Assembly (NCBI RefSeq): GCF_009696175.1
Contig: NZ_VUMM01000010.1
Location: 1 to 57,303, forward strand
Length of the DNA stretch: 57,303 nucleotides
From: Floccifex porci
GTDB taxonomy: Bacteria > Bacillota_I > Bacilli_A > Erysipelotrichales > Erysipelotrichaceae
Direction of reading: 5' to 3'
The notes beneath the pieces are model-generated. The model was not told the origin of the DNA, ran no database searches, and worked only from the letters and a program-made list of their open reading frames with translations. The translations under genes and the position numbers were made by a program. Below are positions 1 through 57,303 of this stretch, piece after piece. Each line of letters opens with the position of its first letter. The stretch's first letter is position 1.

Positions 1-80
1 ACTCCTGGTGGATCGTGAATGTATTCACCATTTCGATATTTAAGTACGCATTCTAATTTAAATTCTTTTGTATATTTCAT
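1..80 (-). CDS. IS3-family transposase OrfA, N-terminal fragment (partial)
   Basis: Reading leftwards from the ATG at 78-80, the sequence encodes a protein beginning MKYTKEFKLECVLKY, which resembles the start of the small helix-turn-helix OrfA proteins of IS3-family elements. OrfA binds the element ends and normally fuses to OrfB by frameshifting to make the transposase. Only about 26 codons are inside the window. A GGAGG ribosome binding site lies just upstream (89-94), inside a hairpin described separately. The family call rests on a short N-terminus, so it is moderate. Confidence 0.6.
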   Translation of the reverse strand, partial: MKYTKEFKLECVLKYRNGEYIHDPPG

Positions 81-118
81 AATAAAAACCTCCAAAGTTG
101 TTGGTACAACTTTAGAGG
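81..118 (-). terminator. Hairpin with T-run that also holds the transposase ribosome binding site
   Basis: On the minus strand positions 118-106 pair with 101-89 (13 bp including one G-U pair, 4-nt loop), followed by TTTTTATT and then the OrfA start codon. The 3' arm contains the GGAGG of the transposase. An RNA reading in from outside should either terminate here or hide the ribosome binding site, a known way for insertion sequences to avoid activation by host transcription. Confidence 0.65.
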
Positions 119-147
119 TTCACTACACTTTTCCTGATTTTTTTTGT

Positions 148-153
148 TACAAT
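148..153 (+). promoter_or_regulatory. Possible -10 element for the DUF2974 gene
   Basis: TACAAT ends 6 bases before the ATG at 160. If it is the -10, the transcript would start at or next to the start codon and be leaderless. No convincing -35 and no Shine-Dalgarno sequence are seen. Confidence 0.35.
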
Positions 154-159
154 ATAGAT

Positions 160-1221
160 ATGAATTTAATTGATTATGTAATACAGAACGGACAATTCAC
201 AATGGAGGAACTGTCTTTTAATGAAATTGATGCAGCAATCTTTTCTTATTTAACCTATTTAAACTGGGAAGGAATTGATTTAGATATTGAAAGTCAGATG
301 ATTCCTTTTTACCATTTACAGTCCTATATACCGATATTGTGTAATATTCCAAAATATCCCGATCAGTTTTATCTATTAATTGTCACTATGTTAAACAGTA
401 TTCGTTTTGGAAATGTTAAAGTTGGTTTCTTTCAATCAATTCTGGATCAGGAAGTGGATGAACAATTCGCAGCCATTGTTTTTACAAATGAAAAAAATAT
501 TTTCAATATTTGTTTTAGAGGAACGGATACGTCTATTATTGGATGGAAAGAAGATTTCAACATGCTGTTTAACCGGCATGTTTCTGGTCAGATCAGTGCT
601 TTACATTATTTTCGTTCTTTAAAATTTCCTTATTATCAGTATCGTTTAATGGGACATTCAAAAGGTGCTAATCTGGCAACTTATTGTGCCATTCAATGTC
701 AAGATCTTTCAAATTGTGTCGGCATCTATAATTTTGATGGACCTGGATTTATTGAAGAAATTCCTTTTGAAAAAATATCCGATATTTATCATAAGTATGT
801 TCCTCAATGTTCGATAATCGGTTTAATTTTAGATTCTTCTGATTCTTTTAAAATTGTAGAAAGTGATGAAAATTTTTTAAAACAACATGATTTATTCGCA
901 TGGAATATAGAAGAAAATCATTTTATAAAAAAGGAAGAATTGGATTCACTTGCTTCTTTTTTTCAGAAAAGCGGAAATTTATGGTTATCAAAAGCATCTG
1001 TTGATCAGCGAAAAGTATTTATTGAATCTTTTTATGAATTGATTCAAAAAGAGAATATTGAAAACATTCATCAATTTCAGTTTACTCATATTCAGAATAT
1101 TCTAAAAGGATATCAGGATTTTGATAAGCCAACAAAAGATATCATTCACCAGGTAATAAAAATCATAATTCAGTCCAACTTAAAAGAAACAAAAATCCAG
1201 TTAAAAAAGCGTAAGAAATAA
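160..1221 (+). CDS. DUF2974 (Mbeg1-like) alpha/beta-hydrolase-fold protein
   Basis: A 353-residue protein beginning MNLIDYVIQNGQFT, like DUF2974 lipase-like proteins of Firmicutes. The start at 160 is chosen because the family begins with this MxLIDY-type segment; the upstream in-frame extension reads through insertion-sequence end DNA. The motif MGHSKGAN places a candidate nucleophile at Ser167 in a GHSxG elbow, and FRGTD lies upstream at the position expected for the oxyanion region. Substrate is unknown; the fold predicts an esterase or lipase acting in the cytoplasm, since no signal peptide is visible. It stands alone, convergent with proC. Its promoter region abuts the end of the IS3-type element, so its expression may have been altered by that insertion. 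Confidence 0.8.
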   Translation: MNLIDYVIQNGQFTMEELSFNEIDAAIFSYLTYLNWEGIDLDIESQMIPFYHLQSYIPILCNIPKYPDQFYLLIVTMLNSIRFGNVKVGFFQSILDQEVDEQFAAIVFTNEKNIFNICFRGTDTSIIGWKEDFNMLFNRHVSGQISALHYFRSLKFPYYQYRLMGHSKGANLATYCAIQCQDLSNCVGIYNFDGPGFIEEIPFEKISDIYHKYVPQCSIIGLILDSSDSFKIVESDENFLKQHDLFAWNIEENHFIKKEELDSLASFFQKSGNLWLSKASVDQRKVFIESFYELIQKENIENIHQFQFTHIQNILKGYQDFDKPTKDIIHQVIKIIIQSNLKETKIQLKKRKK

Positions 1222-1224
1222 ACT

Positions 1225-2025
1225 TTATTTCATACGCTTTGATTTTTCATAACAGGCATCCATTGCCTGAATAATTGAGGAACGAAATCCTGTTTCTTCT
1301 AATTTACCGACCGCTTCTATGGTTGTTCCTGATGGAGAACATACCGCATCTTTTAACTGACCAGGATGCTGGTGTGTTTCCAAAACCATTTTACTGGCTC
1401 CATATACTGCCTGAGATGCGAATACATAAGCCTGTTTTCTGGGCATTCCCTGTTTTACTGCTGCATCTGCCATAGCTTCAATCATCATATAAACATATGC
1501 AGGTGAACTTCCGCTGACAGCTGTTACGGCATCCATCAGCTCTTCCTTTACTACTTCCACTTTTCCAAAACCTGAAAAGATTTTTAAAATTTCTTCTTTT
1601 TCTACTTCTTCAATCAAATCATTAAAACTGACTGCACTCATCGCCTCTAATACTAAAGCAGGAGTATTAGGCATTGCCTTAACCACTTTTACCTTTTTTT
1701 CAAAAGCATTTTCAACCTGTTCAATGCTCTTTCCTGCTGCAATACAGACAACAATTACATCTTTCTTTATATCCTCTTTAATCTGAGAAATTACAGATTC
1801 ATATACATAAGGTTTAACCGATAAGATCAGTATATCGACTTTCTGAACCATTTCAATCACATTTGTTGTTGTATTGACATTGTATTCTTTTACTTTATCA
1901 AAATTATTTTCATGATGATCACAGACATAGATTCGATCTGATGGAACAATTTCAGCTTTTACAATTCCAGAAATCATGGCACTTCCCATATTTCCACATC
2001 CAATAAAACCAATATTTTTATTCAT
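1225..2025 (-). CDS. proC: Pyrroline-5-carboxylate reductase
   Basis: A 266-residue protein that reduces pyrroline-5-carboxylate to proline with NAD(P)H, the last step of proline synthesis. The Rossmann nucleotide-binding motif GCGNMG is at residues 9-14. The C-terminal half has the SGSSPAYVYMM helix and the CSPSGTT motif of the proline/substrate site. Length matches the family. The start at 2025 follows AGGAG; the longer reading frame upstream has no ribosome binding site. It is divergent from the chromate-type transporter genes and convergent with the DUF2974 gene, with only 3 bases between their stops. Confidence 0.95.
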   Translation of the reverse strand: MNKNIGFIGCGNMGSAMISGIVKAEIVPSDRIYVCDHHENNFDKVKEYNVNTTTNVIEMVQKVDILILSVKPYVYESVISQIKEDIKKDVIVVCIAAGKSIEQVENAFEKKVKVVKAMPNTPALVLEAMSAVSFNDLIEEVEKEEILKIFSGFGKVEVVKEELMDAVTAVSGSSPAYVYMMIEAMADAAVKQGMPRKQAYVFASQAVYGASKMVLETHQHPGQLKDAVCSPSGTTIEAVGKLEETGFRSSIIQAMDACYEKSKRMK

Positions 2026-2085
2026 ATGTATCACTCCTATAATGTATAATTCTACAATAAAAGGAAACAAATGTCTTTAATTCAT

Positions 2086-2113
2086 TTGAAAGAACCTCTT
2101 ATTGATGTAAAAT
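2086..2113 (+). promoter_or_regulatory. Promoter for the chromate-type transporter pair
   Basis: TTGAAA (2086-2091), 16-bp spacer, TAAAAT (2108-2113), with TG just before the -10. It lies 22 bases before the first gene. Confidence 0.45.
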
Positions 2114-2135
2114 TGTTTTGGAAAGAAGGAAAAAT

Positions 2136-2687
2136 ATGAAAATATATATAGAATTGTTTCTTACATTTGCCAAAATTGGAGCCTTTACCTTTGGTGGGGG
2201 ATATGCGATGCTCCCTATGCTTCAAAAAGAAGTAGTGGATAAAAAACATTGGGCAACCGATGAAGAAATCATGGATTATTATGCAGTGGGACAATGTACC
2301 CCTGGTGTAATCTTTGTCAATACTGCTACTTTTATTGGATATTATCAGAAAGGAATAATTGGCGGCATTATTGCCACTTTAGGAGTTGTCTTTCCCAGTA
2401 TTGTGATTATTTCTTTAATTGCTTCTATATTACAGAATTTTGCGGATATTGAAATTGTACAGCATGCTTTACATGGAATTCGTATTGCGGTCTGTATACT
2501 GGTATTGAATGCAACCTTAAAATTATTTAAAACAGGTGTTAAAGATCTGACTGGCATTATCATTTTTATTTTATCTCTGGTTTTAACTTATACATCTATC
2601 GTCCCTACCATTGTGATTGTAATACTCAGTGCAATCACTGGAATTCTTTTTTCTTATATTAAAATGAAGAAAGGAGGATCCAAATGA
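2136..2687 (+). CDS. Chromate transporter family protein, first half-size subunit
   Basis: A 183-residue hydrophobic protein of the CHR family (chromate/anion transport). The N-terminus carries the typical FTFGGGYAMLPML segment and then QCTPGVIFVNTATFIG, a signature of one CHR half-domain. Several membrane helices follow. ATG at 2136 has AGAAGGA in front of it; the upstream TTG is less likely. Half-size CHR proteins usually occur as adjacent pairs working together, and the partner follows with a 4-base ATGA overlap. The real substrate in gut Firmicutes is not established, so chromate export is a family name rather than a demonstrated role. Confidence 0.88.
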   Translation: MKIYIELFLTFAKIGAFTFGGGYAMLPMLQKEVVDKKHWATDEEIMDYYAVGQCTPGVIFVNTATFIGYYQKGIIGGIIATLGVVFPSIVIISLIASILQNFADIEIVQHALHGIRIAVCILVLNATLKLFKTGVKDLTGIIIFILSLVLTYTSIVPTIVIVILSAITGILFSYIKMKKGGSK

Positions 2688-3244
2688 GTTTACAATTAAT
2701 ATTTCAATTAATCATCGCATTTTTTAAAACAGGATTGTTTGCCTTAGGCGGAGGATTGGCTACCATTCCATTTTTATATGAAATGATCAAAGATTATGGA
2801 TGGTTCACAAAAGATATGCTGATGAATATGATTGCCGTATCGGAATCCACTCCAGGTCCTATGGGAGTCAATATGGCTACTTATGTTGGATTTCATACCA
2901 CGAATTCTGTAATTGGTGGTATTGTTACAACTTTATCTTTAGTGGCTCCCAGCATTATCATCATTTGTATTGTGGCACATTTTCTACAGAAATTTAAAAA
3001 CAGTCACTGGGTACAGGATGCTTTTTATGGATTAAGACCAGCGGTCTGTGCCATGATTGCCTCAGCTGGACTTGGTATACTGGTTGTAGCCGTTTTTAAC
3101 AATGGAGAAATCTCCTGGGATATTAATTTCTTAAATATAATTTTACTGATTGTTATGTATTTATTCTGCAGAAAATTTAATAAACTTCATCCAATTTTTA
3201 TCGTGTGTATCTGTGCATGTTTAGGAATTGTATTTCAATTATAA
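2684..3244 (+). CDS. Chromate transporter family protein, second half-size subunit
   Basis: A 186-residue membrane protein homologous to the preceding gene: LFALGGGLATIPFL near the N-terminus and STPGPMGVNMATYVG correspond to the first subunit's GGG and TPG motifs. It starts inside the stop of its partner, behind a strong AAGGAGG site, which indicates translational coupling and roughly equal synthesis of the two halves. Together they give one full CHR transporter. The two halves diverge strongly from each other, as expected for pairs with opposite membrane topology. Confidence 0.88.
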   Translation: MSLQLIFQLIIAFFKTGLFALGGGLATIPFLYEMIKDYGWFTKDMLMNMIAVSESTPGPMGVNMATYVGFHTTNSVIGGIVTTLSLVAPSIIIICIVAHFLQKFKNSHWVQDAFYGLRPAVCAMIASAGLGILVVAVFNNGEISWDINFLNIILLIVMYLFCRKFNKLHPIFIVCICACLGIVFQL

Positions 3245-3262
3245 AAGGGGACATTGTCCCCT
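3241..3262 (-). terminator. Terminator of the pepT/malic enzyme/patatin gene run
   Basis: On the minus strand AGGGGAC pairs with GTCCCCT around a 3-nt loop (3246-3262) and is followed by TTTTAT. It sits directly after the patatin-like gene. Confidence 0.7.
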
Positions 3263-4114
3263 CTACTCCATTTCTAAAAAGGCTTTGATTTCATCTAAAC
3301 GATCTAATGTTTCCTGATAGCCTAAATTAAACCATGGTTCCAATTTATTCCGATCGGTTGTATATCTGGAAATCCCCATATCTTTGGATGGACGAAGAAC
3401 TAAAGCACTTCCCTCTTTTTCCATTTTTTCAATCAATTCCCATTGTTCGTTATAACGAAGATGACGATCTTTCAGATCCTGGGTAATTATTGGATCGTGA
3501 TACACCCGATTGGCCAGCCAGATCTGGTAACCAGGAGCAGGTTTTCTGACATAACCTACTTCTTTACAGGAAATAACCAGATGTTTCTTATAGCCCAATT
3601 CAATGCTTCTTTCAATTGGAATCATGACTCGAAGACCAGCATCCATATATAAACTGTCCAGAAATTTATATGGACGACACAACAACAATAAAGCACAACT
3701 GGCCTTGGTCAACGTATTGTCATCATCAATATAAGTCTGATCATAATATTCAATTTCATGCGTTTTTAAATTATAAACGCCTTCTTCCATACGAGTTGGC
3801 GAATTTAATAACGCTTCTTTATCCAATGGTGCCAATCGTTCAATTAATGCATTGGTAGATTCCAATCCAAACATATTTCTTTCTTTTAAGAAAGGACGAA
3901 TCCCTACCGCATCTTTACTGGATATAGAATCAATTCCAGTCACTTCCAGACGCTTTGACTGACCTGAAGCATAGGCCAGTAAGAATTCAGCTCCTGCTGA
4001 AATTCCCACACCATAATTGGCATAAATTCCATTATCCAGAAGACATTTTAAAACTCCTCCTGAATAAGCCGTTTTGGTTCCTCCACCTTCTATTACGACT
4101 GAAAACTCTACCAT
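3263..4114 (-). CDS. Patatin-like phospholipase family protein
   Basis: A 283-residue protein of the patatin family (YjjU-like), predicted acyl hydrolase with a Ser-Asp dyad. The oxyanion stretch GGGTKTAYSGG is at residues 10-20. The nucleophile elbow GISAG is at 37-41 with Ser39. The DAG near 158-160 fits the catalytic Asp of the D-G/A motif. No signal peptide or membrane segment is visible, so it should act inside the cell, possibly on membrane lipids. It overlaps the end of the malic enzyme gene by 7 bases and is probably cotranscribed with it. The natural substrate cannot be read from the sequence. Confidence 0.88.
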   Translation of the reverse strand: MVEFSVVIEGGGTKTAYSGGVLKCLLDNGIYANYGVGISAGAEFLLAYASGQSKRLEVTGIDSISSKDAVGIRPFLKERNMFGLESTNALIERLAPLDKEALLNSPTRMEEGVYNLKTHEIEYYDQTYIDDDNTLTKASCALLLLCRPYKFLDSLYMDAGLRVMIPIERSIELGYKKHLVISCKEVGYVRKPAPGYQIWLANRVYHDPIITQDLKDRHLRYNEQWELIEKMEKEGSALVLRPSKDMGISRYTTDRNKLEPWFNLGYQETLDRLDEIKAFLEME

Positions 4115-5274
4115 TTTCGTACCACTCCTGTTTCTACTGCAGCTTGTGCAACTGCTTTTGAAACCACATCTGCCACTCCTTCTTTTAATGGTGAAACAAT
4201 GATGTTTTCTGGATTTAATTCTTCTTCTGGTATTAAAGAAGCAATCGCATATACGGCTGCCTGCTTCATTGCATCATTGATACAAGTTGCCTGCACCTGC
4301 AACGCACCTTTAAATATACCTGGAAAAGCCAGTACATTATTGATCTGATTTGGATGATCGCTTCTTCCTGTACCAATGATATAGGCTCCTGCTTCTTTAG
4401 CCAGTTCTGGTTCAATTTCTGGAACTGGATTGGCCATTGCGAATACGATTGGCTTATCATTCATTGACTGAATCATTTCTTTAGAAACAATATGTCCTGC
4501 AGAAACACCAATAAATACATCGGCATTTTTCATTGCATCTTTTAAAGTTCCTTTTCGATTTTCTTCATTTAAAGAATCAATCAAATCTCTTTGTCCACTT
4601 GTTAACTTGTCTTCTTTATTCAAAATTCCCTGAATATCACATAAAATGACATTTCCCAGTTTCATTTTTAGAATTAATTTAGCAATGGCACATCCTGCAC
4701 TTCCTGCTCCATTGATGACAATGGTTGGATGATCTTTCTTTACAATTTTCAATGCATTGATCAATGCAGAACTGACCACAATGGCGGTTCCGTGCTGGTC
4801 ATCATGAAATACAGGAATGTTCATTTTTTCCTGCAGTCTTCTTTCCACTTCAAAACATCTTGGAGCTGCAATATCTTCCAGATTGATCCCTCCAAAAGTA
4901 GGTTCTAAAGAAGAAATGATTTCAACCAGTGCATCAGTATCCTGTGTATTCAAACAGATAGGAAAGGCATCTACATTCGCCAATGCTTTAAACAATGCAC
5001 ATTTCCCTTCCATTACAGGCATTCCTGCTTCCGGTCCAATGTTTCCCAGACCCAAAACTGCCGATCCATCACTGATAACGGCTACCAGATTCTGTCTTCC
5101 TGTATATATATAACTGTTTCTTTTATCCTTTTTTATTTCCAGGCAGGGAGCAGCCACTCCTGGTGTATAACAGGTTGACAAATCCTCTCTGGTTTCAATT
5201 TTCATCTTTGTCTGAATGTCAAGTTTTCCTTTCCATTCTTTGTGTTTTTCTAAAGCTAATTTAGAATAATCCAT
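4108..5274 (-). CDS. NAD(P)-dependent malic enzyme
   Basis: A 388-residue short-form malic enzyme, which decarboxylates malate to pyruvate. The N-terminal malic domain includes YTPGVAAPCLEI and VFHDDQHGTAIV, holding metal and substrate residues. The C-terminal NAD domain has the GAGSAGCAIA Rossmann motif. There is no phosphotransacetylase-like extension as in MaeB. The ATG at 5274 is preferred over an upstream GTG because GAGGTGAG sits at normal spacing before it and overlaps the GTG. Cofactor choice (NAD or NADP) is not certain from sequence alone. It lies between pepT upstream and the patatin-like gene downstream. Confidence 0.92.
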   Translation of the reverse strand: MDYSKLALEKHKEWKGKLDIQTKMKIETREDLSTCYTPGVAAPCLEIKKDKRNSYIYTGRQNLVAVISDGSAVLGLGNIGPEAGMPVMEGKCALFKALANVDAFPICLNTQDTDALVEIISSLEPTFGGINLEDIAAPRCFEVERRLQEKMNIPVFHDDQHGTAIVVSSALINALKIVKKDHPTIVINGAGSAGCAIAKLILKMKLGNVILCDIQGILNKEDKLTSGQRDLIDSLNEENRKGTLKDAMKNADVFIGVSAGHIVSKEMIQSMNDKPIVFAMANPVPEIEPELAKEAGAYIIGTGRSDHPNQINNVLAFPGIFKGALQVQATCINDAMKQAAVYAIASLIPEEELNPENIIVSPLKEGVADVVSKAVAQAAVETGVVRKW

Positions 5275-5327
5275 TTTTCTCACCTCATAGACACTATTTT
5301 ACAAAAAACAGAAAAGAAAATAAATAA

Positions 5328-6521
5328 TTAATCACAAATAATATTTTTAACAATTCTAACCATTGTTTCCATTTGTTGAATGCTGGCAAATTCATATCGA
5401 CCATGATGGTTGTAAGAACCCGTTCCCAGATTTGGACATGGCAATCCTCTCTTTGTCAGATTGGCTCCATCGGTACCTCCACGAACTGGTGTGGATCTAC
5501 TTTGATATCCTTCTTTATCAATGGCCTTTTTTGCCTTTTCAATACAGGTTGTATCTTTAATATAATTGGCCATATTATAATACTGATCTTCTATTTCAAT
5601 GGTAAATCGATTTCCATATTTTTCATTAAAATACGATACCATTTTTTTCATATACTGTTTACGGTTTTCAAATGTATTCAGGTCATGATCACGAATAATA
5701 TAATCGATAGTGGCCAGATCCACATTTGATTTTACATTTGTGACATGATAGAACCCTTCATAATTTTCTGTACATTGTGGAGTTTCAATCGATGGCATAT
5801 TCATCATAAATTCACTTGCCAGTAAACTGGCATTTACCATTCTTCCTTTGGCTTCTCCTGGATGGATACTTGTTCCATGAATGGAAATCTTTGCATGAGC
5901 TGCATTAAAGGTTTCATAATCCACCTGATCAATATCTGCACCATCAATCGTATAGGCAAAATCGACATTGAATCGATCTAAATCAAAATGATCGGTTCCT
6001 TTTCCAACTTCTTCATCACAGGTAAAAGCAAACATTAACTTTCCATGTTCAACTGGATTTTGAATGATGTCTTCCATAACCTGCATAAGAATGGCTACCC
6101 CTGCTTTATCATCTCCACCTAATAAAGTGGTTCCATCCGTTACAATAAGATCATCCCCAATCACTTTCTTTAAATTTTTAAATTCTTCAGGATTCATCTT
6201 ATATTCATCATTTAAAAAAATAGTTTGTCCCTGATAATTCTTTATAATCTGTGGCTTTACATCTTTTCCAGATATTTCCGTTGCGGTATCCATATGCGCT
6301 AAAAAACCAATCGATGGTTTATTATCACAAGTCGCATGAATCGTTACATATACAATTCCAGATGAATCCATATATACATGATCGGCATTCATCTTTTCAC
6401 ATTCTTCTTTTAATTCTTTTCCTAAAATCAATTGTTTAGATGTACTGGGTACACAATCGGAATTCTCATCGGATTGTGTATCAAAAGATACATATTTTAA
6501 AAATTTATCAATTACACTCAT
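5328..6521 (-). CDS. pepT: Peptidase T (tripeptidase)
   Basis: A 397-residue M20-family zinc aminotripeptidase that releases the N-terminal residue from tripeptides in the cytoplasm. The metal-site motifs are in order: IGFLAHMDT near residue 75, GGDDKAG near 140 and TCDEEVGKGTDHFD near 175. The C-terminal part has RGGTDGANLTKRG, conserved in PepT. Length is standard. An AGAGGGA site precedes the ATG. It follows the pyrophosphatase gene by 10 bases and is probably in the same transcript. Confidence 0.95.
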   Translation of the reverse strand: MSVIDKFLKYVSFDTQSDENSDCVPSTSKQLILGKELKEECEKMNADHVYMDSSGIVYVTIHATCDNKPSIGFLAHMDTATEISGKDVKPQIIKNYQGQTIFLNDEYKMNPEEFKNLKKVIGDDLIVTDGTTLLGGDDKAGVAILMQVMEDIIQNPVEHGKLMFAFTCDEEVGKGTDHFDLDRFNVDFAYTIDGADIDQVDYETFNAAHAKISIHGTSIHPGEAKGRMVNASLLASEFMMNMPSIETPQCTENYEGFYHVTNVKSNVDLATIDYIIRDHDLNTFENRKQYMKKMVSYFNEKYGNRFTIEIEDQYYNMANYIKDTTCIEKAKKAIDKEGYQSRSTPVRGGTDGANLTKRGLPCPNLGTGSYNHHGRYEFASIQQMETMVRIVKNIICD

Positions 6522-6531
6522 TTTATTCCCT

Positions 6532-8130
6532 CTATTCTAATTCACTGGCAATACAAGGTACAATCTGTTTCTTTCTGGAAACATAGCCTCTTTGTGTAAA
6601 TCGTTCAATAGCCGTTGCCATCTTATTGGACAGATCTCCTACATATAAAAATTTAGATCCTTTTCCTTCAATATTTGTAAAGACCATTAATAAGAAATTA
6701 TAATTGTATTTCTTATTTTCACTTTCCATATATTTTAAAAATTCTTCTTCGATTTCATTTACATCCTCTAAATTATAAGTAAATACCTGTGATACAGCGA
6801 TATGTTCTCCCGCTAACATATATTCTTTTACATCATTATATAAAATGTCTTTAAATTCTTTTCCTTTAATAGTAGCTGTATTTGAGAACAATTCAGAAGC
6901 CATTTCATCGGTATTTAATTGATATTGTTCACATATATCTTCGGCAACCATTTTATCAATTTGTGTACACGTTGGAGAATTAAAATTTAATGTATCCGAA
7001 ATCATACCATACAACAGCAGCTGAGCTGCCTTGATAGACATTTTGATGTTGGCTTCTTTATACATTAAAGCAACAATTGTGCAGGTAGATCCTACAATCA
7101 TATTGCGGAAAGAAATAGGAGTGGAAGTTTCTATATCTCCAATTCGATGATGATCCACAATTTCAACAATTTCCCCGTGTTCAATATCGGATATACTTTG
7201 TTTCTTTTCATTATGATCCACTAAAATAAATTTTTTCTTTTCCGATTTTAACAAATGATAACGAGAAACTGAACCAACTAATTTTCCCTGATTGGTTACA
7301 GGATAAGAAGAATGTCTTGTCTTCAGCATTTCTCTTTCCACATCTTCCAGATATTCATTTCGATTAAAAGAAACTACATCTTTGCTGGAAGTCATAATAG
7401 TTTTAATAGGTATAGCACGATAGATCATCTGAATAATTTTCATAATATTATAAGGTGTGGTAATCATCGTTACCCCTTTATCTTTCGCAATTGACATAAT
7501 CAGAGCATCTGGTACATAGTTTTCCGCAATCACGATAACAGCACATCCTTTTGCGATGCATTTAAACATCGCATCTTCGCTATCGCCTAAAACCATAATA
7601 GCCCCAGTCAAATCTCGATCCATCATTTTTTTATCTGCAATACGAACATATCCTGTACGATCCAGATTTCCTTCAAATAAAATTTCTCCACGTACACTAT
7701 CGGCTAAATTTTCAATGGTTGCATGCTGCAAGAGACTGGCTGTGGCATGAAGATCCTGCATCTGGATACGAGCCATTTCCCAGACAGTTGCCAGCCCAAT
7801 ATAATTATCCTGATCATCACTTACATATAGTGTTTTTACATTTACTTCCTGAGAATATTCCCAGCTTTTACGAATGATCGTATTCTGATTGACAATTCGA
7901 GCCTCGTCAATTTCAATTTCAGACAACATTAATTTGGCGGTTGAGATGTATTCAGGAGAATCCAATTCCAGCTTATTTAAGATAAAAGCAGTTTCTGGAT
8001 TGATTCTTCCTAAACGACCCGCAACAGCATTCACTCCCTGTTTCTGTTTTAATTCAGCTAAAGCCAATGCAGAACAGATGGAATCCGAATCTGGATTTTT
8101 ATGCCCAATGATATATATAGGTAAACTCAT
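6532..8130 (-). CDS. Manganese-dependent inorganic pyrophosphatase with CBS and DRTGG domains
   Basis: A 532-residue regulated family II pyrophosphatase that hydrolyses PPi to phosphate. The DHH catalytic domain is split: the first part has GHKNPDSDS at residues 9-17, and the second has VDHHRIGD around 325, followed by a DHHA2 domain. Between them lie a CBS domain, a DRTGG domain (around residues 160-230) and a second CBS domain ending with SYPVTNQGKLVG. In characterised relatives CBS-PPases are inhibited by AMP/ADP, and forms with DRTGG can be activated by diadenosine polyphosphates. That regulation is inferred here. CGGAGGA precedes the ATG. Confidence 0.93.
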   Translation of the reverse strand: MSLPIYIIGHKNPDSDSICSALALAELKQKQGVNAVAGRLGRINPETAFILNKLELDSPEYISTAKLMLSEIEIDEARIVNQNTIIRKSWEYSQEVNVKTLYVSDDQDNYIGLATVWEMARIQMQDLHATASLLQHATIENLADSVRGEILFEGNLDRTGYVRIADKKMMDRDLTGAIMVLGDSEDAMFKCIAKGCAVIVIAENYVPDALIMSIAKDKGVTMITTPYNIMKIIQMIYRAIPIKTIMTSSKDVVSFNRNEYLEDVEREMLKTRHSSYPVTNQGKLVGSVSRYHLLKSEKKKFILVDHNEKKQSISDIEHGEIVEIVDHHRIGDIETSTPISFRNMIVGSTCTIVALMYKEANIKMSIKAAQLLLYGMISDTLNFNSPTCTQIDKMVAEDICEQYQLNTDEMASELFSNTATIKGKEFKDILYNDVKEYMLAGEHIAVSQVFTYNLEDVNEIEEEFLKYMESENKKYNYNFLLMVFTNIEGKGSKFLYVGDLSNKMATAIERFTQRGYVSRKKQIVPCIASELE

Positions 8131-8157
8131 TATTGTATCCTCCGTATATATAATTAT

Positions 8158-8184
8158 AACAAAAAAAGCATCAATTGATGCTTA
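8158..8184 (-). terminator. Terminator of the HU gene
   Basis: The perfect palindrome AGCATCAATTGATGCT (8167-8182) is followed on the minus strand by seven T. It overlaps the HU stop codon. Confidence 0.8.
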
Positions 8185-8463
8185 TTTTACAGAATCTTTT
8201 AATGATTTTGATGCTTTAAAACGGATAGATTTTGAAGGTTTAATTTCAATTTCTTCTTTTGTCAAAGGATTGATTCCTTTACGACCCGCATTTTCTGTTA
8301 TATAAAATTTTCCAAACTGATAAATATCCACAGTATTGTTTTCTTTTAATGCCTCCTGAATGCTTTCAAAAAGCACATCCACGCATTCTTTTGCGGCTTT
8401 TTTTGTTAAATCTGTTTTTTCAGATAAAGCGTTCACTAAATAATCTTTTTTTAAAATAGCCAT
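8182..8463 (-). CDS. hup: HU family DNA-binding protein
   Basis: A 93-residue nucleoid protein that binds and bends DNA as a dimer. The N-terminal helix pair (ILKKDYLVNALSEKT) and the beta-arm region are typical of HU. The usual arm-tip GRNP is GINP here, with the proline that intercalates DNA still present. It has a very strong TAAGGAGG site 7 bases before the ATG and its own terminator, as expected for an abundant protein. It is likely transcribed alone or from the end of the maf transcript. Confidence 0.95.
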   Translation of the reverse strand: MAILKKDYLVNALSEKTDLTKKAAKECVDVLFESIQEALKENNTVDIYQFGKFYITENAGRKGINPLTKEEIEIKPSKSIRFKASKSLKDSVK

Positions 8464-8518
8464 AAAAATACCTCCTTAGCATGCACAAAATAATAACATC
8501 ATCTCTAAATGAATGCAA

Positions 8519-9073
8519 CTATTTCCCACTCTGTACAGTTTTAAGCATAAGATCTATACTCTTTAAATCCAATCCAACTACATTGGAATAACTTCCTTTT
8601 ATAGAATCTACAAAATCACATTCCTGTATTCCATAAGAACCAGCTTTATCCATACATTTTCCTGATTCAACATATTTCAGGATTTCTTCTATTGATAATT
8701 TTCGAAAAGTTACTTCAGTGGTTACAACTTTATTTTGCATCATTTCCTTATAAAGGACACACATACCTGTTTTTACTTCATGTGTATGACCTGATAATTG
8801 TTTCAGACAGGATATGGCTTCTTCTTTACTGGAAGGTTTTCCTAATATTTTATTCTGGTATACCACAATGGTATCGGCCGATACAATACAGTCATTGGGA
8901 TACTTCTTTAAAACATCTTTTCCTTTTTGAATGGCTACCTCTATTAAAGCAGAATCCAGATCCTTTGATAAATCAAATTTTTCTTCCTTTAAAGAAGGAC
9001 AGATTATAAATTCATAACCAAGAGAAGTTAGTAGTTCTTTCCTTCTTGGAGATTGAGAAGCTAAAACAATCAT
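8519..9073 (-). CDS. maf: Maf-like nucleotide pyrophosphatase
   Basis: A 184-residue Maf family protein; relatives hydrolyse dTTP/UTP or modified nucleotides and influence septum formation. ASQSPRRKELL at residues 5-15 is the Maf signature, and SADTIV near 65 holds the catalytic Asp. KAGSYGIQ near the C-terminus is also conserved. It overlaps the preceding DUF1461 gene by 4 bases (ATGA), so it is the last gene of the thrC-thrB run. Confidence 0.92.
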   Translation of the reverse strand: MIVLASQSPRRKELLTSLGYEFIICPSLKEEKFDLSKDLDSALIEVAIQKGKDVLKKYPNDCIVSADTIVVYQNKILGKPSSKEEAISCLKQLSGHTHEVKTGMCVLYKEMMQNKVVTTEVTFRKLSIEEILKYVESGKCMDKAGSYGIQECDFVDSIKGSYSNVVGLDLKSIDLMLKTVQSGK

Positions 9074-9747
9074 GAGTTTTCAAATCCAATCGGCGCTTTT
9101 TTAATCTGGTAATAAATTGAAAAAATAGTTAAAGGAACGATGAATAAAATCAGATAAAATACAATGGCAAATACCAGCTGATTAAAAATGATTTCTGGAA
9201 GCATATTGATCATAAAACTGGTTCTTGGATCCAGTAACCATAGATCATTTGTGAACAGAAGGGTATGAAGCCAATTCCAGAAACTGGTAAAATCGGTAAA
9301 GATCCAGATTCCAAAAAAGGAAAGAAGCATCAAGACGGTATACAGTACACGAAGAAATCCTCTGGTCAGAAAGGATAGATAACGTTTTTCAAACAATAAA
9401 AAGTAAAATAATATTCCCATAGCTGCTCCAATGGAAACATACATTACTTTTAAAGCCTTCTGATATAGATTCTTAACATCTACCATGTGTGCTTTTTCTC
9501 TGTCATTAAATACTTCCTGTTCATCTATATATACAACAATATCATCTCGATTATCTTCAATATAATCCAGTAATACATGAATTGACTGGTTCAGATCTTC
9601 AGAAGAAACATGTAAGGTATCATAAAAATCATATTTTTCATAACGTTTTTCATAAAAAGATGGATCTAAGGCGATGCTTTTAATACCAGATACAACACAA
9701 ATAATTATTAAACAGATATTGAACAAATAAGCTAAAAAGGATTTCAT
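9070..9747 (-). CDS. DUF1461 (TIGR01906) integral membrane protein
   Basis: A 225-residue protein with an N-terminal membrane helix, an extracytoplasmic segment and three or four further helices. The segment VFNDREKAHMVDVK near residues 80-95 is the most conserved part of the family. Its function is unknown. The stop of the upstream ACT-domain gene and the start of this gene share one base, so translation is probably coupled. Nothing in the sequence links it directly to threonine synthesis beyond its place in the operon. Confidence 0.85.
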   Translation of the reverse strand: MKSFLAYLFNICLIIICVVSGIKSIALDPSFYEKRYEKYDFYDTLHVSSEDLNQSIHVLLDYIEDNRDDIVVYIDEQEVFNDREKAHMVDVKNLYQKALKVMYVSIGAAMGILFYFLLFEKRYLSFLTRGFLRVLYTVLMLLSFFGIWIFTDFTSFWNWLHTLLFTNDLWLLDPRTSFMINMLPEIIFNQLVFAIVFYLILFIVPLTIFSIYYQIKKAPIGFENS

Positions 9748-10181
9748 TATTCAACCGCCACAAGATCTGCTTTTTCAACCATCGGTAATTCTTCCAGAAG
9801 GTTTAATAAGACTTGTATAGATATTTCCATTTCCGCAACATCCAGTGTAAATGAAACATTATGAACTCCATTAATAGGTATGGTCTGATTAATGGCTAAA
9901 ATATTAATTTGCTGGCTGGATAATAAATTAATAACTTTGGATAAAGAGCCGGTTTCCGATCTTAAAATCATCGAAATGACCGCTTTTCTTCTGGATTGTT
10001 CCTGATCAAAAGAAAAAACAGTATCTTTGTATTTATAATACGTTCCTCTTGAAATGCCTACCATTTTCACCGCTTCAGAAATCCGTTTGACTTTTCCCTT
10101 TTGAAGTAAAGATCGAGCTTCAATCACTTTTTCCAGTACTTCGGGCAAGATTTCCGATGAAACTACATAAAATTTACTCAT
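9747..10181 (-). CDS. UPF0735-type ACT domain protein
   Basis: A 144-residue protein: an N-terminal helical part with VKMVGISRGTYYKYKD, which looks like a helix-turn-helix, then an ACT amino-acid-binding domain (about residues 65-144). This layout matches the UPF0735/PheB-like family. ACT domains bind amino acids, so a sensor or regulator of the surrounding threonine genes is a reasonable inference but untested. The ATG at 10181 is chosen; TTG and GTG codons 6 and 9 bases upstream are also close to the AAGGAG and cannot be excluded. It overlaps the end of thrB. Confidence 0.85.
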   Translation of the reverse strand: MSKFYVVSSEILPEVLEKVIEARSLLQKGKVKRISEAVKMVGISRGTYYKYKDTVFSFDQEQSRRKAVISMILRSETGSLSKVINLLSSQQINILAINQTIPINGVHNVSFTLDVAEMEISIQVLLNLLEELPMVEKADLVAVE

Positions 10182-11046
10182 AATCAACACTTACTCCTTT
10201 CTGATCAATGGTCACAAAATGACATTGGATATTTGGATAGTTTTCTTTCATCCATAAATATAAATTTCTAATATTTTCCTCTTTAATGGATATGGCCATC
10301 ATTGTGGGCCCTGAACCAGATATCCACATTGGAAAATTCCTTTCAAAACAATACTGATGAATATCATCGTATTCTTTAATTAACTGACGACGATAAGGTT
10401 CATGTAAATAATCCATACAGCTTGCCAACAGTTTATCTTCATCTTTATTCTGCAAAGCCTGCATAAAAGTCAAAGCATGAGCAACCTGTAAACAGGCTTT
10501 ATCATGCTCAATACTGGACGGAATGACTTTTCGAGCTTTCTTTGTATTTACCTGATAATCTGGCATCATAACCAGTCCGTGCCATCCATGACAGGAAACA
10601 ATCGTTGAAATCACTTTGTCTTTATAGAAGTAACTGATACTGGCCTGTCCTAAGATAGCAGGTGCCACATTGTCTGGATGACCTTCCAGTTGTGTTGCCA
10701 GTGTGACCATACTCTGTAAATCCAGATTGGCTTCAAACCAGGCATTTGCTCCTGCAATTCCTGCCACTAAGCAGCTTGCAGAACTTCCCAATCCACTGGA
10801 AACAGGAATCTGGGCATCAATATGAAGATGAAAAGATGGAAAATCCACCTTTAAATATTGACACACTCTTTTAAAAGCCACGACAACTAAATTGTCTTCA
10901 TTCTGAAATTGTGGATCACATCCAGTAATTTCTAAAGCATCACTTTTTTCAAACGTAAAATGATTGTATAAATCCAATGCCAGTCCCAGACAATCGTATC
11001 CAATGCACAGATTGGCACTGGTTGCTGGAACATGGACTTTAATCAT
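10174..11046 (-). CDS. thrB: Homoserine kinase
   Basis: A 290-residue GHMP kinase that phosphorylates homoserine. PATSANLCIGYD at the N-terminus and the ATP loop PVSSGLGSSASC near residue 85 are diagnostic. The C-terminal ISGSGPTMMAI is the third GHMP motif. The ATG at 11046 sits 9 bases after GGAGG; the longer in-frame start reads through the end of thrC. It overlaps thrC by 8 bases, so the two are cotranscribed and feed each other: O-phosphohomoserine made here is the substrate of threonine synthase. Confidence 0.95.
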   Translation of the reverse strand: MIKVHVPATSANLCIGYDCLGLALDLYNHFTFEKSDALEITGCDPQFQNEDNLVVVAFKRVCQYLKVDFPSFHLHIDAQIPVSSGLGSSASCLVAGIAGANAWFEANLDLQSMVTLATQLEGHPDNVAPAILGQASISYFYKDKVISTIVSCHGWHGLVMMPDYQVNTKKARKVIPSSIEHDKACLQVAHALTFMQALQNKDEDKLLASCMDYLHEPYRRQLIKEYDDIHQYCFERNFPMWISGSGPTMMAISIKEENIRNLYLWMKENYPNIQCHFVTIDQKGVSVDYE

Positions 11047-12514
11047 GGAAACATGCCTCCATTGCCTGAGAGACAACCTCTTTCATTTCTTCAATTTCAA
11101 TGACATCCGTATGAAGGATTGGCAGTTTTTCCAGTTCATTTAATCCTTTTGGAATTGGATCGCTGCATACTTTTGATAATTCTTTCATCGCTTCCAGTTC
11201 ATCTTTGACCTGAATTCCTAATGCATCCAAGACATCAATGCTAAACTTATAAGGAGAAGCAGTTGATAAAGATACAATAGGAGATTCATCGCTATTCTGT
11301 GCCACACTATAACCAATTGCTGTATGTGGATCCAGTACCACTTTTGTCTGTTCATATACATCTAAAATAACACGTTTGGTTTCTGTATCATTCACATATC
11401 CACATCCAAATAAGTCCTGAATCTTTGATAACATATCCTCAGGAATCTGATATTTTCCTGTTTCTTTTAAATCATCCATACATTTCTTAACAAAAGCAGT
11501 ATCTTTTCCTGACATATAATATAATAATCGCTCTAAATTGGATGAAATTAAAATATCCATACTAGGAGAGATAGTTTGAATAAAATCACGATTGCGATCA
11601 TAAATTCCTGTAGATAAAAAGTCTGTTAAAACATGATTGGCATTGCTTGCAACATAGAATTTTTCTACTGGCAATCCCATCAAATACCCATAATAACCTG
11701 CTAAAACATCCCCAAAGTTCCCTGTTGGAACACTGAAAGATACTTTCTCTCCTATCTGAATCATTCCCTGATTTACAAGATATTTGTAACTTTCAAAATA
11801 GTAGACGATCTGTGGAATCAATCGTCCAATATTAATTGAATTGGCACTTGTTAATAAAATCTGTTTTGATTTTGCGATACCATTCATTTCATCATCTAAG
11901 AATAATTTTTTAACCTGACTTTGCGCATCATCAAAATTTCCTTTTACCGCATATACTTTTACATTCTTTCCTTTTTGCGTAGCCATCTGACGATATTGAA
12001 TCTGTGAGACTTTCTGATGTGGATAGAATACAACAATTCCAATGTCTTTTACATCCTGGAATCCACATAAAGCTGCCTTTCCCGTATCTCCTGAAGTAGC
12101 TGTTAAAATTAAAGCTTTCTGATTTGTACTCTGTAATGCTTTCTGCATCAATTGAGGAAGAAGTGTCAAAGCAACATCTTTAAAAGCACTGGTAGGTCCA
12201 TGGAATAATTCTAAAACATAAACATCATCTACTTTTTTGATCGGTGTTATATCTTCTGTATCAAAAGAATTTGTATATGCATTGTGAATACATTCTCTTA
12301 ATTCTTCTTCAGAAAAATCTGGTAATAATTCTTTTAGAATCATATATGCATTTTCCTGATAGCTCTGTTTACATACTTTATTTAAATCAATTTTGACAGA
12401 ATCCAGTTCAGGCCAAACAAATAAGCCTCCATCACTTGAAATCCCTTCCAAAATTGCTTCTTTACTACTTAATTTTTTGTTTTCGTCGCGTGTTGAAACA
12501 TATACTTTATTCAT
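11039..12514 (-). CDS. thrC: Threonine synthase
   Basis: A 491-residue pyridoxal-phosphate enzyme converting O-phosphohomoserine to threonine. The N-terminus (VSTRDENKKLSSKEAILEG) is typical of the long bacterial/yeast-type ThrC. FHGPTSAFKDVAL near residue 105 contains the PLP-binding lysine, and ATSGDTGKAAL near 140 binds the phosphate of the cofactor. CAAGGAGGA precedes the ATG at 12514. It is the first gene of the leftward arm of the divergon. Confidence 0.95.
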   Translation of the reverse strand: MNKVYVSTRDENKKLSSKEAILEGISSDGGLFVWPELDSVKIDLNKVCKQSYQENAYMILKELLPDFSEEELRECIHNAYTNSFDTEDITPIKKVDDVYVLELFHGPTSAFKDVALTLLPQLMQKALQSTNQKALILTATSGDTGKAALCGFQDVKDIGIVVFYPHQKVSQIQYRQMATQKGKNVKVYAVKGNFDDAQSQVKKLFLDDEMNGIAKSKQILLTSANSINIGRLIPQIVYYFESYKYLVNQGMIQIGEKVSFSVPTGNFGDVLAGYYGYLMGLPVEKFYVASNANHVLTDFLSTGIYDRNRDFIQTISPSMDILISSNLERLLYYMSGKDTAFVKKCMDDLKETGKYQIPEDMLSKIQDLFGCGYVNDTETKRVILDVYEQTKVVLDPHTAIGYSVAQNSDESPIVSLSTASPYKFSIDVLDALGIQVKDELEAMKELSKVCSDPIPKGLNELEKLPILHTDVIEIEEMKEVVSQAMEACFHD

Positions 12515-12544
12515 AAAAGTCCTCCTTGAAAAACTACATATCCT

Positions 12545-12573
12545 ATGATACAATGTTCACGTTTTAAAAACAA
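12545..12573 (-). promoter_or_regulatory. thrC: Promoter of thrC
   Basis: On the minus strand TTGTTT (12573-12568), 17-bp spacer, TATCAT (12550-12545). A small palindrome AAAAACA-AG-TGTTTTT (12566-12581) overlaps the -35 and could be an operator shared with the divergent hom gene. The whole region between start codons is only 92 bp, so no T-box or long leader fits. Confidence 0.5.
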
Positions 12574-12606
12574 GTGTTTTTTGTAAGTCTACAAGGGAGG
12601 AATGTT

Positions 12607-13761
12607 ATGAATATTGCGATTTTAGGTTTTGGAACAATCGGAAGTGGTGTCTATGAAATCGTCAATCAGATACAGGCTGAAGAGCTAAAAGATTGTAAAG
12701 TAACAAAGATATTAGATTTACCACAAAACAAAGATAAATTAGATATCATTGTTTGTGATATTAATGACATAACAGAAGATGAGTCCATTGATCTGGTTGT
12801 AGAAACAATGGGAGGAATTCATCCTGCTTATGAATTTATACAGAATTGTTTACAGCATAAAAAACATGTTGTTACAGCCAATAAAGCGGTTGTAGCTGCT
12901 CATATGAGTGATTTTCTTAAAAGTGCAAAAGAAAATGGCGTTCAATTTCGTTTTGAAGCCAGTACCGGTGGAGGAATTCCATGGCTAGCCAGCATTCAGA
13001 AAGCGAAACGAATTGACGAAATATCTTCCTTTTATGGTATCTTTAATGGAACAACAAATTATATTTTAGATTCTATGAATACTTTAAATGAAGAATTTGA
13101 AACAGCTTTAAAAAAGGCCCAGCAACTAGGATATGCAGAAGCCAATCCAAGTGCAGATATTGATGGATATGATGTACAGAACAAAGTAACGATATCTGCC
13201 GCTTTAGCTTTTGATTCAAAAATTGATATGAAGGATTTTCCATGTTTTTCTATGGCAAATATCACATATGAAGACATTCAATATTTAAAAAGTCATCATC
13301 AGATGATCAAATATATTGGACAGGCAATCAAAAAAGAAAATATGTATGAAGCTTTTGTCATGCCTATGGTATTTGCTTCCAATTCATTAGAAGCCAATAT
13401 ACCATCTAACTTTAATATTGTGACTTTAAATGGAAATACCATTGGAGAATTAAAATTTTATGGCCAGGGTGCTGGTAAATTACCAACCGCTAATGCTATA
13501 GTAGAAGATATCCTTGATATAAAGAATCAGATTTCATATGGAAAAGTTTCTTTAGATAAAAAACTTTCTTACTGTAATACTTTATTAAAGGAAAAATATT
13601 TAATTCGTACAAATTGTCCAATTGAAAATGAATGGATTGATTCAGTTGAATGTAAAGGAGCCAATTATTACATCACAACAAAAGCCATTTCGACAAAAGA
13701 TTTTATGAAGCTTGTAAATTCCATTTCAGATCAAAAGGCAATGATTGCGAAATATATGTAA
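12607..13761 (+). CDS. hom: Homoserine dehydrogenase
   Basis: A 384-residue enzyme that reduces aspartate semialdehyde to homoserine. GFGTIGSGV at residues 6-14 is the nucleotide-binding loop, and GIFNGTTNYIL and GYAEANPSADIDGYD form the catalytic and substrate region. The C-terminus after about residue 310 is short compared with enzymes carrying a full ACT domain, so threonine feedback may be reduced or different. GGGAGG lies 6 bases before the ATG at 12607. It opens the rightward arm hom-aspartate kinase-asd. Confidence 0.94.
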   Translation: MNIAILGFGTIGSGVYEIVNQIQAEELKDCKVTKILDLPQNKDKLDIIVCDINDITEDESIDLVVETMGGIHPAYEFIQNCLQHKKHVVTANKAVVAAHMSDFLKSAKENGVQFRFEASTGGGIPWLASIQKAKRIDEISSFYGIFNGTTNYILDSMNTLNEEFETALKKAQQLGYAEANPSADIDGYDVQNKVTISAALAFDSKIDMKDFPCFSMANITYEDIQYLKSHHQMIKYIGQAIKKENMYEAFVMPMVFASNSLEANIPSNFNIVTLNGNTIGELKFYGQGAGKLPTANAIVEDILDIKNQISYGKVSLDKKLSYCNTLLKEKYLIRTNCPIENEWIDSVECKGANYYITTKAISTKDFMKLVNSISDQKAMIAKYM

Positions 13762-13776
13762 AAGGAAGAAATCGAT

Positions 13777-15087
13777 ATGTTAAAAATCACAAAATTTGGA
13801 GGAAGCAGTGTTGCCAATTCAGCACAATTTAAAAAAGTAAAGGATATTGTATTATCGGATCCATCTCGTCGATATGTAGTTGTATCGGCTCCAGGAAGAA
13901 GAAATTCATCTGATAGTAAGATTACCGATCTGCTTTATTTATTAGATGCCCATCGTCAATATCATGTAGATGCAAGCAATGTATTTAAATTAATCAAACA
14001 GCGATTTATGGACATCAAAAACGAATTAGGCTTAAAACAGCCAATTGAAAAAGAATTGGATGCCATGTATACAAATTTAAACCAGATGACACAAGATGAA
14101 ATTGTATCTCGTGGTGAATATTTTTGTGCTAAGTTAATGGCTGAATATTTAGGATATGCATTTGTAGATGCCAAAGATGTTATCCGTTTCCATTTAGATA
14201 AAACCATTAACTGGGAAGTGACCACTCAGAAATTAAACGCAAAATGTGCTCAATACGAACATTTTGTATTTCCTGGATTTTATGGAACCAATTCCAGTGG
14301 ACAGATTCAGGTTTTCTCAAGAGGTGGTGGAGACATTACTGGATCCATTCTGGCAAAATGCCTGGAAGCCGATGAATATGAAAACTGGACCGATGTATCT
14401 GGCTTTCTGATGGCTGATCCTCGTATTGTTGAAAATCCAGAACAGATTAAATATATTACATATACAGAATTGCGTGAATTGTCTTATATGGGAGCCAGTG
14501 TTCTTCATGAAGAAGCAATTTTTCCAGTAAAAGAAAAAAATATTCCAATTCATATTTTAAATACTAATCGTCCACAGGATTTCGGTACTTATATTCAGGA
14601 AACAAAAACAAAAAATCATTTCCCAATTACCGGAATTGCTGGAAAAAAAGACTTTGTTTCGATTTATATTTATAAAAAACATATGTCAAATGAAGTTGGT
14701 TTTATTCGTAGAGCCTTATCCATTCTGGAATCTTATAATGTAAGCATTGAACACATTCCTAGTGGTATTGATTCATTTAGTATTGTGGTAGAGAAAAAAG
14801 AAGTTGAAAACAGCTTATATGAAATTTTAGCTCGTTTTAAAGCAGAATTAAAACCAGATGATCTATCCATTCAGGATGACCTGGCTTTAATTTCAACTGT
14901 TGGACAGAACATGTCTGATAAACCAGGTACTTCTGGGCGTCTTTTCTCTGCTTTAGGAAAAGAAAATATCAATATCCGCATGATTGCTCAATCCAGCAGT
15001 GAAATCAATATTACGGTAGGAGTTAAGAAAAAAGATTTTGAAAGAACAATTAAGGCAATTTACAGTGCCTTTGTCAATGAGGAGTAA
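13777..15087 (+). CDS. Aspartate kinase
   Basis: A 436-residue monofunctional aspartate kinase. KFGGSSVA at residues 6-13 is the kinase signature. SRGEYFCAKLMAEYL and the FSRGGGDITGS segment form the catalytic core. The C-terminal third has two ACT domains (about 305-370 and 375-436) for feedback by lysine or threonine; which effector acts cannot be told by eye. It is 15 bases after hom and 3 bases before asd, and with them covers aspartate to homoserine. Confidence 0.94.
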   Translation: MLKITKFGGSSVANSAQFKKVKDIVLSDPSRRYVVVSAPGRRNSSDSKITDLLYLLDAHRQYHVDASNVFKLIKQRFMDIKNELGLKQPIEKELDAMYTNLNQMTQDEIVSRGEYFCAKLMAEYLGYAFVDAKDVIRFHLDKTINWEVTTQKLNAKCAQYEHFVFPGFYGTNSSGQIQVFSRGGGDITGSILAKCLEADEYENWTDVSGFLMADPRIVENPEQIKYITYTELRELSYMGASVLHEEAIFPVKEKNIPIHILNTNRPQDFGTYIQETKTKNHFPITGIAGKKDFVSIYIYKKHMSNEVGFIRRALSILESYNVSIEHIPSGIDSFSIVVEKKEVENSLYEILARFKAELKPDDLSIQDDLALISTVGQNMSDKPGTSGRLFSALGKENINIRMIAQSSSEINITVGVKKKDFERTIKAIYSAFVNEE

Positions 15088-15090
15088 AAT

Positions 15091-16086
15091 ATGGAAAAGA
15101 AATTAACAATCGCAATCGTTGGAGCCACTGGTGCAGTAGGTCAGCAAATGCTTCAATGTTTAGAAGAAAGACAATTTGATGTCAATTTAAAATTACTGGC
15201 ATCCAGTCGTTCCGCTGGTAAAGTATTTACTTTTAACAATCAGAAAGTAACTGTAAAAGAATTAACAGAAAATAGTTTTGATGATGTAGATTATGCTCTG
15301 GGAGCTACTGAAAATGATCTGGCAAAAAAATGGATTCCATGGGCAAATGCTAAAGGAGTTGTTGTAGTGGATAATTCATCGGCTTTCCGTCTGGATGAAA
15401 ACGTTCCACTTGTCATTCCTGAAATCAATCCAGAAGATATTAAAAAACACAATGGAATTATTGCCAATCCAAACTGTGCAACGATCATCGCAATGGTTGC
15501 TTTACATGAACTTCACAAAGAATATCACATTAAACGTATGATCGTTTCCACTTATCAGGCAGTCAGTGGAGCGGGTGTAAAAGGGATTCAGGATCTGGAA
15601 AATCAGTTAAAAGATCCAGATGCTCCTTGTACAGCTTTCCCTTATCCAATTGCTTATAACTTAATTCCACAGATTGGTGATTTTGATGAAAATGGAATTT
15701 CAAAAGAAGAATGGAAAATGCAGAATGAAGCACGAAAAATGTGGCATCATCCAGATTTATTAGTCAACTGTACTTGTGTTCGTGTTCCTATTTTAAGATC
15801 TCATTCTGAATCGATCTTCATTGAATGTGAAAAAGAAGTAGATGTAAATCAGGCTCGTGAACTGATTTCAAAAGGACAGGGAACAATATTAAAAGACGAT
15901 CCACAAAACAAAGTCTATCCAATGCCATTGGATACAACAGATCAGGATCTTGTTTATGTAGGACGTATCCGTAAAGATTTAACCGATCCAACAGGTCGTT
16001 CATTGGCTCTATTCTGCTGTGGAGACCAGATTCGTAAAGGTGCAGCTACAAATGCCGTACAAATTCTAGAAAAGTTAATTCAATAA
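15091..16086 (+). CDS. asd: Aspartate-semialdehyde dehydrogenase
   Basis: A 331-residue enzyme that reduces aspartyl phosphate to the semialdehyde. GATGAVGQQML near residue 10 binds NADP, and NPNCATIIAM near residue 130 holds the catalytic Cys. The STYQAVSGAG segment near 152 is typical. GAGGAG precedes the ATG. It is the last gene of the rightward operon and is followed by a shared terminator. Confidence 0.95.
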   Translation: MEKKLTIAIVGATGAVGQQMLQCLEERQFDVNLKLLASSRSAGKVFTFNNQKVTVKELTENSFDDVDYALGATENDLAKKWIPWANAKGVVVVDNSSAFRLDENVPLVIPEINPEDIKKHNGIIANPNCATIIAMVALHELHKEYHIKRMIVSTYQAVSGAGVKGIQDLENQLKDPDAPCTAFPYPIAYNLIPQIGDFDENGISKEEWKMQNEARKMWHHPDLLVNCTCVRVPILRSHSESIFIECEKEVDVNQARELISKGQGTILKDDPQNKVYPMPLDTTDQDLVYVGRIRKDLTDPTGRSLALFCCGDQIRKGAATNAVQILEKLIQ

Positions 16087-16120
16087 AAAAAAAGCTCTAA
16101 AGATTTTTCTTTAGAGCTAA
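16083..16120. terminator. Bidirectional terminator between asd and rpoD
   Basis: AGCTCTAAAG (16093-16102) pairs with CTTTAGAGCT (16109-16118) around a 6-nt loop. A run of nine A on the left serves as the T-run for the minus strand (rpoD); the right side has AATTTTGATT for asd. Confidence 0.8.
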
Positions 16121-17361
16121 TTTTGATTATAGGAAGCCAGTTTATTTAAACGAGTTGGATGTTTTAATTTACGAATGGCTTTTGCTTCAATCTGACGAAT
16201 ACGTTCACGCGTAACACCAAATTTCTGTCCAACTTCTTCTAATGTCATAGGCTGTCCATTGTCCAATCCAAACCGCATACGAATTACATTTTCTTCTCTT
16301 TCCGTCAATGTAGATAATACTTCTCTTAAACTTTCTTTTAATTGTTCACGATAAGCATACTGTTCTGGAGAAATCGCATTTTTATCTTCCACAAAATCTC
16401 CCAATGTCGTATCCCCTTCGTCTCCAATTTGTGTTTCTAATGAAGTGGTATCAAAAGACATCAATTGAATTTCTCTTACCTTTTCCGCTGAAATATCGCC
16501 CATTTTTTCCGCAATTTCTTCAGCCAAAGGATCTCTTCCCAGTATCTGAACCATTTCCCTTTGAATACGCGTTAATTTATTCATTGTTTCAACCATATGA
16601 ACAGGAATACGAATGGTACGTGCCTGATCGGCTATTGCACGAGTAATACTCTGACGGATCCACCATGTCGCATAAGTTGAAAATTTAAATCCTTTTGTTG
16701 GATCAAATTTTTCTACCGCTTTAATAACCCCAATGTTTCCTTCCTGAATCAGATCCTGAAAATCCAATCCTCTTCCAGAATATTTTTTCGCAATGGAAAC
16801 AACTAGACGTAAATTCTTTTCAATCAATTCTTTTTCTGCATCTTCCCCTTTTAAAACCAAAGCTGCCAGTTCTTTTCTTTTTTCAATATCCGTTTCCGTT
16901 TCCAGTAAAACTTTTGCTTCTCTTCCCTCTTTGATCTGATTGGCTACAATAGTTTCTTCATCGGCTTTTAATAATTTTGATTCTCCAATGCTTTTTAAAT
17001 ATAATTTTACAGAATCCTGTACAGATCCTTTAAAGGAAGCTGCATATTCCTGTTCCATCTTAGAAATTTTTTCTTCATATAAATCTTCTTCGGATTCATT
17101 TTCTTCAAAATTAAAATCTTCATCCACTAAATCATCATCAAGATCTTCTACCATTAAATCTTCATCCTGGATATCATCTTCTTTTGAATTCAATAGTAAA
17201 TTGGTAATTTCATCTCTTTGATCATTTGTTAATTCAAGTTGTGAAATGGCTTGTATAAAATCCGATTGATCAATAGATTCATTTGAACTACTGGCACTTA
17301 ATAAAAAATCTTTTACTTCTTCAATTGATTCAAAGTAATGTGTTTTTAAGTTAATAGACAT
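16117..17361 (-). CDS. rpoD: RNA polymerase primary sigma factor RpoD/SigA
   Basis: A 414-residue housekeeping sigma factor. A very acidic stretch (about residues 55-95) follows region 1.1. Region 1.2 begins near [11 protein letters not shown], region 2 contains [17 protein letters not shown] for -10 recognition and melting, region 3 has [12 protein letters not shown], and region 4.2 ends with [20 protein letters not shown] for -35 binding. The start at 17361 follows GAGGGGAAA; an upstream in-frame ATG lacks a site. No primase gene is next to it, unlike the common dnaG-rpoD order. Confidence 0.96.
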
Positions 17362-17499
17362 AGAATTTCCCCTCTTATCCAATTTCATTTTTTGAACAAA
17401 CATTTTGAAAATCGTTTTCTATATCATTTATATGATCTTATCCATAAATTGCCAAAAAACGTGATATTATTATAAACTACATCAAGGGTCTATTTCAAT

Positions 17500-17528
17500 A
17501 TAAAAAAAGAAATATCATAATGATATTC
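17500..17528 (-). terminator. Terminator of the DUF5684 gene
   Basis: AATATCA (17511-17517) pairs with TGATATT (17521-17527), followed on the minus strand by a T-run (17502-17508 are A). It overlaps the stop codon. Confidence 0.65.
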
Positions 17529-17979
17529 CCTGATCGTTTGCTCCAGCAGGTCCTGTATAATATGCATTTCCAAATCCGATAACAAGATAGCCTACAAATC
17601 GTAAGAAGAAAGTCAAAATTCCAAATAGAGTATCCATTCCAAAGGATTTAGATAAATAGATGCATACTTTAACTTCATAATAAATCAATAGAATGCTGAC
17701 AAGAACGGACAAAATTGTCATAAGAAAACCCGGATCTTCTCCACCAATTGCTTCAATAACCGATGAAACGACAGAAAATCCAAAATACAGCCAGAAATTA
17801 TGTGTATTCCAGCTGATTTTATATAATGTAAACGTATTATATACCGGAATCAATGATTTCCATCCTTCTTCTCCCGCTTTTGTGAACACTTTCCAACCAG
17901 CTACCATACTTAATAGAATAAGAGCCAGACGAATCATAAAAGCAACGCTTCCAAACAGAGCTGCTAATAATGTGATCAT
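17515..17979 (-). CDS. DUF5684 domain membrane protein
   Basis: A 154-residue protein with about four membrane helices. FTKAGEEGWKSLIPVYNTF at residues 31-49 is the recognisable core of DUF5684 (the W-x-x-[IL]-x-P-[IV]-Y-N segment). The protein ends in a short polar tail. Function is unknown; relatives are often near signal peptidase or envelope genes, but none is adjacent here. AAGGAAG lies before the ATG. Confidence 0.8.
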   Translation of the reverse strand: MITLLAALFGSVAFMIRLALILLSMVAGWKVFTKAGEEGWKSLIPVYNTFTLYKISWNTHNFWLYFGFSVVSSVIEAIGGEDPGFLMTILSVLVSILLIYYEVKVCIYLSKSFGMDTLFGILTFFLRFVGYLVIGFGNAYYTGPAGANDQGISL

Positions 17980-18064
17980 AGAACACTTCCTTTCTATCCA
18001 TCCATTATATTAAATTGCATAAAAAAAATCCATATGTTAAAATCTTAAACATGAGGTGATAACA

Positions 18065-19042
18065 ATGAGAAAAGGTACATTATTAAGTGTTCGTAAAGAT
18101 ATACGTGTAGTGGATGCGACCATTCGTGATGGTGGATTGTGTAACAATTTTGAATTCAGTGATGAATTTGTTAAAGAATTATATAAAGCAAATATCAAAG
18201 CTGGAATTGACTATATGGAATTTGGTTACAAAGCCAGTAAAAAATTATTTAATGTGAATGAATTTGGAAAATGGAAATTCTGTGATGAACAGGACATTCG
18301 TAGTATTGTAGGCGATAATGTTTCTGATATGAAAATATCCGTAATGGCCGATGTAGGTCGATGTGACTACAAAACGGATTTTCTTCCTGCCAGTGAAAGC
18401 GTTATTGATATGGTTCGTGTTGCCTGTTACATTCATCAGATTCCAGCTGCAGTTGAAATGATTGAATATTTACACGATCTGGGTTATGAAACCACATGCA
18501 ACATTATGGCCATCAGCCAGATTGGCGCCGATAATTTAAGAGAAGCTCTAGAAATGTTGTGTGAAACTCCAGTGGACATCATCTATATTGTAGATAGCTA
18601 TGGTTCTTTATATCCAGAAAATATTGAAAAATATTCAAAAATGTATTTAGAATACGCAAATAAATCCAATAAACAAATTGGTATTCATGCACACAACAAT
18701 CAGAATCTGGCTTTTGCCAATACCATTGAAGCCCTATCTTATGGAGTTTCTTATTTAGATTCCACGGTACAGGGAATGGGACGTGGTGCAGGAAATTGTG
18801 CATCTGAACTTTTACTGGGATTCTTGCGTAATCCAAAGTACAGTTTATATCCATTATTAACTTTCATTGAAAACTATATGGTTCCTTTGAAAGAAAGTGG
18901 AGTTGTATGGGGATATGATCTTCAGTATTTATTTACTGGCCAATTAAATCGTCATCCTAGATCCGCTATTAAATTCACCAATGAAAAGCGTAAAGATTAT
19001 TGTGACTTCTACAAAGATCTATTAGATGATTCTGTATTCTAA
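18065..19042 (+). CDS. DRE-TIM metallolyase-like aldolase
   Basis: A 325-residue protein of the HMGL-like/4-hydroxy-2-oxovalerate aldolase group. VVDATIRDGG at residues 15-24 is the DRE-type motif that holds the divalent metal, and GIHAHNNQNLAFAN near 205 gives the HxH metal ligands. GMGRGAGNCASELLLGFL near 245 is another conserved stretch. The substrate is not known: no acylating aldehyde dehydrogenase partner is nearby, as would be expected for a true hydroxy-oxovalerate aldolase. GAGGTGA lies at normal spacing before the ATG at 18065. It is monocistronic, with its own terminator. Confidence 0.88.
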   Translation: MRKGTLLSVRKDIRVVDATIRDGGLCNNFEFSDEFVKELYKANIKAGIDYMEFGYKASKKLFNVNEFGKWKFCDEQDIRSIVGDNVSDMKISVMADVGRCDYKTDFLPASESVIDMVRVACYIHQIPAAVEMIEYLHDLGYETTCNIMAISQIGADNLREALEMLCETPVDIIYIVDSYGSLYPENIEKYSKMYLEYANKSNKQIGIHAHNNQNLAFANTIEALSYGVSYLDSTVQGMGRGAGNCASELLLGFLRNPKYSLYPLLTFIENYMVPLKESGVVWGYDLQYLFTGQLNRHPRSAIKFTNEKRKDYCDFYKDLLDDSVF

Positions 19043-19072
19043 GAAGAGGATTCCTCTTCTTTTTCCTTTTTT
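19042..19072 (+). terminator. Terminator of the aldolase gene
   Basis: AGAAGAGGA pairs with TCCTCTTCT (19042-19060), followed by TTTTCCTTTTTTT. It begins at the stop codon. Confidence 0.75.
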
Positions 19073-19094
19073 TAGACTATCTTTTCCACATTAC

Positions 19095-19122
19095 TTGTAT
19101 CTATAAATATTCTTTATATAAT
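19095..19122 (+). promoter_or_regulatory. Promoter of a candidate small RNA
   Basis: TTGTAT (19095-19100), 16-bp spacer, TATAAT (19117-19122). No gene of normal length follows on this strand before a terminator at 19251-19289. Confidence 0.6.
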
Positions 19123-19128
19123 GAAATT

Positions 19129-19290
19129 GAAATTAGAGATACCAATAGATAAAGGGGTTATCTATAGTTACATACCGCTATAGATATTAAAAAAAGGTAT
19201 TTAATATAGATGAGATAGAAAGGAGTAAGCATGAATCGATTTATCTCATAAAAGGTCCTTACATCATAAATAGATAGTAAGGACCTTTTA
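19129..19290 (+). ncRNA. Candidate small structured RNA or short-peptide transcript
   Basis: The predicted transcript is about 160 nt. It contains a 9-bp hairpin TATCTATAG/CTATAGATA (19159-19167 with 19178-19186). A second stem ATGAGATA/TATCTCAT (19210-19217 with 19242-19249) encloses an AAAGGAG site and the start of a six-codon reading frame (MNRFIS, 19231-19251). The strong terminal hairpin AAAGGTCCTTAC/GTAAGGACCTTT follows at 19251-19288. It matches no RNA family that I recognise. It could be a small regulatory RNA or a remnant leader. Confidence 0.45.
19251..19290. terminator. Terminator of the small RNA, shared with the convergent gene
   Basis: AAAGGTCCTTAC (19251-19262) pairs perfectly with GTAAGGACCTTT (19277-19288) and is followed by TTAATATTTA. 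The minus-strand gene ends at 19288, inside it. Confidence 0.8.
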
Positions 19291-19725
19291 ATATTTACTA
19301 TTTCGTTTATACACAAAACTTACAATTTCATAAATCACATCTATATCTTTTTGTGTAAAATTGTATTTTACTTTATATTTATTAAAATACAACAACTGTT
19401 CCTCTTTTACAGATTGAAGCGTATGCAGTTCCATTTTTCTTTTTATATAAGAATCAATGCTAAAATAAATATTAGCTCTTCCTTTCTGATCTCGATTCAC
19501 AATAAACCAGTAAGCTTCTTTTGATAAACCTTCCAGATAGGAATATTCAACTTCTTTTTCTAAACCAAAATATAACCAGTATTTAGAATCAATCAAAGTA
19601 TGAATAATATATTCCATATTATTCACATCCAGCAATTCTTCCTTTAATAAACCTTTTAAATTTGAATTTAAATTGATCAATAACTGAAATAGATATTTTC
19701 GATTCTGAAGCTCTTTATAATTCAT
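19288..19725 (-). CDS. Hypothetical protein, 145 aa
   Basis: I do not recognise this protein. It is soluble in appearance, rich in Lys, Tyr, Leu and Glu, with no membrane segment or signal peptide. The N-terminal third (residues 1-60) looks helical, and the C-terminus YNFTQKDIDVIYEIVSFVYK also looks like a helix. The ribosome binding site is weak. It lies 28 bases after the PAP2 gene on the same strand, so it may be the last gene of the phospholipid operon. AT content is like its neighbours. Confidence 0.55.
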   Translation of the reverse strand: MNYKELQNRKYLFQLLINLNSNLKGLLKEELLDVNNMEYIIHTLIDSKYWLYFGLEKEVEYSYLEGLSKEAYWFIVNRDQKGRANIYFSIDSYIKRKMELHTLQSVKEEQLLYFNKYKVKYNFTQKDIDVIYEIVSFVYKRNSKY

Positions 19726-19752
19726 ATATCGAATATAAAATTTAAATTGACA

Positions 19753-20436
19753 CTATATATGAAAAAAATAATGAATGAATTTAGAATAATATCGATAACA
19801 TTTCTTAGAAATCAAGTAAGACACTTCCGCTAATCCTACTGCAGCAATTACATCCACTATAACATGCTGTTTTGTGGTTAATGTACAGATGCAGATGGCA
19901 ATGGCCATCAAAAAAGAAAAGATTTTATATCCTGTTTTAATCTGTTTCTGATTTCTTAGACCAATCCAGCATAACCAGCTGACTAAGCAATGAATGGATG
20001 GAAATAAATTATCTGGCATATCAATTTTATATAGAAACAATAAAATCTGATTCCAGATTGTACCTGGCTGAATCAATGGTCTAATATTTGTAGAAGGAAG
20101 GATAATAAATAAAAAGAAACAAATTATTTTTGATAAAAAATCCGAGCAGAAAAAGATATCACTGTTTTTTCTGGATTGTCTGGAACAGATAAAATAATTG
20201 ATTGTCCAGAATAGAAAACACCCAAAATATAATATAGTTGTCCATGGCATTACAGGAATCTCATTGTCAAGTGATAAGGTTAGATTATAATGCATTCGAT
20301 TTAAATTAATATATCGAGCAAGATAATATACAAATTCATTAAATAAAAAAGCCAATATCAATACACATAAACTGTATTTATATTTTTTTAGAACTTCCAA
20401 TCCATTCTCCCATTTGTACCCGAATTTCCTGTTCAT
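19753..20436 (-). CDS. PAP2-family membrane phosphatase
   Basis: A 227-residue multi-pass membrane protein. The three acid-phosphatase motifs are readable: LPSTNIRPLI (about 118-127; usual KxxxxxxRP degenerate), PSIHCLVSW (about 148-156) and TLTTKQHVIVDVIAA (about 188-202), the last two giving the catalytic histidines. Likely substrates are phosphatidic acid, phosphatidylglycerol phosphate or a lipid pyrophosphate. It starts 59 bases inside psd, behind its own AAAGGAG, so the long overlap appears real. Its position after pssA and psd suggests a lipid phosphatase working with them. Confidence 0.85.
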   Translation of the reverse strand: MNRKFGYKWENGLEVLKKYKYSLCVLILAFLFNEFVYYLARYINLNRMHYNLTLSLDNEIPVMPWTTILYFGCFLFWTINYFICSRQSRKNSDIFFCSDFLSKIICFFLFIILPSTNIRPLIQPGTIWNQILLFLYKIDMPDNLFPSIHCLVSWLCWIGLRNQKQIKTGYKIFSFLMAIAICICTLTTKQHVIVDVIAAVGLAEVSYLISKKCYRYYSKFIHYFFHI

Positions 20437-21178
20437 TGTAACACTCCTTTAAACAAATACTGTCTTTTTTAAAAATCAATACAATGGTTGATCCCGCTAA
20501 ATCAAAATACCCTTTCTCTTCTCCCTTTTTAAAATAAGAATCTTCTTTTTTATTCACAATTCCACCTACCACAAAAGCTCCAATTTCACATTGAATCACA
20601 TCTTTAAAATGTTTTGTGTTTAATACACTGACAGTTCTCTTGTTTAATGTATAAACTGGATATGTTTCACAGGCAATGGATTGTACACTGTGAAGAGTTC
20701 CTTTAATTTCTTTATGTTTATTCTGATATCCTTCATCTATGTAACAATAATGATGATAGTCTCTTGCGCACAATCGAAAAACAAGTAAAGTCCCTGATTT
20801 ATATTGTTCACAAAGAATATCATCCTGAATAAAATCTTTTAAATCATAATACGAGCCTTTTATAAAAAAATGATGTGTTTCATCCAATGAAAAACAGGAT
20901 AAAAATCCATCACAGGGACTGATCAGATGTTCTGGATGTAAATCTATATGTACATCGTTTCTGGAACGCAAAAAGAATTCCTGATAGGTTTTAAACGATT
21001 GTCCCTGAATGTCTATATTATATTTTTTTACATATTTAGATATTAGAGGATAAGAAAGTTTAGACTTTAAAAAACAGACAATTAATTTATCGATATGAAA
21101 ACTCATTAAGATTTTTAAAATCAGTCTTCCTAAAGTCGTACCATATAGAAATTGAACCGAAGCATCATTTTCTTTCAT
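20378..21178 (-). CDS. psd: Phosphatidylserine decarboxylase
   Basis: A 266-residue proenzyme that converts phosphatidylserine to phosphatidylethanolamine at the membrane. YQEFFLRS near residue 66, SPCDGFL near 87, DYHHYCYIDEG near 135 and IGAFVVGGIVNKK near 202 are family motifs. DLAGSTIVLIF near 232 contains the GS cleavage site that generates the pyruvoyl group (AGST in place of the common LGST). The start overlaps the pssA stop by 4 bases (ATGA), so the two enzymes of the pathway are translated together. Confidence 0.93.
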   Translation of the reverse strand: MKENDASVQFLYGTTLGRLILKILMSFHIDKLIVCFLKSKLSYPLISKYVKKYNIDIQGQSFKTYQEFFLRSRNDVHIDLHPEHLISPCDGFLSCFSLDETHHFFIKGSYYDLKDFIQDDILCEQYKSGTLLVFRLCARDYHHYCYIDEGYQNKHKEIKGTLHSVQSIACETYPVYTLNKRTVSVLNTKHFKDVIQCEIGAFVVGGIVNKKEDSYFKKGEEKGYFDLAGSTIVLIFKKDSICLKECYNEQEIRVQMGEWIGSSKKI

Positions 21179-21795
21179 AGAATCACCTTACATAAAACCA
21201 AACCCAGTATGAATAGAATTCCAATCAGAATCACAATATTTCTGGTAATATTTGGTTTTTTAATTTTAAAAGGAGTTAAAAAAGCAATTGCGATTAAAAC
21301 CAGTACAATTGGCATTAAGATTTCTAATCGAATATGTATCATTTTACCGGCTAAAATAAATGAAGGAATAAGAAAGGCAGTTGTAGTAACTGGAAGTCCT
21401 AAATAAACATTTCTTCTTCCCTCTTCATTTTCCTGTCTTTGAAGTTCATCTACATTAAACCATGCCAGACGGATCAAAGCACATAATACATAAAAAGAAG
21501 ATATCACCATTCCTAAATTGCTGGAATGACATATAGAAAAAATCAATGCTCCAGGTAAAACACCAAAACAGATTAAATCAGATAATGAATCAATTTCAAC
21601 TCCAAACTGTTTTTCCGCTTTGGTTCTCTTTCTTGTAGCCGCAATTTTCCCATCAAACATATCACAGATTCCTGCAACCATTAAACAGATCAAAGCATAT
21701 AAAATATTTCCTTTTATCACAAAAACAATTCCCGTAAATCCAGATATCATTCCTATATAAGTTAATATCACTGTATAATTATAAAATCCTAGCAT
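21175..21795 (-). CDS. pssA: CDP-diacylglycerol--serine O-phosphatidyltransferase
   Basis: A 206-residue multi-pass CDP-alcohol phosphatidyltransferase that makes phosphatidylserine. The active-site motif starts DMFDGKIAATRKRTK and ends FGVEIDSLSD, following the D-G-x2-A-x(n)-R-x(n)-G-x3-D-x3-D pattern with small spacing changes. The start at 21795 (MLGFYNYTVILTY) has AAGGAGAG before it and matches the usual N-terminus; an upstream ATG would add 27 residues overlapping the VTT gene. Directly followed by psd. Confidence 0.93.
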   Translation of the reverse strand: MLGFYNYTVILTYIGMISGFTGIVFVIKGNILYALICLMVAGICDMFDGKIAATRKRTKAEKQFGVEIDSLSDLICFGVLPGALIFSICHSSNLGMVISSFYVLCALIRLAWFNVDELQRQENEEGRRNVYLGLPVTTTAFLIPSFILAGKMIHIRLEILMPIVLVLIAIAFLTPFKIKKPNITRNIVILIGILFILGLVLCKVIL

Positions 21796-21806
21796 ATACT
21801 CTCCTT

Positions 21807-22385
21807 CTAAATAAAATAGGCAAAAAACAGACAATAAAATAAGATACACCATGGTTTTGCGAATATAATGATCCATAAAAATTTCTTAAAGGACATTGAA
21901 ATCAGTCCTGAAAAGTAACATAAGAAATCATCTGGAGCCAAAGGAAGCAATATACATAAAAATAAAATAAATGTATAACTGTTTTTTGTTTGAATCCAGT
22001 TTGTGAATCTTTCATATTTTTCGATGGATATTAATTTTTTTACTAAAGATACACCATATCTTCTAGCTAACCAGAATGCCATCAAAGAACCCAGGGAGAT
22101 GCCTATATAGTTGATCCAGAACCCGTTCATTGCTCCATACATAGAAGCCCCTACAATACATCCAAAAAAACCAGGCAAAACAGGCAGAACAACCTGAAGG
22201 ACCTGTATAATGGTTAAAATAAAGGGTCCTAACAGTCCAAATTCCTGTATATAGCTTCTTAAAGAAGCAATAGATGAAAATCTTCCTTCTATCCATCCTT
22301 TTAACACAACAAATAATACGATTCCAAATAAAAGAATCATTGAAGTCATTAATATATTTTCAATAAATGTCTCTTTACGTTCCAT
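21807..22385 (-). CDS. TVP38/TMEM64 (VTT domain) membrane protein
   Basis: A 192-residue protein of the DedA/VTT superfamily with an N-terminal helix and about five further membrane segments. The conserved stretch VVLPVLPGFFGCIVGASMYG (about 66-85) and the helix GISLGSLMAFWLARRYG (about 94-110) are typical, as is LPLAPDDFLCYFSGL near 147. Some VTT/DedA proteins have been shown to move lipids such as C55-P or phosphatidylethanolamine across membranes. As first gene of a pssA-psd operon a lipid-flipping role is a fair inference. GAAGGA precedes the ATG. Confidence 0.85.
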   Translation of the reverse strand: MERKETFIENILMTSMILLFGIVLFVVLKGWIEGRFSSIASLRSYIQEFGLLGPFILTIIQVLQVVLPVLPGFFGCIVGASMYGAMNGFWINYIGISLGSLMAFWLARRYGVSLVKKLISIEKYERFTNWIQTKNSYTFILFLCILLPLAPDDFLCYFSGLISMSFKKFLWIIIFAKPWCILFYCLFFAYFI

Positions 22386-22470
22386 AATATCCTTCTTTCG
22401 ACTAAAGTATATCGATTAATTCTTAAAAAAAACTTAAGACGATAGAAAAGGTTTCTAAAATATTATGGAT

Positions 22471-22507
22471 AAAAAAAGTCTGTTCTATACATCCTTTAAC
22501 AGACTTT
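22471..22507 (-). terminator. Terminator facing the phospholipid operon
   Basis: AAAGTCTGTT (22475-22484) pairs with AACAGACTTT (22498-22507); the minus strand then has a run of seven T. It would stop leftward transcription coming from the insertion-sequence remnant before it enters the VTT gene. Confidence 0.7.
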
Positions 22508-22664
22508 AACAAGTAAATAATACCACATTTCACATAAAATCAATAGAATACAAATGATTATGTAATATTATCTTAAAAAAGTTCTGTATTTTTTAACGAT
22601 AAAGCTCATTTTTTTATACTTTTTCAAACAACAATACACTCAGAATGATAATCAAAACAATTCC

Positions 22665-22977
22665 AGTGCCATACCACCAGTACATTCAGATGGTGAGTAT
22701 CAATATTCGTAAACTGGCTGAAGTTTCTAAAGTATGTCAAGGATGCACTGCTGCACCGATAATGGATTGATGGAAGAATTCTGGGAATCCCAAAATGTGA
22801 ATGATACAAAGGAAAACGTTTTGATACTAAGAAGAGGCTGATAGAAGAAATTGAAAGTGGATTGTTTCTATATGAACAGAAGATATCAAATAAGATTTGG
22901 TGCAAGAACACCATCAGAAATAAGAAAAGAAGCATTTGTTTCAGAAACACCGGTAAATTATCGAATTCCATAAAATA
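22665..22977 (+). pseudogene. Decayed IS3-family transposase OrfB (C-terminal part)
   Basis: Reading the plus strand in changing frames gives conserved OrfB segments in the right order: PPVHSDGEYQY (around 22669-22712, the second catalytic Asp region), then MSRMHCCTDNGLMEEFWE (around 22735-22790, with the catalytic Glu), then YKGKRFDTKKRLIEEIE, then RFGARTPSEIRKEAF near the end. Several frameshifts and stops separate them, so it is a dead copy of the catalytic domain. The N-terminal part and OrfA are missing. It is the same broad family as the element at the left edge of the window. Confidence 0.75.
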
Positions 22978-23160
22978 ACAGGATTGAAAATAAAGGCTGG
23001 AACACTACAGAAATAATACAGATTCTATGATAGCTACATTATAATGGATTTAGTCATGGAAATACAGTACCTGAAATCCTATTAAAAAGAAACAAAACCT
23101 GATTTCTGTCTTGACAGAGGCGGTTCATTTTATTAAATGTAATAAATTATCTCTATAAAT
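22978..23160. other. Intergenic remnant with no recognisable gene
   Basis: This stretch follows the transposase remnant and may include its old end. I see no usable reading frame, repeat or RNA fold. Confidence 0.4.
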
Positions 23161-23193
23161 AAAAAAAGGGCCATAGGAGTATGTTTCCTATGG
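23161..23193 (-). terminator. Terminator downstream of tRNA-Glu
   Basis: CCATAGGA (23171-23178) pairs with TCCTATGG (23186-23193). On the minus strand the hairpin is followed by CCCTTTTTTT. It lies about 155 bases after the tRNA 3' end. Confidence 0.7.
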
Positions 23194-23347
23194 ATAAAGG
23201 GTTTCACTATAGAGTATATTCGTTTTGATGGATGCAGTCTTATAAAAGTGTAAAATTTTTAATGTTGCGTGTTTTCAATTCATTTAAATTCCATTTATTT
23301 TTTGTCAATTTTTAAGAATTTTCCTTAATATTAAATAAAAATAAAAA

Positions 23348-23422
23348 TGGTAGCGCGTACGGGATTTGAACCCGTGATACAGCCTTGAGAGGGCTGTGGC
23401 TTGACCGCTTGCCGAACGCGCC
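23348..23422 (-). tRNA. tRNA-Glu (anticodon CUC)
   Basis: On the minus strand a 75-nt cloverleaf runs from 23422 to 23348: acceptor stem GGCGCGT/ACGCGCT with a G-U first pair, a D arm with AAGCGGT, anticodon stem CAGCC/GGCTG, loop CTCTCAA giving CUC, a 4-nt variable loop, T arm ACGGG-TTCAAAT-CCCGT, then discriminator A and an encoded CCA. The short variable loop excludes Leu and Ser. CUC reads only GAG codons. Confidence 0.9.
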
Positions 23423-23465
23423 ATGTACTTTCATAGTATATCACACTATGAAAGAAATAAAAGTT

Positions 23466-24410
23466 TTAGTTCATATATTTTAAATCCGGCTGGATATCAG
23501 GAAAAGTATCATATGTAAGTTCAATATTTAATTTTTCACAGGAATCTTTTAATGCTTCTCTTACATACGGATTGCGACAATGGATCGATTTAGGAATGCC
23601 ATTTTTTTCTATATAATCCATTACGATATCAAAGACAAAACAAACTTCTTCCTCTTCCACTGGAACAAATTCCAGTTCCAGTATATCAAAATTTTCATCC
23701 ATTATATAAAACATTAAAGGATTTAGAAGCTTTCCATATGATAATTCTTCATCAACGGGCATATAAGTATACATTAAATCTACATATATTTCTTCCTCTA
23801 CTCTATCCAGTAAAATTAATTCCTCTTTATATTCATCATCTATAAACATCTGTCCATATTCTTTTTCAACAGGAATCGGTTTTGAAACAGAAATCTTATT
23901 ATTCATAATTCTTAACATCTGTCCAATCTCAAAATCTGGATTGATTTCATCATTTATAAGATAATGATAAATTGTTTTATATAATAAATCATATACTTCA
24001 AGCAATACATCCACTTCTTTCTCGGTCAATGCAAATGGAAGAAAACGCTTTTCCATAGAAGCATAATATATATAGGAATCCAATTCATCGCAATATAGAC
24101 CTGTCTGATCGTTATCCAATTCTTCTTCATACATAAAACAAACTAAACATTTGATATCTCCAAATAAGAAATCTTCAGGGACAGGCCCCGGATTTTCAAA
24201 TGTTGTTTTAAAATCCGCATATCCATCTAAACCTTCAAATACAGCAATTCCATATGTCAATTCACTATATCCTAATATAGAACAATAATATACCATTTCA
24301 TTATTCTGTGAAAACACTTCAATCAGGTCATATTCGGATAAATATTTCCATGGTTCTAATTTTGCGATTCTGATGGTTAAATCCACTAACTGATCTAATT
24401 TCTGTTTCAA
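23466..24410 (-). CDS. Probable DUF7309/DUF6930 domain protein
   Basis: A protein of about 314 residues, acidic, without membrane segments. The first part (W-x-x-L-x-x-x-D-L near residue 22, then YYCSILGYSELTYGIAVFEG) resembles DUF7309, and the end (NGIPKSIHCRNPYVREAL and then LNIELTYDTFP) resembles DUF6930. Function is unknown. Start choice is uncertain: TTG at 24410 follows AGGAGG at short spacing, while an ATG at 24425 has no site and would overlap the esterase gene. It lies 43 bases upstream of the tRNA gene. Confidence 0.65.
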   Translation of the reverse strand: MKQKLDQLVDLTIRIAKLEPWKYLSEYDLIEVFSQNNEMVYYCSILGYSELTYGIAVFEGLDGYADFKTTFENPGPVPEDFLFGDIKCLVCFMYEEELDNDQTGLYCDELDSYIYYASMEKRFLPFALTEKEVDVLLEVYDLLYKTIYHYLINDEINPDFEIGQMLRIMNNKISVSKPIPVEKEYGQMFIDDEYKEELILLDRVEEEIYVDLMYTYMPVDEELSYGKLLNPLMFYIMDENFDILELEFVPVEEEEVCFVFDIVMDYIEKNGIPKSIHCRNPYVREALKDSCEKLNIELTYDTFPDIQPDLKYMN

Positions 24411-24418
24411 AGTTCCTC

Positions 24419-25204
24419 CTACCATACATTCTGTATGTCTTTATTTTTCCATAAATATTCCATAAATCCTTTAACTTGTTTTGCCCAATCGGCTTCACAA
24501 TGTCCTCCTTGTATCTGACAGAACATCTGTGATTTATCCTTCAGTAATTCATATATTTTTTTATTGCATTTATATGTTAGAGAATGTGTATCTAAACTTG
24601 ACTCATTCAAAATTCCAAAGGCTTCTTTTGTTCCCCAGCTTAAATAGACTTTTGTATCTTCAAATAATTTTATGTGTTTTAAATCTTTTTCAATTTGTTT
24701 TATACAAGGAACAATGGTACTGGACACACAAGCCGCTTTTGAAAAATATGTATTATAGTGAATCAGTCCATACAATGACATTAATCCACCCATACTGGAT
24801 CCTGCAATAGCTGTACATTCTCGAAAAGGAATAGTTCTATAATGCGAATCAATATATGGTTTTACTTCCTCTAAGATCCATTTCCATGTTTCCTTTCCCA
24901 GACTTGTATATTCACTTAAAAATCCATTTGAAACTGTATAAGGCAGATATTCATTCATTCTTTCATTCTTCTTATGACCACATTCTAATCCAACTACGAT
25001 CAGATCTTTATCCCATGTATCCAGAAAATCTTTTAATCCCCAGCAGGTTCCATAGGTTGCCACTTCATCAAAAAATAAATTATGTCCATCAAAAAAATAC
25101 ATGACTGGATATTCCTGATGACTATTAAAATAAGATTCTGGTAGATAAATATGCAATGTTCGATAATCGTTTGCCTTTTCAAACCAAAGCTGTTTTTGAA
25201 TCAT
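24419..25204 (-). CDS. Alpha/beta hydrolase, esterase D-like
   Basis: A 261-residue putative esterase (PF00756-like). VMYFFDGHNLF near residue 34 is the conserved start strand, and IAGSSMGGLMSLYG near 130 carries the nucleophile Ser in a GxSxG elbow. GGHCEADWAKQV near 235 supplies the catalytic His. No signal peptide is visible, so it is probably cytoplasmic. Relatives act on acylated sugars, siderophores or S-formylglutathione; the substrate here is open. AAGAGGT precedes the ATG. Confidence 0.85.
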   Translation of the reverse strand: MIQKQLWFEKANDYRTLHIYLPESYFNSHQEYPVMYFFDGHNLFFDEVATYGTCWGLKDFLDTWDKDLIVVGLECGHKKNERMNEYLPYTVSNGFLSEYTSLGKETWKWILEEVKPYIDSHYRTIPFRECTAIAGSSMGGLMSLYGLIHYNTYFSKAACVSSTIVPCIKQIEKDLKHIKLFEDTKVYLSWGTKEAFGILNESSLDTHSLTYKCNKKIYELLKDKSQMFCQIQGGHCEADWAKQVKGFMEYLWKNKDIQNVW

Positions 25205-25213
25205 AATTACCTC

Positions 25214-25861
25214 TTAATACTTTAAACATTTCTGAATGTCTTTTTTCGTTCCTAAAATCAACATCGTCATCCCTTTTTTTAAAACTGTATCTGGAGTAAT
25301 AGACAACATTAATTTTCCATCAATTTTTAATCCTAAAATATTCACATTATGTTTTTTTCGTACATTAATGTCTAAAATCGTTTTATTCTGCCAAGGTAAA
25401 GGAATATCTACTTCATATATCGCATGATCCATATCCAGCTGGATATAATCAAAAACATGATCCGAACTATATGTAGTGGCAGTCCAGATTGCCATTTGTC
25501 TTTCGGGATATACTACCTGATCGGCTCCCATTTTCAAAAGAAATTTTCGATGAATATCTCTGGCTGCTCTTGCGACTACAAAAGGACATCCTAATTCTTT
25601 ACATAAACTGGTTGCTTCTAAAGAAGCCTGAAAATTATCTCCAATACAGATTACACACATATCAAAATCAGATATTCCTAAAGATTCCATATATAACGGA
25701 TCGGTCGCATCTCCTATTTGAGCGCTGGATACATCATTGGCAATAGAATCGATATTCTTTTCATTTATGTCAACTGCCATAACTTCATGTCCCAAAGACA
25801 TTAATTCACGAGCACAATGTCGTCCAAATCTTCCTATACCTACAACTAAAACTGATTTCAT
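25214..25861 (-). CDS. KtrA/TrkA-type potassium channel regulatory subunit (RCK)
   Basis: A 215-residue cytoplasmic gating ring protein: an RCK_N Rossmann domain starting VVGIGRFGRHCARELMSLG (residues 5-23) and an RCK_C domain from about 130. Such proteins bind ATP/ADP or NAD(H), and in Bacillota often c-di-AMP through RCK_C, and control a KtrB/TrkH membrane pore. No pore gene is next to it, so the partner must be elsewhere. It lies 9 bases upstream of the esterase gene. Confidence 0.88.
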   Translation of the reverse strand: MKSVLVVGIGRFGRHCARELMSLGHEVMAVDINEKNIDSIANDVSSAQIGDATDPLYMESLGISDFDMCVICIGDNFQASLEATSLCKELGCPFVVARAARDIHRKFLLKMGADQVVYPERQMAIWTATTYSSDHVFDYIQLDMDHAIYEVDIPLPWQNKTILDINVRKKHNVNILGLKIDGKLMLSITPDTVLKKGMTMLILGTKKDIQKCLKY

Positions 25862-25902
25862 ATACTTCCCAACTTTCTCAATAAATTATATCATATCCTT
25901 TA

Positions 25903-26631
25903 TTATTCACAAATTTTAAGAATTCTATGTTCATTGTGATCACGAAACAATTCCAGCCTGCCATCCTGGATCTTATAAGATAAGCCATATACAGTTTCTA
26001 TTCCATCATGAATATATACATATGATCCATCCACTAAACATAGAAAGCTATGATTATAGCTATCAGGATACACAATATCTTCAAATAATCGTTTTCCATC
26101 CAGTACGGATTCTTTTAACATCTGATAATGTGGAAGGATTTGTGTATCTGTATATCCCAATCCTGTAAGAAATCGCTGATATCCTGGATTTATAGATTCA
26201 CCAGCTTCTTCAGGCATTGCATATACAATATTTGCACAATTCATAGACCCCGCACTGATACCTATTAATATTCCATCAAACTCTTTTAATTTTTCTTTAA
26301 TTTTATAGTCTTTAAAATACTGATTCTGACTGGGAACATGTCCTCCACCTAAAAGAATCACATCATAATCTAATTTTTCATGATTTCGATTATCTATACA
26401 GTCAAAACAGGAAAAGAAAAGATTTGAATCTTGAAATGCTTTTTTAAAAAACTGTACCGCTTCATCATTGGAATCATAAGATTTAAATTCAGCACAGATA
26501 TATGCACATCGATAAGAATGTTTCCAGAGTTTTTTTAAATTGTATAAAAATTGATTGAATGAATCGATACCTTTTACGGGTCTGGATCCATCTAAATCTC
26601 CTGTAGGAGAACTTGTTAAAAAAATATGCAT
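25903..26631 (-). CDS. Peptidase S51 / dipeptidase E-like protein
   Basis: A 242-residue class I glutamine-amidotransferase-like hydrolase. VILLGGGHVPSQNQYF near residue 92 and GILIGISAGSMNCA near 122 are the S51 signatures, the latter with the nucleophile Ser. LPHYQ near 165 and the tail are also typical. Dipeptidase E cleaves Asp-X dipeptides; whether this one does is inferred. A weak GGAGG site lies before the ATG. It is divergent from the broken LTA-synthase-like gene. Confidence 0.85.
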   Translation of the reverse strand: MHIFLTSSPTGDLDGSRPVKGIDSFNQFLYNLKKLWKHSYRCAYICAEFKSYDSNDEAVQFFKKAFQDSNLFFSCFDCIDNRNHEKLDYDVILLGGGHVPSQNQYFKDYKIKEKLKEFDGILIGISAGSMNCANIVYAMPEEAGESINPGYQRFLTGLGYTDTQILPHYQMLKESVLDGKRLFEDIVYPDSYNHSFLCLVDGSYVYIHDGIETVYGLSYKIQDGRLELFRDHNEHRILKICE

Positions 26632-26701
26632 AAATTACCTCCATTTAAAAAAAATGTATATTAAAATAATCCAAAAAAGAATTAAGAAAGAGAATTATAT
26701 A

Positions 26702-28753
26702 ATGAATACTTTTAAAATTATCTATCAATATCTAAATAAAATTTTTCATTTTCTAATTGTATATTCCAAACATTTTTTTAAATACCTGCACAGATTTTTC
26801 TCTTCAATGAGAGTATCAGAAAATCATTTCTTATTAAGCTGGAAACAATTATCTCATTTAGGCTTATTCAGTTTTGTATTTGTATATTACGAACTGTTAT
26901 TAAGAATTTTTACTCATACTGGACTTTTTTTTCCAATCTATTATATCCTATTTTATTTGGAATTTCTTTTGGTTTATTGTGCAACTGCTTTATATATTAT
27001 TTATTAAAAAAATCAATCGGGGAATCACTTTATTTATTTTATGCAGTTCCAGTTTAATTTTTATTATTGAATGCATTGTAAAAAATACATTTCAGGTTTA
27101 TATGCCTTTTTCTTCGATTTTAAAAGGAGCTGATGGAGTCACAACCGGTTTTACATCCGATATGCTTAAACAGATTTTTCTGGTTTATTTGTGATTGTAT
27201 TATATTTATTTCCTTCTATTTTATATTGCTTTTTAAGCAAAAAAATATTCGACTTATCAATATAAATGGCCTGCCATTGTAATGAATTTTATTTTGAGTT
27301 TGTGTTTATTTATGGTTACCATTCTATTTGCATCCATTGGTTCCAATTCCGGTCGCTATAAATTCCAATTTGAATTTAATACAGCAACTGAAACTTTTGG
27401 TTTGTTGACCAGTATGCATCTAAATGGGCATAGAGATGTTTCTTTAGTGGTTGATAGTCAACAGATTGAAGAAATAAAAGAAGAAAAAGAATACGATAAA
27501 AATATTTGTGATATAGATTTTAATGAACTGGCTCAAAACGAGACAAATGATCCCTATAAACAAATGAATGAATATATTGCCAGTCTTGCTCCTTCTTCAC
27601 AAAATGATTATACCGGAATCTTTAAAGGAAAAAACCTGATTATGATTTGTGCAGAAGCTTTTTCAGATGCTGTTATTTCTAAAGAATTAACAGCATCTTT
27701 ATATCGTTTATCCCGAAAAGGATTTTATTTTTCAGATTATTATCAGTTAACCTGGGGCGGAAGTACTTCTACTGGTGAATTTTCTTTCTTATTTGGACTG
27801 GTTCCAACCAATGGAATTCAAACAATTCTGGATACTGCTGCCAATAATAATTATTTTACAGTTGGAAACCAGATGCAGCGTCTGGGATATTATACAAAGG
27901 CCTATCATAATAGAAATTATGATTTCTATGATCGAAATCTGACTCATGAAAATTTAGGTTATAACAAATATTGGGTACAGGAAATGGATTAGAAACTATA
28001 TGTGGAATTGAATATCCAAATGATGAAACTATGATTTCTACGACTTTAGATACTTATATCGATTCACAGCCATTCAGTATCTATTACATGACAGTGAGTG
28101 GACATTCTGGATATTATCCAAACACTGCTTTTGTTTCTGAGCATTTGGATAAGGTTTTGGAAGTAACCAGAAATAAATATCAGGGTGTCACAAACTATTA
28201 TTTATGTTATCAGATGGAACTGGAAGAAGGAGTCTATGGTAATACTGTGAATTATGTTGAGGATTTATATGGACATACCATTATGACACAACCTGACCAG
28301 GATCATAATTCTTTAATTATATGGTCTGGCTGTTTAGAAAAAGGAAAACAATATGAAGATTTACAATGTGAAATAGATACTCCTGTATATTCTTTGGATG
28401 ATCTTCCTACACTATCCAATTTATTTGGCTTTAAATACGATTCAAGATTATTAGTAGGAAGAGATGTTTTTTCAAATCAGACTCCTTTTGTGGTATGGAA
28501 CAATTACAGCTGGTTAAGTGAAAAAGGATATTACAGCAACTCTACAGGAGAATTCTTTGCCAATGAAGGAATCGAAGTGGATGATGAATATATTTCAAAA
28601 ATGTGTCAGCTGGCTCAAAACAAAGTAAATTTTTCAAAACAGATTGTAGAAACCAATTATTATGGGTATTTATTTGGAGAAGACGATGTAATTGATTCTA
28701 CCTCATTATGGGAAGAAAAATACAATTCAGCAAAAAAAAAGAAAGCGAAGTAA
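26702..28753 (+). pseudogene. LTA-synthase-like sulfatase-fold protein, broken by four indels
   Basis: Joined across frames this is a protein of about 680 residues with N-terminal membrane helices and an extracellular sulfatase/phosphoglycerol-transferase domain. NLIMICAEAFSDAV is the first metal-site strand, GGSTSTGEFSFLFG holds the candidate catalytic Thr, and IYYMTVSGHSGYY is the later metal-site motif. Four single-base changes break it: near 26985-27004 (an extra base), in the T-run at 27175-27179 (one T short), in the A-run at 27239-27245 (one A too many) and at 27980-27981 (one G short of GGG). Correcting them restores one reading frame. Four hits in one gene suggest real decay rather than chance sequencing error. 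Confidence 0.8.
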
Positions 28754-28775
28754 AATAAACTATTTCGCTTTTCAT
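28742..28775. terminator. Bidirectional terminator between the LTA-synthase-like gene and the ABC ATPase gene
   Basis: AAAGCGAA (28742-28749) pairs with TTCGCTTT (28764-28771). T follows on the plus strand, and a long A-run to the left serves the minus strand. Confidence 0.7.
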
Positions 28776-28789
28776 TTTATAAAATTAAT

Positions 28790-29902
28790 TTAATTTGTGA
28801 TAGTGATTTCTGTATCCTTATCAAAGATATGAATCTTTTCTGGATCCAGTGCAAATGTAACTGTATCTCCATTGCGATATGGAGTATCTGCTTCAACACG
28901 AGCCGTCATTGTTACACCCATAAAATCAAAATGCAGACAAACTTCAGCTCCTAATAATTCATATACACGAATTTGAGATTGAATCATTGAATTTTTAAAT
29001 TTTTCAACAGACGAATTGTCTACATATAAATCTTCAGGACGAATTCCTAAAACAACTGTTTTTCCAACGTATCCCTTTTCTTTCAAGATTTTTTGTTTTC
29101 TTTCTGGAATTGAAATTGGATAGTCTCCTAATTGAAGAATGATATGTCCATTCTTTTCAATGCATTTAGCATCTAAGAAATTCATTTGAGGAGATCCAAT
29201 AAATCCAGCCACAAACATATTTTTTGGATAGTTATATAAATTCTGTGGTGTATCAATCTGTTCTACTTTTCCCTTGCTCATAACGACAATACGTGTACCT
29301 AAAGTCATGGCTTCCGTCTGATCATGGGTAACATAGATAATTGTGGCTCCCAGTCTTTGATGAAGTCTTGAAATTTCAACACGCATCTGTCCACGTAATT
29401 TCGCATCCAGGTTTGATAAAGGTTCATCCATCAAGAATACTTTTGGATGACGAACAATGGCACGTCCCATTGCCACACGCTGTCTTTGTCCACCAGATAA
29501 GGCTTTTGGTTTACGATCCATTAATTCTTCCAGATCCAGAATTTTGGCTGCTTCATTTACGGCTTTATCAATTTCATCTTTTGGTGTCTTTTTGATTTTT
29601 AAACTGAATGCCATATTTTCTCGAACTGTCATATGTGGATATAAAGCATAGCTCTGGAAAACCATGGCAATGTCACGATCTTTTGGTTCTATATCGTTGA
29701 CACGTTTTCCATCAATATATAAATCTCCACTGCTTATTTCCTCAAGACCAGCAATCATTCTTAATGTTGTGGATTTACCACAACCTGATGGTCCTACGAA
29801 AATAATAAATTCTTTATCTTCAATTTCCAGATTAAAATCCTGAACGGCTTCATAACCATTTGGATACACTTTTTTAATGTGCTGTAATGATAATCCAGAC
29901 AT
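28790..29902 (-). CDS. Sugar ABC transporter ATPase (MsmX/UgpC type)
   Basis: A 370-residue ATPase. Walker A GPSGCGKST is at residues 37-45. The signature LSGGQRQRVAMGRA is near 135, followed by Walker B VFLMDEP, and TLGTRIVVM near 210 lies after the switch His (VTHDQTEA). The C-terminal third is a TOBE domain (IRPEDLYV). MsmX-type ATPases energise several carbohydrate importers; here it is the last gene of a maltodextrin operon that supplies two permeases and a binding protein, so it probably serves that importer first. GGAGGA precedes the ATG. Confidence 0.93.
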   Translation of the reverse strand: MSGLSLQHIKKVYPNGYEAVQDFNLEIEDKEFIIFVGPSGCGKSTTLRMIAGLEEISSGDLYIDGKRVNDIEPKDRDIAMVFQSYALYPHMTVRENMAFSLKIKKTPKDEIDKAVNEAAKILDLEELMDRKPKALSGGQRQRVAMGRAIVRHPKVFLMDEPLSNLDAKLRGQMRVEISRLHQRLGATIIYVTHDQTEAMTLGTRIVVMSKGKVEQIDTPQNLYNYPKNMFVAGFIGSPQMNFLDAKCIEKNGHIILQLGDYPISIPERKQKILKEKGYVGKTVVLGIRPEDLYVDNSSVEKFKNSMIQSQIRVYELLGAEVCLHFDFMGVTMTARVEADTPYRNGDTVTFALDPEKIHIFDKDTEITITN

Positions 29903-29920
29903 TTATTATTCCTCCATTCT

Positions 29921-31411
29921 CTAATCTTTATGGCAGCTTCTGCCATAACGTTTTGTATACTCAGCAATTTTCTTTGCCAATTGTGTTGTATTCTGACCTT
30001 TTTTCATTCGCCATTCCCAGTTGTCACTGGCTGTTCCTGGTAAATTGATACGTGCTTCCTGTCCCAATTCCAGATAGTCCTGCATCTGGCAGATAAACAG
30101 ATCTGCGACACATCCCATACCAGCTCGAATCATACCCCATACATAACCTTCTTCTTCATTCAATCCTAAATATTGTTTTGCGAATAATACGTCCTCTTCT
30201 GGCGATTGATCAAAGAATTGTTTACATGTCATATTATCATGTGTTCCAATGTAGCAGACACAGTTTCGATCATATGTATATGGTAAATAATTAACCGATT
30301 CTCTAGAATCAAAAGCAAACTGTAAGACTTTCATTCCTGGCAGATGTGAATCTTTAACCAGCTGAATTACCTCTTCCGTCAGGGCTCCTAAATCTTCGGC
30401 AATATATTGTTTATTGTAGAACCAGGAAGTTAATACACCAATCAATGACATTCCAGGTCCTTTCTTCCATTGTCCATCTTTAGCGCTTTTCGCTCCATAT
30501 GGTATTGCCCAATACGATTCAAAACCTCTAAAATGATCGATTCGAACAACATCATACAATTGGAAAGCTCCATCAACTCTGCGAATCCACCATCCATATC
30601 CGTCCTGTTTCATCGCATCGTAACGATATAGTGGATTTCCCCAGTATTGTCCATCTGCACTAAAAGAATCCGGTGGACACCCTGCCACTTCAATTGGCAC
30701 ATTGTTTTCATCCAGATAGAACCATTGTGGTTCGCTCCAGACATCACAAGAATCCATAGCTACATAAACAGGTATATCTCCAATAATTTCAATTCCTTTA
30801 GAATGAGCATAATTTCTTAATTGATTCCATTGTTTAAAGAATAGATATTGGATGTATTGATAAAATTCTACATCTTCTTTTAATAATTCTCTATATCTTA
30901 AACAAGCTTCTTTTTTATGAAGACGAATATCTTCTGGCCAGTTTGACCAGGCTACCATATCAAAATGTTTTTTACATGCCATAAATAAAGCATATTCATG
31001 TATCCATTTTGATTTTTCATTCACAAACGATTTAAATTCATCATAATCTTTTTGAATTCCTCGTTTATAAGCTTCAAATAATATATCAAATCGATGTTGA
31101 TAAATTTTGCCATAATCCACTTTATCCAAAGTTTTCATCCATTTTTTTGATTGTACTTCTTCTTTTTCTAATAGACCATCTTCAATCAATAAATCTAAAT
31201 CAATAAAATATGGATTACCCGCAAAAGAAGAAAAACTCTGATAAGGTGAATTTCCATAGCTGATAGATCCAGCAGGTAAAATCTGCCAGTATTTCTGATC
31301 GGCCTGTTCTAAAAAATCAACAAATTCATATGCCTCTTTTCCTAGTGTACCAATTCCATAATTGGAAGGAAGTGAAAAGATAGGCATTAGTATTCCACTG
31401 CTTCGTTCCAT
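29921..31411 (-). CDS. malQ: 4-alpha-glucanotransferase (amylomaltase)
   Basis: A 496-residue GH77 enzyme that transfers glucan segments between maltodextrins and releases glucose in the cytoplasm. RSSGILMPIFSLPSNYGIG at the start, DIPVYVAMDSCDVW, VRIDHFRGFESYW near 302 (catalytic Asp) and EDLGALTEEV near 337 (acid/base Glu) are diagnostic. GTHDNMT near 390 is the third conserved region. It is 1 base from the permease stop, so it is in the same operon and handles the imported maltodextrins. Confidence 0.95.
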   Translation of the reverse strand: MERSSGILMPIFSLPSNYGIGTLGKEAYEFVDFLEQADQKYWQILPAGSISYGNSPYQSFSSFAGNPYFIDLDLLIEDGLLEKEEVQSKKWMKTLDKVDYGKIYQHRFDILFEAYKRGIQKDYDEFKSFVNEKSKWIHEYALFMACKKHFDMVAWSNWPEDIRLHKKEACLRYRELLKEDVEFYQYIQYLFFKQWNQLRNYAHSKGIEIIGDIPVYVAMDSCDVWSEPQWFYLDENNVPIEVAGCPPDSFSADGQYWGNPLYRYDAMKQDGYGWWIRRVDGAFQLYDVVRIDHFRGFESYWAIPYGAKSAKDGQWKKGPGMSLIGVLTSWFYNKQYIAEDLGALTEEVIQLVKDSHLPGMKVLQFAFDSRESVNYLPYTYDRNCVCYIGTHDNMTCKQFFDQSPEEDVLFAKQYLGLNEEEGYVWGMIRAGMGCVADLFICQMQDYLELGQEARINLPGTASDNWEWRMKKGQNTTQLAKKIAEYTKRYGRSCHKD

Positions 31412-31412
31412 A

Positions 31413-32294
31413 TTAACCTTTAACAGCCCCAGCCGCTACACCGGCAATGATATATTTCTGACAAGTTAAATAGAAAATGATAATTGGAATAATACTTAAA
31501 GTGATTAAAGCCATAATGGCTCCTAAATCAACAGAACCATAACTTCCCTGCAAATATTGAATATGGATTGGAATGGTCATGTATTTTGTACGGTCCAATA
31601 CCAGATAAGGCAGTAAATAGTCATTCCAGATCCACATAATTTCAAGAATACCTGTTGAAATCATAGTTGGTTTTAACATTGGAAGCACAACATTAAAAAA
31701 TGTACGAACCGGTCCACAACCATCAATTGCTGCCGCTTCTTCTATTTCCAGAGGAATGCTCTTAATGAATCCTGAAAACATGAAGACCGCCAGTCCAGCT
31801 CCAAATCCCAGATAAATAATTGGTATTGTATATGGTGTATTTAAATGTAAAGTATCAGCTGTCTTTGATAAAGTGAACATCAGCATCTGGAATGGTACAA
31901 CCATTGAGAATACAAACAAGTAATAACAGATTTTACATAACAGATTATTGACACGAGCAATAAACCAGGCTGCCATAGATGTACACAATAAAATCAGGAT
32001 CGTAGATACAATTGTGATAATAAATGAATACCAGACAGATTTCATAAATGGAAAGTTACCAAACGTAAATCCTTTGATATAGTTTGACCATCCTACAAAT
32101 GTTTCTGAATCTGGCCATGCGAAAGTTCTTGTTTTAACAAATGTATTTGCTTTGAAAGAGTTCAGCAATACAAAGAATACTGGTAATACATAAACAATAG
32201 AAATAATAGAAAAAGTGATCGTTAAAGTCGTTTTTAACTTTTTATCGTTTCCAACTGATCTTCCATCACCTTTTATTTTTGCCTGTTTTGCCAT
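31413..32294 (-). CDS. Carbohydrate ABC transporter permease (MalG-like)
   Basis: A 293-residue inner-membrane permease with six predicted helices. The EAA loop is readable as EIEEAAAIDGCGPVRTFFNVV near residue 185, which contacts the ATPase. VLPMLKPTMISTGI follows. The gene shares a base with the end of the first permease gene and forms the heterodimeric pore with it. The neighbouring malQ points to maltodextrin as substrate. Confidence 0.92.
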   Translation of the reverse strand: MAKQAKIKGDGRSVGNDKKLKTTLTITFSIISIVYVLPVFFVLLNSFKANTFVKTRTFAWPDSETFVGWSNYIKGFTFGNFPFMKSVWYSFIITIVSTILILLCTSMAAWFIARVNNLLCKICYYLFVFSMVVPFQMLMFTLSKTADTLHLNTPYTIPIIYLGFGAGLAVFMFSGFIKSIPLEIEEAAAIDGCGPVRTFFNVVLPMLKPTMISTGILEIMWIWNDYLLPYLVLDRTKYMTIPIHIQYLQGSYGSVDLGAIMALITLSIIPIIIFYLTCQKYIIAGVAAGAVKG

Positions 32295-33217
32295 TATTGC
32301 TGCACCTCCTTCTTACGGTTTGCACTTAATTGCGCAATTGAAATTGCTGCAACCAGTACAAAGAATATTACTGCTTTAGCCTGTGCTGTTCCACGAGCCG
32401 CCGTATTTTGTCCATAGAATGTATTATAAATATTTAAAGCCAGCATTTCGGTTGTCTTAACAACTGAACCATCCGCTAAGAATTCATACGGTTGACCATT
32501 GGTCAAAGCTAAGTTCTGATCAAACAATTTAAACGCATTTGTCAGTGACAGGAACATACAGATTGTAATAGAAGGCATTACATTTGGAATGGTAATATGG
32601 AATAGTGTCTGCATACGACTGGCACCATCAATTTTTGCTGCTTCCATCATATCCTGTGGAATAGCCTGTAATCCAGCAATATAAATGATCATCATATAAC
32701 CAATCTGCTGCCAGCACATCAGAATGATCAAGCCCCAGAATCCAAATCTCGTTTCCATTAAAATAGATGTTCCATAACGAGATAAGATTCCATTAAAAAT
32801 CATGCTCCAGATATACCCCAGTACGATACCACCAATTAAGTTTGGCATAAAGAATACCGTACGGAAGATATTAGCACCTTTAATTCCCTGAGTTAATACA
32901 TAGGCAATCACAAAAGCAATAATATTGATCAGCAATAAGGATACAATTGCATATAAGGCAGTGTACCAGAATGCATGTGTAAATGAAGGGTCACCCAAAG
33001 CTTTAACATAGTTTCCCAGTCCTATAAAAGTCGCATCGGAAGTTGTTTTAAAACTACAAAAAGATAAATAGAATCCTTTTAGAAATGGATAGACAAATCC
33101 GATGGTAAAAGCAGCTAAAGTAGGAGCCAGGAAGATCAAAAAACAACGTTCAATTGGTTTACGGATCAGCTTGGAATTGACCGCCGCACTGTCATTGTTT
33201 CGTTTCTTTTTTTTCAT
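32294..33217 (-). CDS. Sugar ABC transporter permease (MalF-like)
   Basis: A 307-residue permease with six predicted helices and a basic N-terminus. The EAA loop is near residue 200 (DMMEAAKIDGASRMQTLFHI). The start at 33217 follows AGAGGAG; the longer reading frame upstream has no site. Compared with E. coli MalF it lacks the large periplasmic loop, as is usual in Gram-positive relatives. Cotranscribed with the MalG-like gene and preceded by a hairpin after the binding-protein gene. Confidence 0.92.
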   Translation of the reverse strand: MKKKKRNNDSAAVNSKLIRKPIERCFLIFLAPTLAAFTIGFVYPFLKGFYLSFCSFKTTSDATFIGLGNYVKALGDPSFTHAFWYTALYAIVSLLLINIIAFVIAYVLTQGIKGANIFRTVFFMPNLIGGIVLGYIWSMIFNGILSRYGTSILMETRFGFWGLIILMCWQQIGYMMIIYIAGLQAIPQDMMEAAKIDGASRMQTLFHITIPNVMPSITICMFLSLTNAFKLFDQNLALTNGQPYEFLADGSVVKTTEMLALNIYNTFYGQNTAARGTAQAKAVIFFVLVAAISIAQLSANRKKEVQQ

Positions 33218-33239
33218 AATTTCTCCTCTTATTAAAACA

Positions 33240-33266
33240 GGGATGAACAATAAATGCGTTCATCCC
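33240..33266 (-). repeat. Intercistronic hairpin between the binding-protein and permease genes
   Basis: GGGATGAAC (33240-33248) pairs perfectly with GTTCATCCC (33258-33266), with no T-run after it on the minus strand. Such hairpins commonly protect the upstream mRNA or partly stop transcription, giving more binding protein than permease. Confidence 0.6.
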
Positions 33267-33287
33267 ATAAATTGAACTTTTTAAATC

Positions 33288-34562
33288 TTATTCGTTAGCA
33301 GCTTTATATTGAGTTGCCCATCCATCAACGAATGCAGAAACAACATTATCCCAAGATTCACCATTGTCATATTTATTCATGGCAGCTACCATACCAGAAC
33401 GCCACTGATCAACATTTGGTGTATAGTTAAATGCCCATGCTACAGAGTATTTACCAGCTTCTAATGCTTCATTTGCAGCTTTAAAGAATACGTTATTGTT
33501 TTCAGCTGCATTCTTATAAGGAATTTCACCGAACTGTTCAGACATCATTTTTGTTCCTTCTTCAGAAGTAACTAACCATTTCATGAAATCCAATGTAGCA
33601 TTAATATCTTCTTCAGAAGCATTTTTATTTACTGCCCAGCAGTTTTCAGTACCAGAACATAATCCCTGGTTTTCTTCTCCTTCAACACCTGTATAAATAG
33701 GAATCATAGTCATTTCATCATCCCCATACACTTCAGATAATGCGGAATATTCCCAAGAACCATTCTGATAGAATACAGCTTTTCCATCTTTAAATTCAGC
33801 TTCTGCATCGTAACCACCAGTTGCTAAAGTTGTTTTATCAACAGCTGAATCTGTAATATATAAATCCCAGATGTTCTTGAAGTTATCTAAGTAAGTACCT
33901 TTTACTTCAGCAGGACATTCAGTCCAGTTGTCATCTACAGATTCATAATACAATGGAAGGTTAGCCAAGTGTCCTGTAAAACGCCATGATGAAGAATCAT
34001 CCATACCACTTGATGTAAATGCATCAAATCCTAATTCACCAGCACGAGCATGAATATCATCCGCTACAGATTTCAAAGTATTGAAGTTAGTAATATCTTC
34101 AACAGAATATCCGGCTTTAGCTAATAATGTTTTATTAACGATAATTCCAAATGTTTCATAACAATAACCGATAGAAGCTACTTCTTCTCCATTGTATAAA
34201 GTAAAGTCATCTGTAGTTAATTCTTTATAAACATCTGTATCTTTCAGATCGTAACAATAGTCACCCCAAGTTTTAACCGCAGCCTGGTTACCAACAACAA
34301 ATAATGTAGGAGCTTCTGATTTGTCCATTTCAGCTGTTAAAGTTTCCTGATATTTACCAGATGCAGCTGTAACGACTTTCACTTCAACACCTGTTTCTTC
34401 TTTGTAGTCTTTCGCAATCTGCTGAAGTGCCTCATCTGCTTCTGGTTTAAAGTTTAACCAGTAAACTTTTCCAGCAGAATCCTTAGAACCAGAAGAACAT
34501 CCTGCCAGTACTGTTCCAGCCATTGCAACTGAAACTGTTAACGATAAAAAATTCTTTTTCAT
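33288..34562 (-). CDS. Maltodextrin-type extracellular solute-binding lipoprotein
   Basis: A 424-residue family 1 binding protein. The signal peptide MKKNFLSLTVSVAMAGTVLA ends at the lipobox LAGC with Cys22, so it is lipid-anchored on the outer face of the membrane. The two-lobed MalE-like fold is suggested by VYWLNFKPEADEAL near the start and by the length. Aromatic-rich stretches fit sugar binding. Substrate is inferred from malQ in the same operon. A strong AAGGAGAG site lies before the ATG; it is the first gene of the operon. Confidence 0.93.
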   Translation of the reverse strand: MKKNFLSLTVSVAMAGTVLAGCSSGSKDSAGKVYWLNFKPEADEALQQIAKDYKEETGVEVKVVTAASGKYQETLTAEMDKSEAPTLFVVGNQAAVKTWGDYCYDLKDTDVYKELTTDDFTLYNGEEVASIGYCYETFGIIVNKTLLAKAGYSVEDITNFNTLKSVADDIHARAGELGFDAFTSSGMDDSSSWRFTGHLANLPLYYESVDDNWTECPAEVKGTYLDNFKNIWDLYITDSAVDKTTLATGGYDAEAEFKDGKAVFYQNGSWEYSALSEVYGDDEMTMIPIYTGVEGEENQGLCSGTENCWAVNKNASEEDINATLDFMKWLVTSEEGTKMMSEQFGEIPYKNAAENNNVFFKAANEALEAGKYSVAWAFNYTPNVDQWRSGMVAAMNKYDNGESWDNVVSAFVDGWATQYKAANE

Positions 34563-34618
34563 TATTATTTCTCTCCTTTTCTTTTTTATCTGTACGTCCT
34601 GATCGACGCATTAACCAA

Positions 34619-34632
34619 TGTAAGCGTTTTCT
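34619..34632. promoter_or_regulatory. cre-like site (CcpA or MalR operator) upstream of the maltodextrin operon
   Basis: TGTAAGCGTTTTCT matches the cre consensus TGWAANCGNTNWCA at 13 of 14 positions. It lies 57-70 bases upstream of the binding-protein start, next to a possible -10 (TATAAG on the minus strand at 34637-34632), a place where repressor binding would block transcription. It could be read by CcpA or by a LacI-type maltose regulator. Confidence 0.6.
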
Positions 34633-34724
34633 TATACTTTTAGAATACTCCTTTTACTTTGAAAATCCAACCAAAACATTAAAATTCGTTTCCGAATATT
34701 GTTATAAATAATAAAGATCTTTTT

Positions 34725-34754
34725 ATAAAAAAAAGAAAGAGTTTCTCTCTTTCT
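34725..34754 (-). terminator. Terminator of the rapZ-to-dehydrogenase gene run
   Basis: AGAAAGAG (34734-34741) pairs with CTCTTTCT (34747-34754), with a T-run following on the minus strand. It overlaps the dehydrogenase stop codon. Confidence 0.75.
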
Positions 34755-35739
34755 AAATTTCACAAATTGTCTTTATTTGATGATATCCATCCTGAATGGA
34801 ACGGATTCCACAAACAATCATAGAATCACAGGCTTCCTTTGTATAAAACGCATAATGTTGTGTATATACCACATTTGGAAACTGTTTTAAGTACAATAAA
34901 TCTCGATTGTCAATAATACGCACACCAATATGTTCATGCATAACACCATTTTCTTCTTCTAAAGTATCAATTCCCGCCCCAGCAATTTTTTCCTGTTCTA
35001 GAGCATCTATCAGATCTTTTGTATGAATCAGCTGCCCTCTTGCAGTATTGATCAAAATAACACCTTTTTTCATTTTATCAATGGTTTTTGCCTGAATCAT
35101 ATGGTAATTCTCTTTAGTCAAAGGAATATGAAGAGTAATTATATCTGATTTTTGATACAATTCATCCAGAGGAACATAACTTGCATATTGTTTCACTTCC
35201 TCTTTTTCAAATGGATCATAGGCAATGATCTTACAGCCAAATCCACTTAAATTTTTAATGACTGTAGAACCAATCTTACCTGTACCAATAACCCCTACCG
35301 TTAACGATCTGAGTTCTCTTCCCTGTAAGCCATCCAATGAAAAATCATTGACAAGAGATCGGCAGATAGATACTTTCGCCTTGCGAAGCAATATCAGCAT
35401 CAGCATGATTGTAAAATCCGCAACGTTATTAGGATCATAATAAGCATGGTATACATGAATTCCTTTTGATTTTGCATATGTCACATCAATATGGTCATAT
35501 CCAATGGTCCTTGTCGATAAATATCGAATCTGTTTTTCACTCATTTTATCTAAAATTGATTCATCCACATAAGAATAACCCAATATAGAAATTCCATCTA
35601 TAGAATCTTGCTGATCCAGTAACGATAGCGAAAGAGGCTCATTTGTAAGAATTAATTCATCCTCACAATTCTTTTTTATTTCATTTAATTTTTCCTGTTC
35701 AAAATCACAAACATCACATACCAGTATTTTCATAATCAT
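34753..35739 (-). CDS. D-2-hydroxyacid dehydrogenase (D-lactate dehydrogenase/VanH-like)
   Basis: A 328-residue NAD-dependent enzyme. VGVIGTGKIGSTV near residue 146 is the Rossmann loop. INTARGQLI near 230 (Arg), DTLEEENG near 258 (Glu) and YTQHYAFYTKEA near 295 (His) give the catalytic triad; the family's TPHxAFYT appears as TQHYAFYT. It fits D-lactate dehydrogenases, which reduce pyruvate, but the exact keto acid is not proven. It starts with an ATGA overlap on the upstream gene, behind AAAGGAA; a second ATG 6 bases later is also possible. Confidence 0.85.
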   Translation of the reverse strand: MIMKILVCDVCDFEQEKLNEIKKNCEDELILTNEPLSLSLLDQQDSIDGISILGYSYVDESILDKMSEKQIRYLSTRTIGYDHIDVTYAKSKGIHVYHAYYDPNNVADFTIMLMLILLRKAKVSICRSLVNDFSLDGLQGRELRSLTVGVIGTGKIGSTVIKNLSGFGCKIIAYDPFEKEEVKQYASYVPLDELYQKSDIITLHIPLTKENYHMIQAKTIDKMKKGVILINTARGQLIHTKDLIDALEQEKIAGAGIDTLEEENGVMHEHIGVRIIDNRDLLYLKQFPNVVYTQHYAFYTKEACDSMIVCGIRSIQDGYHQIKTICEI

Positions 35740-36344
35740 TGTTCCTTTTGTATTGAAATATCCACTTTTGCATGAATGGGATGAATATTTTTTCGCAAAC
35801 TTTCAATAGAAGATTCCAGAATACGATCAAATATATAAAAAGTTGCGATAAAATATATTCCAAATCCTATCCATACTGTAAAAAACCATCCTCTAAAAAA
35901 TGAAATATGAAAGACCAGTATCAGTATATAAAGAAGAAGAATCATTAAAATCATATCAATTACAGCTAATTTTTTCTTAAACTGATGATATCGAATTTTA
36001 TATTCATATTTCTTTTCCAGTAAAAAAGATCTTGTATCCGTATCTAATTGATTTGAAAATGTTAAAGAAGGAAATAAAAATTGAAAACGTGTCTTTTTTT
36101 TATATTGAATCAATTGCTGAATTCTTAACAGACAGAACAACATTCCCTGTACATTATTTTCCTTCTTATAATAAAGCCAGTATACTTCACATAATTTAAT
36201 GTAATCGTTATCCGACATTCTGGCATCAATCATTGCCTGAGCCAATTCTGTCAATCTTTCCGTTAAAACATCGGAAAAAATTAAAACATTGTCTTTGCTT
36301 CGTCGTTCAATCTCTTTAATGGATTGAAGAAAAATGTCAGCCAT
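35736..36344 (-). CDS. Hypothetical protein with two C-terminal membrane helices, 202 aa
   Basis: I do not recognise this family. The first 120 residues are soluble and helical, containing a segment (LIQYKKKTRFQFLFPS) before two membrane helices (about 130-150 and 157-177). The tail is charged and ends IQKEQ. Its ATG shares the A of the upstream gene's TAA (TAATG), and its end overlaps the dehydrogenase gene, so it is translated as part of the run. The longer upstream reading frame overlaps the TSCPD gene and lacks a start signal. Confidence 0.6.
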   Translation of the reverse strand: MADIFLQSIKEIERRSKDNVLIFSDVLTERLTELAQAMIDARMSDNDYIKLCEVYWLYYKKENNVQGMLFCLLRIQQLIQYKKKTRFQFLFPSLTFSNQLDTDTRSFLLEKKYEYKIRYHQFKKKLAVIDMILMILLLYILILVFHISFFRGWFFTVWIGFGIYFIATFYIFDRILESSIESLRKNIHPIHAKVDISIQKEQ

Positions 36345-36598
36345 TATTGTTTTTCTAAGATTGCTTCCAAACAACGAGCAATCTGATCTGGACAAGAAGT
36401 AGGTTTTGCACCACAACGAACACCTTTTAAGTCGGAAATTACTGATTCTATACTACGTCCTTTCACCAGCCTGGAGATTCCTAATAAGTTACCTGGACAT
36501 CCTCCTCTTATCACAATATTCTGAATAATTCCATCTTCAACTTCTACAATAAATTGAGAAGAACAGACTCCACTTGGAGTATATTTATAAGTTGCCAT
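36344..36598 (-). CDS. TIGR03905 TSCPD domain protein
   Basis: An 84-residue small protein related to the C-terminal Zn-binding TSCPD region of ribonucleotide reductases. TPSGVCSSQF at residues 7-16 and GGCPGNLLGISRLVKG near 33 are conserved, and CGAKPTSCPDQIA near 62 carries the TSCPD motif with paired cysteines. Function of the stand-alone form is unknown; metal binding or a structural role is likely. It overlaps the Gx transporter gene by 14 bases. Confidence 0.9.
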   Translation of the reverse strand: MATYKYTPSGVCSSQFIVEVEDGIIQNIVIRGGCPGNLLGISRLVKGRSIESVISDLKGVRCGAKPTSCPDQIARCLEAILEKQ

Positions 36599-37091
36599 AT
36601 TGTATCCTTCCTTTCGTTCGATTTATAATCTGTAAGGTTAAATAACCGATACAGAATCCACTGACATTGGATAATGCCAGTAATAAAGGTAAAAACAGCT
36701 GCATAAAAAACTGCTGATAGATCATACATACCGCAAACACCTGTCCTATATTGTGAAAACAGGCACCTGCAATGCTCACTCCATATATTGAAAATTTTTT
36801 TAACTTGTATAATATTGCCATAGCCAGCAAAGAAAGAATTCCTCCTGATAAAGATAACCAGAAAGAAATCGAAAACAGAGTCCCCTGCAGTAAAGAAGAT
36901 AAAAATATGCGCATGATACTGACTATGCACATTTCTTTATATCCCCATAAATAAAGCGCATAGACACTGCATACATTCGCAAAACCAATTTTAAATCCCG
37001 GAACGATCCAGGACAGAGATAAAAAGCTTTCAACTATTTGAAACACAATACCAAGCGCAATCAAAAAACTTAAATAAATCATTTTTTTCAT
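36585..37091 (-). CDS. Gx transporter family membrane protein (heptaprenyl diphosphate synthase component I-like)
   Basis: A 168-residue hydrophobic protein with about five helices, resembling PF07456 (Gx_transp), which looks like an ECF S-component. SLSWIVPGFKIGFANVCSV near residue 26 and the GACFHNIGQVFAV helix near 109 are the recognisable parts. In several Firmicutes this family is paired with a NusG_II protein, as here, and the pair has been linked to flavin- or quinone-dependent electron transfer. Flavin-transferase or NADH dehydrogenase genes are absent, so the role here is inferred only from the pairing. Confidence 0.82.
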   Translation of the reverse strand: MKKMIYLSFLIALGIVFQIVESFLSLSWIVPGFKIGFANVCSVYALYLWGYKEMCIVSIMRIFLSSLLQGTLFSISFWLSLSGGILSLLAMAILYKLKKFSIYGVSIAGACFHNIGQVFAVCMIYQQFFMQLFLPLLLALSNVSGFCIGYLTLQIINRTKGRIQYGNL

Positions 37092-37447
37092 TGTATCACC
37101 GTATCCATTTCTTCATCCGATCCTTCAATCTGGACAACGGTTTCATTAGGCAGGCAAACAATTGGCACATTGGGACTGGAAACAAACCCTTGTTTTGAGC
37201 ATAAATGCTGTGGTGAATTTTCCTGAACCACTCTTACTTTACGATCTTTGATTTCTATGGTAACCGTTCCTAAAGTTCCTTTTACATCCCAGGTTCCATC
37301 TTTAGACAGATCCAGAGATAGCACTTCCTGATTGGAAACTTTTACGGTCACATAATTTGAATCCATTTTATTCTTAAAAATTGGAATCAAAGTTACAATT
37401 GATGCCAGCATAATAATACATATCAAAATTTTATCAGCTCTTGTCAT
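37088..37447 (-). CDS. NusG domain II (NusG_II) membrane-anchored protein
   Basis: A 119-residue protein with one N-terminal membrane helix (about residues 5-24) and an extracytoplasmic NusG_II beta domain. The conserved stretch NSPQHLCSKQGFVSSP near residue 78 has a single Cys and is followed by VPIVCLPNETVVQI with a second, possibly forming a disulphide or binding a cofactor. It is not a transcription factor despite the name. It overlaps the Gx transporter gene by 4 bases. Confidence 0.85.
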   Translation of the reverse strand: MTRADKILICIIMLASIVTLIPIFKNKMDSNYVTVKVSNQEVLSLDLSKDGTWDVKGTLGTVTIEIKDRKVRVVQENSPQHLCSKQGFVSSPNVPIVCLPNETVVQIEGSDEEMDTVIQ

Positions 37448-37465
37448 AAACTGATTATAATCTTT

Positions 37466-38002
37466 TTATAAAACATGTACAACAACTTCGTATTCACTGC
37501 CATTTCCAAAACGATCTGCTATTTTTACCATGACCGTATAATCTCCAGGATTGGTTGTATCCAGTACAGGGGAAGTTGAATAAGAAACACCTGAAATATC
37601 AGTGGCTGGAAAATAGCTGGACCAGTCAACAAGAGAACCCGATGTTACATTCACTTCATGAACTGTTTTTTGAACCGTAGGTGGTTTGGTATCTTTGATC
37701 TTAATTTTAAAAGAAATGTCCTGATTTCCTGTTTCTAAGACAAAATCATATTCCCCTGTAACCAGATAATCCTGATTCCCTGTCACAAAACGATTGTCTT
37801 TTTTGTTGACTCCACTTGTTTTACAAATCACTTTCATTTTCGACACATTGACTTTTTCCGCATCTTTTACATATAAAGCAGGATTGGCATATACATCTTC
37901 TCCCAATTCAATTGTAAATGTCTGTTTCTGCAATACAATCGATTTTGAACATCCACAACAAATCAGTATACATAGGATTCCTGCCAGCCATTTTTTCTTC
38001 AC
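37466..38002 (-). CDS. Putative lipoprotein with Ig-like (cadherin/HYR-type) domain
   Basis: A 178-residue secreted protein. The N-terminus MKKKWLAGILCILICCGC is a lipoprotein-type signal with likely acylated Cys18, although the -3 residue is Cys rather than Leu. Two beta-rich repeats follow; the second (KPPTVQKTVHEVNVTSG to the end, with LDTTNPGDYTVMVKIADRFGN) resembles DUF5011-type Ig folds found in Firmicute surface proteins. No catalytic motif is seen. It overlaps the end of whiA by 4 bases, an unusual place for a surface protein. Confidence 0.8.
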   Translation of the reverse strand: MKKKWLAGILCILICCGCSKSIVLQKQTFTIELGEDVYANPALYVKDAEKVNVSKMKVICKTSGVNKKDNRFVTGNQDYLVTGEYDFVLETGNQDISFKIKIKDTKPPTVQKTVHEVNVTSGSLVDWSSYFPATDISGVSYSTSPVLDTTNPGDYTVMVKIADRFGNGSEYEVVVHVL

Positions 38003-38943
38003 TCTTTTTCCTCCATAAATTCCATTGCCATTTCTTTAATTTTATTTAAACGATGTTTCATACCTGATTTTGAAATCACTTCTCCATATTCCAGATAACA
38101 TTCATCACACAATTCATTCAAACTGGCTTCTGGATATTTTTTTCGTATTTCCATCACTCTCTGTATTTTTTCACTTACTTTTACTTTTGTTTTATTTTTT
38201 TCTAGTGCTTCAATATATTCCAGCTGTTTCTTTCCTGCTTTTATCGTTTTCACTTCATTTGCCAAAGTACAATTATCCAGTCTTGACATACTATTATAAA
38301 AATCTCTTAAAGATCTGGTTTCTACAAAATCCATCAAAGCTTTTGATGCATTACATAAGCGTAGAAAATCTTCTATTTTCTCACCTGCCTTGATATAAAC
38401 AACATAATTGTTTTTACGTATGGTAATTTTTGCAGGAATATAGAATTTTTCCATTGCTTTTACAATCAGATTCGCAAAGTGTTCATCTGAAGTTGACATT
38501 TCCAGATGATAATTGGTCGTCTTAGGATCGTTTATGCTTCCACTTCCTAAAAAACACCCCTGAAGAAACGCTCTGGCTTTCTTTTCTGAACGAATCATTT
38601 TACTTGGTGGACAGGAATGAAGTCCAGTATCGGTCATAATCTGAAGGTCTTCTAAAATTTCCTGTGCTTTTTCATAAATTTGGATTCGATAAATATTATT
38701 TTTTTTCAGTTGCATCTTTTTCAGAATGGATAAACGCGGATTCACATCGTACATAGACTTAAACAGCTTAAATACATGTTTTGAAATGGCTGCATTTTCA
38801 CTCTGAAACGAAAGATACATCCCCTGCCAGTTGATATGGACCGATCCTTTCATTAAAAACAAAGCACACAATTGAACTTTTGAATCGGAATCGTCTAATT
38901 CTTCCTGGCAGATTTGAAATTTTACATCGGCTGTAAAAGACAT
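37999..38943 (-). CDS. whiA: DNA-binding protein WhiA
   Basis: A 314-residue protein with an N-terminal degenerate LAGLIDADG homing-endonuclease fold and a C-terminal helix-turn-helix (about 220-310; SLNELCDECYLEYGEVISKSG). FLQGCFLGSGSINDPKTTNYHLE near 130 is the classic WhiA centre. In Bacillus it affects cell division and chromosome segregation. GGAGGGA precedes the ATG. It is the third gene of the conserved rapZ-yvcK-whiA cluster; a Crh/HPr gene, often present after whiA, is absent. Confidence 0.95.
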   Translation of the reverse strand: MSFTADVKFQICQEELDDSDSKVQLCALFLMKGSVHINWQGMYLSFQSENAAISKHVFKLFKSMYDVNPRLSILKKMQLKKNNIYRIQIYEKAQEILEDLQIMTDTGLHSCPPSKMIRSEKKARAFLQGCFLGSGSINDPKTTNYHLEMSTSDEHFANLIVKAMEKFYIPAKITIRKNNYVVYIKAGEKIEDFLRLCNASKALMDFVETRSLRDFYNSMSRLDNCTLANEVKTIKAGKKQLEYIEALEKNKTKVKVSEKIQRVMEIRKKYPEASLNELCDECYLEYGEVISKSGMKHRLNKIKEMAMEFMEEKE

Positions 38944-38952
38944 ATTTCCCTC

Positions 38953-39900
38953 CTACAATTGATTGATCAATTCTTCAATAATTTCTTTTACTGCATTGGC
39001 ATCATGACGAATGCGTCCCTGTGTATCAAATTTAATAAGATTACGCTTAATAATGGCATAAGAATGAATGGCTTCTTTTAAACGAACGGGACTGGAATTT
39101 TCTTTTGCGTATCGTTCCAGTATTGTTTTTGGAATATAAGACTCATTCACAATGGCAACATCTACGCTATTCATAAAAGAATGTTTTTCTATGGCTCGAA
39201 TATGATCTTCTACAGAATATCCATCCGTTTCTCCTGGCTGTGACATCGCATTGCAGAAATAAATTTTCGGACATGGATTATTCTGTATAGATTTACAAAT
39301 GGGTTCAATGATCAGATTTGGTAAAATGGAAGTATATAAAGAACCAATTCCATAAATGATCAAATCAGCTTCTTCAATGGCTTTAATTGCCTGAGGATAA
39401 GCCACTACTTTATCCTGATAAAACACACGATCGATGGAATTGCACACAATGGGAATGTTTTTTTCTCCTCTGACTTTTGTTCCATCTTTCATCATGGCAT
39501 ACAAAGTCACATTATCCAAAGTACTGGGAACAATACGTCCTTTAATATTTAAAACCTGGCTAAGTGCCTGAATGGCCCCAATAAAAGAACCCGTAATATC
39601 AATCAGAGCTAAAAAAATCAGATTTCCTAAGTTATGCCCACCTACATCTTCATTTCCCTGAAAGCGATAATTTAATAATTCCCGGAAAAGATTTTCATTT
39701 TCATCCTGAGCCATTGCATATAGAACATGACGAATGTCCCCAACAGCTGGGATATTGTATGTATCTCGAATACGTCCTGTACTTCCTCCATCATCCGCAA
39801 CGGTAACAATAGCCGTTAAGGCAACATCCTGAATTTTTTTCATTCCCATGAGCATACTGCTCAATCCCGTTCCTCCACCAATCACGACAATCTTTTTCAT
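38953..39900 (-). CDS. yvcK: Gluconeogenesis factor YvcK (CofD-like)
   Basis: A 315-residue protein of the CofD/YvcK family that binds UDP-sugars and is needed for growth on gluconeogenic carbon sources and for cell shape in Bacillus. VIGGGTGLSSML at residues 5-16 is the nucleotide loop. TVADDGGSTGRIRD near 33 and GGHNLGNLIFLAL near 93 are also diagnostic. It starts inside the rapZ stop (ATGA). Confidence 0.95.
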   Translation of the reverse strand: MKKIVVIGGGTGLSSMLMGMKKIQDVALTAIVTVADDGGSTGRIRDTYNIPAVGDIRHVLYAMAQDENENLFRELLNYRFQGNEDVGGHNLGNLIFLALIDITGSFIGAIQALSQVLNIKGRIVPSTLDNVTLYAMMKDGTKVRGEKNIPIVCNSIDRVFYQDKVVAYPQAIKAIEEADLIIYGIGSLYTSILPNLIIEPICKSIQNNPCPKIYFCNAMSQPGETDGYSVEDHIRAIEKHSFMNSVDVAIVNESYIPKTILERYAKENSSPVRLKEAIHSYAIIKRNLIKFDTQGRIRHDANAVKEIIEELINQL

Positions 39901-40754
39901 ACTTCATTCACTCCAATATCTCGATGAGATTTAAAACATCGATACGTCAATTTATAAGTATCATATAACCAGTTACAGATAGAAACAGAACGATGACAGC
40001 CACCTGTACAGCCAATGGCAACGATTAGCTGTGAACGGTTCTGACTACTGTATTCTTTAAAAGTATAATCCAGAGTATTTTTCAATTTTTCACAGAATTC
40101 AATTGTATGACTGTCTTCCATTACATAACGATAGACATCCAGATCGTTTCCTGTTTTATGTTTTAAAGATTCTATATAAAATGGATTTGGTAAAAATCGA
40201 ACGTCCATAATGATATCGGCATCCAAAGGAATACCCTGTTTAAATCCAAAAGACTGAAATGTAATAGTCAATATAGCTTCCTGATTTTCTTTGAATCGAT
40301 TGCGGATGCGATTGGACAATTCTGATGTTTTCATCTTTGTGGTATCAATACGAATCAGATGATTGGCTTCAAAACAGGCTTCCTGAAAATATCTTCTTTC
40401 TTTTTCAATAGCTTCTTCTAAAGTATCCGCCAGCCCAAAAGCAATTAAGGGATGAACTCTTCTGGTAAATCGATAACGAAGCAGAAGTTCATCATCCTGG
40501 GCATCTAAAAATAGAACCCGTAACTGAACATCCATCTGTTCAAAAAAATTATAAAACAGGCCATAATTGATTGCACTGACTGAAAAGGCAATTTTATTGT
40601 AAACATCTGAACTCATAATCAGATTTTTTAATTCTGGTAATAATTCTTTTGGATAATTATCAATACAATAATATCCCATATCTTCCAACGCATTCACTGA
40701 ACTTGTTTTACCAGCTCCTGACATTCCAGTAATCAATACAATGCTTTTCTTCAT
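39897..40754 (-). CDS. rapZ: RNase adapter protein RapZ / nucleotide-binding protein YvcJ
   Basis: A 285-residue protein. The Walker A loop TGMSGAGKTSS is at residues 9-19. RFTRRVHPL near 90 is the conserved centre, and the C-terminal domain ends with AIGCTGGCHRSVSI near 240, the sugar-phosphate sensing part in RapZ. In Bacillus the ortholog binds ATP/GTP and acts with YvcK. The ATG at 40754 has GAGAGG at good spacing; the ATG three codons earlier lies too close to it. First gene of a leftward run that continues to 34753. Confidence 0.94.
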   Translation of the reverse strand: MKKSIVLITGMSGAGKTSSVNALEDMGYYCIDNYPKELLPELKNLIMSSDVYNKIAFSVSAINYGLFYNFFEQMDVQLRVLFLDAQDDELLLRYRFTRRVHPLIAFGLADTLEEAIEKERRYFQEACFEANHLIRIDTTKMKTSELSNRIRNRFKENQEAILTITFQSFGFKQGIPLDADIIMDVRFLPNPFYIESLKHKTGNDLDVYRYVMEDSHTIEFCEKLKNTLDYTFKEYSSQNRSQLIVAIGCTGGCHRSVSICNWLYDTYKLTYRCFKSHRDIGVNEV

Positions 40755-40850
40755 ACACTTCATCCTCTCAAAAAAGATATTTATAATTATATCATGAAAT
40801 AGGAAAGAATAAATTTATGAACCTTGAAAATACACCAATTTTGTCATAAA

Positions 40851-40880
40851 TTGACAAATTTAAAAAAATTATGATACCAT
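40851..40880 (+). promoter_or_regulatory. Promoter of the DUF4015 glycoside hydrolase gene
   Basis: TTGACA (40851-40856), 18-bp spacer, TACCAT (40875-40880). A palindrome TTTGTCA-TAAAT-TGACAAA (40840-40858) covers the -35 and looks like an operator. Confidence 0.45.
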
Positions 40881-40921
40881 TCAGTTGAATTATCCTCATC
40901 TTATATGAAAGGACTTATCTT

Positions 40922-42616
40922 ATGAAATATAAAAACGTGAAATGGCTTCGTTTTATTCAGATTGCCATTCTTGTATCCTGTATTCTAATTTTAGGATTGT
41001 TTAGCTGTCTAAAATTATCTGAATTTCTTCATCCAACCAAATACATTGTTTCCAGTGAAAATATCATAGTCGTTAAAATCCCTTATAAAAAAGATGGTGA
41101 AATTGTAGAAGATGTTTTAAAACTTCCTAGAGGAACTGAAGTGGAAGTACGTGAAACAGAACAGACTAAAAGTACTGTACGTTATGAAAACAAGATATTT
41201 ACAATCGATAATCATTATTTAGCCGATTCTTTAGATGAATGTGTTCAGACAGAATATGTTTATCCTAGACGTCTGGTTAACCTTTATTCGGAAAAAAACG
41301 GAAAGTTAAGCTCTGTAATCGCAAATAAAGGCGAAGAATTAAAAGTCGTTTCAGTTTCTGGGAAAGATTTAAATTCTCAAACTGGAGTTGTAAACTGGTA
41401 TAAAGTTGAAAAAGAAGATAAAACGTACTGGATCAATGGAAATTATGTAGAAACCACTGAAAAACTGGCCAATAAAACTTATTCTGGTTCCGTTGTTTAT
41501 TCTACCTACTGGGACCAGTATTATGGAAAAAATTATTCAAAGAATGCCTATATTACCCAAGTAGACTATAAACCTTTCGCTCAAGTCAGTTATCCAGACA
41601 ATCCAATTCGTACCGATATCAATTGTGTTCATACCAATTTAGATACTCTGGTTGCTCATAAAGAATATTTTATGGATTTAAAGAAGAAAACTTCTATTAA
41701 TTCTCTTTGTATAGAATTAAAAGGTGATGAAGGCTATCTATGGTATAAATCCGATGTTCCAGAAAAATATATGAATACATCAAATGTTGTATGTGACTAT
41801 GCCATTTTAAGTCAGAAAGAACTTAGTAAACTGTTTAAAGAGTTTCAGGATGAAGGTTTTTACATCATTGCCCGTCTGGTAACCTTTAAAGATCCGCTGT
41901 TTGCTCAATACGATAAAAACGCTGCATTAACAGATAAACAGGGAAATCTTTTACTTCATAACAATTCCTATTGGCCATCTGCCTATTCGCGTGAAGCCTG
42001 GATGTACAATGTGGACATTGCCAAAGAAGTAGCTGCGTGCAATGTCAATGAAATCCAGTTTGACTATGTACGTTTTCCAGATGGAACGCTACAGAATTCA
42101 CTGGATAAGACCATTGATTTTAAAAATAAATACAACGAGAGCAAAGTCAGTGCTCTGCAGGGATTTTTAATGTATGCAAAAATCTCTTTAATGGATTATC
42201 AGGTCTATGTAGCTGCAGATATTTTCGGATGGCCTGTTGTTGCCGAAGATGATCAGGATATTGGACAATTTCTTCCAGCTATGGCTTCGGTTGTAGATGT
42301 CATCAGTCCAATGCCCTATCTGGATCATTTCTCAAAAGGTTCTATGGGAATTGAAGATCCAACAGAAAAACCTAGAGAAACATTAAAACAGTTCTCCAGT
42401 GTCGTTAAGCGTCAGCTGGATAAAATTGAATCCTCCTGTATTTATCGAACATGGATCCAGGGATATTCATGCAGCAGTGAGGATATTAAAAATGAAATTT
42501 ATGGAATCAATGATCTAGACTATGAAGGATATATGATCTGGTATGGAAATGGAAATCCAAACGATCTGGATAAAATCAAAGATGGATTCATTGATAGTAA
42601 AATTGAAGAAGAATAA
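40922..42616 (+). CDS. Putative glycoside hydrolase (DUF4015) with N-terminal SH3-like region
   Basis: A 564-residue protein anchored by an N-terminal membrane helix (about residues 12-30). Residues 45-180 form two SH3-like stretches (for example LPRGTEVEVRETEQTKSTVR). The TIM-barrel DUF4015 domain covers about 220-560, with NSLCIELKGDEGYLWY, EIQFDYVRFPDG (near 379, with probable catalytic acids) and GYMIWYGNGN near the end. It should act outside the cell on a polysaccharide, perhaps of the cell wall. Substrate is unknown. AAAGGAC precedes the ATG. Confidence 0.85.
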   Translation: MKYKNVKWLRFIQIAILVSCILILGLFSCLKLSEFLHPTKYIVSSENIIVVKIPYKKDGEIVEDVLKLPRGTEVEVRETEQTKSTVRYENKIFTIDNHYLADSLDECVQTEYVYPRRLVNLYSEKNGKLSSVIANKGEELKVVSVSGKDLNSQTGVVNWYKVEKEDKTYWINGNYVETTEKLANKTYSGSVVYSTYWDQYYGKNYSKNAYITQVDYKPFAQVSYPDNPIRTDINCVHTNLDTLVAHKEYFMDLKKKTSINSLCIELKGDEGYLWYKSDVPEKYMNTSNVVCDYAILSQKELSKLFKEFQDEGFYIIARLVTFKDPLFAQYDKNAALTDKQGNLLLHNNSYWPSAYSREAWMYNVDIAKEVAACNVNEIQFDYVRFPDGTLQNSLDKTIDFKNKYNESKVSALQGFLMYAKISLMDYQVYVAADIFGWPVVAEDDQDIGQFLPAMASVVDVISPMPYLDHFSKGSMGIEDPTEKPRETLKQFSSVVKRQLDKIESSCIYRTWIQGYSCSSEDIKNEIYGINDLDYEGYMIWYGNGNPNDLDKIKDGFIDSKIEEE

Positions 42617-42648
42617 AAAGTCAGAAATGAGATCTGACTTTTTATTTT
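42615..42648. terminator. Bidirectional terminator between the glycoside hydrolase gene and tsaC
   Basis: AAAAAGTCAGA (42615-42625) pairs with TCTGACTTTTT (42633-42643) and then ATTTTA. tsaC ends inside it. Confidence 0.8.
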
Positions 42649-43229
42649 AATACGTTTTGAATGTCCTCCATTGAAATGGGACCTTTACGAAGAATTTTCA
42701 TATTTATACAATCTAAGATGGTAGAAGCTTCTAATTCTTTACATGTTCCATATACAATTCCATCTAAATCCGGTAACTGTTTCTTTGCATCTTCATAAGT
42801 TAAAGATGTATGGCTGCCAGACTGATTGGCACTGGTCACAAATAAAGGAGTTTCCAATGCCTCTATAACTTTTAATAAAAAGGGTTCATCGGGAATGCGA
42901 ATCGCAATGGTCGAAAGTCCATTGGTAAATTCTTCTGGTAAATCTTTAACAGGCAATACTAAAGTTAAAGCTCCTGGTAAAAAATTCTGGATGATGTTTT
43001 TAATATTTTCATTTACACAGGCAATCTGTTCAATCTGTTTGACATTGGCACACATAACCGGTATTGGTTTTGTTTCCATTCGATTTTTTATCTGTTTTAG
43101 TCTTTTTAAATTATCGATTCCCATCCTGACTCCGACTCCATATACGGTATCGGTTGGAAATGCCAGTATTTTATTTTCCTTAAACGCTTTTACAATTTTA
43201 TCGGTTTCATTCTTATTAAATTCAAGCAT
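42642..43229 (-). CDS. tsaC: L-threonylcarbamoyladenylate synthase
   Basis: A 195-residue YrdC/Sua5-fold enzyme that makes threonylcarbamoyl-AMP for the t6A tRNA modification. FPTDTVYGVGV at residues 25-35 and KNRMETKPIPVM near 48 bind nucleotide and threonine. SANQSG near 134 is also conserved. It is the short form without the C-terminal Sua5 domain. It is divergent from mnmE, another tRNA-modification gene. Confidence 0.93.
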   Translation of the reverse strand: MLEFNKNETDKIVKAFKENKILAFPTDTVYGVGVRMGIDNLKRLKQIKNRMETKPIPVMCANVKQIEQIACVNENIKNIIQNFLPGALTLVLPVKDLPEEFTNGLSTIAIRIPDEPFLLKVIEALETPLFVTSANQSGSHTSLTYEDAKKQLPDLDGIVYGTCKELEASTILDCINMKILRKGPISMEDIQNVLK

Positions 43230-43252
43230 GTTTTCACTTCCTATCCTAGTTA

Positions 43253-43261
43253 TGTTAAAAT
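43253..43261 (+). promoter_or_regulatory. mnmE: Extended -10 promoter of mnmE
   Basis: TGTTAAAAT (TGn then TAAAAT) ends 24 bases before the mnmE start. No clear -35 is seen, as is usual for extended -10 promoters. Confidence 0.4.
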
Positions 43262-43285
43262 AAATAGACGAAAGGAGTCAAGTCT

Positions 43286-44605
43286 ATGTTTGAAAAAACC
43301 ATTGCAGCTATCTCTACTCCATTACAGGATGGTGCCATTTCAATTATTCGTATTTCTGGAAATGAAGCCATTTCGATTGTGCAAAAACTCTTTTCAGGGA
43401 ATATCTTTGATGCGAAAAGTCATACCATTCACTATGGTTTTATTATGGATGGCAATCAGCCAGTTGATGAGGTCCTGGTTTCCATTTTCAGAGCCCCTAA
43501 AACCTATACACGAGAAGATGTTGTTGAAATCAATTGCCACGGTGGTGTATTCATCACTCGAAAAATATTATCTCTTGTTTTATCCAATGGAGCCACTCTT
43601 GCAAGACCAGGCGAATTTTCTATGAGAGCTTTTTATAATGGTCGAATTGATTTATCTCAGGCAGAAGCGATACAGGATATGATATCTGCTTCCAATGATA
43701 CCGCCAGCAAAATGGCCATATATGGAATTCAGGGAAGCGTTAAAAAATTATTACAGCCTTTGATTGATGGAATCATGGATATCATTGCCCAGATTGAAGT
43801 CAATATTGATTATCCAGAATATGAAGATGTTCAACAATTGACAACCAGTGAACTGAAGCCGAAAACAAAAAAATGGCTGGAACAGATTGATCAGATCTTA
43901 CAGCGTTCGCAAAGTGGGCAGATGTATAAAAAAGGAATCGATACAGTAATCGTAGGAAAACCAAATGTAGGTAAAAGTTCATTATTAAACGCTTTGCTGG
44001 ATGAAGACAAAGCCATTGTAACCGATATTGCAGGAACAACACGAGATATTGTCGAAGGAAAGATTCATATTGGTTCCCTTCAATTGAATTTAATCGATAC
44101 AGCTGGTATCCGCCAGTCCGATGATAAAATTGAGCAGATTGGGATTGAAAAAAGCCAGGAAAAATTATCAAAAGCACAGCTTGTGATCTTACTTCTGGAT
44201 GGAAGTTCTCCATTAGATTCACAAGATCAGATGTTAATGGAAATGACAAAAGATAAACAGCGATTGATTGTTTATAATAAATCGGATCTGAATAAACACG
44301 ATGGAATCTGCATCAGTGCAAAACAACATGAAATACAGCCTTTACTGGATGCGATACTGAATCTATATGATCAGAATTTATTAATTGAAAATCCCGTTTT
44401 ATCCAATGAAAGACAGATTGGTTTATTAATGAATGCTAAAGAAGATATGGAAAGAGCTTACCAGGCAATGGAAATAGGAATGGAACCGGATCTAGTTGAA
44501 ATTGATATTCAAATGGCTCATGACCATTTAAAAGAAATTCTCGGTGAAGTGCACCGAGAAGATCTGCTGGATACTTTATTTTCTAAATTCTGCTTAGGAA
44601 AGTGA
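43286..44605 (+). CDS. mnmE: tRNA modification GTPase MnmE
   Basis: A 439-residue enzyme that, with MnmG, modifies U34 of tRNAs reading split codon boxes. The N-terminal tetrahydrofolate domain runs to about 115. The G domain has VGKPNVGKSS near 219, DIAGTTRD near 242, DTAGIR near 265 and NKSD near 330. The C-terminus FCLGK is the catalytic CxGK motif. AAAGGAG precedes the ATG. mnmG is not in the window. Confidence 0.96.
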   Translation: MFEKTIAAISTPLQDGAISIIRISGNEAISIVQKLFSGNIFDAKSHTIHYGFIMDGNQPVDEVLVSIFRAPKTYTREDVVEINCHGGVFITRKILSLVLSNGATLARPGEFSMRAFYNGRIDLSQAEAIQDMISASNDTASKMAIYGIQGSVKKLLQPLIDGIMDIIAQIEVNIDYPEYEDVQQLTTSELKPKTKKWLEQIDQILQRSQSGQMYKKGIDTVIVGKPNVGKSSLLNALLDEDKAIVTDIAGTTRDIVEGKIHIGSLQLNLIDTAGIRQSDDKIEQIGIEKSQEKLSKAQLVILLLDGSSPLDSQDQMLMEMTKDKQRLIVYNKSDLNKHDGICISAKQHEIQPLLDAILNLYDQNLLIENPVLSNERQIGLLMNAKEDMERAYQAMEIGMEPDLVEIDIQMAHDHLKEILGEVHREDLLDTLFSKFCLGK

Positions 44606-45100
44606 TGTATATTTCTTAAGAGTACGCAATCCTTTTTTAAGGACAATTGAACCATTCTGGATAAATGCCTGAATCATCGCATATTCACTTTGAATGTGCG
44701 ATTTTTTTAATAAATCTAAATCCGGTAATGTATTACTTTGAATCAATACGGATTGAATTTCTTTTTTATTTCTATCATAACAGATGCATTCAATGGCTTT
44801 ATCATAATGAAAAGCTTCTTTACAAATCTCTTCCAGTTTTATTATTTGAGAAGAACTTAATTCTTTTTTCAATTGATTGTTTTTTCTTTCAAGCTGATAC
44901 ATTTTTGCTTTTACAACAACATCTTCAAACAACCCTTCATAAATATTGTAGTAATGATTGTTTTCTAAATAAGCATCAAATTCCAATATATCCTTCATTA
45001 AGGTTTCATTCATTTCCATTTTTTTGATCTGAATGGCTAATTTATCCAGATATTTTCTTTGTTGACGCTGATTATTAATTTTTTTAAATTCTTCAATCAT
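44594..45100 (-). CDS. Hypothetical protein, 168 aa
   Basis: I do not recognise this family. It is a soluble, highly charged and probably alpha-helical protein; residues 1-35 and 68-100 have coiled-coil character (KAKMYQLERKNNQLKKELSS). GGAG lies before the ATG, and the start overlaps the ogt stop by 8 bases, which supports a real cotranscribed gene. Its end overlaps the 3' end of mnmE by 12 bases on the opposite strand. Confidence 0.6.
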   Translation of the reverse strand: MIEEFKKINNQRQQRKYLDKLAIQIKKMEMNETLMKDILEFDAYLENNHYYNIYEGLFEDVVVKAKMYQLERKNNQLKKELSSSQIIKLEEICKEAFHYDKAIECICYDRNKKEIQSVLIQSNTLPDLDLLKKSHIQSEYAMIQAFIQNGSIVLKKGLRTLKKYTSLS

Positions 45101-45542
45101 GCTTTTTCTCCATTTCTAATAATTCTCTTTTAAAAGACAAACCATATGCATATCCTGTTAATTTACCTTTTTTTCCAATCACTCTATGACATGGAATAAT
45201 AAATGGAATGGGATTTTTATGCACTGCCATTCCTATTGCACGACTTGCCTTGGGATTCCCTATTAATGATGCGATTTCCTGATAAGACTTTGTTTGGCCA
45301 TATGGAATTTTTAATACTTCATTCCATACTTTTATCTGAAAAGAAGTTCCTGAAACATCAAAAGGAATTTCAAATTCTTTTCTTTTTCCTTCAAAATATT
45401 CAATAAGCTGATGTTTACATAATGTACAAATAAAGCTTGTTTCCTTATTTTCTAGACTTCCAGGATAAATCTTAACAATTTTACCATTCTTTTCCTCGAG
45501 TATGAAATCGCCATATGGACTATTAAATGAATCATAACTCAT
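45093..45542 (-). CDS. ogt: Methylated-DNA--protein-cysteine methyltransferase
   Basis: A 149-residue suicide DNA repair protein that takes methyl groups from O6-methylguanine. The active site IPFIIPCHRVIGKKGKLTGYA is near residues 112-132, with the acceptor Cys in PCHR. YGQTKSYQEIASLIG upstream is the helix-turn-helix that enters the minor groove. The ATG coincides with the expected transcription start of a strong promoter, so translation may be leaderless. It marks the left flank of the thiamine island. Confidence 0.94.
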   Translation of the reverse strand: MSYDSFNSPYGDFILEEKNGKIVKIYPGSLENKETSFICTLCKHQLIEYFEGKRKEFEIPFDVSGTSFQIKVWNEVLKIPYGQTKSYQEIASLIGNPKASRAIGMAVHKNPIPFIIPCHRVIGKKGKLTGYAYGLSFKRELLEMEKKHD

Positions 45543-45548
45543 AAAAGA

Positions 45549-45577
45549 AGTATAGGAGAAAGTGTATCATCTGTCAA
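45549..45577 (-). promoter_or_regulatory. ogt: Promoter of ogt
   Basis: On the minus strand TTGACA (45577-45572), 17-bp spacer, TATACT (45554-45549). The -10 ends 6 bases before the ATG at 45542, leaving no room for a leader. Confidence 0.75.
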
Positions 45578-45604
45578 AGAAAAAGCGGGAGATTAGACGG
45601 GGAT

Positions 45605-45618
45605 TCGTAAAACAGTTA
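45605..45618 (+). repeat. Left 14-bp inverted repeat of the thiamine island
   Basis: TCGTAAAACAGTTA; its exact reverse complement is at 53031-53044. It sits between the ogt promoter and the first mobile-element remnant. Confidence 0.7.
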
Positions 45619-45630
45619 TTTTGAAAAATA

Positions 45631-45685
45631 CTTGAAAACGACTGTTTTCAAGGGACGGCGTGACTTCAGTCACGCCGTTTCCTTT
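45631..45685 (+). terminator. Two hairpins at the left end of the island
   Basis: CTTGAAAAC pairs with GTTTTCAAG (45631-45652). ACGGCGTGAC then pairs with GTCACGCCGT (45655-45678), followed by TTCCTTTTT. The second overlaps the stop codon of the recombinase remnant. Confidence 0.6.
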
Positions 45686-45835
45686 TTCGAAAGTTCCTCC
45701 AAAGGGATAAAGCCGATGCCGTCATATTCAATGTGGATCTTCTGTCTTCGCTTGCCGCTGTACCACCTTTATACAGATACATCACTCGTTCGTCAAGTTT
45801 CTGAATGTCTCTCACTATATTCGGAATTTCAAAGT
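45670..45835 (-). pseudogene. C-terminal remnant of a DUF4368-type serine recombinase
   Basis: The minus strand encodes KRRQKIHIEYDGIGFIPLEE and then LSKKETA before a TGA at 45670, which resembles the end of large serine recombinases of Tn4451/TnpX-like elements. A piece in another frame upstream reads DIQKLDERVMYLYK, like the coiled region before the end. The catalytic domain is absent. It is probably what is left of the enzyme that moved this island. Confidence 0.55.
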
Positions 45836-46076
45836 GCGGTTTTCAACGGTGGCGAAAAAAAAAACTCTACTAGTTAGAACATTTAGCGCCGAATTATCGA
45901 CGGTATTGTAAACACTTTTTGGAACCGCCCTCATATACCGCCAGAAAAAGCTTTCATTTTCGAACCCTGTGCAGGAGATTTCCTTTCAAGTGGTAGCCGA
46001 CGAGAAAGATATTTTTAGAAGCATTTCAAGAAAAAACTTCAAAATGCACTTCCAACCAAGTTGGGCGAAAGTTAAA
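45836..46076. other. Island DNA with no recognisable gene
   Basis: No plausible coding sequence, RNA or repeat is recognised here. A 63-codon open frame on the plus strand (from 45969) runs through a terminator and lacks a ribosome binding site. Confidence 0.4.
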
Positions 46077-46113
46077 AATCCCACTTCTGACCAACTTGGA
46101 CAGAAGTGGGATT
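46070..46113 (-). terminator. Terminator of the thiamine operon
   Basis: AATCCCACTTCTG (46077-46089) pairs perfectly with CAGAAGTGGGATT (46101-46113); on the minus strand it is followed by TTTTTAAC. Confidence 0.8.
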
Positions 46114-46124
46114 CATCAGTTTTT

Positions 46125-46756
46125 CTATGCGTTTATTTTTTGAATCTTAATCAAGAGTAGTTTTCCGTGTTCAAAGGACACGGTTGCCATTTCTCCGGGT
46201 AACACTTCATTGCTCACACCGTACTGGTATTCACAGGAAATCTCTGTGTCAGACAATGGATACTTTGCTCCGGTAATGGCGATGCCTTTGGCGCAGCCGG
46301 TGATATTCAGCAAAGAGAAGAACGCATACTGATCGCAGATGGAAACTGGCTTGTCAGATACGATTCCCATTTCGGAATAATCGTCTATAATGCATCCTTT
46401 CTTCCCAAGGGAATCAAGGTACAGCAGGGTAGAAACATTGCCAAGTGTATGGTCAAGCCATGCGCCGACAACGCCAATCAAAAGGAAGTTATCGAAACCT
46501 CTCTTAATTGCTTCTTTGACAGCAAACACAGTACCGGTATCGTCCTTCTCACATGGCAGAACGATGGTTTCTACATCAAGGAGGGGATTCTCGTAGGAAT
46601 CAAAATCTCCGAAGATCAGCCCTGCTTCGCTTGCAACTGCTCCAAATCCCTCAAACCGCTGTCTCAGAAAATGACATAGTCATCGGTACAGAGCTTTTCA
46701 CGGAAAAAGCCATAATTGTTGATGTCTGCAGCGCCTACAATTACGCAGCGTTTCAT
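46125..46756 (-). pseudogene. thiN: Thiamine diphosphokinase, broken
   Basis: The enzyme makes thiamine diphosphate from thiamine. The start MKRCVIVGAADINNYGFF is intact, but the next motif has TGA where the family has Cys (VIF-stop-DSGL, normally FCDSGL), and the frame shifts shortly after. The remainder continues in another frame with LIFGDFDSYENP, a DDTGT motif (metal and nucleotide site), GAWLDHTLGN and a normal C-terminus. A short deletion around 46660-46680 would explain both defects. The cell presumably uses another kinase. It is the last gene of the thiamine operon. Confidence 0.75.
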
Positions 46757-46770
46757 TTTCTTCATCCGGC

Positions 46771-47943
46771 TCATTTCCGTTCTTTTCTTCTCATCTTGCT
46801 GACTGCAACACAGAGCGCAATCGTGATAAGCATATCGGGCAGAGTGTTTCCGACAATAATATCTACCCTCATCAGAAGCCTGTAAGCCACAAAGCCTACA
46901 AACCAGATAATCAGATTGCAGATGTTGAATGCGCTCGCTTTCTTGTTTTGTTTCAGTACAAAGAAGTCGGCAATTTGGATGGCAATCATTGGTGCGAACA
47001 CAGAACCAATAAAGTACAGGAAATCGGTTATATCAGTAAGGGGAAGGAAGATTGCAGCAACTATACCGACTACGGTTACTGCCACGGCAAACCACTTTCC
47101 GTTTATTTTTGTTGACAGCGATTCACTGGAAATACCGGCAGAATACGCATCAAGGAAGGTAGTTGTAACAGTAGAAAATACGATAATTAAAAGTCCTGAA
47201 ATGCCAAGACCAGCTTTCACCATGATCTGTGCAATATCAGATTCACCGGTAAAGATAGCAGCACCCATACCGATAATGTACATCCAGCAGCTGACCACAC
47301 CGTATGTGATAGCACTGACCGCTGTCGCTTTGACGGGCTTCTTTGCTTCTCTGGTATAGTCGCTGATTAGTGGCAGCCAGGATAGCGGCATAGCGACAGA
47401 AAGCTCCACGGCAGCACCAAAAGTCATGCCCTCACCGCTGACATTCAATGCACTGCCTTTACCGAAAATCACAATGCTGAGAATGATCGTCAGGACAAAC
47501 AATGCGCTCATTGCGACAGTGTTTACTTTTCCGAGATTTTTAATACCGATCATGATCCAAAGTACAATCAATGCACCGATAACAATACACCAAATCCATT
47601 TTCCAATGTCCAAGATACCGTTTACAGCAAGTGCGCCGTCATAGATCATAATAGCAGTCCAGCCCACAAGCTGAATAATGTTCAGCACCGAGAAAAGCAA
47701 AGCGCCTTTTTTTCCGAAGCTCATTTTGGCAGTTTCCATTGCGCTTTTACGTACTTTGCCTCCGATCAGTCCGGCAAAGAAGAGCATTGCACAACCGATA
47801 ACATGACCGATCAGGATTGCAAGCAAGCCCTTTGTGAACCCGAGAGGGGCAAAATATGTACCGGTCAGGATTTCAGCAACAGAAACAGCGGCTCCGAACC
47901 AAATCAGCCCGTTCTCAAAAACAGAAGTGCATCTTTCTTCCAT
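46771..47943 (-). CDS. cytX: Hydroxymethylpyrimidine transporter CytX (NCS1 family)
   Basis: A 390-residue membrane protein with about 11-12 helices, of the cytosine/purine permease family. The N-terminus (FGAAVSVAEILTGTYFAPLG) and PLSWLPLISDYTREAKKP near residue 190 are typical of CytX, which is repeatedly found in TPP-controlled operons and is predicted to import HMP. GGAGGTG precedes the ATG at 47943, 1 base after the thiD stop. With ThiD and ThiE it would give the pyrimidine half of thiamine by salvage. Confidence 0.92.
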   Translation of the reverse strand: MEERCTSVFENGLIWFGAAVSVAEILTGTYFAPLGFTKGLLAILIGHVIGCAMLFFAGLIGGKVRKSAMETAKMSFGKKGALLFSVLNIIQLVGWTAIMIYDGALAVNGILDIGKWIWCIVIGALIVLWIMIGIKNLGKVNTVAMSALFVLTIILSIVIFGKGSALNVSGEGMTFGAAVELSVAMPLSWLPLISDYTREAKKPVKATAVSAITYGVVSCWMYIIGMGAAIFTGESDIAQIMVKAGLGISGLLIIVFSTVTTTFLDAYSAGISSESLSTKINGKWFAVAVTVVGIVAAIFLPLTDITDFLYFIGSVFAPMIAIQIADFFVLKQNKKASAFNICNLIIWFVGFVAYRLLMRVDIIVGNTLPDMLITIALCVAVSKMRRKERK

Positions 47944-47944
47944 T

Positions 47945-48757
47945 TTACTGCACCTCCTTTGCGTACACACCCTTCAAATCGAAGGCGTGATTCATCGGAC
48001 CGGAGCATTTGCCCAAATCAAGCATAGCTGCTAATGCTCCGGAGAGATAGTCCTTTGCTCTTTGCACAGATTCGGCAAGAGTGAATCCCTTGGCAAGATT
48101 GGATGCGATGGCCGAAGACAACGTGCATCCTGTACCGTGAGTATTAGGGTTATCAATACGTTTGCCCTCAAACCATGTAAGTTCGCCATTTGCGTAAAGC
48201 AGATCATTTGCATCGTTGATACTGTGACCGCCTTTCAGCAAAACGGCACAATGATATCTGTCTCCAATATGCTTTGCCGCTGTCATCATATCCTCTTTCG
48301 TTTCAATGGTCAGACCGGAGAGAACCTGCGCTTCCGGAATATTTGGAGTCAAGAGGATAGCAAGAGGCAGCAATTCTTCAATCAAGGTCTGAACTGCATC
48401 GTTCTTCATCAAAGCAGAACCGGAAGTTGCCACCATAACAGGGTCAACAACCACATTCTTGGCATCATAATATCGCAATCTGTTCGCAATTACACGGATC
48501 AGCTCGCTGGATGCTACCATGCCGATCTTCACGGCATCGGGGTAGATGTCCTCGAATATCGCATCCAATTGTTGTTTCAAGAAATCCGGTGTTGATTCTT
48601 GAATTGCTCGCACGCCGGTTGTGTTCTGCGCAGTCAGTGCTGTAATTGCACTCATGGCATAAACACCATTCATGGTCATTGTTTTCATGTCTGCCTGAAT
48701 ACCGGCGCCTCCACTGCAGTCACTTCCTGCAATGGTCAATGCTGTTTTCATTTTCAT
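47945..48757 (-). CDS. thiD: Hydroxymethylpyrimidine/phosphomethylpyrimidine kinase
   Basis: A 270-residue ribokinase-fold enzyme that phosphorylates HMP twice to HMP-PP. TIAGSDCSGGAGIQADMKT at residues 8-26 is the ThiD signature. VVDPVMVATSG near 107 and NTHGTGCTLSSAIAS near 208 bind substrate and ATP. GAAAGGAG lies before the ATG at 48757; the longer reading frame is upstream sequence. Confidence 0.95.
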   Translation of the reverse strand: MKMKTALTIAGSDCSGGAGIQADMKTMTMNGVYAMSAITALTAQNTTGVRAIQESTPDFLKQQLDAIFEDIYPDAVKIGMVASSELIRVIANRLRYYDAKNVVVDPVMVATSGSALMKNDAVQTLIEELLPLAILLTPNIPEAQVLSGLTIETKEDMMTAAKHIGDRYHCAVLLKGGHSINDANDLLYANGELTWFEGKRIDNPNTHGTGCTLSSAIASNLAKGFTLAESVQRAKDYLSGALAAMLDLGKCSGPMNHAFDLKGVYAKEVQ

Positions 48758-48840
48758 AGTTTTACTCCTTTCGTTTTTCCGCATCGTTTTATATAGCGGC
48801 ATAAGGTGGTGCCCCCAATCTGCCGCTTGAAGCTTTCGGC

Positions 48841-49503
48841 TTATTCAGCCGAAGCGAACTCCCAAAATTCTTCTGTATGTTTAAAATCCTCAATATAGCA
48901 ATCCGACAGATTGCGGATTTCGGTTTGCCGTTTCTCGCTGTTATCAAACACTGCGACTACTTCAAAGCCATCAGCTTTTGCAGTCTGAATAGCATGGATG
49001 GCATCTTCAAAAATAATGGTAGAACTGCGATCCGCACCAAAATATTCCATTGCTTTTTGGAAAATAACCGGCTCGTCCTTTCCGTGTCCGACTTCGCTGC
49101 AAGTAAAGATTGCATCAAAATAGTGTTCCATCCCACATCTGCTGAGAGCTGCTTCAATTTGATAGCGGTCAGATGCTGTGGTAATACACATTGGAATCTC
49201 ATCCATTTGCATCTGCTTAAGAAAATCAATCACACCGGGATTCGGTAAAACCTCGTGGATATAAAAATGCTCGATGGTTTGATTGATGCCTGTCATAATT
49301 TCCTCTACGGACAAAGACAAAGCATACTCTTGCTTTAAATAGCAGGCAGATTGATAAAGACTCAATGCTCTGACATCTTCTCGCATGGATGGCTGTGGTT
49401 CTTTTCCGAGAGAACGGAGATAAATTTCGCCGACTTGATCCCAAATGAACATAGAATCAAAGAGCGTTCCATCAAAATCGAAAATCGCACACTTTACTTT
49501 CAT
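48841..49503 (-). CDS. HAD-superfamily phosphatase in the thiamine operon
   Basis: A 220-residue HAD hydrolase. AIFDFDGTLFDS at residues 6-17 is motif I with the nucleophile Asp. TTASDR near 109 is motif II, and STIIFEDAIHAI near 167 is motif IV. The cap is helical, as in beta-phosphoglucomutase-like enzymes. Its ATGA overlap with thiE suggests it acts on a thiamine intermediate, most simply dephosphorylating thiamine phosphate so that thiamine could be pyrophosphorylated. That is inference; general sugar-phosphate activity is possible. Confidence 0.85.
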   Translation of the reverse strand: MKVKCAIFDFDGTLFDSMFIWDQVGEIYLRSLGKEPQPSMREDVRALSLYQSACYLKQEYALSLSVEEIMTGINQTIEHFYIHEVLPNPGVIDFLKQMQMDEIPMCITTASDRYQIEAALSRCGMEHYFDAIFTCSEVGHGKDEPVIFQKAMEYFGADRSSTIIFEDAIHAIQTAKADGFEVVAVFDNSEKRQTEIRNLSDCYIEDFKHTEEFWEFASAE

Positions 49504-50141
49504 GCGTTCACCATTTCTTCTGACAGCTTGCGAAGCAGGCGGCATTCGTTTTCAATGTCGTCAGCGGAAAAAATGGCACTAACCAAAGCAACACCATCCA
49601 CACCGGTGCCTGCAAGCCGAGAGATATTTGATTTACCAATACCACCGATGGCAACAACCGGAATATCAACAGCAGCACAAATATCACGGAGTATTTCTTT
49701 CGTAAGAACATTTACGTCTGTTTTCGTAGAGGTAGAGAACATAGCTCCAACTCCAAGGCAGTCTGCGCCGTTCTTAACAGCTTCCAGAGCTTCTTCCACG
49801 GAGTGTACGGAAACACCAATCATCATATCATCTCCAACTCTCTGACGAACTTGGGATGCTTCCATGTCCTCCTGTCCAACATGGATACCGTCGGCATGAC
49901 ACTTGATGGCGATTTCCACATTGTCATTGATGAAGAACGGAACTCCATATTTCTTGCACAGAGCAGAAATATCGATTGCTTCATTCAGAAAAGCCGCATC
50001 ATCCAATTCCTTTTCACGAAGCTGGACACAAGTTGCGCCACCTTTCAGAGCAGATTCAACCTGTTCATATAAACTTTGTTTGCCTACCCATGCTCTGTCG
50101 GTGACAGCGTAGAGCAGCATCGCTTTTTTATCGCACTTCAT
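49500..50141 (-). CDS. thiE: Thiamine phosphate synthase
   Basis: A 213-residue TIM-barrel enzyme that joins HMP-PP and hydroxyethylthiazole phosphate. YAVTDR near residue 10, GGATCVQLREKELDD near 33 (substrate and pyrophosphate site), DGIHVGQEDM near 90 and IPVVAIGGIG near 165 are the conserved segments. The ATG at 50141 follows AAAGGTG; an upstream GTG is part of that site. It overlaps thiM by 14 bases. Confidence 0.95.
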   Translation of the reverse strand: MKCDKKAMLLYAVTDRAWVGKQSLYEQVESALKGGATCVQLREKELDDAAFLNEAIDISALCKKYGVPFFINDNVEIAIKCHADGIHVGQEDMEASQVRQRVGDDMMIGVSVHSVEEALEAVKNGADCLGVGAMFSTSTKTDVNVLTKEILRDICAAVDIPVVAIGGIGKSNISRLAGTGVDGVALVSAIFSADDIENECRLLRKLSEEMVNA

Positions 50142-50949
50142 ATTTTGCACCTTTCTCCAGCATCTCTGGGGTCATATTGTAAATCGCATCAATGATGTAA
50201 TTTCTGTAGGTAGAGTTACCATCCATTTCGGTGAGTCTGCTGTGAGCCACCTCACCTGCATAACCCATAGCGGCAACAGATGCAGCTGCTGCTTCTAACG
50301 AATGGTCAGGATTTGCGGTGACAAAAGCCGCCGTCATGGCAGAAAGCTGGCAACCCGTTCCGGTAATGGAGGACATCATAGGATGTCCGTTGCGGATGCA
50401 GTACGCCTTTTTACTGTCTGCTACGATGTCGATAGCACCGGTGATGGCAATGACGGCTCCGGTTTTCTTTGCAAAACCCTTTGCGAAAGCAATTACATCA
50501 TCAAGGTTATCTTCCGTTACCTTGTCGGCTACATCGGCATCCACACCTTTTGTTGTGCCGCTACCAGAAGCCAAGGTTTTAATTTCAGAAATATTACCAC
50601 GGATAACGGAGAACTTTACCTCTTGAAGAAGCTGCATAGCCGTTTCGGTTCGGAGTTTAGATGCACCGGCTCCCACGGGGTCTAATACAACCGGATGGTT
50701 CAGTTCGTTAGCTCGTTTACCTGCAATCAGCATGGATGCAATGGTGCGGCTATTCAGCGTACCAATGTTAATATTCAGACCGGCACAAATCGTTGTGATG
50801 TCAGCTACTTCATCCTTATCGTCAGCCATGATTGGGGATGCACCGCAAGCAATCACGATGTTTGCACAGTCATTGACTGTTACATAGTTGGTAATGTTAT
50901 GAATGAGTGGACATTTCTTTTGCACATTTTCAAGCATATTCTGAAACAT
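50128..50949 (-). CDS. thiM: Hydroxyethylthiazole kinase
   Basis: A 273-residue ribokinase-like enzyme that phosphorylates 4-methyl-5-hydroxyethylthiazole for salvage. CPLIHNITNYVTVNDCAN near residue 14 binds the thiazole. VLDPVGAGASKLRT near 88 and TGTGCQLSAMTAAFV near 195 (catalytic Cys region) are typical. GGAGGAAG precedes the ATG. It follows thiW, the probable thiazole transporter subunit. Confidence 0.95.
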   Translation of the reverse strand: MFQNMLENVQKKCPLIHNITNYVTVNDCANIVIACGASPIMADDKDEVADITTICAGLNINIGTLNSRTIASMLIAGKRANELNHPVVLDPVGAGASKLRTETAMQLLQEVKFSVIRGNISEIKTLASGSGTTKGVDADVADKVTEDNLDDVIAFAKGFAKKTGAVIAITGAIDIVADSKKAYCIRNGHPMMSSITGTGCQLSAMTAAFVTANPDHSLEAAAASVAAMGYAGEVAHSRLTEMDGNSTYRNYIIDAIYNMTPEMLEKGAKYEVR

Positions 50950-50961
50950 TTTTCTTCCTCC

Positions 50962-51480
50962 TTATCGGCTAAGAGATTCCTGCATGGTATGCAGAACGCC
51001 ATTTTTTTTCAAACTGTAAATCAAAACTGCGGATATAATTGCACCACCGGCGGTAGAGATTAGGAACGGAATGATATAGGCATAAAAAGCAAGACCGGCT
51101 GCACTTTGCCCCATGAAGAAAATTGCAATCGGGTAAGCACACAGACCGCCAAGAATGGCAGTACCAATTACTTCGCCAATCAAAGTTCCCAAAATGTTCT
51201 TGGTTTTAGCATAAACTATGCCGCACACAAATGCGCCGAACATACTGCCCGGGAATGCCATCAGACTGCCAAGACCAAGCAGATTACGAATTAAAGCGGC
51301 TGCAAAAGCTGCACCCACCCCATAAGCAGGTCCGAGCATTACTGCACACAGGATGTTGACCATGTGCTGAACAGGTGAGCATTTACTCCCGAAAACAGGA
51401 AAAGAAAACAGGCTTCCAACAACAGCAACGGCACAGAAAACACCAGCTATCGCTAATTTTTTTGTATTAGTTTTGTTCAT
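50962..51480 (-). CDS. thiW: ECF transporter S component ThiW
   Basis: A 172-residue membrane protein with about five helices. FPVFGSKCSPVQHMVNILCAV near residues 28-48 is the ThiW signature, and PGSMFGAFVCGIVYAKT near 78 the second conserved region. ThiW is predicted to bind hydroxyethylthiazole and work with a shared ECF energising module, which is not encoded here. AAAGGAG lies at a normal distance before the ATG at 51480. It is the first gene after the riboswitch leader. Confidence 0.93.
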   Translation of the reverse strand: MNKTNTKKLAIAGVFCAVAVVGSLFSFPVFGSKCSPVQHMVNILCAVMLGPAYGVGAAFAAALIRNLLGLGSLMAFPGSMFGAFVCGIVYAKTKNILGTLIGEVIGTAILGGLCAYPIAIFFMGQSAAGLAFYAYIIPFLISTAGGAIISAVLIYSLKKNGVLHTMQESLSR

Positions 51481-51486
51481 ATTCAA

Positions 51487-51698
51487 TTTCTCCTTTGAGT
51501 GAATTAGGAAACGTCAGTCATCAGCGGCGATTCCAAAATAGGCGTAGTTATCCCAAAGATAACTGCACGGAAGTTCGGTCGATGCTTACTGGCATCCTCT
51601 CACGCCGGAACACGGCTTCCCATCGCTAATATACAAGACTCAGGGCGCTCCCCCTCAGTCCGCCACATAAGTGGGTCTCGTTTCCTCCTTTCTCGAAG
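51487..51698 (-). other. Structured leader between the TPP riboswitches and thiW
   Basis: About 200 nt without a normal gene but with several stems on the minus strand: GACTGAGGG/CCCTGAGTC with one mismatch, GCCG-TGTTC-CGGC, GATGC-CAGTAA-GCATC and GTTATC-TTTGG-GATAAC. An AGGAGG is followed 16 bases later by an ATG opening a 22-codon frame (MWRTEGERPESCILAMGSRV, then PA and stop). I could not match it to a riboswitch family. It ends close to the thiW ribosome binding site. Confidence 0.5.
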
Positions 51699-51700
51699 AT

Positions 51701-51838
51701 AAAGAAAAACAGGAGAATACCTTTTGTGGTATCCTCCTGTAATAGAGCCAAAACATTTCCTACGGCGGCATTATCCACATCAGGTATAAGGGTCGAAGGT
51801 TGCACCTTCCTCTCAGCCTGTCAGCACAAGCTCCCCTG
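51701..51838 (-). promoter_or_regulatory. TPP riboswitch 2 with terminator (thiW-proximal)
   Basis: On the minus strand the aptamer (51838-51755) starts CAGGGGAGCTTG and has GGCTGAGAGGAAGG, ACCTGATGTGGATAATGCCG and CCGTAGGAA, the conserved THI elements. It is followed by the terminator ACAGGAG(A)TACC-type hairpin at 51709-51740 and a T-rich run. Thiamine diphosphate binding should favour the terminator. Confidence 0.92.
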
Positions 51839-51851
51839 CGTTTTCAGTTGT

Positions 51852-51994
51852 AAAATAAAAACAGGAGACACCCTTGGGGATGCCTCCTGTAAAAAATCCT
51901 TGTGTATGACTTCCTACGGCGGCATTATCCGCATCAGGTTATAGGGTCGAAGTTCGATTACTTCCTCTCAGCCTGCACAAACAAGCTCCCCTGT
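51852..51994 (-). promoter_or_regulatory. TPP riboswitch 1 with terminator (promoter-proximal)
   Basis: A second complete THI element: aptamer 51994-51905 with CAGGGGAGCTTG, GGCTGAGAGGAAG, ACCTGATGCGGATAATGCCG and CCGTAGGAAG. Its own terminator stem at 51861-51890 (ACAGGAGRCACCC type) is followed by TTTTATTTT. It is transcribed first, so transcripts must pass both switches to reach thiW. Confidence 0.92.
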
Positions 51995-52010
51995 ATTTAT
52001 TTTGTTTGAT

Positions 52011-52039
52011 ATAATACATCTAATTTCATGAAAATACAA
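52011..52039 (-). promoter_or_regulatory. Promoter of the thiamine operon
   Basis: On the minus strand TTGTAT (52039-52034), 17-bp spacer, TATTAT (52016-52011). Transcription would begin near 52004, about 10 bases before riboswitch 1. Confidence 0.65.
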
Positions 52040-52110
52040 TAGATTTTCTGAAAAAGACACAAAATGTTTAATTCTAGGATGATTCGATAGGATATTTATA
52101 ACAGGCATTA

Positions 52111-52224
52111 ACTTCCCGATAAGTTGACGAGAAGTGTCCGTTTCGTAATCTTTATTCCGCTCAACTTCTACGCAACTTGCACCGAAGTCGTAAGAGCCAA
52201 CTTCTACACAACCTGTGTCGAAGT
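52111..52224. repeat. Three 25-bp ACTTC-N15-GAAGT palindromic units
   Basis: Units are at 52111-52135, 52164-52188 and 52200-52224. Each begins ACTTC and ends GAAGT exactly 20 bases later. The third is almost fully palindromic (ACACA-ACC-TGTGT inside). The last two are 36 bp apart and share much of their flanks. They open a spurious reading frame on the minus strand. Confidence 0.65.
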
Positions 52225-52328
52225 ATAAGGGGATTGCGCCCAATTTAAGCACAAGCCCCCATTTTCGATATATTCGGTTATTCTTCTAGAACTTCTAACA
52301 TCATTCTTGCACCTAGTTTAAATCCATT
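52225..52328. other. Island DNA without a recognised feature
   Basis: No gene or repeat is recognised between the palindromes and the DUF6809 fragment. Confidence 0.4.
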
Positions 52329-52541
52329 CTAAAAAATCAAACAGTCTGTATTGGTTTGATGCTCTCGCACACAATCGGTGTATTTTTCGAATAATTCTTT
52401 CTGTTCGTCCGTCATAGTGGCACGGAGCTTTTCTTCGTTTCTGCAAATCAACTCCAACAGTTTCTTGTATTCCCTGTAAGAGGAAGTGTCATACTCGGTT
52501 AGTTCAACATTGCCGTACCAAAATTCTTCAAGGATTCTCAT
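52329..52541 (-). CDS. DUF6809-like protein of mobile elements, short
   Basis: A 70-residue protein: MRILEEFWYGNVELTEYD at the start and LLELICRNEEKLRATMTDEQ with KELFEKYTD after it, as in DUF6809 proteins found on transposons of Clostridia. It seems to end early (TDCLIF) compared with the family, so it may be truncated. It starts inside the tnpV stop (ATGA). Function is unknown. Confidence 0.65.
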   Translation of the reverse strand: MRILEEFWYGNVELTEYDTSSYREYKKLLELICRNEEKLRATMTDEQKELFEKYTDCVREHQTNTDCLIF

Positions 52542-52902
52542 ACCACATCCTCCTCATAGATTATCTCATACAAAACAATCTCCTCTGCACGATGGCGGAT
52601 GCTGTTCATGGCTCCAACCCATGCCATCTGATCGTGCTGCTTCATGCGCTCCGTCACGCCCACAGCGGCTTTCATTTGCTCAATGATAAGTTTAAGACGA
52701 CTCTGCGCCTGCTCGTTCAAATCAGCCAGATACGTCCACAACTCACCGCTAAGGCACAGATCATTGAGTCGGACGGGGTTATGCTCCTTGATGTAATCTC
52801 TGTGCATTCGTCCCCACAGACCAATAGGTCTGGTTTCCTTCGTTAAGCGAATATCGGAATATAGTAATCACCACAACGGATATAGTTCAGTTCCTGCATC
52901 AT
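52538..52902 (-). pseudogene. tnpV: TnpV transposon protein, frameshifted
   Basis: The main part reads LTKETRPIGLWGRMHRDYIK and then the normal TnpV body with SGELWTYLADLNEQAQSRL and GAMNSIRHRAEEIV. The N-terminus MMQELNYIRCGDYYIPIFA behind GGAGG is in another frame and ends in TAA; one missing base near 52850 separates the two. TnpV occurs on Tn4451-like and other mobilizable elements of Clostridia. Its presence supports the view that the island is a decayed transposon. Confidence 0.75.
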
Positions 52903-52920
52903 ATGTACCTCCACAAAAGC

Positions 52921-53044
52921 ATTTTACGGGTAAAAAAAGAAGCGATACTCGGTTATCAAACCAAGTATCGCTAACTTTTGTTTAGCCAACCATGTCTGAC
53001 AGATGCCGTAAAATAGTTAAATTTTTGGTTTAACTGTTTTACGA
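52921..53044. repeat. Cluster of inverted repeats at the right end of the island
   Basis: ATTTTACGG (52921-52929) is inverted as CCGTAAAAT (53006-53014). Between them is a 12-bp stem AGCGATACT.GG/CCAAGTATCGCT (52941-52972). CGTAAAATAGTTAAA (53007-53021) is inverted as TTTAACTGTTTTACG (53029-53043) with one mismatch. This resembles a recombinase-binding or oriT-like end. Confidence 0.6.
53031..53044 (-). repeat. Right 14-bp inverted repeat of the thiamine island
   Basis: Reverse complement of TCGTAAAACAGTTA at 45605-45618, exact over 14 bases. It lies 22 bases from the end of gpmI. Confidence 0.7.
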
Positions 53045-53065
53045 GCACCCGCCATTTCCCCGCAA

Positions 53066-54607
53066 TTATTTTTCAATAATAGATTCATTCCAGCTAGGAT
53101 TTGGTTCTAATCCCAACAAGTCTGTAACAGTAGCCGCTACATTTGATAATCCTAAAGATGGATCTTGTTTACATTTTACATCCGCTCCATATACAATAAA
53201 TGGAACTGGTGCTAATGTATGACTTGTTTTGCTTTCATCATCTGCATTTCCATGATCCGCACAGATTAATAAGATACCATTTACTTTATCAACGGATTCA
53301 ATAACACGAGCTAAAGCTAAATCCACAGATTCAACACCAATAATCGTTGCTGGTAAAGATCCTGTGTGTCCAACCATATCTCCATTTGGATAATTTGTAC
53401 GAATGAAATCGTATTTTCCGCTTTCAATTGCTTCACATAACTGATCGGTAATTTCAGCTGCTTTCATCCAAGGTCTTTGATCAAATGGAACAACATCAGA
53501 TGGAACTTCTACATATGTTTCTAAAGTTTCATCAAATTTTTCAGAACGGTTTCCATTCCAGAAATATGTAACGTGTCCATATTTTTGTGTTTCACTGATT
53601 GCATATTCACGAATACCATGTTTGCACAATTCTTCTGTCAATGTATTTTTAATTTTTGGTGGTTCTGTTAAATAGTTCTTAGGAATCTGTAAATCCGCAT
53701 CGTATTGTAACATACCTGCAAATTTAACATTCGGAACTTTCACACGATCAAATTTATCAAAAGATTCATCTCCATCAAATGCTAAAGAGATTTCCTGAGC
53801 ACGGTCCCCTCTAAAGTTAAATAAGATGACACTGTCTCCATCATCGATTGTTCCCACTGGAGTTCCATCTTTTGCGATTACGAATCCTGGCAGATCCTGA
53901 TCCACAACACCTGTTTCATTACGATATGTTTCAATAGCCTGTGTAGCGGATTCAAATTGTCTACCTTCACCCATTACATGAATTTTCCATCCTGCTTCTA
54001 CCATTGCCCAGTTCGCTTCATAACGGTCCATAGTAATCTGCATACGTCCACCACCAGAAGCAATCAATGAATTGAATGAATCGTCATTTAATTCTTTCAT
54101 GAAATCTTCAATTTCATCAATATACTGTAAAGCACTTGTAGCTGGAACATCACGTCCATCTAATAAAGCGTGTACACGTACTTCTTTTACACCTTCTTTT
54201 TTAGCCTGTGCAATCAAAGCTTTTAAATGATTGATGTGAGAATGTACATTTCCATCCGATAACAGTCCCAAGAAATGCATTTTTGAATTCTGTGCATTTG
54301 CGACCAGTTCTTTCCATGTTTTTGAATTGAATAATTCTCCACTTTCAATATTTTCATTTACTAATTTTGCACCTTGTGAATAAACCTGACCACAACCTAA
54401 AGCATTGTGTCCTACTTCACTGTTTCCCATGTCCCCATCTGTTGGAAGACCAACAGCCAAACCATGAGCTCTTAATTGTGTATGTGGACATTCATTCCAT
54501 AATTTGTCCAATGTTGGTTTGTTGGCAAGTGCAACTGCATTGTTCTTTTTGTCTTCACGGATTCCAATACCATCCATTACGACCAGTACAACAGGTCTTT
54601 TTGTCAT
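53066..54607 (-). CDS. gpmI: 2,3-bisphosphoglycerate-independent phosphoglycerate mutase
   Basis: A 513-residue binuclear manganese enzyme of glycolysis interconverting 3- and 2-phosphoglycerate. VVMDGIG near residue 9 and GDMGNSEVGHNALG near 58 (catalytic Ser) are the start of the phosphatase-like domain. SDGNVHSHINHL near 122 belongs to the transferase domain, and CADHGNADD near 440 to the second metal site. The ATG at 54607 is chosen since the earlier ATG overlaps the GGAGG. No glycolytic partner is adjacent. The island lies directly after its stop and no normal terminator follows. Confidence 0.95.
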   Translation of the reverse strand: MTKRPVVLVVMDGIGIREDKKNNAVALANKPTLDKLWNECPHTQLRAHGLAVGLPTDGDMGNSEVGHNALGCGQVYSQGAKLVNENIESGELFNSKTWKELVANAQNSKMHFLGLLSDGNVHSHINHLKALIAQAKKEGVKEVRVHALLDGRDVPATSALQYIDEIEDFMKELNDDSFNSLIASGGGRMQITMDRYEANWAMVEAGWKIHVMGEGRQFESATQAIETYRNETGVVDQDLPGFVIAKDGTPVGTIDDGDSVILFNFRGDRAQEISLAFDGDESFDKFDRVKVPNVKFAGMLQYDADLQIPKNYLTEPPKIKNTLTEELCKHGIREYAISETQKYGHVTYFWNGNRSEKFDETLETYVEVPSDVVPFDQRPWMKAAEITDQLCEAIESGKYDFIRTNYPNGDMVGHTGSLPATIIGVESVDLALARVIESVDKVNGILLICADHGNADDESKTSHTLAPVPFIVYGADVKCKQDPSLGLSNVAATVTDLLGLEPNPSWNESIIEK

Positions 54608-54635
54608 TCCTATATCCTCCATTTTTTACATAAAA

Positions 54636-54664
54636 ATAGTATCACTAATTTTCTTTGAATTCAA
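54636..54664 (-). promoter_or_regulatory. gpmI: Promoter of gpmI
   Basis: On the minus strand TTGAAT (54664-54659), 17-bp spacer, TACTAT (54641-54636). Confidence 0.55.
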
Positions 54665-54680
54665 TCTTTGACTGATTTGG

Positions 54681-54688
54681 TGTATACT
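54681..54688 (+). promoter_or_regulatory. nadE: Promoter -10 of nadE
   Basis: TGTATACT ends 24 bases before the nadE start. A weak -35 TTCAAT lies 17 bases upstream, so the two divergent promoters overlap. Confidence 0.4.
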
Positions 54689-54712
54689 TAATCTACAGAA
54701 ATGAGGATTTAT

Positions 54713-56611
54713 ATGCATCGATTTCAATATTATAAAGTCGCAAGCTGTACTCCTGATGTTTTTATCGGAGATCCAGATGCCAATAAAAAAGAAATTCTAA
54801 ATATTATTCATTCTTTAGATTCCGATACACAACTGGCCGTATTCCCAGAATTGTGTATATCTGGATATACTTGTCAGGATTTATTCTATGAAGATATTTT
54901 ATTAAAACGCTCAAAACAAGTATTGATTGAACTGTCTTATGAAATTCCTGAGAATTTAGCGGTTGTCTTAGGACTGCCTTTGGTGATTCAAAATAAATTA
55001 TACAATTGTGCTGCTTTTGTTTTTAATCATAAAATCTTAGGAATCTATGTAAAAACTTATATTCCTATGTACAATGAATTTTATGAAAAAAGATGGTTTT
55101 CTTCCAGTAAAGATTTAGATACCGATTCAATTTGTCTGGATGGACAGATTGTTCCAGTATCGAATAAAATATTATTTAAAGATACAACCACAGATGCAGT
55201 TACTGGAATTGAAATCTGTGAAGATTTATGGGTAACCATTCCAATGAGCTCTTACCATGCATTAGCAGGAGCAAATATTCTTGTCAATCCAAGTGCTTCA
55301 AATGATGTGATTGCGAAAAAAGAATATCGCACTGGTCTGATTTTAAATCAAAGTGCAAGAAGCTATGCTGCTTATATTTATTCTTCCTGTGGAAAAGAAG
55401 AAAGTACTTCAGATCTGGTTTTTTCAGGACATGATCTGATTTGCGAAAATGGTTCTTTATTGAAAGAAGGAGTCAATGAAAAATTTATTATTGGTGAAAT
55501 TGATATTCAGCATTTAATGCACGATCGAATTCATTTTAAAACCAGTATGGAAGAGTGTATGGAAGATTATATTATAGTTGAATATGAATCCAAACCTTAT
55601 TCTTCCATTCAATGTACAAGATCTTTCAATCCTTACCCTTTTGTACCAAAAGATACCAAGAAAAGAATCGAACGCTGTATGGACATTTTACACATTCAGG
55701 CGCAGGGCTTAGCCACTCGCTTAAAGAAAATTCATTGTGATCAGGTCGTAATTGGAATATCCGGCGGTTTAGACTCTACTTTAGCCCTGTTAGTATGCAA
55801 CGAAGCTTATAAAATCAATGGATACGATAATTCTGGTATACATGCCATTACCATGCCTGGTTTTGGAACAACCAATAGAACCCGCTCAAATGCACAGATA
55901 TTGATGGATCTTCTTCATGTCAGCTCTGAAGAAATAAGTATCGTATCTGGAGTGAATCAGCATTTCAAAGACATTCATCACGATCCTTGTGTGCATGACA
56001 TTACTTATGAAAATGCTCAGGCTCGACAAAGAACATACATTCTTATGGATCTGGCCAATAAATACAATGGTATTGTAGTGGGTACCGGGGATCTAAGTGA
56101 ATTGGCATTGGGCTGGTGTACCTATAATGGAGATCATATGAGCATGTATGCGGTCAATGCATCGGTACCTAAAACTCTGGTTCGTTTTATTGTGGAAAGC
56201 TATGCTTTGAAAGACGAAACTTTATCTGAAGTATTGCTGGATATTTGTGATACTCCTGTTTCTCCAGAACTTCTTCCTCCGGATGCATCTGGTAAAATTG
56301 CTCAGAAAACAGAAGAAGTCCTTGGCTCTTATGATTTACATGATTTCTTCCTGTATCATATGCTTCGTTATCATGAAGAACCTTTAAAAATTTATGAAAG
56401 CTGCTTACTAGCCTTTAAAGACATAAAAAAAGAAACCATTCAAAAAGCCATCCATACTTTCTATCATCGTTTCTTTACACAGCAGTTTAAACGAAACTGT
56501 ATGCCAGATGGCATAAAAGTTGGTAGCATCTGTTTTTCTCCTAGAGGAGACTGGCGTATGCCAAGTGATGCTTCCAGTAATTTATGGAAACAACAGCTTA
56601 AAGACATTTAA
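54713..56611 (+). CDS. nadE: Glutamine-hydrolysing NAD+ synthase
   Basis: A 632-residue two-domain enzyme that makes NAD from deamido-NAD. The N-terminal nitrilase-type glutaminase has FPELCISGYTCQDLF near residue 43 (Glu), KTYIPMYNEFYEKRWF near 116 (Lys) and GIEICEDLW near 168 (Cys). The C-terminal synthetase has the PPi loop GISGGLDSTLAL near 350 and VGTGDLSELALGW near 460. The ATG at 54713 has GAGG at good spacing; the ATG 12 bases earlier overlaps it. It has its own promoter and terminator. Confidence 0.95.
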   Translation: MHRFQYYKVASCTPDVFIGDPDANKKEILNIIHSLDSDTQLAVFPELCISGYTCQDLFYEDILLKRSKQVLIELSYEIPENLAVVLGLPLVIQNKLYNCAAFVFNHKILGIYVKTYIPMYNEFYEKRWFSSSKDLDTDSICLDGQIVPVSNKILFKDTTTDAVTGIEICEDLWVTIPMSSYHALAGANILVNPSASNDVIAKKEYRTGLILNQSARSYAAYIYSSCGKEESTSDLVFSGHDLICENGSLLKEGVNEKFIIGEIDIQHLMHDRIHFKTSMEECMEDYIIVEYESKPYSSIQCTRSFNPYPFVPKDTKKRIERCMDILHIQAQGLATRLKKIHCDQVVIGISGGLDSTLALLVCNEAYKINGYDNSGIHAITMPGFGTTNRTRSNAQILMDLLHVSSEEISIVSGVNQHFKDIHHDPCVHDITYENAQARQRTYILMDLANKYNGIVVGTGDLSELALGWCTYNGDHMSMYAVNASVPKTLVRFIVESYALKDETLSEVLLDICDTPVSPELLPPDASGKIAQKTEEVLGSYDLHDFFLYHMLRYHEEPLKIYESCLLAFKDIKKETIQKAIHTFYHRFFTQQFKRNCMPDGIKVGSICFSPRGDWRMPSDASSNLWKQQLKDI

Positions 56612-56634
56612 AGCAGCATTGAGCTGCTTTTTTA
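56611..56634 (+). terminator. Terminator of nadE
   Basis: AAGCAGC (56611-56617) pairs with GCTGCTT (56623-56629), followed by TTTTTA. Confidence 0.75.
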
Positions 56635-56734
56635 TCTATGAATACAATCAACAAAATTATTTAAAATTTTTCTTGAAGTTTCCCTATGAAATATATTTAA
56701 TAAAATGTTATCCTTTTTATAGGAGGTACATATT

Positions 56735-57205
56735 ATGACACGTTTAAATGGAAAAGTTGCGATTATTACAGGTGGAAATTCAGGAGTAGGGGCTGCCACT
56801 GCTTTATTATTTGCCAAAGAAGGAGCAAAAGTTGTTATTACAGCTCGTCGTGAAGAAAAATTAAAAGAAGTTGCTGCTCAAATTGAGGCGGCTGGAGGAA
56901 TTGTATATCCTTTAAGTGCTGATATTTCTAAAGCAGAGGATGCCGTTAATATCATAGAAAAAACGGTTGAAAAATTTGGCCAAGTGGATATTCTAGTTAA
57001 CAACGCTGGTATTCTAGAACAGGGATTAAAGCCGATTGATCGTTTTGAAGATGAAGATTTAGATCGTATTTTAAATACAAATACAAAAGGAACAATGTAT
57101 TGTATGAAAGAAGCAGCTAAAGAAATGACAAAAACCGGAAAAGGATCTATCATAAATGTTGCCAGTGTAGCTGGAAGAGAGTGTAATATAAACCGTGTAA
57201 GTTGA
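56735..57205 (+). pseudogene. Short-chain dehydrogenase/reductase, cut by an insertion sequence
   Basis: The first 148 or so residues are a normal SDR: TGGNSGVGAAT near residue 12 binds NAD(P), NNAG near 89, and GSIINVASVAG near 137 includes the first residue of the catalytic Ser-Tyr-Lys set. After this the frame runs into foreign sequence and stops at 57205, so the YxxxK motif and the substrate region are lost. AGGAGG precedes the ATG. The remaining part of the gene should lie beyond the element, outside the window. Confidence 0.85.
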
Positions 57206-57236
57206 GAGCGTACGGATCAACTTCACGGTTTTTATT
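57190..57236 (+). terminator. Hairpin terminator inside the IS256-like end
   Basis: AAACCGTGTAAGTTGA (57190-57205) pairs with TCAACTTCACGGTTT (57217-57231) with one bulged T, followed by TTTATTATT. It would stop transcription entering from the SDR gene. Confidence 0.7.
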
Positions 57237-57270
57237 ATTATCTATGCTATGATATAGGAGAAAAAAGGAA

Positions 57271-57303
57271 ATGAATGAAATGGCAAGACAAAAAAGAGAC
57301 CCT
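57271..57303 (+). CDS. IS256-family transposase, N-terminal fragment (partial)
   Basis: Eleven codons, MNEMARQKRDP, are visible before the window ends. The MARxKRDP start is common in IS256-type (mutator-like) DDE transposases. A GGAG is 11 bases upstream and AAAGGAA is directly before the ATG; the second ATG three codons later is equally possible. The assignment is supported by the element end just upstream. Confidence 0.5.
   Translation, partial: MNEMARQKRDP

Follow-up and report, generated by a model that had tools for sequence, protein, structure and literature searches.

VirR and RgaR belong to the LytTR class of regulators. The LytTR-controlled RNAIII of Staphylococcus aureus is a large RNA with a small open reading frame (ORF) of its own. 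RgaR of Clostridioides difficile directly activates the small RNA SpoZ, in whose promoter the mutated repeat bases, at -51 and -72, are separated by 21 bp (PMC10602386). VirR of C. perfringens becomes active on phosphorylation, and three sRNA genes of strain 13 have VirR boxes ahead of them (PMC4877802), these boxes being imperfect direct repeats just upstream of the -35 element (PMC2838878). AgrA binds a pair of direct repeats ahead of P2 and P3 (PMC4227749), and MsrDL and TnaC are described as leader peptides with ribosome arrest (PMC10314930, PMC8429421).

The locus analyzed here lies in a 57,303-nt stretch of the Floccifex porci genome (contig NZ_VUMM01000010.1), hereafter the window. It is an unannotated element of ~163 nt, tied both to a regulator that occurs in 22 of the 59 genera sampled from the family and to a longer RNA that is missing from Rfam. 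We propose, as the probable though by no means secure reading, that the element is a translated multicopy small-RNA gene in a LytTR-controlled regulon of the AgrA/VirR/RgaR type. Its features are listed below.

19056-19090, plus strand: operator, a direct repeat of TTCCT and TTCCA 21 bp apart (sites 19063-19067 and 19084-19088), from an alignment of 23 promoters
19095-19122, plus strand: promoter, with a weak -35 TTGTAT (19095-19100), a 16-nt spacer and a perfect -10 TATAAT (19117-19122)
19129-19291, plus strand: predicted small RNA of ~163 nt, its start placed from the -10, backed by fold z -6.3 and homologues
19140-19157, plus strand: remnant of ORF1 (in relatives ACCRATG, a few codons and a stop), in which ATA at 19145-19147 replaces ATG
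19159-19186, plus strand: hairpin TATCTATAG / CTATAGATA, stem 1 of an H-type pseudoknot, with two-sided changes at 9 of 12 pairs in 12 copies
19172-19200, plus strand: pseudoknot stem 2, loop ATACC (19172-19176) with GGTAT (19196-19200), 97% of cells paired in 12 copies
19219-19251, plus strand: ribosome site AAAGGAG (19219-19225) and ORF2, ATG AAT CGA TTT ATC TCA TAA (19231-19251), encoding MNRFIS
19252-19289, plus strand: intrinsic terminator, arms 19254-19262 and 19277-19285 followed by TTTT, with covariation in 10 aligned copies
G000:C34:77010-77672, outside the window: ortholog of the LytTR regulator in the window's genome (G000)

Inspection of the sequence places the promoter, hairpin, ribosome site, six-codon frame and terminator where the earlier note had put them. 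Its description of the promoter as good holds for the perfect TATAAT; the -35 agrees with consensus at 3 of 6 bases, and the promoter is absent from the output of a sigma-70 scan. Judged by its letters, the window promoter combines a perfect -10 and a weak -35 with an activator-type operator ahead of them. This operator scores E 4e-9 with the model R2 described below, the window copy being part of that model's training set. The interval 19095-19290 contains no ORF of at least 60 aa, and the RNA at 19129-19291 folds at -43.1 kcal/mol against a shuffle mean of -21.9 (z -6.3; 0/200 shuffles as good), consistent with the predicted transcript of ~160 nt without a normal gene. A convergent ORF on the minus strand (19288-19725) ends at the tail of the terminator. 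The window copy may be partly worn, given its broken ORF1 and a first operator site that overlaps the T-run following the terminator of the upstream gene. Elsewhere in the window, two tandem TPP riboswitch aptamers lie on the minus strand, 46 nt apart (51740-51847 and 51894-52002).

With a 241-bp stretch as query, a second copy was found in the same genome, along with copies in relatives. Model R1 spans 79 positions of the 3' half and was built from 10 of the final 24 copies; across 97 relatives it returned 24 copies at E <=3e-4 in 7 of the 97 genomes, and all 24 matches were inspected individually. Five of these genomes belong to the window's genus (G000 with 3 copies, G001 with 2, G002 with 3, G003 with 7, G004 with 5) and two to other genera (G025 with 3, G078 with 1). 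Several paralogous copies per genome are what is expected of multicopy sibling sRNAs. The next two R1 matches beyond the seven genomes, in G054 (E 0.001) and G032 (E 0.013), were dropped, as they lie inside coding sequence. A pattern scan of a named genome collection gave 12 matches, all from three metagenome-assembled genomes, one of them labelled Erysipelothrix rhusiopathiae RUG11795. Within the family, 97 of 195 genomes matched the pattern at <=3 mismatches; we rejected this wider spread because the matches listed outside the genus and G025 resemble ordinary ribosome sites. Phage and plasmid collections held no match to the element, viral contigs did not contain the exact ORF2 pattern, and at gathering cut-offs the element matched none of the Rfam covariance models. 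Searches of the literature, mostly its open-access part, gave no tiny-ORF RNA family in Erysipelotrichaceae among the matches listed, and this family of short stand-alone RNA genes is apparently undescribed.

The downstream setting was examined for 17 of the 24 copies and was readable for 15, of which 12 face a convergent ORF and 3 an ORF on the same strand; the convergent arrangement occurs across several species and two genera. By eye, the nearest genes of the 17 copies are unrelated, with no recurring exporter, modifying enzyme or receptor. Given three syntenic ortholog pairs between species (L093/L094, L046/L095 and L131/L128) and other related copies with only the element in common (L041/L127 and L043/L047), the gene appears to have been both inherited and copied about. 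Two copies at L048 (G002:C8) lie 1.3 kb apart on one strand, separated by what look by eye like small membrane-protein genes. At L038 and L095, in two genera, the element adjoins the same glycosidase-like gene and the pseudoknot domain is present in just one, as if the middle domain were exchangeable.

The part retained in 24/24 copies is the ribosome site with ORF2, a frame of 6-13 codons whose end reads N-[KRN]-[FYL]-I-[SLY]-stop throughout, with 1 to 8 residues ahead of the five conserved ones. The pattern used to extract ORF2 held certain first and second codon positions constant, although none of the 23 copies failed to fit it. In the resulting codon test, third positions were the most variable (mean entropy 0.90 vs 0.22 and 0.51), and 8 of 14 single-step codon changes were synonymous where 3.3 were expected (p = 0.008). 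The ORF2 stop codon abuts the terminator stem. Further upstream, ORF1 is found in 16 of 23 copies, beginning ACCRATG in 14 and GCAATG in 2 and followed each time by a stop; twelve of the 16 copies have a 3-codon ORF1, two a single codon (ATG-TAA), one 8 codons and one 9. The other 7 copies, that of the window included, do not have it.

The hairpin that had been read as one of two internal stems recurs, as half of a pseudoknot. In 12 copies its loop pairs with a downstream stretch, mostly as ATACC/GGTAT, and the pairing is kept by ATACCC/GGGTAT in L042 and by ATACTT/AAGTAT in L048b. Two-sided changes occur at 11 of 18 pairs over the 12 copies (9/12 in stem 1, 2/6 in stem 2), and 4 of the 6 stem 2 pairs are invariant. 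Pairing reaches 91% vs <=51% in slid controls, a comparison biased in favor of a structure that was drawn from the same sequences; the covariation score was reached by 0/500 shuffles. Outside these 12 copies the pseudoknot domain is absent or the sequence is cut, and some carry CCCCCTAT instead. C-rich stretches are present in L045, L049 and L092 (TCCCCCTAT) and in L044 (TTCCCCTAT), and the middle domain as a whole varies between classes of copies.

The second internal stem, around the ribosome site and the ATG, exists as a 10-bp helix in the window copy and is peculiar to it and a few others. As a conserved switch it was rejected, since over 23 copies the mean longest helix was 6.00 bp vs 5.79 bp for mismatched or permuted partners (p = 0.14). 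The terminator, which the earlier note had called strong, is upheld by covariation in 10 aligned copies, although a simple scan with a loop limit of 8 did not report it. That alignment (A3) took 10 of the 17 copies then known and left out 7, six because their stem begins one base earlier and L048 because of a long insert. All of its cells are paired (100%), two-sided changes occur at 5 of 9 pairs, and the covariation score was reached by 0/500 shuffles; two of the five measures are weak, with 316/500 shuffles as high for further pair types and 15/500 for two-sided pairs. Compensatory changes in relatives, which had been named as the support to look for, are thus present in the hairpin, the pseudoknot and the terminator. 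With 24 copies and a peptide end conserved at the codon level, they favor what was first suggested from one stretch of DNA, a regulatory RNA or a six-codon peptide transcript. The element reads as a stand-alone, terminated RNA.

The 23 aligned promoters contain two sites with a 21-column period upstream of a -35 close to TTTAC. Exact TTCC is found at site 1 in 19/23, at site 2 in 17/23 and at both in 14/23, so that the direct repeat immediately ahead of the -35, with its period of ~21 bp, is imperfect in 9/23 copies. When anchored on the chosen -10, site 1 falls within 1 bp of its expected place in 17/23, site 2 in 15/23 and both in 12/23; L041 and L127 miss this position owing to the choice of a -10 that lies 2-3 bp later. 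A simple operator pattern gave 30, 29, 17, 17 and 19 hits in five genomes, against 2, 6, 10, 5 and 7 in the reversed control. Many of its matches resemble coding sequence, and we therefore used R2, a sequence model built from the 23 promoters and run on 39 relatives.

Of the 30 R2 matches listed for the genus at E <=2e-5, 19 had been used in training; contig ends cut three of the 11 new ones (L135, L136 and G003:C66). All eight readable new sites in this list lead, by eye, into short stretches with a terminal hairpin and a T-rich tail, and six of the eight have a tiny ORF. An MVPP-stop mini-ORF with synonymous Pro codons is found in three species (L214 at 3770-3830, L215, and L216 at G000:C4:30872), MDISESSDS and MDTLEKSDS (L137, L217) have a common C-terminus, and L141 encodes MAEPVSL. 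A Pro-Pro ahead of a stop codon is a known slow terminator. No tiny ORF is visible behind the operators of L160 and L218, the latter a decayed relative. At L217 (2432-2800) and L137, in two species, the operator-driven RNA with its MD..SDS mini-ORF lies, by eye, directly ahead of a look-alike gene, which at L217 is followed by a radical-SAM-like gene.

The operator at L214 starts 3 bp after the stop codon of a LytTR gene. With that protein as query, one match each at E 1e-15 was found in 35 of 115 family genomes, representing 22 of 59 genera. R2, whose training set includes none of the LytTR-linked promoters, places a same-strand operator directly behind the LytTR gene in 15 of 30 loci; there the -10 falls ~40-70 bp past the LytTR stop. 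The operator follows the next gene in 3/30 loci. The remaining 12/30 have no convincing operator by R2, L233 among them having a weak partial match elsewhere (E 0.012). L219 and L220 were excluded from the count of 30, having been picked for their operator. The window's genome contains five LytTR matches, one of which, at 67% identity, is orthologous to the operator-linked regulator; in this genome the operator is not adjacent to the gene for that ortholog. The ortholog is present in 6 of the 7 element-bearing genomes; in G003, which has the most copies, it was not found at E 1e-15, and because the neighboring HAD gene was not found either, an assembly gap is the likely cause. Pfam searches with two of the regulators matched the LytTR domain and did not recognize a receiver domain, which tells against the proposed assignment in that VirR responds to phosphorylation. 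Judged from their translations, the genes next to LytTR resemble murA, a HAD hydrolase and cdaA, and inspection of these loci brought no agr genes to notice. The literature, mostly its open-access part, gave no LytTR-cdaA-RNA locus among the matches listed.

The operator-driven RNA predicted behind the LytTR gene measures 362-489 nt in 12 loci, its end taken by eye as a hairpin. L226 and L219 appear to have a shorter version, L220, L253 and L254 a longer one. Such loci occur in many genera (L226-L255), for example L227:944-1421 (minus strand) and L231:2233-2721 (plus strand). Ten aligned linked RNAs contain the invariant blocks AGCGGTG.GA..ATGA.AA and CTATGGAGA.AAG.CTCCAAA, and in RNAalifold one helix shows two-sided changes at five of its pairs, all others being invariant or doubtful. 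By eye, the first ORF has 3-7 codons in 18/18 readable loci (two more are cut); these ORFs include MTIH, MTI, MTRDL, MGTIAG and MVPP, and that of L219 starts with GTG. Rfam gave no match to the linked RNAs at E up to 1 (5 loci) or 0.1 (9 loci), and with no match for them or for the element at these cut-offs, a riboswitch or known Rfam family is not supported.

Our model builds on what comparison of the sequences establishes, namely the family and its copies, the operator, the pseudoknot, the terminator, codon-level conservation and a genomic link between operator and LytTR gene. We propose that the LytTR regulator would bind the direct repeats, whose two units are spaced by 21 bp immediately ahead of the weak -35, and would then activate transcription, apparently turning on the copies as a set. 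The RNA would start near 19129 and fold into the H-type pseudoknot; its ribosome site would be used to make a very short peptide with the last five residues conserved, and translation would stop at the codon abutting the terminator hairpin, where the transcript also would end. The RNA may then act in trans as a dual-function RNA. The family is real, conserved and multicopy and appears to be translated, probably within an RNA-rich LytTR regulon.

Other readings give different weight to the RNA and the peptide. The copies could be non-coding sibling sRNAs that work by base pairing, through the pseudoknot loop, say, or a C-rich stretch in other copies, their mini-ORFs merely recruiting protective ribosomes. 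Multicopy sibling sRNAs have been described, for example LhrC under LisRK (PMC4132741, PMC4211561), and the C-rich stretches noted above would fit. This reading, which we consider rather unlikely, has to contend with a ribosome site and ORF2 kept in 24/24 copies, with wobble variation and conserved C-terminal residues, and with a middle domain that differs from class to class. It is doubtful, in our estimate, that the peptide is the product, acting without a leader sequence as an ultra-short signal or effector whose C-terminus is conserved (NRFIL/NKFIS). Five C-terminal residues kept behind 1 to 8 others would suit such a peptide, as would the common C-terminus of MDISESSDS and MDTLEKSDS, but the genes nearest to 17 copies, judged by eye, include no recurring exporter, modifying enzyme or receptor and look unrelated, and other members of the regulon encode unrelated peptides (MVPP, MAEPVSL).

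The conserved residues immediately ahead of the stop, the stop codon adjoining the terminator stem, and the synonymous changes in three copies of MVPP would fit a termination-arrest device, in which nascent NRFI[SL] or VPP holds the ribosome at the hairpin-abutting stop and its state sets read-through or RNA stability; we consider this unlikely, as 12 of 15 copies have no same-strand downstream gene. The same convergent context, which occurs across several species and two genera with 3 same-strand cases, tells against an attenuator with a regulated gene downstream; with a convergent gene behind 12 of the 15 readable copies, the family does not behave as leaders would, and the earlier note's alternative of a leader whose target gene was lost is not supported for it. 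That alternative, or a dead MITE-like repeat, would explain why there are many copies at unrelated locations, why one relative (L218) has decayed and why ORF1 is broken in the window copy. Compensatory changes in pseudoknot and terminator, three syntenic ortholog pairs kept between species, and the lack of matches in phage and plasmid collections, or of the exact ORF2 pattern in viral contigs, make it very improbable.

Should the reading we prefer, a translated multicopy small-RNA gene under a LytTR regulator, be true, it would offer a small, naturally occurring collection of regulon members, most of them marked by ORFs of 1-13 codons. Such ORFs are visible by comparison alone and are overlooked by annotation based on ORF length. 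A bolder extension, speculative and in our judgment improbable, is that all known members of the regulon are RNAs that act through a ribosome in the course of terminating. Each would have one or two ORFs of 1-13 codons with conserved ends (NRFI[SL], VPP, SDS) that stall or slow termination beside a hairpin, with one LytTR regulator switching on the set.

Several known systems resemble parts of this arrangement. Sibling RNAs such as LhrC (Listeria) and the csRNAs (Streptococcus) likewise comprise several near-identical RNA genes under one regulator; their regulators are of another type, and they are not known for conserved mini-ORFs. MsrDL and TnaC share the very short ORF with a conserved end and a stop near a terminator, whereas the copies described here have no downstream regulated gene in 12 of 15 cases. 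The pairing of AgrA with RNAIII is echoed by the LytTR gene that is directly followed by its own RNA gene in 15 of 30 loci, although no agr genes were noticed at the loci inspected. In RgaR-SpoZ and in VirR with VR-RNA, VirT and VirU, as here, a regulator and direct repeats upstream of the promoter go with stand-alone sRNAs. The present system differs from these in regulators without a recognized receiver domain (Pfam, two regulators) and in its many paralogous RNAs with ORFs of 1-13 codons; the likeness is one of layout and, for SpoZ, of 21-bp spacing. By analogy, we would place it beside the RgaR, VirR and AgrA systems, which it resembles in layout.
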